A DNA stretch of 41,145 nt from Methanoregula sp. (GTDB lineage Archaea > Halobacteriota > Methanomicrobia > Methanomicrobiales > Methanospirillaceae). Both the position numbers and the translations under genes were made by a program. The first letter of the stretch is position 1, and every line of letters begins with the position of its first letter. Below the pieces are notes generated by a model. The model was not told the DNA's origin. It did not search any database and was given only the letters and a program-made list of their open reading frames with translations. This document shows, piece by piece, positions 1-41,145 of this stretch. The stretch is taken from assembly GCA_028679185.1 (NCBI GenBank), contig JAJRBZ010000097.1:1-41145 (forward strand), in the 5' to 3' direction.

Positions 1-74
1 TTCCTTTTCCTATTAGAAAGAAGGTAAACTTTTTTAGCCTCGCATTTTGGACATGATATTTTTACCATTTCTTC

Positions 75-94
75 CTCGTAATTCCTTTTACGAG
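75..94. repeat. Short perfect inverted repeat downstream of livF
   Basis: CTCGTAA and TTACGAG face each other across a 6-base spacer. The repeat lies in the AT-rich tail beyond the livF stop codon. It could form a small hairpin or be an operator for a gene outside the window. Bases 1-207 hold no other gene that I can support. Confidence 0.3.
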
Positions 95-207
95 TTGGTA
101 GTTAAAATGGTACTATACCCTTTATTTTTTTGAACAATCTTTTTAAAAAAGCTACCGACACCGGGACTTTTATAAAAGAAAGGCTGTCTGTGCTCTGGTT
201 GGTTTTA

Positions 208-903
208 TCAGAAGCCAAGGTATGCTTTCTGGATATGCGGGTCGTGCATGAGCTCTTTTGCCTTTCCTTCCTTTATGATCCTCCCGTTTTCGAGGACATA
301 CCCGCGCTGGCACATATTGAGCGCATGCCGGACGTTCTGCTCCAGAAGTAATACCGTGATCCCTTCACGCCCCAGTTGCTCAAGGGACCTGAATACCTGG
401 CCAACAAGGAGCGGGGATAGCCCGGTTGAGGGTTCATCGAGAATGAGAAGCTTAGGATTAGACATCAGTGCACGCCCGATAGTAAGCATCTGTTGTTCCC
501 CTCCGCTTAATGTTCCTGCCATCTGCTGCTCGCGTTCCTGCAGGATTGGAAAAAGCGAGTATACATGCTTAAGACTGGCTGCATAGTCAGTCCGGTCACT
601 TGCGCCCAGCATGAGATTTTCAGCCACGGGCATTTTTGGAAAGATCTCACGTTTTTCAGGAACAAGTGCAAGACCTTTATTGAAAAGATCATACGGGTGC
701 ATCCCAAGAATATTCTCTCCAAGAAATGTAATGGATCCACTGGCTTTTTGGTTCAGCCCGACGATGGTTTCGACGGTTGTAGTTTTCCCGGCACCGTTTG
801 GTCCGATGAGAGTGACTAGCTCGCCCTTGTCAACATGAAGGCAAAGATCCCAGACAACCTGGAGGTTTGCGTGAAATACATTCAGACCCGAAATTGAAAG
901 CAT
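208..903 (-). CDS. livF: Branched-chain amino acid ABC transporter ATP-binding protein LivF
   Basis: This is an ABC ATPase of the LivF family, one of the two cytoplasmic ATPases that power high-affinity import of branched-chain amino acids or related amide compounds. Visible motifs are Walker A GPNGAGKTT, Q-loop region, signature LSGGEQQM, Walker B LLILDEPS and the switch-region LLLEQN, in the usual order. At about 231 residues it is normal for LivF. I place the start at the ATG giving MLSISGLNV, 13 bases after the livG stop. The longer open frame would overlap livG by 35 bases and add a non-homologous N-terminus. No permease (LivH/LivM) or binding protein (LivK) gene lies in the window. They may be to the left of the window edge or elsewhere. 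The substrate is therefore unknown. Confidence 0.88.
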   Translation of the reverse strand: MLSISGLNVFHANLQVVWDLCLHVDKGELVTLIGPNGAGKTTTVETIVGLNQKASGSITFLGENILGMHPYDLFNKGLALVPEKREIFPKMPVAENLMLGASDRTDYAASLKHVYSLFPILQEREQQMAGTLSGGEQQMLTIGRALMSNPKLLILDEPSTGLSPLLVGQVFRSLEQLGREGITVLLLEQNVRHALNMCQRGYVLENGRIIKEGKAKELMHDPHIQKAYLGF

Positions 904-916
904 GGAGCCCGTTGTT

Positions 917-1645
917 TCAGAAAGCATGCATGTCACCAAGGTAGGTATCAATCACTTTCTGGTTGTTTACCACTTCATAAGGATGTCCTTCCGCAATCTT
1001 TTCCCCATGATCCAGCACAACAATCCGGTTCGATACACCCATGATGACACTCATCACGTGCTCGATGATCAGGATGGAAACACCATTTTCGCGAATTTTT
1101 TTGATCAGGTTTACCGCTTCGTTGCTCTCTTTTGGATTAAGTCCGGTGGTAAGTTCATCAAGCAGCAACAGTTTTGGTTTTGAAGCGAGTGCACGTGCAA
1201 GCTGCACCTTTTTTAATTCTACCACATTTAAGTTTTTGATGATTGTTTCCTGTTTATCCTGGGGAAAACTTACAAAATCGAGGATCTGTGTTGCCTCAGA
1301 TTTTGCCTCGCCCATGCTGATCTTTTTGTGGTTGCCAAACAATGCACCAATCATCGTGCATTCGAGCGCGGTAAGTCCGGGAAAAGATTCTGCAATCTGG
1401 AACGTTTTCGCGATCCCTTTTTTGCAGATCTGGTCAGCCTTGAGTCCGGTAATGTCCTCGCCACAGAAAGTGATCGTTCCTGTAGTCGGTATACTGACGC
1501 CGGAAATCATGTTCAGAAGGGTTGTTTTTCCTGCCCCGTTTGGTCCGACAAGTCCGACGATCTCGTTGTCCCCTAATGAGAGATCAACATTATTGACTGC
1601 GCGCAAGCCCCCGATCTGTTTGCTCAGACCACTGACGATCAGCAT
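917..1645 (-). CDS. livG: Branched-chain amino acid ABC transporter ATP-binding protein LivG
   Basis: This is the partner ATPase of LivF and comes first in a two-gene minus-strand operon. Walker A is GPNGAGKTTLLN near residue 34. Walker B is LLLLDELTTGLNP, with DEL in place of the common DEP. The switch histidine is in LIIEHVM. The ABC signature normally read as LSGGQ is replaced by LNVVELKK ahead of VQLARALA. LivG/UrtD-type proteins often have a relaxed signature, so I read this as family variation, not as decay. Length (242 aa) is near the family norm. A 300-base gene-free stretch precedes it, so the promoter should lie there. Without linked permeases the transported compound cannot be named. 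Confidence 0.87.
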   Translation of the reverse strand: MLIVSGLSKQIGGLRAVNNVDLSLGDNEIVGLVGPNGAGKTTLLNMISGVSIPTTGTITFCGEDITGLKADQICKKGIAKTFQIAESFPGLTALECTMIGALFGNHKKISMGEAKSEATQILDFVSFPQDKQETIIKNLNVVELKKVQLARALASKPKLLLLDELTTGLNPKESNEAVNLIKKIRENGVSILIIEHVMSVIMGVSNRIVVLDHGEKIAEGHPYEVVNNQKVIDTYLGDMHAF

Positions 1646-1944
1646 TTGAACACCATGCCGGTTATTATCATGTTAAAGTTTAGCATAGCGCAGTCTTAAA
1701 GATACTGCCGATTCTCCGGCGAATCAAAATAAGGCAAATTTCCAGCCCGTGCAATGGTGTAACCTGCTCCCGGGGAAAGCTGCCACTGTTACCTGTTCCA
1801 GGTATAATGAACAGCTTCTCGGAATGTGGTTCCACCGAATTTCATACTCTTCTTTGCAGCGGCAGGTAATCACAGCTGTATCTTTTCCTGAATGGTAGTC
1901 AGAGGGAAACAGAGTCCATGGTATGTGGATAGGGCCGGTCATCA
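1646..1944. other. Intergenic region upstream of livG, no gene seen
   Basis: About 300 bases separate livG from the 3' end of the histidine kinase gene. Frames in it are short and unlike any protein I recognise. It must hold the livG promoter. A GGAA-N5-TTCC element at 1821-1833 resembles an NrpR site but has the wrong spacing. Confidence 0.5.
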
Positions 1945-3414
1945 TCAACGTGTATTTTCAAGAGTATTCTTGACAATTTTTGGAAGGTGGAGGGTAAACG
2001 TACTTCCGGCGTTAAGGGTACTTGCCACTGTGATATCACCGCCGTGCATCTGCATAATCTTTTTTGCAATCGAAAGGGATAGTCCGATACGATCGTACCT
2101 GCGGGACAGTTGTGCTGCATCAGCGAGCTGGAATGGTTCAAAAATTGATGAAAATGCACTCTCGGAAATTCCGGCTCCATTATCCCGGACAGAAATTTGA
2201 TGACAGGTATCATCAATACCGGAACGGTAAAAAATGCTGATTTCACGCGGTGGTTTTGAGAAATTAACCGCATTCGAGAGGAGTGCATCAAATACACCGA
2301 AAAGCCGGTCCATATCTGCAGTGATAATAAGGGAATCGGGTATATCAAGCATTATATCGGCTTTCGAGACATAGCCGCCAGTATCCAGCACACTTTTCAC
2401 CAGCGTTAAGAGGGGAAATTTTGAGTAGCTGATATGAAGTCGGCCGCTTTCCAGTACTGATAGTTCAAGCATCTGGTTGATTATCTGGCGTTCCCGTTCC
2501 ACACTTACAAGACAGCGCTCAAGAATCTTTTTTGCAGGTTCAGGAATGCCAAATCCCGCGGGATCCTGAACAAGCAGGTTCAGATAACCCAGAATCGGCT
2601 GGAGCGGAGTCCGCAGCTCATGAGCGACAGTAATGATAATCCCTCTCCGTCGCTCGTTGTCAAGCTGAATCTTATCTTCAAGCTGCTGCTTATCGGAAAT
2701 ATCGACAAGATTGACAAGGGTCGCAGGTTCACCTGCATGAATAATTGGATTTGTGAGGAGTAAGGCCATGCGTTTATCCCCGGATTTTGTCATAAACCGG
2801 AATTCGCCTCTGTCTGCTTTGTGGTTCTCCTCCGATATGCGGATTAAAAAAATTTTAAATTCTTGCTGGTCTGCAGCATAAACTAAGGTCAGGAAATCAT
2901 TTCCTGTAATTTCTTTTGGCAGGTACCCGGAAAAAACAGAAAATGCCGGATTCGCATACAGGATTTTCCTGTGCTTCACGATCAGAATACTGATCTGTGA
3001 GTTCTGAGTGAGCTGGTGGCAATGCACCAGCTCATCGTTAACCGCCAGCTCAGAGATTTTACGGACGTTGATGTCAGTTACCATACAACTGTATGTTGTG
3101 CCATCAAGAGCGTTCCAGGACAGGTCAACCCAGCATTCATTTCCCTCTTTTGTTTCAAAACGGGTTTCAAATCCGAGGGTTTCACTATGTTGTCCAATCA
3201 GTGTCAAAAACCGGCTTTTCTCTTCTTCATTGTAAAAGAGCGAAGTAAATTTTTTTTCATTCAGTTCTCCTGGCTGGTAATGAAGGAGACTGGAGAATGC
3301 ATCATTGATCTGCCATATCGTAAAATCTGTTTTGTCAAAAAAAAGGATACCATGGTGTGAATTCTGAAACATCGTACGGTACCGTGCTTCACCGGTCCGT
3401 TTCCTGCCTGCCAT
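1945..3414 (-). CDS. PAS-domain sensor histidine kinase
   Basis: This is a cytoplasmic sensor kinase of about 489 residues with no membrane segment. Two PAS domains come first; the first begins at RYRTMFQNSHHGILFFD and the second around SQISILIVKHRKILYANPAF. A HisKA dimerisation helix follows with the phospho-acceptor in AHELRTPLQP. The HATPase_c domain has an N box (LLSNAVNF), G1 (DNGAGIS), F box (IFEPF) and G2 (GLSLSIAKKI). All catalytic motifs look intact. I prefer the ATG of MAGRKRTGEA, because a TATA-like gatatatctta stretch lies 30-45 bases upstream. A start 20 codons earlier (3474) is possible. No response regulator is adjacent, so the output partner is unknown. Confidence 0.85.
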   Translation of the reverse strand: MAGRKRTGEARYRTMFQNSHHGILFFDKTDFTIWQINDAFSSLLHYQPGELNEKKFTSLFYNEEEKSRFLTLIGQHSETLGFETRFETKEGNECWVDLSWNALDGTTYSCMVTDINVRKISELAVNDELVHCHQLTQNSQISILIVKHRKILYANPAFSVFSGYLPKEITGNDFLTLVYAADQQEFKIFLIRISEENHKADRGEFRFMTKSGDKRMALLLTNPIIHAGEPATLVNLVDISDKQQLEDKIQLDNERRRGIIITVAHELRTPLQPILGYLNLLVQDPAGFGIPEPAKKILERCLVSVERERQIINQMLELSVLESGRLHISYSKFPLLTLVKSVLDTGGYVSKADIMLDIPDSLIITADMDRLFGVFDALLSNAVNFSKPPREISIFYRSGIDDTCHQISVRDNGAGISESAFSSIFEPFQLADAAQLSRRYDRIGLSLSIAKKIMQMHGGDITVASTLNAGSTFTLHLPKIVKNTLENTR

Positions 3415-3645
3415 GTTAACTACGAAATTTGAATCTCTTGTTATTTTAAGATATATCTCGGAAAAAAGCACCATTGAAAAAACATGTACATTATATCTGA
3501 TATTTTCGAAAAGAGCGGTACTATCAGAAATCCGGTATTTATACCTGTCTTTTCTTTTGGATTTCTCAAAGGATATCCATGATTATATTTTGTTTAAGAC
3601 AAAGAGCAGTGGATTGAAATAACAAGCCATGTAAACCCGGTAGTT

Positions 3646-4326
3646 ATGCGCCCGTATGTCATAGTAAATGTTGCAATGAGCGCTGACGGGAAGATCTCCA
3701 CTCGTCAGCGCCGACAGGTAAGGATATCCGGTGCACAGGATTTTACACGAGTTGACCGGTTAAAAGCCAAAAGTGATGCGGTCATGGTAGGTATCGGTAC
3801 TGTTCTTGCTGATGATCCTTCACTCACAATAAAATCCGAAGAATGCCGTAAATATCGCAAAGAACATGGTCAGGATGAGCATCCCGTTCGCATTGTTGTG
3901 GACAGCTCAGCTCGCATCTCTCCCGATGCATCAGTCCTGAATAAAGGGGAGGGGAAGCGTGTGATTGCGGTTTCCCGCAGAGCGGATGTCACTAAAGTAT
4001 CTGCCCTGAAAAAAAAATCGACTGTAATTGTAAACGGTGATGATGATGTTGACCTGACGTCCCTTATGGGTGAGCTTTATTCGATGGGTGTTCACCGTAT
4101 TATGGTGGAAGGGGGCGGGACACTCATTGCAGGATTGTTTGAAGCAGGCCTTGTAAATGAGATCTTCACATTCATTGGTAACATTATCATCGGAGGCAGA
4201 GATGCACCCACATGTACTGATGGAGAAGGTTTCATTAAAGACTCCTCGTTTCCCCGGCTGACGCTTCAGGAGGCTCGCAGAATCGATGATGGTATGCTCC
4301 TTCACTGGATTGTAGAAAATCCGTAG
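3646..4326 (+). CDS. arfC: 2,5-diamino-6-(ribosylamino)-pyrimidinone 5'-phosphate reductase (riboflavin/F420 precursor pathway)
   Basis: This protein belongs to the RibD C-terminal reductase family in its stand-alone archaeal form. The family reduces the ribosyl side chain of the diaminopyrimidinone phosphate to the ribityl compound with NAD(P)H, the third step towards riboflavin in archaea. That pathway also feeds the deazaflavin of coenzyme F420. Recognisable segments are NVAMSADGKIST at the N-terminus, KSDAVMVGIGTVLADDPSLT near residue 45, and the nucleotide-binding VEGGGTLIAGLFE near residue 150. Length, 226 aa, is normal for the archaeal enzyme and there is no fused deaminase domain. It is transcribed alone, divergently from the histidine kinase. 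Confidence 0.88.
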   Translation: MRPYVIVNVAMSADGKISTRQRRQVRISGAQDFTRVDRLKAKSDAVMVGIGTVLADDPSLTIKSEECRKYRKEHGQDEHPVRIVVDSSARISPDASVLNKGEGKRVIAVSRRADVTKVSALKKKSTVIVNGDDDVDLTSLMGELYSMGVHRIMVEGGGTLIAGLFEAGLVNEIFTFIGNIIIGGRDAPTCTDGEGFIKDSSFPRLTLQEARRIDDGMLLHWIVENP

Positions 4327-4374
4327 CTGAATAAAGAATACATGAAAAACACAGCCTCTTTTTATACATATATC

Positions 4375-4389
4375 GTTCGTTAAACGAAC
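4375..4389. promoter_or_regulatory. Perfect palindrome GTTCGTT-A-AACGAAC after a TATA-like box
   Basis: Seven-base arms flank a single base. A TATA-like tttatacata lies immediately upstream at 4360-4370. The palindrome therefore falls near the expected transcription start of the permease gene, which suits a repressor site. The regulator is unknown. Confidence 0.45.
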
Positions 4390-4466
4390 AATCTGTAAGA
4401 CAATAAATGCGTTTTTCCTCATCGATCCTGCCCTTGATTTTAGTTTTTTTAGGACAATCCCCATAT

Positions 4467-5744
4467 ATGCCAAGGCTCATCACCCTTAATAAAAAACACT
4501 ATTCCACGTACATTCCGGTCATGGTTCTTGCTGCCGTCTTCCTTCTCACAGCGATCCGGCAGGTCGGGAGATTTAATTTCAAGATCTGGCAGATCATGCT
4601 TGGCGGAGCAGCATCTGTCCTAATTACCGGGCAGATATCGCTTTCCGATGCACTGGGAGCGATCAATACCGATGTCATGGTTTTTTTGTTCGGCATGTTT
4701 ATTGTTGGCGAAGCACTTGTGGAGAGCGGATATCTTTCCAGTATTTCCGGCCGCTTTTTTTCGCTCGCCCGGACTCCGGATCAGATGATTATTTTCATAC
4801 TCTTTGGCATGGGTTTTCTTTCCGCCCTTCTGATGAATGATACTCTCGCCATCATCGGAACCCCCCTGGTTTTGGGACTTGCCACAAAGTTCCGGATATC
4901 GTCTAAACTGATGCTTCTCTGTCTTGCGATCGCCGTCACTACGGGCAGTGTCATGAGTCCTATCGGCAACCCGCAGAACCTGCTTGTCGCAGTGAACAGC
5001 GATTTACAGACCCCTTTTGTTACATTCGGGCTGTACCTTTTCCTCCCCACGCTCATCAGCCTTGGGATCGCTTTCCTGGTACTGCGCTATTTTTTTGCCG
5101 GGGATTTTAATTCTGGAATTTTCGTGCACGAGACAGTACAAAAATGCGATCCTTCAAAAGTCCTGCCGGTCAAATGCTCGCTCGCACTACTCATTTTCCT
5201 GGCGGCAATCAACTTTGGCGCATCACTGGCGGCAAGCACACTTCTCGTCCCGCTTCCCCTTATTGCTTTATGCGCAGCAGTGCCCCCCCTGCTCTTCTCA
5301 TCACGACGGGTTGACCTGGTACGGAACATTGACTGGTACACTATCGTGTTCTTCGCCGCGATGTTCGTCCTGATGGAAAGCGTGTGGCAGACCGGATTCT
5401 TCCAGGGATTTGTTTCTGGTTCACAACTCACTTCTGTTCCCGCTATTCTCGGCACAAGTGTGATTATCAGCCAGTTCATCTCCAATGTTCCCTTCGTTGC
5501 CCTGTTCCTTCCGATGATCCTGCAGGCAGGTGGCACGACTTCCCAGATAATGGCACTTGCAGCGGGCAGCACGATCGCCGGTAACCTCACTATCATTGGC
5601 GCTGCAAGCACCGTGATCATCATTCAGAATGCAGAAAAACAGGGCGAGACCCTCACGTTTTTTGAATTTGCCCGGGTAGGTGTCCCGCTGACAGTCCTGC
5701 AGATCGCGGTGTACTGGGTATGGCTGATGTTCCTGCCGTTGTAA
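4467..5744 (+). CDS. ArsB/NhaD-type anion or Na+/H+ permease (SLC13-like)
   Basis: This is an integral membrane transporter of the ion transporter superfamily that includes ArsB, NhaD and CitM/SLC13 carriers. About ten hydrophobic segments run through 425 residues. The conserved re-entrant motif is seen as PIGNPQNLLVAV near residue 165, and a second half-repeat motif is in SNVPFVALFLPM. The substrate could be arsenite, Na+/H+ or an organic or inorganic anion. The sequence alone does not decide, and no arsR or arsenate reductase is beside it. I start at the ATG for MPRLITLN, preceded by aggac. An upstream ATG at 4407 would add 20 residues including a short hydrophobic run and would also fit the predicted promoter. 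Confidence 0.8.
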   Translation: MPRLITLNKKHYSTYIPVMVLAAVFLLTAIRQVGRFNFKIWQIMLGGAASVLITGQISLSDALGAINTDVMVFLFGMFIVGEALVESGYLSSISGRFFSLARTPDQMIIFILFGMGFLSALLMNDTLAIIGTPLVLGLATKFRISSKLMLLCLAIAVTTGSVMSPIGNPQNLLVAVNSDLQTPFVTFGLYLFLPTLISLGIAFLVLRYFFAGDFNSGIFVHETVQKCDPSKVLPVKCSLALLIFLAAINFGASLAASTLLVPLPLIALCAAVPPLLFSSRRVDLVRNIDWYTIVFFAAMFVLMESVWQTGFFQGFVSGSQLTSVPAILGTSVIISQFISNVPFVALFLPMILQAGGTTSQIMALAAGSTIAGNLTIIGAASTVIIIQNAEKQGETLTFFEFARVGVPLTVLQIAVYWVWLMFLPL

Positions 5745-5748
5745 AATC

Positions 5749-5775
5749 ACAACAGAGAGACCGCCTGTTGTTTTT
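5749..5775 (+). terminator. Hairpin plus T-run after the permease gene
   Basis: ACAACAG pairs with CTGTTGT across a 9-base loop, and the second arm runs into five T residues. It begins four bases after the permease stop codon, as expected for a transcription terminator. Confidence 0.6.
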
Positions 5776-5882
5776 AAGAATGTTCCGCCCGCAGGGCTTC
5801 CAGATCCTGAACGCACCCGGATTCCTGTGGTGCCGCAAAGATAATGCAATACAATAGCATAAAAACGCATGACGCAGGATAT

Positions 5883-5916
5883 CCAGGGATTGCCAGAATA
5901 AAAAAAATATCCCTGG
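5883..5916. repeat. Inverted repeat CCAGGGAT / ATCCCTGG upstream of the cupin gene
   Basis: Two perfect 8-base arms are separated by 18 mostly A/T bases, and a further CCAGGG occurs at 5938. All lie between the permease terminator and a TATA-like ggttataaac at 5942-5951 in front of the cupin gene. This could be an operator or a hairpin. No regulator is identified. Confidence 0.35.
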
Positions 5917-5985
5917 TTGCTGCTCTCAGGAAAGAAGCCAGGGTTATAAACAACGTTCACCAACATCACTGAGCGGATAGATTGC

Positions 5986-6351
5986 ATGGCAGAATACAAA
6001 CTCGAAAACCCGGATAAACCAGACAAAAAACGCGAAGAACTCAAAAGCAGGGTCCTGCAGTTAAGAGATCTCGTGAATTACAATGAGGGTACGGTCGCGA
6101 GCCGGATGATCATCTCGCGTAAGGCGGGCAACATCACGATCTTCTCCTTTGACGAAAACGAAGGTCTCTCTGAGCATACCGCACCGTTTGATGCTGTGGT
6201 CACTATTCTTGACGGGGAGTGTGAGGTCTGGGTCGCGGGACAGACATATACGATGAAGGAAGGAGACACGATCATCTTCCCGGCCAACGTCCCGCATGCC
6301 CTTTCCGCTATCACGAAGTTCAAAATGTCGCTGACCATGATCAAGGAGTAA
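5986..6351 (+). CDS. Small cupin-domain protein
   Basis: This is a single-domain beta-barrel protein of 121 residues with a Cupin_2 pattern. Motif 1 is present in reduced form as SEHTAPFDAVVTILDGECEVWV, and motif 2 as GDTIIFPANVPHAL. His residues in EHT and PHA are probable metal ligands, though motif 1 lacks the second His of a classical HxH. A charged N-terminal stretch of about 35 residues precedes the barrel. Such proteins often bind a metal and a small ligand; no reaction can be assigned. The stop codon is only four bases from the next gene, so the two are probably cotranscribed. Confidence 0.8.
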   Translation: MAEYKLENPDKPDKKREELKSRVLQLRDLVNYNEGTVASRMIISRKAGNITIFSFDENEGLSEHTAPFDAVVTILDGECEVWVAGQTYTMKEGDTIIFPANVPHALSAITKFKMSLTMIKE

Positions 6352-6355
6352 GAAA

Positions 6356-6634
6356 ATGGGCGGAGATGAGAAAGACGGGTATTACTGCTCGATCTGCGGG
6401 GGAATTCCCCCGGACAGGATCACTACTAAAAGAGTGCTCATTGATGGTAAGGAAACGGGCATTGACCACCTGGACTGGATCTTTGATGAAGTAAAAAAAC
6501 TCAACCTTTCTGATGACGCTGCTATTTCTGACGCGCTTTTAACAATGGTAAAACAGTTCAATTATGTACCCACAAAAAAATCTGAAGTGTATGCAGCAGC
6601 GTTATTCACGGAATATAAGAAACGGAAGATTTAA
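6356..6634 (+). CDS. Small conserved archaeal protein with N-terminal CxxC
   Basis: This is a 92-residue soluble protein beginning with a YYCSICGG zinc- or iron-type knuckle, followed by a basic strand (KRVLIDGKETGIDHLD) and a helical, charged C-terminal half ending in KKRKI. I recognise the pattern as a small conserved methanogen protein, sometimes labelled loosely as a transcription factor, but I cannot assign a function. It is translated right after the cupin gene, and the pair has its own upstream promoter region. There is a single visible CxxC, so metal binding would need a partner site or a dimer. Confidence 0.75.
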   Translation: MGGDEKDGYYCSICGGIPPDRITTKRVLIDGKETGIDHLDWIFDEVKKLNLSDDAAISDALLTMVKQFNYVPTKKSEVYAAALFTEYKKRKI

Positions 6635-6729
6635 TCACCTTTAATTTTATTATTCAGACCGGAGTAACAAAAAACAACATTGGATTACAGGTCAGGGAGC
6701 AGTCGGGGGCACAACAAGTCTTTTGAGAA

Positions 6730-6746
6730 CAGGCAGCCATGGCCTG
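6730..6746. promoter_or_regulatory. Inverted repeat CAGGC-N7-GCCTG in the copA promoter
   Basis: The repeat lies directly before a TATA-like ataatataca and 27 bases before the copA start. Its position suits an operator. The arms are only five bases long, so chance is possible. Confidence 0.3.
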
Positions 6747-6772
6747 ATAATATACAATAGGAGATTATTCCG

Positions 6773-9205
6773 ATGGTTGAACCGGAAAAAAAGAAAGCAG
6801 AATTGAAAATTTCAGGAATGCATTGTGCAACGTGTGCAATTAATATTGAAGAATCACTGGCGCAGATCAAGGATGTATCCAAGGTTCAGGTGAATTTTGG
6901 CACCGACACAGCACATGTTGAGTTTGATCCCACAAAAGTCTCGCTTACTGAACTGGAAAAAGCAGTAAAGACAGTGGGATATGATGTGGTGAACCGTGAA
7001 GTCACCCTCAAAATAGGGGGTATGGTTTGTGCTACCTGCGTCCAGACAATTGAAGCTGCGCTGCGGGCTCTCTCCGGTATCATATCTGCAAATGTGAATC
7101 TCGGTACCGAAAAGGCATATGTCACCTACAACCCCTCAGTATCAACAATTCCGGAGATGAAAAAAGCCATCGAGGAGGCGGGTTACCAGTATCTCGGGAT
7201 TGCAGGAGAAGTGAGTGAGGAAGCCGAAAAGAATGCACGGGAAAAAGATCTGCATGACAAATTTCTCCGGTTCACCGTCGGGTTTGCTGTAAGCATCCCG
7301 CTTATGCTCGCCATGTGGGTGCCCCTTCCCCTCGCCATGCACACTCTTGCATATGTGATGCTGGTTATCTCGGCACCGGTTTTCTATTTTGTTGCCTATC
7401 CTATCTTTCGTGCTGCATCTATGGCGCTCCGCAACCGTTCACTCAATATGGATGTGATGTACGCGATGGGTACCGGAGTTGCGTTTGCAGCCAGTGTTAT
7501 GGGAACATTCGGTATCATTCTCACTCATGAGTTCATCTTCTATGATACTGCGATCATGCTCGCTGCATTCCTTATGCTCGGGCGTTACCTGGAAGCACGG
7601 GCAAAGGGAAGAACCTCAGAAGCTATCAGAAAACTTGCCGGGCTCCGAGCAAAGACCGCTACGATCATCCGTGATGGCAGGGAAGAGGAGATTCCTGTCG
7701 ATGATGTAGTCATCGGAGATATTGTTGTCGTGAAACCGGGCAGCAAGGTTCCGGTTGACGGCGAAGTTGTCGCTGGTGAGAGTTATGTTGATGAATCAAT
7801 GATCACCGGTGAACCTGTTCCACCCCTTAAAGCCAAAGGAAGCCGGGTGGTCGGAGGGACAATCAACACCAACAGCGTGCTGTCAGTGAAAGCTACAAAA
7901 GTAGGGCGGGAAACGGTCCTTGCCCAGATTATCCAGCTCGTGGAGGATGCACAGGGTTCCAAGCCGCCGGTACAGCGGATTGCGGATATTGCGGTGACAT
8001 ATTTTATACCTGCTGTACTTGTAATTGCTGCAACCGCCTTTTTTGTGTGGTTTTTTGTCCTGCATTCGACACTGCTGTTTGCACTGACCGCACTGATATC
8101 GGTGCTCGTAGTTGCCTGTCCCTGCGCTCTTGGACTTGCAACTCCTACTGCTGTGACAGTTGGTGTGGGCAGGGGTGCTGAGCTGGGAATCCTGATAAAA
8201 AATGGTGAGGCACTCGAGATCGCAGAGAAAGTCACGACAGTCGTTTTTGATAAAACCGGTACTCTGACAAAAGGAAAACCGGAGGTGACTGATATTATTC
8301 CGGTCGGCGTTTCCGAACGAACACTCCTTGGTTTTGCCGCAGGTGTTGAAATAAATTCCCAGCACCCGCTTGCCCAGGCAGTTGTGCGTAAAGCAAAAAG
8401 CACCGGAATCAGTATTGAACAGGCTGATCATTTTGATACCTATGGCGGCAAAGGTGTTGCTGCAACAGTGCTTGGAGAAACAGTCCTTGTGGGTAATCGT
8501 ACACTCATGCAGGAAAAAGGTGTAATAATCAACGATGAGGTCGAAAGACAGCTTGCCGCCTTTGAACAGGATGGTAAAACGGCTATCCTGATCGCTGCCG
8601 GCACCCAGATGGCCGGTGTGATTGCAATTGCAGACACACTCAAAGAAACAACCCGGGAATCTGTTGAGCAGCTTAAGTCTATGGGAATTCATGTTGTTAT
8701 GATCACCGGCGACAACAAACGTACCGCACATGCCATTGCCCGACAGATTGGTATTGAGCGGGTGATTGCCGAAGTGCTCCCGCAGGACAAAGCAGAGGAA
8801 GTAAAGACTCTCCAGAAAAAAGGTGAGATCGTGGCATTTGTCGGGGACGGGATCAATGATGCCCCCGCACTTGCCCAGGCGGATGTAGGGATCGCTATTG
8901 GCAGCGGCACAGATGTGGCGATTGAAAGCGGTGATATAGTCCTGATCAAAGATGACCTGCTTGATTCGGTGGCAGCGATCCAGCTTTCAAAAAAAGTGAT
9001 GGGCCGGATTAAAGGGAACATCTTTTGGGCTTTTGCCTACAATACCGCACTCATCCCGGTCGGGGCGGGGGTGCTGTACCCGTTCTTTGGTTTCACGTTC
9101 AAACCGGAACTCGCTGCCCTCGCCATGGCGCTGAGCTCAGTTACCGTGGTCACTCTCTCACTGCTGCTCAAAAAGTATATACCCGAGGCAAAGAAAGGGA
9201 GATAA
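6773..9205 (+). CDS. copA: Copper-translocating P1B-type ATPase CopA
   Basis: This is a heavy-metal P-type ATPase that exports Cu(I) across the membrane. Two N-terminal HMA domains carry GMHCATC and GMVCATC metal-binding loops. Eight hydrophobic segments follow. The actuator TGEP motif lies around residue 345, the transmembrane ion-binding CPC is in [12 protein letters not shown] near residue 449, and the phosphorylated Asp is in DKTGTLTKG near residue 493. The nucleotide-binding HP motif is in QHPLAQA and the hinge is [10 protein letters not shown]. At 810 residues everything expected of CopA is present. The CPC plus two CxxC domains point to Cu(I)/Ag(I) specificity. A GGAG ribosome site lies nine bases before the ATG. 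A YHS-domain gene follows after 13 bases. Confidence 0.95.
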
Positions 9206-9218
9206 CTGAGGTATATGT

Positions 9219-9359
9219 ATGGCCATTGATCCTATATGCAAAATGACTGTCGATGAAAAAACTGCAAAGTTCACCAGCGAGTACAATGGAAAAAAGTATT
9301 ATTTCTGCGCCCCCGGCTGTAAAAAGAAATTCGATGCCGAGCCGCAAAAGTATGCGTAA
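9219..9359 (+). CDS. Stand-alone YHS-domain metal-binding peptide
   Basis: A 46-codon gene reads MAIDPICKMTVDEKTAKF, then YNGKKYYFCAPGCKKKF and a short tail. This is a complete YHS domain, with the first Cys in DPICKM and the FCAPGC pair. YHS domains are found fused to the N-terminus of some CopA proteins or as small partners, and are thought to bind or hand over metal. It starts 13 bases after copA in the same direction, so it should be cotranscribed and may act as a copper chaperone. Its small size means automated gene callers may miss it. Confidence 0.85.
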   Translation: MAIDPICKMTVDEKTAKFTSEYNGKKYYFCAPGCKKKFDAEPQKYA

Positions 9360-9511
9360 ATGAACAGGACAGCCATATCCGCGCGATCCTCAATGCTCCA
9401 CTAATTCTCTCTTATTTTGGCCAGACTTTTAGAAAATCTTGATATAAAACAAGATATCACTTTGATCAATCCGGAAAAAACGGATGCAGTAACTAATACA
9501 AGGACGAAAGA

Positions 9512-10114
9512 TTGTCGTTTTCCATTATTGCTCCCGAACTCTACGCATGGGTGGTTCTCCCGCTCCTGATATTCCTTGCCCGGATATGCGATGTGAGCAT
9601 GGAGACAATCCGGGTTATTTATATTTCCAGGGGGATCAAATTTCTCGCACCTGTCATTGCTTTTTTTGAAATTGTTATCTGGCTTCTTGCAATGGAAGTC
9701 GTGATGAGGGACCTGACAAATATTGCAAACTTTCTGGCATTTGCCTTCGGGTTTGCCATGGGCACTTATGTCGGGCTCATAATTGAAGAGAAACTCTCGA
9801 TAGGCATGGTGATCCTGCGGATCATCACAACTGAAAATTCCAATGATGAGATTATCTCATTCATGCAGGCAGAAAATTACGGCATTACTACACTGGATGC
9901 CGCAGGTGCGAGAGGAAATGTCAAGATGATCCTCTCGCTTGTCAATCGTACAGATGTCTCCCCTATCACGGAGCATATCCGGACGATAAATCCGCACGCC
10001 TTCTTCTCTATTGAGGACGTCCGATATGTGAACGAAGGCATCTTCCGCCCAAAAAAACCTAACAGGATCACGGGAATGTTTCATGCACTCGTCCGTCCAA
10101 GGAAGAAAAAATAG
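9512..10114 (+). CDS. UPF0316-type membrane protein (DUF5698/DUF2179)
   Basis: This is a 200-residue protein with three N-terminal hydrophobic segments (roughly residues 10-35, 45-62 and 70-92), then a soluble DUF2179-like domain with EEKLSIGMVILRIIT and FSIEDVRYVNEG. The order matches the UPF0316 family, whose role is not established. DUF2179 domains are thought to sense a ligand. The start is a TTG giving MSFSIIAPELY, and no ATG in this frame precedes the conserved region. It stands alone between the copA-YHS pair and ferritin. The C-terminus is very basic (VRPRKKK). Confidence 0.85.
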   Translation: MSFSIIAPELYAWVVLPLLIFLARICDVSMETIRVIYISRGIKFLAPVIAFFEIVIWLLAMEVVMRDLTNIANFLAFAFGFAMGTYVGLIIEEKLSIGMVILRIITTENSNDEIISFMQAENYGITTLDAAGARGNVKMILSLVNRTDVSPITEHIRTINPHAFFSIEDVRYVNEGIFRPKKPNRITGMFHALVRPRKKK

Positions 10115-10197
10115 CGATTTCCTTTTGGTCAGAATATTTCCCGATACAAAAGCATTATTAAACGAAAAACCAATTATCGATTAAAAGAGGATTAAAA

Positions 10198-10686
10198 ATG
10201 ATTTCCAAGACCATGGAACAAGCCCTTAACAAACAGGTTAACCGTGAATTCTATTCGGCTTACCTGTACCTTGCGATGTCTTCGTATTTCGAAACCGTTA
10301 ACATGAAAGGATTTGCGCACTGGATGCGAATACAGGCAAAAGAGGAGCAGGTTCATGCCGTAAAGATCTACGACTATATTATTGCCAGAGGTGGAAAAGT
10401 CAATCTGCTTGATATCGAAGCACCCAAAGCAAAATGGTCTTCTGCCGGTAAAGTATTTGAGGAAGTGTATGCCCATGAGCAGAAAGTCACTGCTATGATC
10501 AACAGCCTTGTTGACCTTGCTATTAAGGAAAAAGATCACGCGTCATTTGAGATGCTCCAGTGGTTCGTCAAAGAACAGGTAGAAGAAGAAGAGCACTCGA
10601 GCACTATTCTTGCACAGGTACAGTGCATAGGAGATATTCCCGGCCACCTGTTCTGTCTTGACCATCAGCTCGGAAAGCGGGAATAG
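10198..10686 (+). CDS. ftn: Ferritin (non-haem, iron storage)
   Basis: This is a prokaryotic-type ferritin of 162 residues, the usual length for a four-helix subunit of the 24-mer. The ferroxidase ligands are in the canonical positions: Glu17, Glu50, His53, Glu94, Gln127 and Glu130. It should oxidise Fe(II) and store ferric mineral in the cytoplasm, limiting iron-driven oxidative damage. An AGAGG ribosome site precedes the ATG at short distance, and the upstream 50 bases are AT-rich. It is a single-gene unit. A regulatory motif is not obvious. Confidence 0.94.
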   Translation: MISKTMEQALNKQVNREFYSAYLYLAMSSYFETVNMKGFAHWMRIQAKEEQVHAVKIYDYIIARGGKVNLLDIEAPKAKWSSAGKVFEEVYAHEQKVTAMINSLVDLAIKEKDHASFEMLQWFVKEQVEEEEHSSTILAQVQCIGDIPGHLFCLDHQLGKRE

Positions 10687-10734
10687 ATAGTATCTTTTTA
10701 TTTTTTATTGGTATACACAAAGGTTGGTCAGTCT

Positions 10735-12111
10735 ATGTTGTCAGTCCTTGTTATCGATGACCAGAAATCACTGCTTGAGGTAATTTCCCCGTTACTTGAA
10801 CGTTACGGTAACATGCATGTGAAAACAGCACTTACTGCAAAAGAAGCCCTCGACCTCGTGATGAACAGCACGTTCGATGCAATGATTGTTGATTATGACC
10901 TGCCAGAGATCAACGGGATTGATTTTTTAAAGATTATACGTGCAAAGGGAATAACCACACCCATTATCATTTTTACCGGGGTAGGTCGGGAATATGCCGC
11001 AATTGAGGCCCTTAATAACGGTGCGGATTTTTTCTTAAAAAAAGGCGAGGATGTCCAGTCTCAGCTTCTCGAAATGGTCCACATGATCCGCCGGGCGGTT
11101 GACCGGCGTACCATTGGAAGAGGACCGGGTACTACACAGACGATCCTCATTGAGGCGATCAACTTTTTTCATGAACCGGCATATGTCATAGATCGCGAAG
11201 GTACTGTAATTGCATGGAATGACGGAATGGCAGCCCTGACGGGAATCCGACAGGAAAACATGCTTGGGAAGGGAGATTGGGAATACTCTGTTCCTTTGTT
11301 CGGGCACCGGGCACCGATGCTCAGCGATCTCATTTTTCAGAATGATGCAGCACTCCTTGAAAACAACTATTCAGTTATTGAAAAAGGGAAGGGGTCAATT
11401 ACTGCATGGACAAAGGCAACTCCTGAAGAGGGGCGTCAAACCGTATTATGGATGAAGTCAACTGCACTCTATGACGGCAAAGGTGCATTCATCGGTGTAA
11501 TGGGGAAAGTACGGGATATGACTGAAGAATTGGGATCTGAGCTTTTACACAAACCTGTTCAATCTCTCTTATCTGCAGAGTCTTTAGTCTCTGGACCGTC
11601 TTCTGATGTTGGCTTGTTCGATAAGATACTGGGGAAAGCAAAAACCAATTACAGGAAGGGAATACATCTCTCATTCCGCGAAGGGAAATATGCTGAGGCG
11701 ATCCCCTATTTTGACCGGGCTCTGGATATCGATCCTCTGCTGGCATATGTGTGGCATGACAGAGGTGTATGTTTCAGGGAACTGGGCCGTGAGGTTGAGG
11801 CACTCAGGAATTTTGAAAATGCTGTCGAACTCGCACCCGATGATGAAGAGTTTGTTTTTTCCCGGGCCGAGATGCTTAAAACGATTGGAATTCTGCGCCA
11901 ACGCCAGGATCTTATTTCATCGGCAGTCCAGATCCTGAATCAAATCGTCGAGAAAAACCCTGACCATGCTGAAGCCTGGAACAGTCTTGGGATCTGTTCC
12001 AAAGAACTGGGAAAAGAATTCCTGTCACGCCAGTATTTTGAAAAGTCCGGTGAATTAATCAAGATGGGAAAAAACAGGAAAAAAACCCGTAATCTTGATC
12101 TAATTGCCTGA
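10735..12111 (+). CDS. Response regulator with PAS and TPR domains
   Basis: This is a 458-residue signalling protein. A CheY-like receiver domain comes first, with the acidic pair in VIDDQ, phospho-acceptor Asp53 in VDYDLP, Thr in IIIFTGV and Lys in FFLKKGED. A PAS domain follows from about residue 140 (FHEPAYVIDREGTVIAWNDGM), and three or more TPR-like repeats occupy about 300-440 (GKYAEAIPYFDRALDIDP, AEAWNSLGICSKELG). There is no DNA-binding or kinase domain, so output is presumably protein-protein contact through the TPRs. A TTG 27 bases upstream is in frame, but the ATG keeps the receiver at normal length. No kinase gene is adjacent. Confidence 0.85.
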   Translation: MLSVLVIDDQKSLLEVISPLLERYGNMHVKTALTAKEALDLVMNSTFDAMIVDYDLPEINGIDFLKIIRAKGITTPIIIFTGVGREYAAIEALNNGADFFLKKGEDVQSQLLEMVHMIRRAVDRRTIGRGPGTTQTILIEAINFFHEPAYVIDREGTVIAWNDGMAALTGIRQENMLGKGDWEYSVPLFGHRAPMLSDLIFQNDAALLENNYSVIEKGKGSITAWTKATPEEGRQTVLWMKSTALYDGKGAFIGVMGKVRDMTEELGSELLHKPVQSLLSAESLVSGPSSDVGLFDKILGKAKTNYRKGIHLSFREGKYAEAIPYFDRALDIDPLLAYVWHDRGVCFRELGREVEALRNFENAVELAPDDEEFVFSRAEMLKTIGILRQRQDLISSAVQILNQIVEKNPDHAEAWNSLGICSKELGKEFLSRQYFEKSGELIKMGKNRKKTRNLDLIA

Positions 12112-12172
12112 CCGGGTATCAATAGCTTTTACATGGTTCCCGTAGATACTCTGTTTTTAATGGTGAATAGTA

Positions 12173-13279
12173 ATGAAAAGTCCGGTCTATTTTGCTGGTC
12201 TCCGGGCGTATTCGGATCAGGAGAGCACGACCATAAAAGTGCAGCGGCTCTTTGATCTGGCCGGGTTTTCGGGTGTTATTACACCCCATGACAGAACCGC
12301 TGTTAAACTCCATTTTGGTGAGCAGGGAAATGATGGTTATATCAGTCCGGTCTACGTCAGGCAGGTTGTTGATAAGATAAAAACCTGCGGGGCGCTCCCA
12401 TTCCTGACCGATACCAGCACGCTCTATCTTGGCAGCCGGTCAAATGCAGTGGATCATATAACCACTGCAATTCTTCACGGATTTGACTTTGCTGTAACAG
12501 GTGCCCCGATAATTATTGCCGACGGGCTCTTTGGAAAGAATGTGGCACAGGTAAAAATTGAGAGAAAACATTTTAATACCGTTATTATCGCCGGTGATAT
12601 CGCCCTGGCAGACAGCATGATCGTAATGAGCCATTTCAAGGGCCATATAGTATCAGGATTTGGCGGTGCAATAAAAAATCTTGCAATGGGTTGTGCACCT
12701 CCTGAGGGCAAAAGAGCACAACACTATGCCCGCCCGTTCACTATTCCGGATCGTTGCTCCGGATGCGGAGCTTGTGCTGAAATCTGCCCGGAAACAGCAA
12801 TTACAATTGAAAAAGAGAGAACGGTAATTCATCGGGATCTTTGTATAGGGTGTTTTGAGTGTATGCATGTATGCCCGGAACACGCGATAGATATTGATTG
12901 GGAAACTGAGATTCCGGTTTTTATGGAACGAATGGTCGAGTATGCATATGGTGCAGTCAAAGGCAAAGAGAATAAAGTGGGGTACATAAATTTTCTAATC
13001 AGGATCACTCCAGACTGTGACTGTTTCCCATTCAGCGACACACCTATCGTCCCGGATATCGGTATTCTGGCATCGAAAGATCCGGTTGCGATAGATGCAG
13101 CAAGTTTCGATCTTGTGAACCAGCAGACCGGATTTACCGAATCTCTCCTCGCCGCACATCATCATAAAGGAGAAGACAAGTTTAAAGGAGTTCATGCTCA
13201 GACTGATGGATTCAGGCAGGTGAAATATGCAGAAGAGATTGGAATGGGAAATAGCATGTACGATCTAATTGTTATCTGA
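12173..13279 (+). CDS. DUF362 protein with two 4Fe-4S ferredoxin motifs
   Basis: This is a 368-residue cytoplasmic iron-sulfur protein. The N-terminal and C-terminal parts match the DUF362 pattern (VKLHFGEQGNDGYISP, HFKGHIVSGFGGAIKNLAMG, SKDPVAIDAASFDLVN). A ferredoxin insert at about residues 188-245 carries CSGCGACAEICP and CIGCFECMHVCP, enough for two [4Fe-4S] clusters. Proteins of this type are common in methanogens and anaerobic bacteria; their reaction is unknown, and redox chemistry is likely from the clusters. A GGTGA ribosome site lies eight bases before the ATG. It is transcribed alone, with about 240 non-coding bases after it. Confidence 0.85.
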   Translation: MKSPVYFAGLRAYSDQESTTIKVQRLFDLAGFSGVITPHDRTAVKLHFGEQGNDGYISPVYVRQVVDKIKTCGALPFLTDTSTLYLGSRSNAVDHITTAILHGFDFAVTGAPIIIADGLFGKNVAQVKIERKHFNTVIIAGDIALADSMIVMSHFKGHIVSGFGGAIKNLAMGCAPPEGKRAQHYARPFTIPDRCSGCGACAEICPETAITIEKERTVIHRDLCIGCFECMHVCPEHAIDIDWETEIPVFMERMVEYAYGAVKGKENKVGYINFLIRITPDCDCFPFSDTPIVPDIGILASKDPVAIDAASFDLVNQQTGFTESLLAAHHHKGEDKFKGVHAQTDGFRQVKYAEEIGMGNSMYDLIVI

Positions 13280-13328
13280 TCATCTGGTCATTTAAAAAAA
13301 TTTAATTATTTCCTGATTTTTAATCATG

Positions 13329-13342
13329 ATTTTCCGGAAAAT
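13329..13342. repeat. Perfect 14-base palindrome ATTTTCC-GGAAAAT
   Basis: The palindrome lies about 40 bases upstream of the TATA-like box of the glutamate-synthase-like gene, or just after the DUF362 gene. It could be part of a terminator or an upstream operator. Confidence 0.3.
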
Positions 13343-13382
13343 GCGTCGAAACATATTGCTATCGCATCATAAAAACCGTAAG

Positions 13383-13464
13383 GTTTAAAATATGGTGGAA
13401 AGCAAGCGCTTATTAGTGAACGAGTTTTAAATCATTTAGTTTGAGATCGATTTTTCGCTCAAAC
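13383..13464 (+). promoter_or_regulatory. Promoter, operator-like site and leader hairpin of the glutamate-synthase-like gene
   Basis: A TATA-like tttaaaatat is at 13383-13392. At 13417-13430, where transcription should start, TGAACGAGTTTTAA matches 11 of 14 bases of the first palindrome found before the other glutamate synthase operon. It is preceded by ATTAG, as the second palindrome there is. A hairpin of GTTTGAG with CTCAAAC (13439-13464, 12-base loop) would lie in the mRNA leader. A TGGAGTG ribosome site precedes the ATG. Confidence 0.45.
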
Positions 13465-13516
13465 CCTATCTTCGTCAGAATCGAAGGTTATCCAGGTAAT
13501 ACAATGGAGTGTATAC

Positions 13517-15106
13517 ATGAATCTTAGACGGCCAAATGCAAACGAAGCAACGGGAACGGTAAACCGTTCGCGGGATGTTGCCCCGTGTTCAGGCATCTGT
13601 ACCCGCTGTATAGACGGATGCAAAGGCAGCTGTGAGATCTGGTTATCATCGTTCAGGGGCAGGGAGGTTCTCTATCCTGGTCCATTTGGTGAGATCACCG
13701 CAGGTGCCGACAAGAACTATCCGATTGACTATTCGCATCTCAATATTCAGGGGTATGCAGTCGGTGCAAAGGGACTTCCTGAAGGAGTCGAAGCCGGTCC
13801 GGACACGGCGGTCTTCTCAACCGTGGACACCGAGACCGAGTACGGGTGGGACAAGAAGGTGAGGATGCGCCTGCCAATCTTCACGGGAGCTCTCGGATCG
13901 ACCGAAATAGCACGGGTGAACTGGGAACATTTTGCTATTGGTGCAGCTATTTCCGGGATCACCTGTGTCTGCGGTGAAAACGTCTGCGGTATTGATCCAG
14001 GCCTGAAGCGAGATGCGAAGGGTAAGGTGACCGAGTCACCCGAGATGGACCGCCGTATTAACATCTATAAAAAATTCTACGACGGCTTTGGAGAAATGCT
14101 TGTCCAGATGAATGTCGAAGACACCCGGCTTGGAACTGCAGAATATGTCGCGAGCAAGCACAACCTGGACACCATCGAGCTCAAGTGGGGCCAGGGAGCC
14201 AAGTGTATCGGTGGTGAGATCAAGGTCAAGTCACTCGAGCGCGCAATCGAGCTCAAGAAACGAGGATATATCGTTCTGCCCGATCCGACTCTCAAAGAGA
14301 ACGAGATTGCATTCAAAGCAGGAGCAATAAAGGAATTCGAACGCCATTCCCGGCTCGGTTTTGTCACCAAAGAAGGTTTCCTTGAAGAAGTTGACCGGCT
14401 GCGTGATATCGGATTCAAGCGGGTTACCTTAAAGACCGGTGCGTACTCCATGGTTGAACTGGCAATGGCCATCCGGTATAGTTCCGAGGCAAAGATCGAC
14501 CTGCTGACTATCGATGGTGCACCGGGCGGAACCGGTATGAGCCCGTGGCCGATGATGAACGAATGGGGTATACCCACGTTCTACCTGCAGTCACTTGCGT
14601 ACGAGTTTGCGTGCAAGCTGGACAAGAAAGGCTTCCGGGTACCTGACCTCGCGATAGCAGGCGGGTTCTCTGATGAACCTGGCGTATTCAAGGCACTGGC
14701 AATGGGCACCCCGTATTTCAAGGCAGTCTGTATGGGCAGGGGACTCATGATCCCCGGTATGGTTGGAAAGAATATTGAGAAGTGGATTAAAGAAGGCGAT
14801 CTGCCCAAGACTGTATCGAAGTATGGTAACAATATCGAAGAGATTTTTGTGTGTTATGAAGATCTCAAGGAAAAGTATGGCGCACGCATGAAAGATATCC
14901 CAATGGGTGCAGTCGGTATCTATACATACACCCAGAAATTCAGGACCGGTCTCCAGCAGATCATGGCCGGCAGCAGGAATTTCCGTCTATCGACCTTATC
15001 ACGGGATGACCTGATGGCACTCACGCCGGAAGCAGCAGAAGTATCCGGCATAGACTATGTCATGGGTGCACGGTACGATGAGGCAATGGGTGCTCTGCTG
15101 GACTAA
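13517..15106 (+). CDS. Glutamate-synthase-like FMN protein with Cys-rich N-terminus
   Basis: This 529-residue protein is related to the central FMN-binding TIM barrel of glutamate synthase. The substrate and FMN regions show as ELKWGQGAKCIGG and TIDGAPGGTGMSPWP, then AIAGGFSDEPGVFKALAMG. The usual 3Fe-4S ligand run of the barrel (as seen in the second paralogue at 22.3-23.8 kb) is absent. Instead a Cys-rich N-terminus, CSGICTRCIDGCKGSC at about residues 23-38, offers six cysteines for a different cluster. There is no ferredoxin or amidotransferase domain. It is annotated as glutamate synthase in many archaea, but the missing cluster makes that uncertain. It stands alone between its own promoter and a hairpin terminator. 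The nitrogen-gene neighbourhood favours a role in amino transfer. Confidence 0.8.
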   Translation: MNLRRPNANEATGTVNRSRDVAPCSGICTRCIDGCKGSCEIWLSSFRGREVLYPGPFGEITAGADKNYPIDYSHLNIQGYAVGAKGLPEGVEAGPDTAVFSTVDTETEYGWDKKVRMRLPIFTGALGSTEIARVNWEHFAIGAAISGITCVCGENVCGIDPGLKRDAKGKVTESPEMDRRINIYKKFYDGFGEMLVQMNVEDTRLGTAEYVASKHNLDTIELKWGQGAKCIGGEIKVKSLERAIELKKRGYIVLPDPTLKENEIAFKAGAIKEFERHSRLGFVTKEGFLEEVDRLRDIGFKRVTLKTGAYSMVELAMAIRYSSEAKIDLLTIDGAPGGTGMSPWPMMNEWGIPTFYLQSLAYEFACKLDKKGFRVPDLAIAGGFSDEPGVFKALAMGTPYFKAVCMGRGLMIPGMVGKNIEKWIKEGDLPKTVSKYGNNIEEIFVCYEDLKEKYGARMKDIPMGAVGIYTYTQKFRTGLQQIMAGSRNFRLSTLSRDDLMALTPEAAEVSGIDYVMGARYDEAMGALLD

Positions 15107-15135
15107 AATGTATCCTGGACAATCGAACTGCCTGT

Positions 15136-15158
15136 GGGAAAAATTTCCCTGTTTTTTT
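15136..15158 (+). terminator. Hairpin GGGAAA/TTTCCC plus T-run
   Basis: Six-base arms with a two-base loop are followed by seven T residues, 30 bases after the stop of the glutamate-synthase-like gene. The same core with two changes, TGTGGGAANNATTTCCCTG, recurs after the KTSC gene at 32.4 kb. Confidence 0.65.
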
Positions 15159-15168
15159 AATTCCCCGA

Positions 15169-16317
15169 TTATTTCTTTTTCTGTCCGGCGACAGTGAATG
15201 ATTCCAGCAACTGGTGAGTGATCCGCGTTCCAAGAGTCGGCTGAATTGCTTCAAGCCAGAGAAAAAAACCAACTTTAGACGGGGTTGGACGTTCAAATTT
15301 AAAATGACCGTCTTTTGACTGGATCATTTTATGGTACTCTTTTTTCTGACGGGAACGAAGGTAAATAATCAGTTCATAATTAGGCAGATCTGTTGCGATG
15401 ATTGCTTTTGAATAATACTTTGAAAAATCATCAGACTCAATCTTTTTGCTTTTCACCATCAAACCATAGGTATCAGACAGTAACCTGACAGACTGAGGAA
15501 ATAATCCACCATAGAGGACTTTTTTTACCAGTTGTCCGGTCTGGCTGGTTATCTCGGGGGTTTTTCTTCCACCCCCTTTTGCGATCTCGCAAAAGATCTG
15601 GGTTCTCACTTCATCATGATACCGCTTATAATCAAATGGATGTTTCAGCGCAATATCAGTTGCAGCAATCAATTTGGGGTGATTATACGGATTGTTATAC
15701 AGAATCCTTGGACGGTAATGTTTAAGGATTGATTTTATCTCGTCACAGGAACTGGTATGAATAATTGCATTGGTTTTATCTTTTGCAAGCCTCTTTACAA
15801 CAGAATAGTTGGAAAGGTCAAAAGATGAAACGAGGAGAAAAGGAGTGTTCTTCTGGTTGTAAAGGTACCCGATGAGTCGTTTCTTGAATGCAATTTCCTG
15901 TTCAAACTCTTTTAAATCCGAAGGAGACGTCACTACTTCGGCAAACGCGATATTGTTATCCGAATCAACCAGCAGCATATCAAATTCCGCAAGATCCTGA
16001 CCATTGCCCCGGATCGTTATGTCGCCATGTTTCGAATAAAAAAGACCGTTCTGTCCGAGTTTAACATCTTCCCGTCCCCGGGGGGCATCCGCGCCTTTCC
16101 GGGCGAGATATTTAATACTGCCTGATTTCTTTGAGATATCCAAAAACATCTCATAGACAATTGCTTCAAACCACCTGCCCTCCGCAGTTCGCATCGGTTC
16201 GATATCAGGGGAAAAAAGTTTTTTTCGCTCAATCTTGTTCATATGACGCGTGGCATTTAGGGCAATGGCTGCGTTGGGTTTAAAATTTTTAAAATTTGCT
16301 GATAGCCATGGGATCAT
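15169..16317 (-). CDS. Uncharacterised protein, possible PD-(D/E)xK nuclease fold
   Basis: I do not recognise a named family. The N-terminal half has the layout of restriction-endonuclease-like folds: a helix with EGRWFEAIVYEMF, then the strand pair EFDMLLVDSDNNIAFAEVVTS, where Asp and Glu fall as in a PD-(D/E)xK core. The usual Lys is replaced (EVV), so catalysis is doubtful. A long helical stretch follows. The C-terminal half has no motif I can name and ends in a basic GQKKK. The start may be the ATG of MNKIERKK (16242), because the longer version places AT-rich, promoter-like sequence inside the coding region. It is convergent with the preceding gene and divergent from the next. Confidence 0.65.
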   Translation of the reverse strand: MIPWLSANFKNFKPNAAIALNATRHMNKIERKKLFSPDIEPMRTAEGRWFEAIVYEMFLDISKKSGSIKYLARKGADAPRGREDVKLGQNGLFYSKHGDITIRGNGQDLAEFDMLLVDSDNNIAFAEVVTSPSDLKEFEQEIAFKKRLIGYLYNQKNTPFLLVSSFDLSNYSVVKRLAKDKTNAIIHTSSCDEIKSILKHYRPRILYNNPYNHPKLIAATDIALKHPFDYKRYHDEVRTQIFCEIAKGGGRKTPEITSQTGQLVKKVLYGGLFPQSVRLLSDTYGLMVKSKKIESDDFSKYYSKAIIATDLPNYELIIYLRSRQKKEYHKMIQSKDGHFKFERPTPSKVGFFLWLEAIQPTLGTRITHQLLESFTVAGQKKK

Positions 16318-16491
16318 AATCGCAGTATAGGATTTCAGCCCCCATTGTAAATAACAATCTGCTTTTGTTTCATTCTCAAATAAATATTATCTGATAATAA
16401 ACTATATATATCATAGAAAGATACTTCCTTCGTACCTTAGCTATGTGAAAATACACATGGCAAGGGAGAGAAAATCGAGGGGGTCTGAAAA

Positions 16492-16848
16492 ATGCCAAAA
16501 GCAAGGAAAATAACCGGCACGGCTCCACTGCCACAGTATATAATGCCGGATGAATCGGAACCTGAATACGAGCTTATCCTGGAACAATTGCAGGAGTATC
16601 GCAATTCCCTGATTGGTTCGTCATATTACTATATCAGATCAGGTAATGAACGCAGCTGCCTGTGCAGGATTGTGCATGGTGGTGGCAAGGTTTTTTTCCA
16701 TGAAGTGGTGGATCATCACAAACATGGGATCAGTGATGAAGATATCGATGAGTCTGTGAGACGGGATACCGGATCCTATACCTTACCGGGCTTTTACTCC
16801 CTTTCACCACACGTTGAACAGAAATTGCGTGTTTTGTACGATATTTAA
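16492..16848 (+). CDS. Small uncharacterised protein (118 aa)
   Basis: No family is recognised. The protein starts with a basic PKARK tail, has an acidic helix (EPEYELILEQLQEYRN), two neighbouring cysteines in SCLCRI and a His-rich run VVDHHKHG around residue 75, which might bind metal. A GAGGGGG ribosome site lies about six bases before the ATG, and an aactatatatat TATA-like stretch is about 90 bases upstream, so expression is likely. It is followed at 64 bases by a DUF6448-like gene in the same direction; the two may form one unit. Confidence 0.65.
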   Translation: MPKARKITGTAPLPQYIMPDESEPEYELILEQLQEYRNSLIGSSYYYIRSGNERSCLCRIVHGGGKVFFHEVVDHHKHGISDEDIDESVRRDTGSYTLPGFYSLSPHVEQKLRVLYDI

Positions 16849-16912
16849 TCCATTTTTTTGGGAATGCAAAAAAATCTGCGTTATCTGATGAAAAAAAAGA
16901 GGCGTATAAAAT

Positions 16913-17434
16913 ATGGTGCAGCATTACAATTCAGAAAACGGACCTGTAATAATAGCAGCAAAAAAAGCCCTGGAGACAGGCAATCCTAATTATGTCCTGA
17001 TCTGGATTCCGGAAGAATCGGAAAATACACTGAAAAATCTATTGGAGAAAACATTCTGTGAAAGAAGTACCCGAAAGAATATTCAGAACCGTGGCATTGA
17101 CTGGTATTTCGAGTCTGTGAACCGGTTGCATTTCACCTGTAGATGGCCACATTGTCCTGGCATGACGTCCGATGGATCAGATATGAAAATGATTGTTTCG
17201 ATGGTGGAAAGAGCGTTTGAAACCGGCAATTGCGAGGAAATATGCGGCGTTCTCCCAATTGCGCATACTGCAGAGGTAAAACTCCGTTTTCACAATGTTA
17301 TGAATAAGAGAAACTATACTGTGGATGATATCGCAGCTGGTCGTGCCTATGTATCAGCTTTCATTGCTTTCATCGCATATCTGCATAACCTTTCCTCAGT
17401 CAATCCTGAAGAATCAGATCATACATTGCATTAA
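16913..17434 (+). CDS. DUF6448-like protein
   Basis: This is a 173-residue protein with the pattern of DUF6448: GPVIIAAKKALETGNPNYVLIWIPE near the start, a mirrored second half with MVERAFETGN, then LRFHNVMNKRNYTVDDIAAGRAYVSAFIAFIAYLH. Bacterial members usually have a signal peptide and an N-terminal His-Cys-Asp metal-like site. Here the signal peptide is missing and the corresponding residues read QHYNSENGP. It is therefore probably cytoplasmic and may have lost that site. The function of the family is unknown. The gene is convergent with glnK. Confidence 0.75.
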   Translation: MVQHYNSENGPVIIAAKKALETGNPNYVLIWIPEESENTLKNLLEKTFCERSTRKNIQNRGIDWYFESVNRLHFTCRWPHCPGMTSDGSDMKMIVSMVERAFETGNCEEICGVLPIAHTAEVKLRFHNVMNKRNYTVDDIAAGRAYVSAFIAFIAYLHNLSSVNPEESDHTLH

Positions 17435-17468
17435 AAAAATGATAGGCAGGTGTAGGTTTTTCCACTAT

Positions 17469-17813
<345 letters not shown>

Positions 17814-19016
17814 TCAACACCGCTCTCCATGCTGGGATATGTCAAGGCCGACATACTCCTCTTCCTCACTAACCCGCAGACCGATAGTTTTGTCTATAAT
17901 AACTGCGATGACGTAGGTTACCACAAACGCGTAAATAAGTGCTGCAAATGCTCCGGTTGCATTTGCAATGAACTGCTGGACATTACCCTCAAGAATACCG
18001 GAAGCACCATTCACCGCAGCTACAGCAAAGATACCGGTTGCCATCGCTCCCCACAATCCTCCTATTCCATGAATTGCCCACGCATCCAGACTTTCGTCAA
18101 GACCTTTCCTGATACGGAAGAGCAGCATTCCATAACAGACAGCGCCACCAATTGCGCCAATCACGAGGGCTGCCATGGGAGTCACATATCCGGCCCCGGG
18201 TGTGATAGCAACAAGCCCGGCCACTGCACCGCTGACAAATCCGAGAGAACTCGGTTTTCCGTGAAGCCAGCTTATCAGAAGCCAGGCCATTGCTCCTGCT
18301 GCCGCTGCAGTGTTAGTTGTTACAAATGCCTGGGCTGCAAGACCATTTGCCCCGAGTGCACTACCCGCGTTAAATCCAAACCAGCCGAACCAGAGGAGTG
18401 CGGCACCAAGAATGGTTAATGGGATGTTATGGGGCTCCATTGCGTACGTGCCAAATCCTATACGTTTTCCGATCACCAGTGCAAGTGCAAGTGCTGCAAA
18501 CCCGGAACTGATATGTACAACCGTTCCTCCAGCGAAATCAAGAGCACCGAACTGGGCTGCCCAGCCGCCACCCCATACCCAGTGAGCAAGCGGATCATAA
18601 ACAATCGTTGTCCAGACAAGTGCAAAAACGAGGTATGCACTGAATTTGATACGTTCTGCAAACCCGGACGTCACGATTGCCATTGTTACCGTTGCAAAAA
18701 CGAGCTGGAATACCATGTACAGCAGACCGGGTATTGCTGTGCTATAGAGACCGGGATCCATTCCCACGTTGTTCAGGCCAAGATATTGCAGGTTGCCAAT
18801 AAACCCGCCAACATCCGAACCGAATGCAAGTGAGTACCCAAATAAGACCCATTGGATACTTACGAGTGCGAAGGCGACGAACGACAGGGTAATCATCGAT
18901 ATGAAATTTTTCCTGCGTACCAGACCTCCGTAGAAAAATCCCACTCCCGGCGTCATGATCATGACAAGCGCCGTTGAAGCGAGGATCCATGCTGTTGCTC
19001 CAGAATCTATTGCCAT
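17814..19016 (-). CDS. amtB: Ammonium transporter AmtB
   Basis: This is an Amt/Mep/Rh channel of 400 residues with eleven hydrophobic segments. Family landmarks include [16 protein letters not shown] near residue 22, the signature around [17 protein letters not shown] with the first pore His, and [15 protein letters not shown] with the second pore His. The C-terminal cytoplasmic tail ends [11 protein letters not shown] and should contact GlnK. It takes up ammonium under nitrogen limitation. A GGTGA ribosome site lies five bases before the ATG. An NrpR-type operator and TATA box lie more than 200 bases upstream, implying a long leader. A decayed copy of the same gene sits further upstream. Confidence 0.95.
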
Positions 19017-19226
19017 TTTTTCACCTTATTTTCTTAGGTCTGCATTGAGAATCACGATACATTTGACCTTTTGGATCAGAATGCCTTCGCATTACCTCCG
19101 AATCAGTCACCAGAGAACCGTTTTCAGACCCCAATGCCGGATAGAAAGTCCGGGAAATCGAAACCTGATTTGTGGCAATCATCCGGTTATTTTTGGACAT
19201 TTGGATTTTGTCAAATTTTATAGGAA
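19017..19226 (-). other. Long 5' leader region of amtB-glnK
   Basis: No gene is seen between the amtB start and the predicted promoter. If transcription starts just after the TATA/operator pair near 19219, the mRNA would carry about 200 untranslated bases, unusual beside the short leaders elsewhere in the window. Confidence 0.4.
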
Positions 19227-19250
19227 GGAAGTTGTATTCCTATATTTAAA
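19227..19250 (-). promoter_or_regulatory. NrpR-type operator GGAA-N6-TTCC with TATA box, amtB promoter
   Basis: GGAA-GTTGTA-TTCC at 19227-19240 matches the NrpR nitrogen repressor consensus known from Methanococcus. It is nested in a wider perfect repeat ATAGGAA/TTCCTAT. Read on the minus strand, TTTAAATATA at 19250-19241 directly precedes it, so the repressor would block RNA polymerase when nitrogen is ample. Confidence 0.65.
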
Positions 19251-19343
19251 AATTTAACTATTGATGCAATCTTTCTTCTGACACATTTCAGATAGTAATC
19301 AAATAAGAATTTAAAATAAAGTTAATTTTTTGGGGGGGAAAAA

Positions 19344-19577
19344 TCAGCGGTGCTTATCATGCTGGCTTATGTCCAGACCAGCTTGCTCTTCATCGTCGAT
19401 GAATCGCGTGCCAGTTGTACGATCAATAACAAACGCGATACCATATGTCATGATAAAGTAAACATCATAGCCATAACTGCACACGTGATATTTATATTGA
19501 ACTGATGTGCATTACTTTCAGCTGTTACAGAGTATCCTCTCATTACTGCAGCAAAAAAATTCCCTGTTGCCAGGGTA
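19344..19577 (-). pseudogene. Decayed second amtB, C-terminal remnant
   Basis: The minus strand encodes, in one frame, LATGNFFAAV then HQFNINITCAVMAMMF. After a frameshift it continues as FIMTYGIAFVIDRTTGTRF and DDEEQAGLDISQHDKHR and stops. Both pieces align with the end of the intact AmtB next door ([53 protein letters not shown]). The first three quarters of the gene are gone and the frame is broken, so this is a relic of a tandem paralogue. It occupies the space between amtB and glnA. Confidence 0.8.
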
Positions 19578-19600
19578 CTACCAAATTATTTTATTTTTTA

Positions 19601-19686
19601 GTCCGGACATCAGTTATCTAAACACGAACATCTGATTATCCCGTTTGAGGTACAACCGTTTGAGTTACCAGATTACAAGTCCGGAC
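19601..19686. repeat. Short repeats between the amtB relic and glnA
   Basis: Two copies of the palindrome GTCCGGAC (19601-19608 and 19679-19686) bracket two direct copies of CCGTTTGAG (19641-19649 and 19656-19664). No gene is seen in 19578-19827. The repeats may be a former promoter region of the lost amtB copy. Confidence 0.3.
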
Positions 19687-19827
19687 CTTATTGATAAAAT
19701 TAAGAAAATCTCTAAAAAGCCAAAATGCCTCGCATCAGAACATGAAATTTTTTACTCCAAAATCAATATCCATTTGTCTTATCGATTATCGGCAATTTTA
19801 AAAATTTCCTGACAAAAAATTTTAAAA

Positions 19828-21153
19828 TTAGTATGTTGCCAGGTACCTGTCAAGCTCCCACGGGTGAACCGCAAGCCGGAAGGAATCGGTTTCCATCTGT
19901 GCTATGCTTGAAAGGTTGGAGATAATATGGTCACCCAGAGTTTTGCATAATACATCATCTTTTTTGAGCGCTGCGTTGGATTCCATAAGGCTGCCCGGCA
20001 GCATTTCGATATGGAGTCTCTTCCGGGCTTTCTCATCGAGGTGATAGATGTTTGTATTCGTGCATTCGGGAGGCATTATCTTGTTTTTAATGCCATCAAG
20101 ACCTGAGGCGAGCATACATGCGAATAAGAGATACGGGTTGCACATCGGGTCCGGACTTCGGAACTCGGCGCGGGTGCTGTTACCGCGGGCCGCGGGAACG
20201 CGGATCAGTGCGGAACGATTGGCTGCACTCCAGGAAATATAACACGGGGCTTCGTAACCGGGGACAAGCCGCTTATAAGAGTTGATCGTCGGATTTGCAA
20301 CACGCGTGATTGCCTTTGCATGTTTCAGGATACCCCCGATATAATACATTGCGGTATCGGAGAGCTGGTTCTCACCATTGGGATCGTAGAAGGCATTGTT
20401 ACCATTCTTTGCCAGTGACCCATGTGTATGCATACCGCTGCCATTGATGCCCGCAATAGGTTTTGCCATAAAGCTTGCATGCAGGCCGTACTGGAGAGCA
20501 ATCGATTTTGTAGCAAACTTAAAGGTTATTACACGATCTGCAGTTGTGAGGGCATCACCATATTTGAAATCTATTTCATGCTGACTTTCCGCGACTTCGT
20601 GGTGAGATGCTTCAATCTCAAATCCCATGTCACTCAATGCAATGTCAACATCACGCCGTACATCTTCCGCCGAATCAGTGGGTGCAAGATCGAAATACCC
20701 GCCATGATCTTCAAAATCCGTTGATGGTATTCCATCATACATCTTAAACAGAAAAAACTCGAGTTCAGGACCGGTATTAAATTCAAACCCCATCTTTGCT
20801 GCGTCATCTATGGTCTTGCGCAGAATATAACGGGGATCACCTTCGAACGGTTTGTTGCCATAGGTCTGGACATCACAGATAAACCGTGCGACCTTTCCTT
20901 CCTGGGGTCTCCAGGGAAGAACTGCATATGTCTCCATATCCGGTTTGAGCAGCATATCAGATTCTTCAATCCGTGCAAAACCTTCGATAGATGATCCATC
21001 AAACCAGATACCCTCTGTCAGTGCTTTTTCTGCCTGAATTACCGGGATCGAGACATTTTTCGGCTGGCCCTGGATATCAGTAAACTGCAGGCGGATGAAT
21101 TTTACTTTATCCGCCTCGATTTTTTTTAAAAGTCTGGTAACATCTGCTGACAT
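19828..21153 (-). CDS. glnA: Glutamine synthetase, type I
   Basis: This is a class I glutamine synthetase that makes glutamine from glutamate, ammonia and ATP as a cytoplasmic dodecamer. Landmarks are FTDIQGQPKNVSIP and WFDGSSIEGFARI (Asp50 loop), GPELEFFLF and SHHEVAESQHEIDF (metal ligands), INGSGMHTHGSL and the RVPAARGNSTRAEFRSPDP region. I choose the ATG for MSADVTRLLKK (441 residues), because a TATA-like box at 21181-21191 and an operator at 21157-21170 lie just upstream. In-frame ATGs at 21165 and 21180 fall in or before that operator. The chosen start would be nearly leaderless. It is divergent from the glutamate synthase operon, completing a GS-GOGAT unit. Confidence 0.95.
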   Translation of the reverse strand: MSADVTRLLKKIEADKVKFIRLQFTDIQGQPKNVSIPVIQAEKALTEGIWFDGSSIEGFARIEESDMLLKPDMETYAVLPWRPQEGKVARFICDVQTYGNKPFEGDPRYILRKTIDDAAKMGFEFNTGPELEFFLFKMYDGIPSTDFEDHGGYFDLAPTDSAEDVRRDVDIALSDMGFEIEASHHEVAESQHEIDFKYGDALTTADRVITFKFATKSIALQYGLHASFMAKPIAGINGSGMHTHGSLAKNGNNAFYDPNGENQLSDTAMYYIGGILKHAKAITRVANPTINSYKRLVPGYEAPCYISWSAANRSALIRVPAARGNSTRAEFRSPDPMCNPYLLFACMLASGLDGIKNKIMPPECTNTNIYHLDEKARKRLHIEMLPGSLMESNAALKKDDVLCKTLGDHIISNLSSIAQMETDSFRLAVHPWELDRYLATY

Positions 21154-21156
21154 ATT

Positions 21157-21191
21157 GGAAGACATGTTCCACCCATTCATATTTATACTTA
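21157..21191 (-). promoter_or_regulatory. NrpR-type operator and TATA box of glnA
   Basis: TGGAA-GACATG-TTCCA (21156-21171) contains the GGAA-N6-TTCC consensus of NrpR. On the minus strand the TATA-like AAGTATAAAT lies about 22 bases upstream, so the operator covers the expected transcription start. The arrangement resembles that of amtB. Confidence 0.65.
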
Positions 21192-21206
21192 TTCAACCAA
21201 CCTGAT

Positions 21207-21242
21207 TGAACGAATGTTCATTAATTAGTGAACATATGTTCA
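21207..21242. promoter_or_regulatory. Tandem TGAAC-N4-GTTCA palindromes in the divergent promoter
   Basis: TGAACGAATGTTCA (21207-21220) and TGAACATATGTTCA (21229-21242) are both perfect 14-base dyads with identical arms. Their centres are 22 bp apart, two helical turns, so two dimers would bind the same face. They lie upstream of the glnA TATA box and within 70 bases of the start of the glutamate synthase operon. Confidence 0.65.
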
Positions 21243-21273
21243 TCAGTACAACATCATTCTATATTGTGATAAT

Positions 21274-22326
21274 ATGTGTGGTATTATAGGTGTGATTGAC
21301 AAGCGCCGCCAGAGTCTGGATGGTGCGAAAATAAAAGAGGCGCTCTCCATGATGAATGAGCGGGGGAGTGGTGAAGGGGCCGGTTACGTAGCGTACGGAA
21401 TCTATCCTGAGTATAAGGATTATTTCGCGTTGCATGTTTTTTTTGACAATATCCGTGAAAACAAGGCTGCACTTGATACCCTGCTGGATAAATGGGGGAC
21501 TATCGTCCATGATGAACAGATCAAAACGTATGAGCAGCCCAATATCCGGAAAGTTCATACACCATGGCGCTATTTTTTCCGTCCTGACCGCAGCCTGATG
21601 CCGAAAAGTACCACACCTGATGAAGACATTGTTACACACCTTGTCATGAAAGTCAACGCCGAAAAGAATGGTGCTCTCATCTTCTCTTCCGGTAAAAACC
21701 TGGGAGTATTCAAGGCTGCAGGCTGGCCTGAAGACGTTGCAGATTTTTACCGTATTCAGGACTATAAGGGGTATCTCTGGCTTGCACATAACCGGTACCC
21801 GACCAATACACCCGGCTGGTGGGGGGGTGCACATCCTTTCAATCTCCTGAACTGGAGTGTTGTCCATAACGGCGAGATAACATCCTACGGCACCAACCGT
21901 CGCTACATTGAGAGCTATGGGTATAAATGTACCATGTATACTGACACAGAAGTGGTAGCCTATCTTTTTGATTTGCTAATACGAAAACACGGGCTTTCAG
22001 AAAAGATGGCGGTGCGGGCACTTGCACCGCCATTCTGGGAAGATATTGACCGGATGCCGGTAAAAGAGCAGGAACTCAACCGGGCAATTCGTCTTGCGTA
22101 TGGTTCCGCGCTGATGAATGGTCCCTTCGCAATCTGTGTTGCAAACGAAAATACACTGGTGGGCTTTACCGACCGGATCAAACTGCGCCCACTCGTAAGC
22201 GGTGAACATGGGGACCGGCTGTATATTTCCAGTGAAGAAGCAGCAATCCGGCGGGTGGAGCCGGAGGTTGATACTATCACTATGCCAAAAGCCGGTGAAC
22301 CTGTGATAGGGAGGATTATTGCATGA
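21274..22326 (+). CDS. Glutamate synthase amidotransferase subunit (class II GATase)
   Basis: This is a stand-alone form of the N-terminal domain of glutamate synthase. It begins MCGIIGVIDK, so Cys2 (Cys1 after Met removal) is the nucleophile of an Ntn-type glutaminase that releases ammonia from glutamine. Other active-site segments are AHNRYPTNTPGWWGGAHPF, VVHNGEITSYGTNRRYIE and TDTEVVAYLFD. The 350 residues include an archaeal-type insert of about 100 residues between the first strand and the AHNRYPT segment. It is the first gene of a four-gene operon; its stop overlaps the next start by four bases. The ATG follows a TATA-like ctatattg at short distance, suggesting a very short leader. Confidence 0.92.
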   Translation: MCGIIGVIDKRRQSLDGAKIKEALSMMNERGSGEGAGYVAYGIYPEYKDYFALHVFFDNIRENKAALDTLLDKWGTIVHDEQIKTYEQPNIRKVHTPWRYFFRPDRSLMPKSTTPDEDIVTHLVMKVNAEKNGALIFSSGKNLGVFKAAGWPEDVADFYRIQDYKGYLWLAHNRYPTNTPGWWGGAHPFNLLNWSVVHNGEITSYGTNRRYIESYGYKCTMYTDTEVVAYLFDLLIRKHGLSEKMAVRALAPPFWEDIDRMPVKEQELNRAIRLAYGSALMNGPFAICVANENTLVGFTDRIKLRPLVSGEHGDRLYISSEEAAIRRVEPEVDTITMPKAGEPVIGRIIA

Positions 22327-23834
22327 CAATTGGCAGTATCCCTCTTCGTTTTAAAGTCCGGATCGACAACGACCAGTGCATGCTCTGCGGGCGCTGCGTT
22401 GACAACTGTTCCTACGGGGTGTTCCGTAAAGATGGGGATACAATCCGGGTGAACTCCCGCAACTGCGTTGCCTGTCACCGGTGTTCAGCATTCTGCCCAC
22501 GGGATGCTATCAGTATCTATGAGAAACCTACAGATTACCGAAGTCACCCAGTCTGGACGCGTGAGGTCCGTGAGAATATCTTCAACCAGGCCAAGACCGG
22601 AAAGATTGTCCTTGCCGGTATGGGTAATGCACTTCCCTACCCGATAATTTTTGATCGCCTTGTGCTGGATGCCTGCCAGGTAACAAATCCAAGCATTGAC
22701 CCGCTTCGCGAACCAATGGAGCTGCGGACATATCTTGGTAAAAAACCCTCTTCATTATGCCTGAAAGAATCACCTTCCGGAGATGTTGAGCTCATGACAA
22801 AACTCTCTCCCAACCTCCAGATCGAGACACCAATCATGGTCGGGCACATGAGCTATGGTGCAATCAGCTTAAACGCCCAGACCGCGCTCGCAAAAGCGGT
22901 AAGCCGTATAGGTACCTTCATGGGGACAGGCGAAGGCGGACTCCACGAATCACTCTACCCGTATCAGAAAAATATGATCGTTCAGGTGGCAAGCGGGCGG
23001 TTTGGAGTGGATATCAATTATCTCGAACGCGGCGCTGCCATCGAGATAAAGATCGGGCAGGGTGCAAAACCGGGGATAGGCGGACACCTGCCAGGTGAGA
23101 AAGTGTGCGCTGATGTATCGTATACACGGATGATCCCGGAAGGAAGTGATGCAATCAGTCCTGCACCCCATCACGATATCTACAGTATTGAAGACCTCAA
23201 GCAGCTCGTGCGAAGTTTGAAGGAAGCGACCGAGTGGAAGAAACCCGTCTTTGTGAAAATCGCAGCTGTCCACAACTCTGCTGCAATTGCAGCTGGTATT
23301 GCACGTTCTTCTGCTGATGCGGTTGTAATCGACGGATTCCGCGGTGGTACCGGTGCAGCCCCGCGGGTATTCCGGGATCATGTCGGGATACCCATAGAAG
23401 CAGCAGTCGCAAGCGTGGATGCCAAACTTCGCCAGCAGGGAATCAGAAACGAGGTTTCGATTATTGCAAGCGGCGGGATCCGCGAAAGTACGGATGTGGT
23501 AAAAATCATCTGTCTCGGTGCTGATGCGGTGTATATCGGTACTTCCGCACTGGTTGCGATGGGATGCCGTGTCTGCGGTACCTGTTACCGCGGGCAGTGC
23601 GCATGGGGCATTGCAACCCAGAAACCTGAACTCACAAAGAGGCTGGATCCCGATATCGAATCTGTGCACGTTGAGAACCTGATTCAGGGCTGGACTCTTG
23701 AGATTGCCGAACTGATGGGTGCTGCGGGTATCAATAGTATAGAAAGCCTGCGGGGGAACCGTGACCGTCTCCGAGGTTACATGCTGGATGAAGGACTCTT
23801 AAATGTACTTGACGTGAAAACGGTGGGTGCGTAA
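22323..23834 (+). CDS. gltB: Glutamate synthase FMN/Fe-S central subunit with N-terminal ferredoxin
   Basis: This is the synthase core that receives ammonia and 2-oxoglutarate and makes glutamate. The first 70 residues hold two 4Fe-4S motifs, CMLCGRCVDNCS and CVACHRCSAFCP. The FMN TIM barrel follows, with MSYGAISLNAQTALAKA, GQGAKPGIGGHLPGEKV, VIDGFRGGTGAAP and IIASGGIRESTDVVK. The 3Fe-4S ligands are in CRVCGTCYRGQC near residue 420. This is the typical archaeal split GltB centre, 503 residues long. It lies between the amidotransferase and GXGXG genes with overlapping stop/start codons, so translation is coupled. Electrons probably enter through the ferredoxin domain. Confidence 0.93.
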   Translation: MTIGSIPLRFKVRIDNDQCMLCGRCVDNCSYGVFRKDGDTIRVNSRNCVACHRCSAFCPRDAISIYEKPTDYRSHPVWTREVRENIFNQAKTGKIVLAGMGNALPYPIIFDRLVLDACQVTNPSIDPLREPMELRTYLGKKPSSLCLKESPSGDVELMTKLSPNLQIETPIMVGHMSYGAISLNAQTALAKAVSRIGTFMGTGEGGLHESLYPYQKNMIVQVASGRFGVDINYLERGAAIEIKIGQGAKPGIGGHLPGEKVCADVSYTRMIPEGSDAISPAPHHDIYSIEDLKQLVRSLKEATEWKKPVFVKIAAVHNSAAIAAGIARSSADAVVIDGFRGGTGAAPRVFRDHVGIPIEAAVASVDAKLRQQGIRNEVSIIASGGIRESTDVVKIICLGADAVYIGTSALVAMGCRVCGTCYRGQCAWGIATQKPELTKRLDPDIESVHVENLIQGWTLEIAELMGAAGINSIESLRGNRDRLRGYMLDEGLLNVLDVKTVGA

Positions 23835-24580
23835 TGACGACATCAGTTACTATTGATGCAAAAGGGCTTCATTACACGCCCCTCAACCAGCAAATCCGGG
23901 CGGCGATTGCGGCGGGGGCAAAGGAGATTGTGATCAACAATGTTCTTGGACAACGATTCATCGGCGATGGGATCAGGGGCGAGGGTGTTACCCTCACATT
24001 AAACGGAGTTCCTGGTGGGGATCTCGCCATGTTCATGAGCGGTCCGACCATCATCGTTCACGGGAATGCTGACCATGCACCGGGAAATACCATGGACAAT
24101 GGCAGAATCATTATTTATGGTAGTGCCGGTGATGCGGTTGCTCACAGCATGCGTGGGGGCAGAGTGTATGTGCGGGATAATATCGGATACCGGGGTGGTA
24201 TCCACATGAAGCAGTACACGGATAAGCGCCCGATCCTTGTTGTCGGTGGTGCAGCACGGGCATTTCTTGGCGAATATATGGCCGGGGGTCTTCTTATCGT
24301 GCTTGGTTTAACCGGGATCCCTCCTGTTGAAGAGCGGGGTATCGGAAGTGGTATCCACGGTGGTGAGATTTACATCCGTGGTCCGGTGGATACTTATAAT
24401 CTTGGTGTTGGCGCAAAAGAGACACTGGCTACCGACGAGCAGAAGATGATGATCAAACCGATCATCGAGGATTTCGCACAGGTGTTTGGTATCGATGCAA
24501 AAATCCTGATAAGCTCGAAATTTACCCGGATTTCGCCGGCGAGTGCACGACCATTTGCAGATAAGTATACATGGGAGTGA
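23834..24580 (+). CDS. Glutamate synthase GXGXG (beta-helix) subunit
   Basis: This is the stand-alone C-terminal domain of glutamate synthase. The right-handed beta-helix shows as repeated Gly-rich turns: NVLGQRFIGDGIRGEGVTLTL, NADHAPGNTMDNGRIIIYGSAGDAVAHSMRGG, then IGYRGGIHMK and GIGSGIHGGEIYIRG. In the fused bacterial enzyme this domain is structural and helps form the ammonia tunnel. It has 248 residues, and its start overlaps the last base of the preceding stop codon. The next gene begins within ten bases, so all four are one operon. Confidence 0.92.
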   Translation: MTTSVTIDAKGLHYTPLNQQIRAAIAAGAKEIVINNVLGQRFIGDGIRGEGVTLTLNGVPGGDLAMFMSGPTIIVHGNADHAPGNTMDNGRIIIYGSAGDAVAHSMRGGRVYVRDNIGYRGGIHMKQYTDKRPILVVGGAARAFLGEYMAGGLLIVLGLTGIPPVEERGIGSGIHGGEIYIRGPVDTYNLGVGAKETLATDEQKMMIKPIIEDFAQVFGIDAKILISSKFTRISPASARPFADKYTWE

Positions 24581-24586
24581 AGAGTG

Positions 24587-25609
24587 ATGGCAGAAAAAAG
24601 TTATCTCGATTTGAAACGTGAAGTCTGGGATACCGGCAGGTGCTCGGGTTGTGGAGCATGCGTTGCAGTCTGCCCGGCAGATTCCCTCTCATTCAACGAA
24701 GGTGAGATGGCGTTAAGTCCCCTTAGTAATGCATACTGCAAGCAGGCAACGGATAGTGTCAGCTGCGGAGCGTGTTATTCTGTTTGCCCCCGGACAGTTA
24801 ATCAACCCGCTGAAACACTTGGAAAATATCTTGAAATTATGACCGCAAAATCAACATTTGAAGTCCCGTACAAACAAAGCGGTGGAGCAGTCACGGCAAT
24901 TCTTGCAAACGCGCTTGACGAAGGTCTCATCGATGCAATTATAACGGTTACTGAAGACAGGTGGACGCTCAAACCCTCATCAGTAATCATTACAAAAACC
25001 GATGTGCTCATTCAGCAGGCAGGCAGCCGGTACAGCTGGTGGGTTCCTCTCCTTGCTGCCCTCAAGCATGCAGTAGTCAGACACAAGTACAAACGGATCG
25101 CAGTTATTGGTGTTCCCTGTGCCGTTCAGGCAGTAGCACGAATGCGTGAAAGTGATAATGATCTCATAAAACCGTATGGGAAAGCTATCCGTCTCGTGAT
25201 CGGTCTTTTCTGCACAGAGACGTTTGATTATAATGCGCTCATTTTGGGAAAACTCAAAACCCACTATAAACTCGAACCCCACGAGATTAAAAAACTCAAT
25301 GTGAAGGGAAAACTAGAGGTCCTGAAGCAGGACGGCAGCACTATGATCGTACCTCTTGCAGAACTGGAAACCTGCATCCGTAAAGGCTGCCATTTCTGCA
25401 CGGATCTCACTGCTGTACTTTCTGATATCTCTGCCGGTGCGATAGGAAGCCTGCCAGGATCAACAACACTTATTATCCGCACACCGACAGGTAAGGGATT
25501 CGTATCCAGTGCTGTGCAGAACCGGAAACTGGATGTCTGCACCGGTGTTGATACCGCGACCATTGAGAAATTTGCTTTGATAAAAATCAAGAAAAATTCT
25601 GAAAAATAA
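24587..25609 (+). CDS. FrhB-like F420/flavin Fe-S oxidoreductase, likely electron input of the glutamate synthase
   Basis: This belongs to the coenzyme F420 hydrogenase/dehydrogenase beta-subunit family (FrhB, FdhB, FpoF). The N-terminus has 4Fe-4S ligands CSGCGACVAVCP and a second Cys group CGACYSVCP. The flavin/F420 domain shows as YKQSGGAVTAILANALDEGLID, SRYSWWVPLLAAL, VIGVPCAVQAVARM, GLFCTETFDY and KGCHFCTDLTAVLSDISAG. Known members move electrons between F420H2 and Fe-S or FAD centres. As last gene of the glutamate synthase operon it most likely lets F420H2 reduce the synthase, in place of an NADPH-dependent GltD, which is absent. I use the ATG; a GTG one codon earlier is possible. Confidence 0.88.
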   Translation: MAEKSYLDLKREVWDTGRCSGCGACVAVCPADSLSFNEGEMALSPLSNAYCKQATDSVSCGACYSVCPRTVNQPAETLGKYLEIMTAKSTFEVPYKQSGGAVTAILANALDEGLIDAIITVTEDRWTLKPSSVIITKTDVLIQQAGSRYSWWVPLLAALKHAVVRHKYKRIAVIGVPCAVQAVARMRESDNDLIKPYGKAIRLVIGLFCTETFDYNALILGKLKTHYKLEPHEIKKLNVKGKLEVLKQDGSTMIVPLAELETCIRKGCHFCTDLTAVLSDISAGAIGSLPGSTTLIIRTPTGKGFVSSAVQNRKLDVCTGVDTATIEKFALIKIKKNSEK

Positions 25610-25617
25610 TTTTTTTC
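25609..25617 (+). terminator. T-rich stop signal after the glutamate synthase operon
   Basis: A run of seven T residues follows the stop codon directly, without a strong hairpin. This fits an archaeal U-tract terminator. The cca gene ends convergently about 70 bases further on. Confidence 0.4.
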
Positions 25618-25684
25618 TTCTCCTGCAGACAGCGTAGAAAAGTCTGATCACCAACGGCAGAACAGGTTCATGAATATCTGTTTT

Positions 25685-27052
25685 TTATTTTTCCCGCTGT
25701 ATCCTTGTCAGTGGTGAGCACTGGTCAAAGAATTCCGCGATAAACGGTGCAAACTCTTCCTTCCAGCATTCCTCGCCCTCATCAAGTGTCCATCCCAGTT
25801 CCAGCGACTGCCGTATGTGTTTCCCCAGACTCACATTCAGGACAGCATCTGAAGACAGGAGGCTTTTTGCAGTCTGGTATTCTCTGGGTAACTCCATCAC
25901 GTACCGCCCATCTTCAATGAATGGTCCGGACTGGTGTTCCGCAAGATGTTTTTCCCGGAATTTATCTGCATTTGAGTGGTTCCAGAGCGGTGGCCCCAGA
26001 TGTCGCCGTATTGCAGGAAGGTCGCCAACAAGCAGCTCAAGGAGAATCATACACTTCTCCGGCTGCATATCATACGAAGCGTGATGGACAGGAAACCCAT
26101 TTCGCTCCAGCAGTTCCCGGATTGAAGAAACACTGCGCTTAAGCTGAGGCACAACAATCTCAGGGATAAGCTGGGGAGTCGCAAAGGAGACTGCAAAAAC
26201 ACATGTTCTGCGCTGAGCGATCCGTGCGGCCAGTTCCTTTTTCAGGATGCAGCGTTCCATCGGGTGCAGGAAGAATTCGTATACAGGTTTTTCACAATAC
26301 CCTCTCGCAAGTTCGACAAAACCTGCCATGCGATCCAGGGAAACTGCCGCTGCCACGTTTCGTTTCGGATCGACCGGGTCGATCACGACCAATGGTTCGT
26401 CGAATTTTTTTGCCGCATGTTTTTCAATATCAATAAAAAGCCCTGGCCGCCAGGAAGCCGCTGCCTGGATGAGTGGAGTAAATCCCCCATAGTGGAGCAC
26501 AAGGAGTTCGCAGAGATACCCTGAAAATCCTTCCGTCATCTGGTCTGAACCATAGATACCGCCCGCTTTTGTGAACTGCTTGAGCAGGAGCACATCATCG
26601 ATTAAACCATTGATCTTTTCAGTGATGTAACGTGTATGAAATGGTGTGCGGTCAACAGCACTCTGGATCCTGGTGGCGCTGTCCACCTTATAGCAGGGAA
26701 CAAGATCAACATCCACATCATCGATTGTTGCATTGATATAGGGGTGCTCGGTATATTTCTCATGGTACAGGCCGGTGAATGAGGCAGCGATACTTCGGGC
26801 GAGAGCAAGACCTTCAGTTTCAAGAGCTTCGCGCGACAACGCCGGGTCAAACATCATAAATACATCGAGATCGCGATCTCCGCGAACCCATGTATGACGG
26901 GCAATAGACCCCACGACCATCCCCTCGGCTTTCCCGCTTTGGGCGATTGCAGTAAGAAGACGTTTGGCCAGGCCGCATACATGTTCGTGTTCCTGGCTGG
27001 TCGGACGGAGAACCTTCAATACCTTCTCTTCAAGAGGCACCCGTTTCACCAT
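25685..27052 (-). CDS. cca: Archaeal CCA tRNA nucleotidyltransferase (class I)
   Basis: This enzyme adds or repairs the 3' CCA of tRNAs without a template. The class I archaeal form is recognised by the polymerase-beta-type head: GSIARHTWVRGDRDLDVFMMF with the two catalytic Asp residues, and a third carboxylate in DDVDVDLVPCY. The rest, including GIYGSDQMTEGFSGYLCELLVLHYGGF and the tail domain, follows the family. Length, 455 residues, is normal. Its start overlaps the end of thpR by seven bases, so the two RNA-repair genes are translationally coupled and form one operon. Confidence 0.93.
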   Translation of the reverse strand: MVKRVPLEEKVLKVLRPTSQEHEHVCGLAKRLLTAIAQSGKAEGMVVGSIARHTWVRGDRDLDVFMMFDPALSREALETEGLALARSIAASFTGLYHEKYTEHPYINATIDDVDVDLVPCYKVDSATRIQSAVDRTPFHTRYITEKINGLIDDVLLLKQFTKAGGIYGSDQMTEGFSGYLCELLVLHYGGFTPLIQAAASWRPGLFIDIEKHAAKKFDEPLVVIDPVDPKRNVAAAVSLDRMAGFVELARGYCEKPVYEFFLHPMERCILKKELAARIAQRRTCVFAVSFATPQLIPEIVVPQLKRSVSSIRELLERNGFPVHHASYDMQPEKCMILLELLVGDLPAIRRHLGPPLWNHSNADKFREKHLAEHQSGPFIEDGRYVMELPREYQTAKSLLSSDAVLNVSLGKHIRQSLELGWTLDEGEECWKEEFAPFIAEFFDQCSPLTRIQREK

Positions 27053-27585
27053 TTCACCTCAAGAAGATCTTCATATACCGGGCCCTGAGGTAAGAGTGTA
27101 CTCTTTTTTAGTTTCAGACCACTGATTACACAACTGCCATAGGTGTTCGTTTTCAGGGTATCAAGCGTCAAAAGCAATGACGGGTCAGGTGATTTAACCC
27201 GCGCTAACGTTGCATGGGGTGTAAAGTTGCGGGTCTCCCTCTCGAACCCAAGGGGTGCAAGCATATCCTCAATATGAAGGAATACCTGCCTGATTTGTCC
27301 CGCATCATCGATTGCAGACCAGATCGTGTGCGGGCGTTTCGGATTGTTCACCATAACAGTACCCGCAGTTATGGAAAACGGAACACTGGTGACAGATTTG
27401 AGTGCCTCCATTACTTTTTGCAGTGTCTTTCCATCCACTTCACCAAGAAATTTTACTGTAATGTGAATATTTTTTGGATCCACAAATGTGAGACGCGCTC
27501 TGCACCCCCGGATCGCGTCCTGTGCTGCTGAAAGCTGATCTTTTATATCTTTTGACAGTTCGAGTGCTACAAACGCTCTTACCAT
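27046..27585 (-). CDS. thpR: RNA 2',3'-cyclic phosphodiesterase (2'-5' RNA ligase family)
   Basis: This is a 2H phosphoesterase of 179 residues. Its two catalytic tetrapeptides are HITVKFLG near residue 42 and HATLARVK near residue 128. The family hydrolyses 2',3'-cyclic phosphate ends to 2'-phosphate and can join RNA halves in vitro. It is first in a two-gene operon with cca, a pairing that makes sense for tRNA 3' end maintenance. The ATG follows AT-rich intergenic sequence shared with the divergent redoxin-nrdD operon. Confidence 0.92.
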   Translation of the reverse strand: MVRAFVALELSKDIKDQLSAAQDAIRGCRARLTFVDPKNIHITVKFLGEVDGKTLQKVMEALKSVTSVPFSITAGTVMVNNPKRPHTIWSAIDDAGQIRQVFLHIEDMLAPLGFERETRNFTPHATLARVKSPDPSLLLTLDTLKTNTYGSCVISGLKLKKSTLLPQGPVYEDLLEVKW

Positions 27586-27712
27586 TACCGTACTATTATC
27601 TCATACCACTACTAATGATAATCGATTGCCGTGATGACCCGGCTCAGGAGCATAAACCAAGTTTTTTTATCCGCTATTCCTAATTCATAGATGAGAAAGT
27701 GAAGGTGTTTTT

Positions 27713-27982
27713 GTGCTGAAAAATCCGCAACTGATTGTGTATACGCTTGAATATTGTCCGAACTGTGAACTGCTGAAAGGTTTTCTTAAAAAAAAGGGAT
27801 ATAGTTACATTGAGGCCAATCTTTCGACTGCGGAATCACTCACCGAGCTGCGGATGAATGGCGTGTTTGTAAATGAAGCCCCTGTTTTACAGAAAGACTC
27901 ATATTTCTATACTTCTGCGGATATTTTTCCTGCAGGCAAACTGGATGGAGAGCACCTATCAAAACTGATATCAGGTGAATAA
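27713..27982 (+). CDS. Glutaredoxin-like (NrdH-type) redox protein
   Basis: This is an 89-residue thioredoxin-fold protein with the active site YCPNC near residue 15 and the cis-Pro region as NEAPVLQKDSYFY. It starts with GTG, supported by a gaaggtg ribosome site. The stop codon overlaps the nrdD start (TAATG). In Methanosarcina barkeri a class III ribonucleotide reductase takes electrons from a similar redoxin, in contrast to the formate-dependent enzymes, so this protein is the probable reductant of the reductase encoded next. What reduces the redoxin in turn is not visible here. Confidence 0.85.
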   Translation: MLKNPQLIVYTLEYCPNCELLKGFLKKKGYSYIEANLSTAESLTELRMNGVFVNEAPVLQKDSYFYTSADIFPAGKLDGEHLSKLISGE

Positions 27983-30165
27983 TGGCACGCCGCGAGACCA
28001 GGCAACTAACATTTGAGGGGATTACAGTCCCCATACTTCCCTCAGTCCGTACATCCGATGGACATATTATTGAATGGGATCGCAATCGTATTGTCCTGCA
28101 GATTGTTGAGGAGACGAAGCTGGTTGAGACGTTTTATGGATACAAGGGGGCAGACGAACAGACAGCACAGGAAATTGCGCATGATGTGGAAAACCGGATC
28201 AGGAACATGGGACTGAAGTCACTCTCAGGGCCGCTCATACGTGAGATTGTTAATATCACATTGCTGGAAAAGGGAATGATACAGTACCGCAATGTCTCCA
28301 CCCGTGTTGGTACTCCTGTTTTCGACGCGCACCAGATCGATGTTGGCAGGGGTTTTGAGGCACACGATAACGCAAACCTTCAGGAAAATGCCGAAACTTC
28401 ACACAAGAAGAAGGCGGACAAAATCTCCAAGGAACAGTACCTCCTTCAGCTCCCTCCCGAACTTGCTGATCATCACCTTTCTGGTGAGATGCACATCCAC
28501 GATCTTGAGTATTTCGGTACGCGCCCTTTTTGCCAGGACTGGGACCTGCGCTATTTCTTTTATTATGGGCTGATGCCTGATGGCAATGGTACAAAAGCTT
28601 CCGTTGCAGGCCCTGCAAAGCGTGCCGAAGTCGCAATCCTTCATGCCGTAAAAGCACTCGGGTCTGCACAGACAAATTTTGCCGGAGGACAGGGATACTA
28701 CAACTTCCTTACATTCCTCGCACCCTACATGGAAGGAATGGCGTATAACGAGATCAAACAGAACATGCAGATGTTTGTGTATGAAATGACACAAATGATG
28801 GTCGCCCGGGGGGGGCAGCTTGTTTTCTCATCGATCCAGCTCTCACCGGGTGTGCCAAAGCTCTGGCAGGACAAACCATGCATCTACAAAGGAAAAATAT
28901 GGGATGGCAAGTCTGCCCCAAAAAGGACTTATGGGGAGTTCGAGCGTGAAGTACGTCTATTGTTCAAGGCGCTCATGGAAGTTATGCTTGAAGGAGATTA
29001 CTGGGGCAAACCCTTCAACTTTCCCAAGCCTGAAATTTCAATTGAGCCAGACTTTATGAATGAGCGGGAAGAGTTCAACCGTAAAAATCCTGATCTGCCC
29101 ACATTCCAGGAATTATACCTCATGACATTTGAGCTCGCGTCAAAGTTCGGTACGCCGTATTATGATAACCAGCTGCCAGCTTACCGGGGAGCGGGTAAGG
29201 GAATCTCCTGTTATCAGTGCTGTGCATACCAGTTCTCAGCGGTGGCAGAAAAAGATTCGGATTTCAATAAGAAGCTGCACTTTGAGGAGGGGCGGCACTT
29301 CTCGATGGGATCCTGGCAGGTTGTATCAGTGAATTGTCCCCGTGCAGCATACAATGCGGAGAGTGATGATGCACGTCTCTTTGCTGAACTTAAAGGGCTG
29401 ATGGATGTCGCTGTGGAAATATTCAAGATCAAACGCCGCTGGATGGACCTGATCCGGGCGAACAGCCGGATGCCGTTTGCGATGCAACGCCCCAAAGACC
29501 CGAATACAGGTGAACGCGGTGCACTTGCTGTAGATCTCGGAGGTCTTGTATACACAGTTGGTATAGTAGGTGTTAACGAGATGGTACAGCACCACACGGG
29601 GAAACAGCTCCACGAATCAAAAGAGGCATTCAGGCTCGCGATACGGGCAATGACAGAGATGGAACTCTATGCCCGTGAACTTTCAAAGAAGAACAACATG
29701 ACAATTGCGCTGGCCCGGACACCGGCAGAGACAACAGGACAACGGTTTGCTGTAGCTGATTTAATCGACCGTCGTTATCACAATTTTGCCGTAAGGGTGA
29801 TTAAGGGTGACATTAAAGAGAGCCTGGAGATGCTGGGCAAGAGCCGCGATCTGCCTGTATATTACACAAACGGTACCCATGTAGCACCAGGTGCTAATGT
29901 CCCGCTCACCAAACGGGTGGAGATCGAACATGTGTTTTTCCCCATTGTTGATGGCGGTAACATTTTCCATATCTGGCTGGGTGAAGCACGTCCTGACCCG
30001 CGTGGACTCATGGATATGGCTATGAAGCTCTGCCAGAATACCCAGATCGGGTATTTTGCTTTCACCCGCGATATCACTGTCTCCCTGCGACAGTTCCATG
30101 AATTGAATACTGAAAAGAATGTAATTTCCCCGTGGGTGCAATCAGATTCCACGGTTAAGGCATAA
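27982..30165 (+). CDS. nrdD: Anaerobic ribonucleoside-triphosphate reductase, apparently lacking its C-terminal glycyl-radical domain
   Basis: This is a class III ribonucleotide reductase large subunit. An ATP-cone occupies about residues 20-110 (VRTSDGHIIEWDRNRIV). The ten-stranded barrel follows, with GEMHIHDLEYFGTRPFCQDW, FAGGQGYYNFLTFL, the Cys-rich CYQCCAYQF near residue 412, SWQVVSVNCPRAAY, and VYYTNGTHVAPGANVPLTKR near the end. NrdD proteins normally finish with four zinc cysteines and a glycyl-radical RVTGY-type motif. Here the chain goes from YFAFTRDITVSLRQFHEL to VKA and stops at 727 residues. None of the three downstream frames supplies the missing end. The protein may be inactive, may belong to a divergent type, or there may be a sequence error. 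No nrdG activase is nearby. Confidence 0.9.
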   Translation: MARRETRQLTFEGITVPILPSVRTSDGHIIEWDRNRIVLQIVEETKLVETFYGYKGADEQTAQEIAHDVENRIRNMGLKSLSGPLIREIVNITLLEKGMIQYRNVSTRVGTPVFDAHQIDVGRGFEAHDNANLQENAETSHKKKADKISKEQYLLQLPPELADHHLSGEMHIHDLEYFGTRPFCQDWDLRYFFYYGLMPDGNGTKASVAGPAKRAEVAILHAVKALGSAQTNFAGGQGYYNFLTFLAPYMEGMAYNEIKQNMQMFVYEMTQMMVARGGQLVFSSIQLSPGVPKLWQDKPCIYKGKIWDGKSAPKRTYGEFEREVRLLFKALMEVMLEGDYWGKPFNFPKPEISIEPDFMNEREEFNRKNPDLPTFQELYLMTFELASKFGTPYYDNQLPAYRGAGKGISCYQCCAYQFSAVAEKDSDFNKKLHFEEGRHFSMGSWQVVSVNCPRAAYNAESDDARLFAELKGLMDVAVEIFKIKRRWMDLIRANSRMPFAMQRPKDPNTGERGALAVDLGGLVYTVGIVGVNEMVQHHTGKQLHESKEAFRLAIRAMTEMELYARELSKKNNMTIALARTPAETTGQRFAVADLIDRRYHNFAVRVIKGDIKESLEMLGKSRDLPVYYTNGTHVAPGANVPLTKRVEIEHVFFPIVDGGNIFHIWLGEARPDPRGLMDMAMKLCQNTQIGYFAFTRDITVSLRQFHELNTEKNVISPWVQSDSTVKA

Positions 30166-30176
30166 TTTTTTTCGTT
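30166..30176 (+). terminator. T-run after nrdD
   Basis: Seven T residues follow two bases after the stop codon, with more T-rich sequence behind. There is no clear hairpin. This is a plausible U-tract terminator. Confidence 0.35.
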
Positions 30177-30386
30177 TTCGTTCGGAAGACATACCGTAAT
30201 GAGGACTTAGGATAATCCTTCTTCATTCATTAGTGCCAGTATTGCCAATCCAAAAAAACATATTCAGGATTGAGCTGCCATGAATGGACGCAGCGTCAGT
30301 GAAACATATGTATGGCCACCAACGTCATGCAATATCAACGTCTGCTATAATGGACAGAAATATCCTACTCATTATCTTCCTGATAA

Positions 30387-30644
30387 ATCATCAGACCGAA
30401 AGGCAACAGCGATAGAAATCAAGGAAATCCAGTGTTTTTCCAAATTTTTTGGAACCGAATATGTCGAGGATTACGGGTACATAGATCGCAGTTTGCCTAC
30501 CCATATGCGCAGAAGAGCAATGCAATTGATAGACATATTGTATATAAGGTCCCGAAATCCCTTACGCCAGAAAATGCGTATGTGGAAATAGTATTTAACG
30601 GAAATGAGGTGGAGGTCTGGAAACTCACATACATTTTCTTGTAA
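30387..30644 (+). pseudogene. Possible remnant of a larger gene
   Basis: This frame is open but has no good start. Its end, AIDRHIVYKVPKSLTPENAYVEIVF then GNEVEVWKL, reads like natural protein, while the upstream part does not. A second frame (30280-30591) is open over the same bases and equally poor. The most likely reading is a gene with frameshifts or an eroded 5' part. I recognise no family. Confidence 0.3.
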
Positions 30645-30677
30645 CGATACATCATTTCAATCAAAAAAATGGATAAT

Positions 30678-31094
30678 TCAGAACTGCTTCACTTTTTTAA
30701 GCGAGAAGTCCATCATCCCTCGGTGGATACGATAATGGCTGTGAATTCTGTCTATCGGGTGACTGAGATTGATGGTCATCGCCCGGTTATCTATACTGAT
30801 ATCGACACTTGTTGGCTGGATGTCAACTAATGGAGCGTTTTTTGGATCAACAGGCAGAATTGCGGTGATATAGATCATATCCTCAGATTCCACAACCTCA
30901 TACGGGATATCCTCATCATCACCGGTTTCACCTGCAGGGTAAACTTCGGGATCGCCGGACGGGTGCCGGGTAATTATAGTGTATCCTACGATGCGTGCGT
31001 GATGGCTGTCAGGCATATTTTTAACGAGGTCTTCGACAATCTTTGCCAGGTTGTGAAAAACATCGTCGTAAGGACTGTTTGGATTATTCTGCAT
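30678..31094 (-). CDS. Hsp20-like (alpha-crystallin fold) small protein
   Basis: This is a 138-residue protein. The N-terminal part is helical (YDDVFHNLAKIVEDLVKN), a middle acidic stretch follows, and the C-terminal half has the strand pattern of an alpha-crystallin domain (MIYITAILPVDPKNAPLVDIQPTSVDISIDNRAMTINL). It lacks a clear IxI tail motif of classical small heat-shock proteins. Related archaeal proteins occur beside HTH regulators. Its start lies 11 bases inside the end of the regulator gene, so translation is coupled. It may be a chaperone or an effector partner of the regulator. Confidence 0.7.
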   Translation of the reverse strand: MQNNPNSPYDDVFHNLAKIVEDLVKNMPDSHHARIVGYTIITRHPSGDPEVYPAGETGDDEDIPYEVVESEDMIYITAILPVDPKNAPLVDIQPTSVDISIDNRAMTINLSHPIDRIHSHYRIHRGMMDFSLKKVKQF

Positions 31095-31710
31095 ATATCC
31101 CCCGTAGTGTATATTGGTCTTTTATCCGCTCAATGAGACCCTTTTGCCCGAAACGTTTCAGAATTTCACCAAGATCTTTTTGCGATAATTCGGTGACCTG
31201 TTCCAGTTCCTGAAGCGTAAGAGAATCATGAGTGAGCGCGATAAGTACAATAATTTCTCGATCGCTCCTGAATAAATCCTTATGGTTTCGGGCAAGGTCA
31301 TTTATCTTTGTTTCTATATCATGATTCACCTGTTCGAGATTCGAGAGGATCATGTCATGGGCTTTAATCATTCTTCCAAGCATCGTGACTGTTTTTTTGA
31401 GTTGTGCATTTTCAGCATGGCCGTTATCCAGAATTCCGGTAAGCCCCCGCACATGTTTAAGATTGATATCGATGAGAATGTCATTCTCGAGATAATAATA
31501 TTTCCGGCGCCTGTCATCCATCTGACAGGAAAGGATTGCTTCCCGTTCCATCATCTGGAGATGATCTATGACTGCTTTTGGTGAGAGCATCAGCGTTTCG
31601 GAGATCTCAGTAACAAAACAGGGTTTCTGTCGTAACAGTTCAATAATGCGCCTTCGATTCCGGTTCCCGAGGATGTCCAGCAGGCGGGAAACCTCAACCG
31701 CGTCATACAT
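31084..31710 (-). CDS. ArsR-type HTH regulator with a second winged-helix-like end
   Basis: This is a 208-residue transcription regulator. The N-terminal winged helix is typical of ArsR-like proteins (LLDILGNRNRRRIIELL, then CFVTEISETLMLSPKAVIDHLQMM, and the wing DDRRRKYYYLE). A long helical, probably coiled-coil segment covers about residues 85-145. The C-terminus again resembles an HTH (SLTLQELEQVTELSQKDLGEILKRF). No metal-binding CxC site is visible, so it is not a metal sensor of the classical kind. It is first in a two-gene operon with the Hsp20-like gene and may respond to protein stress. The 5' region is AT-rich with a TTTAAT/ATTAAA-type promoter. Confidence 0.82.
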   Translation of the reverse strand: MYDAVEVSRLLDILGNRNRRRIIELLRQKPCFVTEISETLMLSPKAVIDHLQMMEREAILSCQMDDRRRKYYYLENDILIDINLKHVRGLTGILDNGHAENAQLKKTVTMLGRMIKAHDMILSNLEQVNHDIETKINDLARNHKDLFRSDREIIVLIALTHDSLTLQELEQVTELSQKDLGEILKRFGQKGLIERIKDQYTLRGIYAE

Positions 31711-32124
31711 CTTTACTTAATGTTAGTATTAAAATTATTTAGATTTAATGTTTCATGAAATCTCTGCGTAACGTAATGCAGGTTGGTCAGAAGAAAAAAT
31801 AGTGTAATCTATCGATCCTGGTCATTCAGCCATGGGTAAAAAATCAGTTCCGTGAGTTGTCCGGCATAATCGGAGCTGATTGGATTATTACCCTGGTGAT
31901 AATCAAGATCAGTTCCGTTTTCTCTCGCAATTTAGCGAAAAGTGAATTTTCTGAACAGTTTTTTTAAAAACTGACATTGTCAGAACTCTGCGGTTTTCCA
32001 TATTCAAAAAAGCAGATCAGAGAATCGGGCCTGCGGTCATGAAAAAGCCCGGAATGTATATTTCTGATTTTATTATCACCAAGCATTATCAGTTGCCAGC
32101 ACTAATAGTATATGGTGATTTGTT
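31711..32124. other. Gene-free region with clustered inverted repeats
   Basis: About 410 bases hold the divergent promoters of the HTH regulator and the KTSC gene. In its middle, CAGTTTTT/AAAAACTG (31956-31973) and CTGACA-T-TGTCAG (31971-31983) overlap and share bases. TCGC/GCGA (31925-31938) lies just before them. No open frame is convincing. Confidence 0.5.
31956..31983. repeat. Two overlapping perfect palindromes
   Basis: The first has 8-base arms and a two-base centre, the second 6-base arms and one base. Because they share CTG, only one hairpin can form at a time in RNA. A third pairing of TTCTGA with TCAGAA would enclose both. Confidence 0.4.
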
Positions 32125-32349
32125 ATGGAAAGGCAATCGGTTCAATCCTGTAACCTGAAAACAGTAGGTTATGATAATAATTTAAAAAACCTGGAGATCG
32201 AGTTCCATTCCGGGATGGTTTTTCAATACCAGAATGTTCCTTCACATATCTACACAAATCTTCTCAGTGCCCAGTCAACGGGGACATTTTTTACCGATAA
32301 GATAAAAAACCGGTACCGATCAAAACGGCTTGACAAGTTGACGGTATAG
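32125..32349 (+). CDS. KTSC-domain protein
   Basis: This is a 74-residue single-domain protein with the KTSC pattern: LKTVGYDNNLKNLEIEFHSGMVFQYQNVP, then FFTDKIKNRYRSKRL. The domain is small, found stand-alone or fused in bacteria, archaea and phages, and its role is unknown, with nucleic-acid association suspected. The ATG is preceded by a TATA-like agtatatgg but no ribosome site, consistent with a leaderless or short-leader mRNA. A good hairpin terminator follows. Confidence 0.85.
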   Translation: MERQSVQSCNLKTVGYDNNLKNLEIEFHSGMVFQYQNVPSHIYTNLLSAQSTGTFFTDKIKNRYRSKRLDKLTV

Positions 32350-32375
32350 CGATTGGAGCAGACTGCAAAATTTGT

Positions 32376-32403
32376 GGGAATCATTTCCCTGGTTGCTTTT
32401 TTT
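32376..32403 (+). terminator. Hairpin GGGAA/TTTCC-type plus T-run after the KTSC gene
   Basis: GGGAA pairs with TTCCC over four bases, and seven T residues follow after a short GGTTGC spacer. The core repeats the terminator at 15.1 kb with only two base differences over 19 positions. Confidence 0.6.
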
Positions 32404-32554
32404 GGATAGTTTCTTCTTCTGAACAGAGTTTCACAAGTTGTGGTTTGAATCTTCATTCTTCTGGGCAGGTGCTCTCATACCCCCATTTTTTTGGTAAAAA
32501 GCAAAAAAAGTAATTGACCCGTGAAGATATCAGGTGAATTAAAAATGTAGGGGG

Positions 32555-33223
32555 TTATGCGGGACCTGCGGCATCGTAAACCTGTGTTAAATAACGGGCA
32601 CTGAAAATACCAACAGGAGGCATGAGTATAAGTTGGAAAATGAAGTTCAATAACCCCCCAATCAGAGGAATGAACATGAGGACAGTTGAGATTATGCTAA
32701 CGATAATACCAAATATAATCGCCATAATAAGCAATACAACTAAAGCGATGACGTATGCGATCCATCCAATTTTACCAAGATGTGCAAGAATTGCACTGAT
32801 ATTGAAAGCTTCTCCAAATTTATCCGTGCGTGCAAAACGGATAAAAGCAAATGGAACGATGAACAAGAGAATAATGGCCCATACGACACAAATTAAAACT
32901 CCGATAACAGCACCTCCAGCTGCTGTCATTAGCACTCTGGGATCTCCCGATATCAAAGCCAAAATTGCTCCGAGGAATAGAATTCCTGCAATGATAATAA
33001 TTGGTAACGCGTAAATTAATCCGACAATGGCCAATTTGATACCGTTAATGAAGTTTATAACCCAATCATTGATTTCCGGTGCTGGTTTTGTTCCTTTGAA
33101 TATTTGAATTTCATAACCCTGTGTCATGAAAGGAATAATAAGCAAAATCCATTTGAGCCACTTTTCCATTAAAGCCTCTTTTGTATATTCAAAAGAGTCA
33201 CTCAACATGTTTCCAAGATCCAT
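32555..33223 (-). CDS. DUF4013 membrane protein
   Basis: This is a 222-residue integral membrane protein with about five or six hydrophobic segments and the DUF4013 layout: a short amphipathic N-terminus (SFEYTKEALMEKW), Gly-rich membrane stretches, a cytoplasmic loop FIRFARTDKFGEAFNI, and a C-terminal ARYLTQVYDAAG. DUF4013 proteins are frequent in methanogens and have no assigned role. It is a single-gene unit transcribed towards the KTSC gene. The upstream 130 bases to purH contain AT-rich promoter-like sequence. Confidence 0.85.
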   Translation of the reverse strand: MDLGNMLSDSFEYTKEALMEKWLKWILLIIPFMTQGYEIQIFKGTKPAPEINDWVINFINGIKLAIVGLIYALPIIIIAGILFLGAILALISGDPRVLMTAAGGAVIGVLICVVWAIILLFIVPFAFIRFARTDKFGEAFNISAILAHLGKIGWIAYVIALVVLLIMAIIFGIIVSIISTVLMFIPLIGGLLNFIFQLILMPPVGIFSARYLTQVYDAAGPA

Positions 33224-33360
33224 TTTTCACCTCAAGATAATAATCATAATCGTAAATCATCCATGACCATTTCAGCCACAAACGATTTAAATGAGCTATG
33301 ATGGTTATTCAGAATATAAATTTATCGCCTATTTTGCATGGAATTTAAAAAAAAGCGAAA

Positions 33361-34845
33361 TTAATGCCTGAAGTAGCGTACTCCGGTAAAAATCATTGCC
33401 ATGTGAAGCCGGTTTGCAGCGTCGATGACTTCCTGATCCCGGATAGAACCGCCCGGTTGTATAAGGGCAGTTGCTCCTGCTTTGGCTGCAACTTCGAGCG
33501 TATCGGGAAAGGGCAGGAACGCATCTGAAGCAACTGCTGATCCGTGCAGGGAGAAAGACGCTTTTTCAATAGCAATCCTGGCTGAGTCAACCCTGCTCAT
33601 CTGGCCGGCTCCAATACCAAGGGTGCGTTTCTGGTCCGCAAAGATGATCGTGTTGCTCCTGGTGTGCTTGCAGACTTTCCATGCAAGATGAATTGCACGC
33701 ATCTCATCAGGTGTAGGATCGCGGTCAGTGATGACCTTCCAGTGCTCCTGATAAGGGGGGGTTCTCTGGACGAGCACACCGCCATCGATTGTCCGGATTT
33801 CATCAGCTTCGCTTTTCTGCGGCAGTGCAAGGACACGCATATTCTCCTTTTTTGCCATGGTTTCGAGGGATTCACTGGTAAAGGACGGGGCAACCACAAC
33901 TTCAACAAAGGTGCTGTTGATTTCTTCTGCAACATCTTTGCCGATCTGGCGGTTCAGGCAGACGACTGATCCATACGATGAGACAGGATCAACTTCACGG
34001 GCGGAGACATAGGCTTCAGAGAGATCTGAACCGATAGCAACACCGCAGGGATTGTTGTGTTTCACAATAACGGCAGCAGGTTCTTCAAATTCACGGAGAA
34101 GTCCGACTCCGGCGTTTACGTCAAGATAATTATTGTATGACATCTGTTTTCCCTGTATGGGTTTTGCACCCGCAATACCGGAAGTACCATAGACTGCTGC
34201 TTCCTGATGTGGATTTTCACCGTATCTCAGAGTCCGTCCCTGGGTGAACTGAACAGTGTATGTTCCCGGGAAACGTGTATCGAGCCCATAGAGGTAATTA
34301 CTGATTGCTGCATCATAGGCAGCAGTTCTCGCAAATGCTTTTTTTGCAAGCGCCAGACGTTGATCCAACGAGATTTCGCCGATATGAATTGCATTTGTCA
34401 CTGCAGGGTAATCTGCCGGGTCAACGACAACAGCAACATTTTTATAATTTTTAGCTGCTGCCCGGATCATCGCAGGACCCCCGATATCGATAAATTCAGT
34501 TAATGCTTCAAGACTCATGTTCTGTCCGGACATCTTCTCAAAGGGATAAAGGTTTACTACCAGCAGATCGATCCGGTTGATGCCATGCTTTGCCATCACT
34601 GCATCATCTATCTGCCGTCTCCCAAGCAGGCCTCCATGTACTTTGGGATGAAGTGTCTTGACTCGTCCATCCATCATCTCGGGAAAACCGGTATAACTGG
34701 AAACCTCAGTAAACTTTATCCCGGCCCTGGCAAGTTCCTTTCCGGTCCCGCCCGAACTCATGATGCTGTATTTTTGTAAAAAAAGTTCCTGTGCGAAGTC
34801 GATAATACCGGTTTTGTCCCATACCGAAAGCAGTGCCCACTTCAT
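33361..34845 (-). CDS. purH: Bifunctional AICAR formyltransferase / IMP cyclohydrolase
   Basis: PurH carries out the last two steps of IMP synthesis. The N-terminal IMP cyclohydrolase domain starts MKWALLSVWDKTGIIDFAQ and includes SSGGTGKELARAGI and DGRVKTLHPKVHGGLL. The formyltransferase domain has LRYGENPHQEAAVY, the catalytic Lys-His in VKHNNPCG, and the C-terminal SDAFLPFPDTLEVAAKAGATALIQPGGSIRD. Length is 494 residues, normal or slightly short. Many methanogens use the unrelated PurP and PurO for these steps, so a bacterial-type PurH points to old lateral transfer, as in several other Methanomicrobia. It is transcribed alone. Confidence 0.95.
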   Translation of the reverse strand: MKWALLSVWDKTGIIDFAQELFLQKYSIMSSGGTGKELARAGIKFTEVSSYTGFPEMMDGRVKTLHPKVHGGLLGRRQIDDAVMAKHGINRIDLLVVNLYPFEKMSGQNMSLEALTEFIDIGGPAMIRAAAKNYKNVAVVVDPADYPAVTNAIHIGEISLDQRLALAKKAFARTAAYDAAISNYLYGLDTRFPGTYTVQFTQGRTLRYGENPHQEAAVYGTSGIAGAKPIQGKQMSYNNYLDVNAGVGLLREFEEPAAVIVKHNNPCGVAIGSDLSEAYVSAREVDPVSSYGSVVCLNRQIGKDVAEEINSTFVEVVVAPSFTSESLETMAKKENMRVLALPQKSEADEIRTIDGGVLVQRTPPYQEHWKVITDRDPTPDEMRAIHLAWKVCKHTRSNTIIFADQKRTLGIGAGQMSRVDSARIAIEKASFSLHGSAVASDAFLPFPDTLEVAAKAGATALIQPGGSIRDQEVIDAANRLHMAMIFTGVRYFRH

Positions 34846-35028
34846 GGTCTATTGTATGCAAGATACAAAAGAAAAATGTATGCAGATAATATCGCTTCTT
34901 TCCCATTCAGTCACAGGACTGATCGTGGTCTATCCAAACCACAGAATATTTTATAGTTATTCATCTCTTTTTCCCCTAAAAAATTCCTTAAATTACACTC
35001 AATTATCAAATTAAAATAAAAATTGAGC

Positions 35029-35092
35029 TCTATTTTAGAAAATAGACTATATTTGGAGACTTTAGAAATTGTTTTATGTAAGACTTTATATA
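35029..35092 (+). promoter_or_regulatory. Heat-shock operon promoter: inverted repeat and TATA box
   Basis: A perfect repeat TCTATTTT-AG-AAAATAGA lies at 35029-35046, about 40 bases before a TATA box ttatata at 35086-35092. Transcription should start near 35113-35117. The repeat is a candidate binding site for a heat-shock regulator. Confidence 0.5.
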
Positions 35093-35136
35093 GAACCACA
35101 ATACAATAGATAATGGGACATCAAATAGGATGTATT

Positions 35137-35679
35137 ATGGACGACGCAGAACGCGGTACAGAACAAAAAGAGAGTCAGGATTGTGACCTGTCAGAAAATT
35201 CCCCATGTGAAGGTCTGCCATGCGAAGCCGAACTGGATGAACAGAAGAAAGCGTATGCTGAATTGAACGACCAGTTTCTGCGGCTTGCAGCAGACTTCGA
35301 AAATTTCAAAAAACGTACATCAAGAGACAGGGAGATTTTAATTTCTCTTGCAAACGAACGATTCGCCATCGACATTCTTGAGGTAGTCGATAACTTTGAA
35401 CGTGCATTAAAAGCTGATGATACCCATATCCGTGAAGGAATTCTTCAGATCCGGAAGTTACTGAACACCCAGTTATTACGCAACGGCATCACTCCAATTG
35501 GTGCACTTAATAAACAATTTAATCCTGAAGAGCATGAGGCAATTGCGCATATAACGTCTGAAGAAGCAGCGGGAACAGTCATTGATGTAATAGCTCGCGG
35601 TTATCGTATGAATGATAAGGTTATCAGATATGCAAAAGTGGTAGTATCAAAAGGAAATCAGGAAAATCAGGAGGTATAA
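35137..35679 (+). CDS. grpE: GrpE nucleotide exchange factor
   Basis: GrpE releases ADP from DnaK in the Hsp70 cycle. The protein has an acidic, disordered N-terminus, a long coiled coil ([27 protein letters not shown]), and the C-terminal beta domain [12 protein letters not shown] then [24 protein letters not shown] start at the ATG of MDDAERGTE because an AGGATG ribosome site precedes it and the predicted transcription start lies about 22 bases upstream. The earlier ATG at 35113 would coincide with the transcription start. It is first gene of grpE-dnaK-dnaJ, with dnaK two bases after its stop. Confidence 0.92.
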
Positions 35680-35681
35680 AA

Positions 35682-37529
35682 ATGGTAAAAGAAAAAGTTC
35701 TTGGTATAGACCTGGGAACAACTTTTTCCTGCATGTCTATTATGGAGGCAGGAAAACCTATCGTCATCCCCAACGCTGAGGGCGGAAGGACGACCGCATC
35801 AATTGTTGCATTCACAAAAGAGGGAGAGCGCCTCGTTGGAAGTCTCGCAAAACGTCAGGCTGTCACGAATCCCCAGAGAACAATACAATCCATCAAAAGA
35901 AAGATGGGAACAACTGAAAAAATCAGGATCGACGATAAAAGCTATTCACCTCAGGAGATCTCGGCAATGATCCTTCAGAAACTGAAGATCGATGCAGAAG
36001 CATATCTTGGTGAAAAAATTCAGAAAGCAGTTATCACTGTACCGGCTTACTTTAACGATGCCCAGCGACAGGCAACCAAGGACGCCGGAAAGATCGCCGG
36101 TCTTGATGTTTTACGGATCATCAACGAACCAACAGCAAGTGCATTAGCGTATGGTATCGATAAAGAACAGGATGCGACTGTGCTTGTGTATGACCTCGGT
36201 GGAGGTACATTCGACGTTTCAATTCTGACCCTGGGTGATGGTGTCTTTGAGGTGAAATCCACTGCAGGCAATAACCATCTGGGCGGAGATGACTTTGACA
36301 AACGCGTCACTGACTACCTTATTGAGGAATTCAGGAAAAAAGAGGGAGTCGACCTGCACAATGATCCGTACGCGATGCAGCGACTTCGTGATGCATCAGA
36401 AAATGCAAAAATTGAGCTCTCGCAACGCCAGTCTACAAATATAAACCTGCCTTATATTACAACTGATGCCAGCGGCCCAAAATTCCTCAATATTGATCTC
36501 ACGCGTTCAAAACTTGAACAACTTATCGGGGACCTTGTGGAATCCACAGTGGGGCCGGTTAAACAGGCATTGAGCGATGCAAAACTTGAGCCAAAGAATA
36601 TTGATCATGTACTGCTTGTCGGTGGGTCTACCCGTGTCCCGCTCGTACAGGAAACGGTCAAAAAGATTCTTGGGAAGGAGCCGGATAAAGGTATCAATCC
36701 GGATGAGTGTGTCGCCCTCGGTGCAGGAATTCAGGGAGCTGTTCTGACTGGTGAAACAAAGGATATTGTGCTTCTTGATGTAACACCACTTACTCTGGGT
36801 ATTGAAACACTTGGAGGGATCGCAACCAAACTGATCGAACGCAATACCACAATTCCGACACGAAAAAGCCAGATATTTTCTACTGCCGCTGATAGCCAGA
36901 CGAGTGTTGAAATTCACGTGGTTCAGGGGGAGCGTGCTCTTGCAAAAGACAACTTCACTCTCGGCAGGTTCCAGCTGACCGGGATCCCCCCTGCGCCCAG
37001 GGGCATACCCCAGATTGATGTAACGTTCGATATAGATTCAAACGGTATTATCCATGTATCGGCAAAAGACCTTGGCTCCGGTAACCAGCAGGCAATCTCA
37101 ATCAAGGGAGATAAGAAACTCTCTGAAGAAGATATCAAGAAAATGATGGATGCAGCCAAACAGTTTGAGGCTGACGATAAGAAAAAACGTGAAGAGATTG
37201 AGCTGCACAACCAGGCTGATACAGCAGTTTTCACTGCTGAAAAAATGTTAAAAGAAAGCGGTGACAAGCTTGAATCAGAAGACAAAATCAAAGTTGAGGA
37301 AGGTATTGCCGCAGTAAAGAAAGCGCTTGCCGAGGACAATCTGGAATCAATCAAAAAGACCATGGAAGAATTGACAGAATCAGTCTATGCGGCGACAACC
37401 AAGATCTATCAGAAAATGCAGGCCGAACAGGCATCACAGCAACAGCCAGGGGCAGATGGCTCACCCCAACAGGAGAAAAAATCCGATGATAATGTCGTTA
37501 ATGCCGACTATAATGTAAAAGAAGAGTGA
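35682..37529 (+). CDS. dnaK: Chaperone DnaK (Hsp70)
   Basis: This is an ATP-dependent Hsp70 of 615 residues. ATPase motifs are [10 protein letters not shown] near the start, [12 protein letters not shown] near residue 168 and [13 protein letters not shown] near residue 312. The linker and substrate domain show as [16 protein letters not shown] and the lid follows to an acidic end with a Gln-rich stretch. The region after IKRKMG lacks the insert of about 24 residues typical of proteobacterial DnaK, as in Gram-positive and archaeal forms, consistent with transfer from that side. A AGGAGGTATAAAA-type ribosome site, at the end of grpE, precedes the ATG. Confidence 0.96.
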
Positions 37530-37535
37530 CGATAG

Positions 37536-38666
37536 ATGGGTGCGGGAGACTACTACGATATCCTTGGCATACCCCGTAATGCTGATGATAAAGAGATTAA
37601 GAAAGCATACCGCAACCTCGCACGGAAGTATCATCCCGATGTTTGCAAGGAACCGGGTGCAGAAGAGAAATTCAAAGAGATCAATGAAGCGTATAGTGTT
37701 CTCTCCGATGAGCAGAAGAAGGCACAATACGATAATATGGGTCATGAAACATATACCAACGCGTCCAAAGGCTCCTATACCGGTGGAGGGGGATTCGGGG
37801 GAGGAGGTTTCTATACCGACTTTTCGGGCTTTGGGGATATCTTTGACTTCTTTGGCGGTGGACAGCGGCGATCAGGCCCTCAGTCCGGTGCCGATTTGCT
37901 CATGCGCATCCAGATCAGGCTGGAAGATACTGTAACCGGTGTGGATCGCGACATCGAAGTCATGCATACGGAACCGTGTCCGGCTTGTAACGGTTCCGGA
38001 AGTGAAACCAAACGGCTGAATACCTGTCCCCGCTGCGGAGGAACCGGGCAGATGCGTCAGGCCGCTCATTCATCATTCGGCCAGTTCGTCCGAATGATGA
38101 CCTGTAACGAGTGTGGCGGGAAAGGGAAAATTCCTGAAAAAGTCTGCAAAGAATGCAGAGGGTCTGGTCATTCGCGGGTGAAACGTAAAGTGTCCGTGCA
38201 TATACCCGCAGGAATTGACAATGGTATGAGACTCCGCATGGAGGGCTACGGGGAGGCCGGGGATTACGGAGCACCCAATGGTGATCTGTATATTGAGATA
38301 TATGTCACGCCCCATGACCGGTTTACACGGACTGGTGATAATCTCGAGACGATCATCGAGATCAGTCCTGTACAGGCAGTACTGGGTACATCGGTTGATA
38401 TCGAAACTATCGATAAACGACATATTGATTTGAGAGTTCCCCCGGGTGTCCAGTTCAATACCGCATTAAAAATTTCCGGTGAAGGTGTAAAGCGTCGTGG
38501 AAAGCCCGGGGATCTCCTCGTCAGGGTGAAAATTGTCACACCAAAGTCGATCAACAGTGAACAGAAGGAACTCTACCAGAAAATCGCCGAACTTGAAGGA
38601 AAGAGTAGTGCTTCAGGCGGATTCTTTTCCGGGATAATGGGTGGAAAAAAGAAAAGTAAAAAGTAA
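37536..38666 (+). CDS. dnaJ: Co-chaperone DnaJ (Hsp40, type I)
   Basis: DnaJ delivers substrates to DnaK and stimulates its ATPase. The order is canonical: J domain with YHPDV (HPD), a Gly/Phe-rich linker ([19 protein letters not shown]), four zinc repeats ([33 protein letters not shown]), and two C-terminal substrate domains. Length is 376 residues. It begins six bases after the dnaK stop codon, so all three chaperone genes form one operon. The C-terminus ends in a basic GGKKKSKK. T-rich sequence about 30-50 bases downstream may terminate the operon. Confidence 0.96.
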
Positions 38667-38757
38667 ATCGGGGATCACAAATTTCAGATCGCATTTTTTA
38701 TATCTGCTTTTTTGTTTTTACGCACTTATTTGAGCGCCGGTAATCAATAATATATGA

Positions 38758-39729
38758 ATGAAACTGCTCTTTGAGTTGTCAGGTGAAAATCCGACACTTC
38801 CATTTGCAGAACTAGACTGTATTGGTAAAATTATTGATCGGCGTCTTCAGGTTGCAGTTGTAGAGTCCCCTGATCCGGAACTGGCACATCGTCTTGCAAT
38901 GACCAGGGTCGTTTCAGAATATCTCGGTGAATGTGAGCCGAATATACCTGCATTCCGAAAACTACTCAGGGATCTGGCCATTGAAACCAGTCTGTCATTT
39001 GCCGGGCGTGCAAAAAAAGTTCATGGGGGCTGTCTTATGAGAAATCCCTCATCACAAAGGGAGTTTGAACGACTGATCGGTACTATGATATCAGGTCCTG
39101 TTTCACTCGATAACCCGCGGGTCGAATATCGTGCTGTACTGTCGGAAGACAGGTGTTATTTCGGTAAAGTACTTTTCACTATCGATCGCGGGATATATAA
39201 TGTTCGCAATCCGGGAAAACGGGACTTTTTCCATCCGGGTGTGATGATGCCAAGAATGGCACGGACGCTCATCAATCTGACATGTTCACACGCCAACGAT
39301 ATAATGCTGGATCCGTTCTGCGGTACAGGTGGTATACTTATCGAAGGGGAGTTGCTCGGATTGCATGTCATGGGAAGTGATTTTGATCCGATGATGATCA
39401 GCGGCTGCCGGCAAAATGTTACTACTCCGGACCTCATGCTTGCTGACGCAACACATCTGCCGTTTGGTAACCATTCAATTGATGCAGTGGTGACGGATTT
39501 TCCCTACGGCCAATCGGTCTGTATTAAAAAAACTGATACTATGGCAAATCTTTATGCCGATACCGTTGACGAAATTCAGCGTGTACTGAAAACCGGACAC
39601 AGGGCCGTGGTGGTTACACATGAGGATATTTCCGGTATTATTCTACCGCACATGACGATTCTGCAGCAGCATGAGCAGCGGGTACATAAAAGTCTTACAC
39701 GTCGTATTCTCGTTCTGACACATGGCTAG
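38758..39729 (+). CDS. tRNA (guanine-N2) methyltransferase, Trm-G10/Trm11 type
   Basis: This is a Rossmann-fold RNA methylase of 323 residues. The SAM-binding motif is MLDPFCGTGGILIEGELLG, and the catalytic motif is DFPYGQS in place of the family DPPYG. An N-terminal region of about 150 residues takes the place of a THUMP domain, ending in the conserved NVRNPGKRDFFHPGVMMPR. The archaeal family makes m2G/m22G at position 10 of tRNA. The target here is inferred. The ATG is preceded by ATATATGA and no ribosome site, so a short-leader mRNA is likely. Confidence 0.85.
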   Translation: MKLLFELSGENPTLPFAELDCIGKIIDRRLQVAVVESPDPELAHRLAMTRVVSEYLGECEPNIPAFRKLLRDLAIETSLSFAGRAKKVHGGCLMRNPSSQREFERLIGTMISGPVSLDNPRVEYRAVLSEDRCYFGKVLFTIDRGIYNVRNPGKRDFFHPGVMMPRMARTLINLTCSHANDIMLDPFCGTGGILIEGELLGLHVMGSDFDPMMISGCRQNVTTPDLMLADATHLPFGNHSIDAVVTDFPYGQSVCIKKTDTMANLYADTVDEIQRVLKTGHRAVVVTHEDISGIILPHMTILQQHEQRVHKSLTRRILVLTHG

Positions 39730-39789
39730 GGAATTGTCTGCCCCAAGAATTCTTTATGTGAATCTTTGACCACATATATTCTGGATTAT

Positions 39790-40446
39790 ATGAAAAGAGA
39801 GGAAGGTTACAGACAGGTGATGTTTGTGCTTGTCATGGTATTCTGCACATACATTCCGGTATCAGCATATTCCAGTGATGCAATCGGATGGTACGAGCAG
39901 GGAAATGCGCTTATGAAAAATAAAAATTATACTCAGGCTGTTGAGGAATATAATCATGCAATAATGCTTGAACCGGGATATTTTGAAGCATGGAACCAAA
40001 AAGCAGATGCACTTAACCGGGCACAGCAATTCAGCGAGGCGCTTGCAGCAAGCGATCATGTAATTGAACTTAAATCCGACTTTGTCCAGGGTTGGATAAA
40101 CCGGGGTTATATTCTGTACAATCTCGGCCGGTATGATGAGGAACTGAAAGCATATGAGACAGCCATTACCATTGATCCTGCCAGTCCCGAAGCCTGGTTT
40201 AATAAAGGATATTCCCTTGCCGGTATGAAGAGATATGATGAAGCAATCGCGGCATTCGACAAAGTTCAGGAGCTCGATCCCACATTCCCGAACCTGGCAG
40301 CCAACAAACGTATCGCCGAACAGAATCGTGATGCAATAACGCCATTGCACATAAAATATGCTCCAGTTATTGCGGTTGTGGTGATTTTTTTGATTGGTTC
40401 AATTGTCTGGTACATTGCGGTTCGAAAAAAATATGAAAATGAGTGA
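39790..40446 (+). CDS. Exported/membrane-anchored TPR protein
   Basis: This is a 218-residue protein. An N-terminal signal sequence (MFVLVMVFCTYIPVSAYS) follows a short charged start. Three to four TPR repeats come next (ALMKNKNYTQAVEEYNHAIMLEPGY, YFEAWNQKADALNRAQQ, WINRGYILYNLGRYDEELKAYE, AWFNKGYSLAGMKRYDEAI), and a C-terminal membrane helix (APVIAVVVIFLIGSIVWYIAV) with a basic end anchors it. The TPR part should face the outside and serve protein contact. I use the ATG of MKREEG; the TTG 24 bases upstream would only lengthen the tail before the signal. Similar proteins are abundant in Methanomicrobiales. Confidence 0.85.
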   Translation: MKREEGYRQVMFVLVMVFCTYIPVSAYSSDAIGWYEQGNALMKNKNYTQAVEEYNHAIMLEPGYFEAWNQKADALNRAQQFSEALAASDHVIELKSDFVQGWINRGYILYNLGRYDEELKAYETAITIDPASPEAWFNKGYSLAGMKRYDEAIAAFDKVQELDPTFPNLAANKRIAEQNRDAITPLHIKYAPVIAVVVIFLIGSIVWYIAVRKKYENE

Positions 40447-41030
40447 TTTCTCTCATATTGCAATAATAAAAATACCTTTTTTTGATCTTTTCCGGCGATA
40501 AAATCATATTTTCTATCAAATTTCATCGCTCGGAAATCAGACATTTTTCAGGGTAGCAGAGTAAAATAAATTGCACTGCCGCTTCATCAGGCTGACAAGA
40601 ACAAAATGCAATCGTGGAGCGCTTTCAGGTTGCAATACGGTCCAATCTGCACGATGATGCTGCCAGATTGATCATACTGGGATCTGTTCATAGCGCATCA
40701 AAGCTCGGTTTATAATCTAAAAAAGGGGGGGGCAGATTCATGCATCTGCTTTACTAACCCATCAGTACTGCATTGCATTAATGCTTCGCGATATTTTATT
40801 ATCTGATAAAGAACAGGCAATGAGTGAAGCTCCGTGGGCAATTGAGATAGTATTCAATTTATGTTCTGAGTTTCCCTTGTGGGGGATATCGCAGGGTCAT
40901 ATGCTGCACCAGCAGGAACAACCTGTACATGGAGTAGAGTCATGGCATTGGAGTCCGCACTGCATCGAATCATATGAACTCACAGATCATGAGAAGGTCC
41001 TATATCATAATGTCAGCAGGAGAGGAAAAA
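40447..41030. other. Gene-poor region
   Basis: Nearly 600 bases hold no convincing gene. A run of eight G follows AAAAAA at 40725-40732, and a hairpin GCAGAT/ATCTGC lies at 40732-40749. The frame opening at 40781 lacks a ribosome site and overlaps the exported protein that starts at 41031. Confidence 0.5.
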
Positions 41031-41145
41031 ATGCGTTATTATGTAATTTTATTGATTCTTTTACTGCTGATCATTCCCGCATGCACCGCAGCAGAAGCGC
41101 CTGCAGTAACCGGTATTGAACCGGCAATCGGTTTCAACACAACAA
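41031..41145 (+). CDS. Exported protein, 5' part only (cut by window end)
   Basis: The first 38 codons read MRYYVILLILLLLIIPAC, then TAAEAPAVTGIEPAIGFNTT. This is a signal sequence with a Cys at the end of the hydrophobic core (possible lipid attachment). The start of what looks like a TIG/IPT-type repeat (VTGIEPAIGFNTT) follows. A strong AGGAGAGG ribosome site lies a few bases before the ATG, which supports this frame over the competing one. Large surface proteins with such repeats are common in methanogens. The rest lies outside the window. Confidence 0.75.
   Translation, partial: MRYYVILLILLLLIIPACTAAEAPAVTGIEPAIGFNTT

Follow-up and report, generated by a model that had tools for sequence, protein, structure and literature searches.

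In characterized class III ribonucleotide reductases, the glycyl radical resides within the catalytic chain. One such enzyme is the Methanosarcina barkeri-type NrdD3, a single-chain, NrdH-dependent reductase of the class defined by a QCCR/A finger-loop motif (PMC9669993), for which an NrdH-like redoxin has been reported as the electron source (PMC9176816). It has a QCCA finger-loop barrel whose zinc/glycyl-radical domain is the C terminus of the same chain, with an NrdH-like redoxin gene upstream and an NrdG2-type activase. Small stand-alone glycyl-radical proteins acting in trans with a barrel are represented by YfiD (GrcA) and by the virus-borne Y06I of phage T4 (PMC8683613). YfiD, however, is optional, belongs to another family and mends a damaged single-chain enzyme that owns a radical domain; the same paper raised the possibility of spare parts for glycyl-radical enzymes besides pyruvate formate-lyase (PMC8683613). 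In the NrdJa/NrdJb reductase of Pseudomonas aeruginosa, a barrel chain is accompanied by a second chain with a C-terminal zinc-finger part (PMC9669993), but this is a class II enzyme that uses adenosylcobalamin, and its second chain has no initiating radical. Finally, virus ANMV-1 encodes a stand-alone 144-residue radical-domain protein (AJP62049), which is of a different radical-domain subtype from the one described here.

Here we describe an nrdD gene in a 41,145-nucleotide stretch of DNA from Methanoregula sp. (assembly GCA_028679185.1, contig JAJRBZ010000097.1; hereafter the window). The gene product is very probably the catalytic barrel of a two-protein (trans-split) NrdD3-type class III reductase, the radical domain of which is carried by a separate 120-residue protein that would dock onto the barrel. 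The system shares the finger-loop motif, the upstream redoxin gene and the activase type of the M. barkeri-type enzyme, and differs in that its radical protein is separate, longer and has an added N-terminal zinc ribbon, and in that nrdG is unlinked. YfiD and Y06I would be the nearest working analogues of this radical protein, although in the split system the separate radical part is the only one. Our search of the open-access literature turned up no account of a split NrdD, and novelty is provisional.

The window nrdD gene and its C-terminal end

The nrdD gene (positions 27982-30165, + strand) encodes a class III reductase subunit of 727 residues that lacks the C-terminal zinc/glycyl-radical domain. 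In profile searches, it matched the first 511 of the 562 positions of PF13597 (NRDD) without an internal stop (444 bits), and also TIGR02487 (476 bits); the Pfam scan assigned it to PF13597 and not to PF02867. The 36 best PDB matches of its AlphaFold model, which is based on a shallow alignment, are class III reductases only (TM score by target up to 0.74), and both PF13597 and the predicted fold indicate the ten-stranded NrdD barrel. Model confidence is lowest at both ends, in residues 109-143 around the flap, in the finger loop and in three short loops.

Active-site residues were checked by alignment with 18 fused (single-chain) NrdD proteins and against the invariant positions of alignment A4. 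Those tested are all kept: the NxN flap, here Asn-Ala-Asn (residues 130-132; 28369-28377, + strand); HIHD, the substrate triphosphate motif (PMC11226230) (residues 171-174; 28492-28503, + strand); C184, the conserved cysteine of the first barrel strand, invariant in A4 and in the fused relatives (28531-28533, + strand); C413-C414 at the thiyl-radical site, of which C414 is invariant in A4 (29218-29223, + strand); N451; and TPAE (residues 580-583; 29719-29730, + strand). The cysteine pair lies in the sequence YQCCAYQF (residues 411-418), the QCCR/A finger loop of the NrdD3 subtype. An earlier note on this DNA had described the barrel as intact. An ATP-cone-like N-terminal region (residues 21-102; 28042-28287, + strand) scored 21.8 bits against PF03477, under the cut-off of 25.8. 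In the Prevotella copri enzyme, the NxN flap contacts the glycyl-radical domain, and the glutamate equivalent to that of TPAE bonds with the tyrosine following the radical glycine (PMC11226230). Because both elements are kept here, as is HIHD, which likewise faces the radical domain in that enzyme, the docking surface appears to be retained.

The same note had described nrdD as coupled to a redoxin, and this is so: a gene for a small glutaredoxin-like protein of 89 residues (27713-27982, + strand; PF00462 above cut-off), a putative NrdH-like reductant whose CPNC motif lies at 27755-27766, shares the sequence TAATG with the start of nrdD. Most split relatives, and several fused ones, have the same redoxin gene immediately before nrdD. 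On the minus strand, pointing away from the redoxin and nrdD genes, overlapping genes for a CCA-adding enzyme and a LigT-like RNA phosphoesterase occupy 25685-27585.

The sequence FTRDITV forms residues 694-700, and the chain stops 27 residues later. In place of the zinc/glycyl-radical domain is a replacement tail, SLRQFHELNTEKNVISPWVQSDSTVKA (residues 701-727 plus stop; 30082-30165, + strand; stop codon 30163-30165). Across relatives, the first residues of the tail, (S/C)L(R/H/K)(Q/R)(F/Y), are kept and the remainder is variable (dN 0.37-0.55). The earlier observation that the expected CxxC...CxxC and RVTGY-type motif are missing after FTRDITV extends to the whole window: an RxTGY-type motif with zinc cysteines is absent from all six frames, and three matches to a looser pattern were unrelated. 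The cysteines had been read as replaced by serine and phenylalanine. The serine is borne out, as the alignment places S701 (codon 30082-30084) at the position of the first zinc cysteine of the fused relatives; the phenylalanine is no simple substitution, because the sequence after S701 is a different tail. With the profile match stopping at 511 of 562, the barrel alone lacks one defining feature of class III enzymes, its own radical domain, and the candidate enzyme is therefore the pair.

A separate radical protein in the source genome

The source genome (2.1 Mb, 104 contigs, 97% complete) was searched in six frames with the NrdD profile. Two matches were obtained, one to profile positions 1-511, which is the window barrel (G000:C39), and one to positions 507-562 (G000:C99). 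The latter is an intact 120-residue gene (G000:C99, about 26484-26843; equal to L002:1489-1851, minus strand) with the sequence MDWSAEK...KCHTCHLIVDEKPCPKCGETHLEVMCPLDHCHCTHEIISGIEYCPLCGKAVCPECGSHDVTQISRVTGYLQDVSGWNASKQQELKDRVRYSVA. Its product bears paired zinc cysteines followed by ISRVTGY, which contains Gly95, and its C terminus aligns with the radical domain of P. copri NrdD (E 1.5e-6). C29, C32, C41 and C44 make up an N-terminal zinc ribbon, and further conserved cysteines precede the radical domain; all ten conserved cysteines and the RVTGY motif are present in hosts and viruses alike. A Pfam scan of the protein returned NRDD and a weak zinc ribbon only, with no match to the Gly_radical/YfiD family. 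Its AlphaFold model is poor (pLDDT 62, with residues 89-120 under 50). Comparison at the sequence level strongly supports the view that this separate protein would supply the missing radical domain.

The earlier note had proposed looking elsewhere in the genome for nrdG, for a separate small glycyl-radical protein and for class I or II enzymes. In addition to the 120-residue protein, these searches yielded an NrdG2-type activase (G000:C15; TIGR02495 above cut-off, CxxxCxxC present) and a class II reductase, encoded by a PF02867 gene outside the window.

Distribution across Methanomicrobiales

NrdD matches were found in 59 of 61 genomes of the family, in the same two-part pattern. The order sample comprised 150 Methanomicrobiales genomes and includes Methanoregula, Methanolinea, Methanospirillum, Methanoculleus and Methanofollis. 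Among the 109 of these with a completeness of 90% or more, NrdD is present in 97, and the small protein accompanies it in 96, the single exception being a genome of 93% completeness (G130). The other 12 genomes, which lack NrdD, come from a single genus; the small protein is missing from them too, two chance zinc matches aside. Four weak matches to the small-protein profile in this genus (E about 1e-4) were zinc stretches in long frames and were not counted. The genus is designated f6/g29, with 24 genomes listed or counted. NrdG2 was above cut-off in all 21 NrdD-bearing order genomes tested and in none of five tested genomes of f6/g29; these five still hold a PF02867 reductase. Barrel, radical protein and activase behave as one module across the order.

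This joint distribution bears on the idea that the barrel uses another radical source, with the small protein serving as an optional means of repair in the way that YfiD serves pyruvate formate-lyase. We know of no other radical source for the NrdD family. Small free-standing glycyl-radical proteins, YfiD and T4 Y06I, do indeed restore an enzyme that has been cleaved (PMC8683613), and viruses here carry stand-alone copies of the radical protein. However, the partner of YfiD owns a radical domain, which the barrels of the order never do, bar an extra full-length NrdD in one genome, and NrdG2 is kept and lost together with the barrel-small protein pair. We consider an optional repair part very unlikely and favour a two-protein reductase.

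Wherever a sampled member of the order has a complete barrel, closed genomes included, the C-terminal end of the barrel lies at about position 510 of 562. A split caused by contig breaks is ruled out, since closed genomes show it too (for example, G035, G042, G054 and G004), and an end shared by many independently assembled genomes, closed ones among them, is neither chance nor error. Orthologues of proven activity that end in the same way had been named beforehand as the finding that would speak against a defective enzyme; of these two elements, it is the shared end that was found, order-wide. Elsewhere in the phylum, NrdD is one chain in one frame, with a profile match from 1 to 560 or 562. 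Within the order, nrdD and the small gene are usually far apart in closed genomes, so there is no genomic linkage within cells, a point that counts against the two-protein reading.

Some order genomes depart from this pattern in other respects. In G061, an additional NrdD is full-length and includes a radical domain (G061:C1:590703-592373; L078:4689-6386); it is 565-569 residues long, is only of distant similarity and was probably acquired. Among order genomes G061-G169 (for example, G064, G094 and G132), many barrels lie in open frames of 1200-2000 residues; in these, the profile match is interrupted at shared positions, as would be expected from one or more inteins. The closed genome G089 contains two equal-scoring barrel matches (C1:285076-286791 and 300796-302511) about 15 kb apart, likely the result of a recent duplication.

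Origin of the split and selection

In phylogenetic trees, the split barrels form one clade nested within the fused QCCA enzymes (support 100/100 with full sequences and 92/100 without the C-terminal part), to which they are 66-74% identical over the barrel. Some split lineages retain the first zinc cysteine as a remnant (TVC, in FTRDLTVC...). Outside the order, both parts are fused in one frame, forming a Rosetta-stone fusion of the two proteins. Because there is one split-barrel clade inside fused NrdD3, and one chain outside the order, the split appears to have arisen once. A single split at the base of the order would explain this most simply, the small protein being seen thereafter with a second zinc ribbon. 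Judged from these comparisons, the split pair evidently descends from a single-chain ancestor.

Relative to its congeners, the window barrel has a dN/dS of about 0.02-0.04 where dS is estimable, many dS values being saturated; for the small protein, dN/dS is 0.06-0.12. Both are under purifying selection, which is strong for the barrel. A decaying gene, or an assembly error behind which the true gene continues into a normal radical domain, would account for the missing domain and for a tail unlike that of fused NrdD proteins. It does not, however, fit with strong selection on the barrel, with an end shared by every sampled order member with a complete barrel, with the lack of a radical motif downstream in any frame or with the existence of the missing piece as a separate intact gene, and we give it practically no credence. 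The truncation is conserved, purifying selection is strong and the active site is intact; decay and sequencing error are therefore rejected. Both had been offered in the earlier note alongside a radical domain supplied by another protein, and it is the latter that is strongly supported.

Viral and integrated copies

Viruses provide a further and independent line of evidence. Eight IMG/VR contigs carry a stand-alone radical protein of the host type (L206, L216 (=L207), L217, L218 (=L208), L219, L220 (=L209), L221 and L222 (=L210)). In several of them, the gene is next to replication genes (Prim-Pol, AAA_24 ATPase and helicase) or a terminase. For seven of the eight, no barrel is present in the available record, which may be a fragment. 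In the remaining one, the 127.7-kb contig behind L221, the radical gene is followed after 272 bp by a truncated barrel gene in the same orientation, without cbiZ. The small protein and barrel of this viral pair are 52% and 64% identical, respectively, to those of the source genome.

Three extra radical proteins of 100 residues each are encoded by one Methanomicrobiales genome, G036 (L063:917-1219, L064:5967-6269 and L065:5812-6114). A phage integrase gene is found near one of them and a terminase-like frame near another; they are probably parts of integrated elements. Stand-alone proteins of 64-81 residues, with a different type of NrdD radical domain (CEVYSRIVGYLRPV...), occur on other viral contigs without a barrel (L272:2442-2687, L276:5989-6183 and L279:3825-4049). 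It is possible that these viral proteins are spare parts for ordinary single-chain NrdD. The ANMV-1 gene for AJP62049 (L285:2180-2614; KP703175.1:25525-25959) encodes a radical domain only, ending in the radical motif YSRIVGY. It is annotated as an anaerobic ribonucleoside triphosphate reductase and has been cited as a viral reductase (PMC4372165); the ANMV-1 record KP703175.1 annotates no further reductase gene.

Genomic setting and other reductases

A class II reductase is present in most order genomes besides the split enzyme, and the split enzyme thus need not be essential there. Methanoregula sp. SKADARSKE-2 (G054, closed, CP121470.1) has neither PF02867 nor PF00317, that is, no class I or II large subunit, and the split enzyme therefore appears to be its only reductase. 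Because this genome is rated 94% complete, the absence of a class II enzyme is strong, not absolute. G075, considered as a second such genome, was dropped because a PF00317 fragment is present.

In cellular genomes, the small gene lies in a conserved block with the order dys, pyrF, small gene and a cbiZ-like gene, with replication protein A genes nearby; in many genomes it overlaps cbiZ. Counts for the cbiZ neighbour cluster (c3) include overlapping wrong-frame ORFs, and we relied only on overlapping genes that were read directly. In the source genome, the overlapping gene (L002:605-1492) encodes a CbiZ-like adenosylcobinamide amidohydrolase fused to a cysteine-rich small domain (PF04071), and a cobalamin salvage gene thus adjoins a reductase part. 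The conserved block, the neighbouring replication protein A genes and the cbiZ overlap could mean that the two genes are functionally parted, the small protein serving, for example, its cbiZ or replication protein A neighbours and the barrel having a regulatory or other non-reductase role. Against this, the active-site residues of the barrel are intact; barrel, small protein and NrdG2 are lost jointly in one genus; a virus has the barrel adjoining the small gene with no cbiZ; and one genome is without another reductase. Functional separation of the two genes is highly improbable on this evidence, and we retain the reading of a two-protein reductase.

Proposed mechanism and implications

In the two-protein enzyme, the small protein would dock its glycine loop into the barrel beside finger-loop residues C413/C414. 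NrdG2 would abstract a hydrogen from Gly95; by analogy with YfiD (PMC8683613), it would probably do so once the small protein has docked. The radical would then pass from Gly95 to the C413/C414 thiol, starting NTP reduction, and the NrdH-like redoxin encoded upstream would act as electron source by recycling the barrel cysteines. Because the radical subunit is separable, it would be replaceable after cleavage by oxygen, and its supply may set activity. A bolder proposal, which we make tentatively and would sooner doubt than assume, is that host and virus radical subunits are exchangeable cartridges competing for one pool of barrels. The supply of radical subunits, and not that of barrels, would then set dNTP output, replacing an oxygen-cleaved copy would cost 120 residues, and solo subunits would be carried by viruses of Methanomicrobiales, and perhaps by those of other archaea, to boost or rescue the host reductase during infection.

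Genome annotation can mislabel both parts of such a system, with split barrels taken as truncated and a radical protein of 120-144 residues as a whole reductase. An order-wide separate radical protein offers a natural system for the study of radical-domain docking, activase timing and turnover of the radical part. The detachable radical part looks obligatory in split NrdD, and is also carried by viruses. An enzyme known elsewhere as one chain thus appears to work in Methanomicrobiales as two exchangeable parts.
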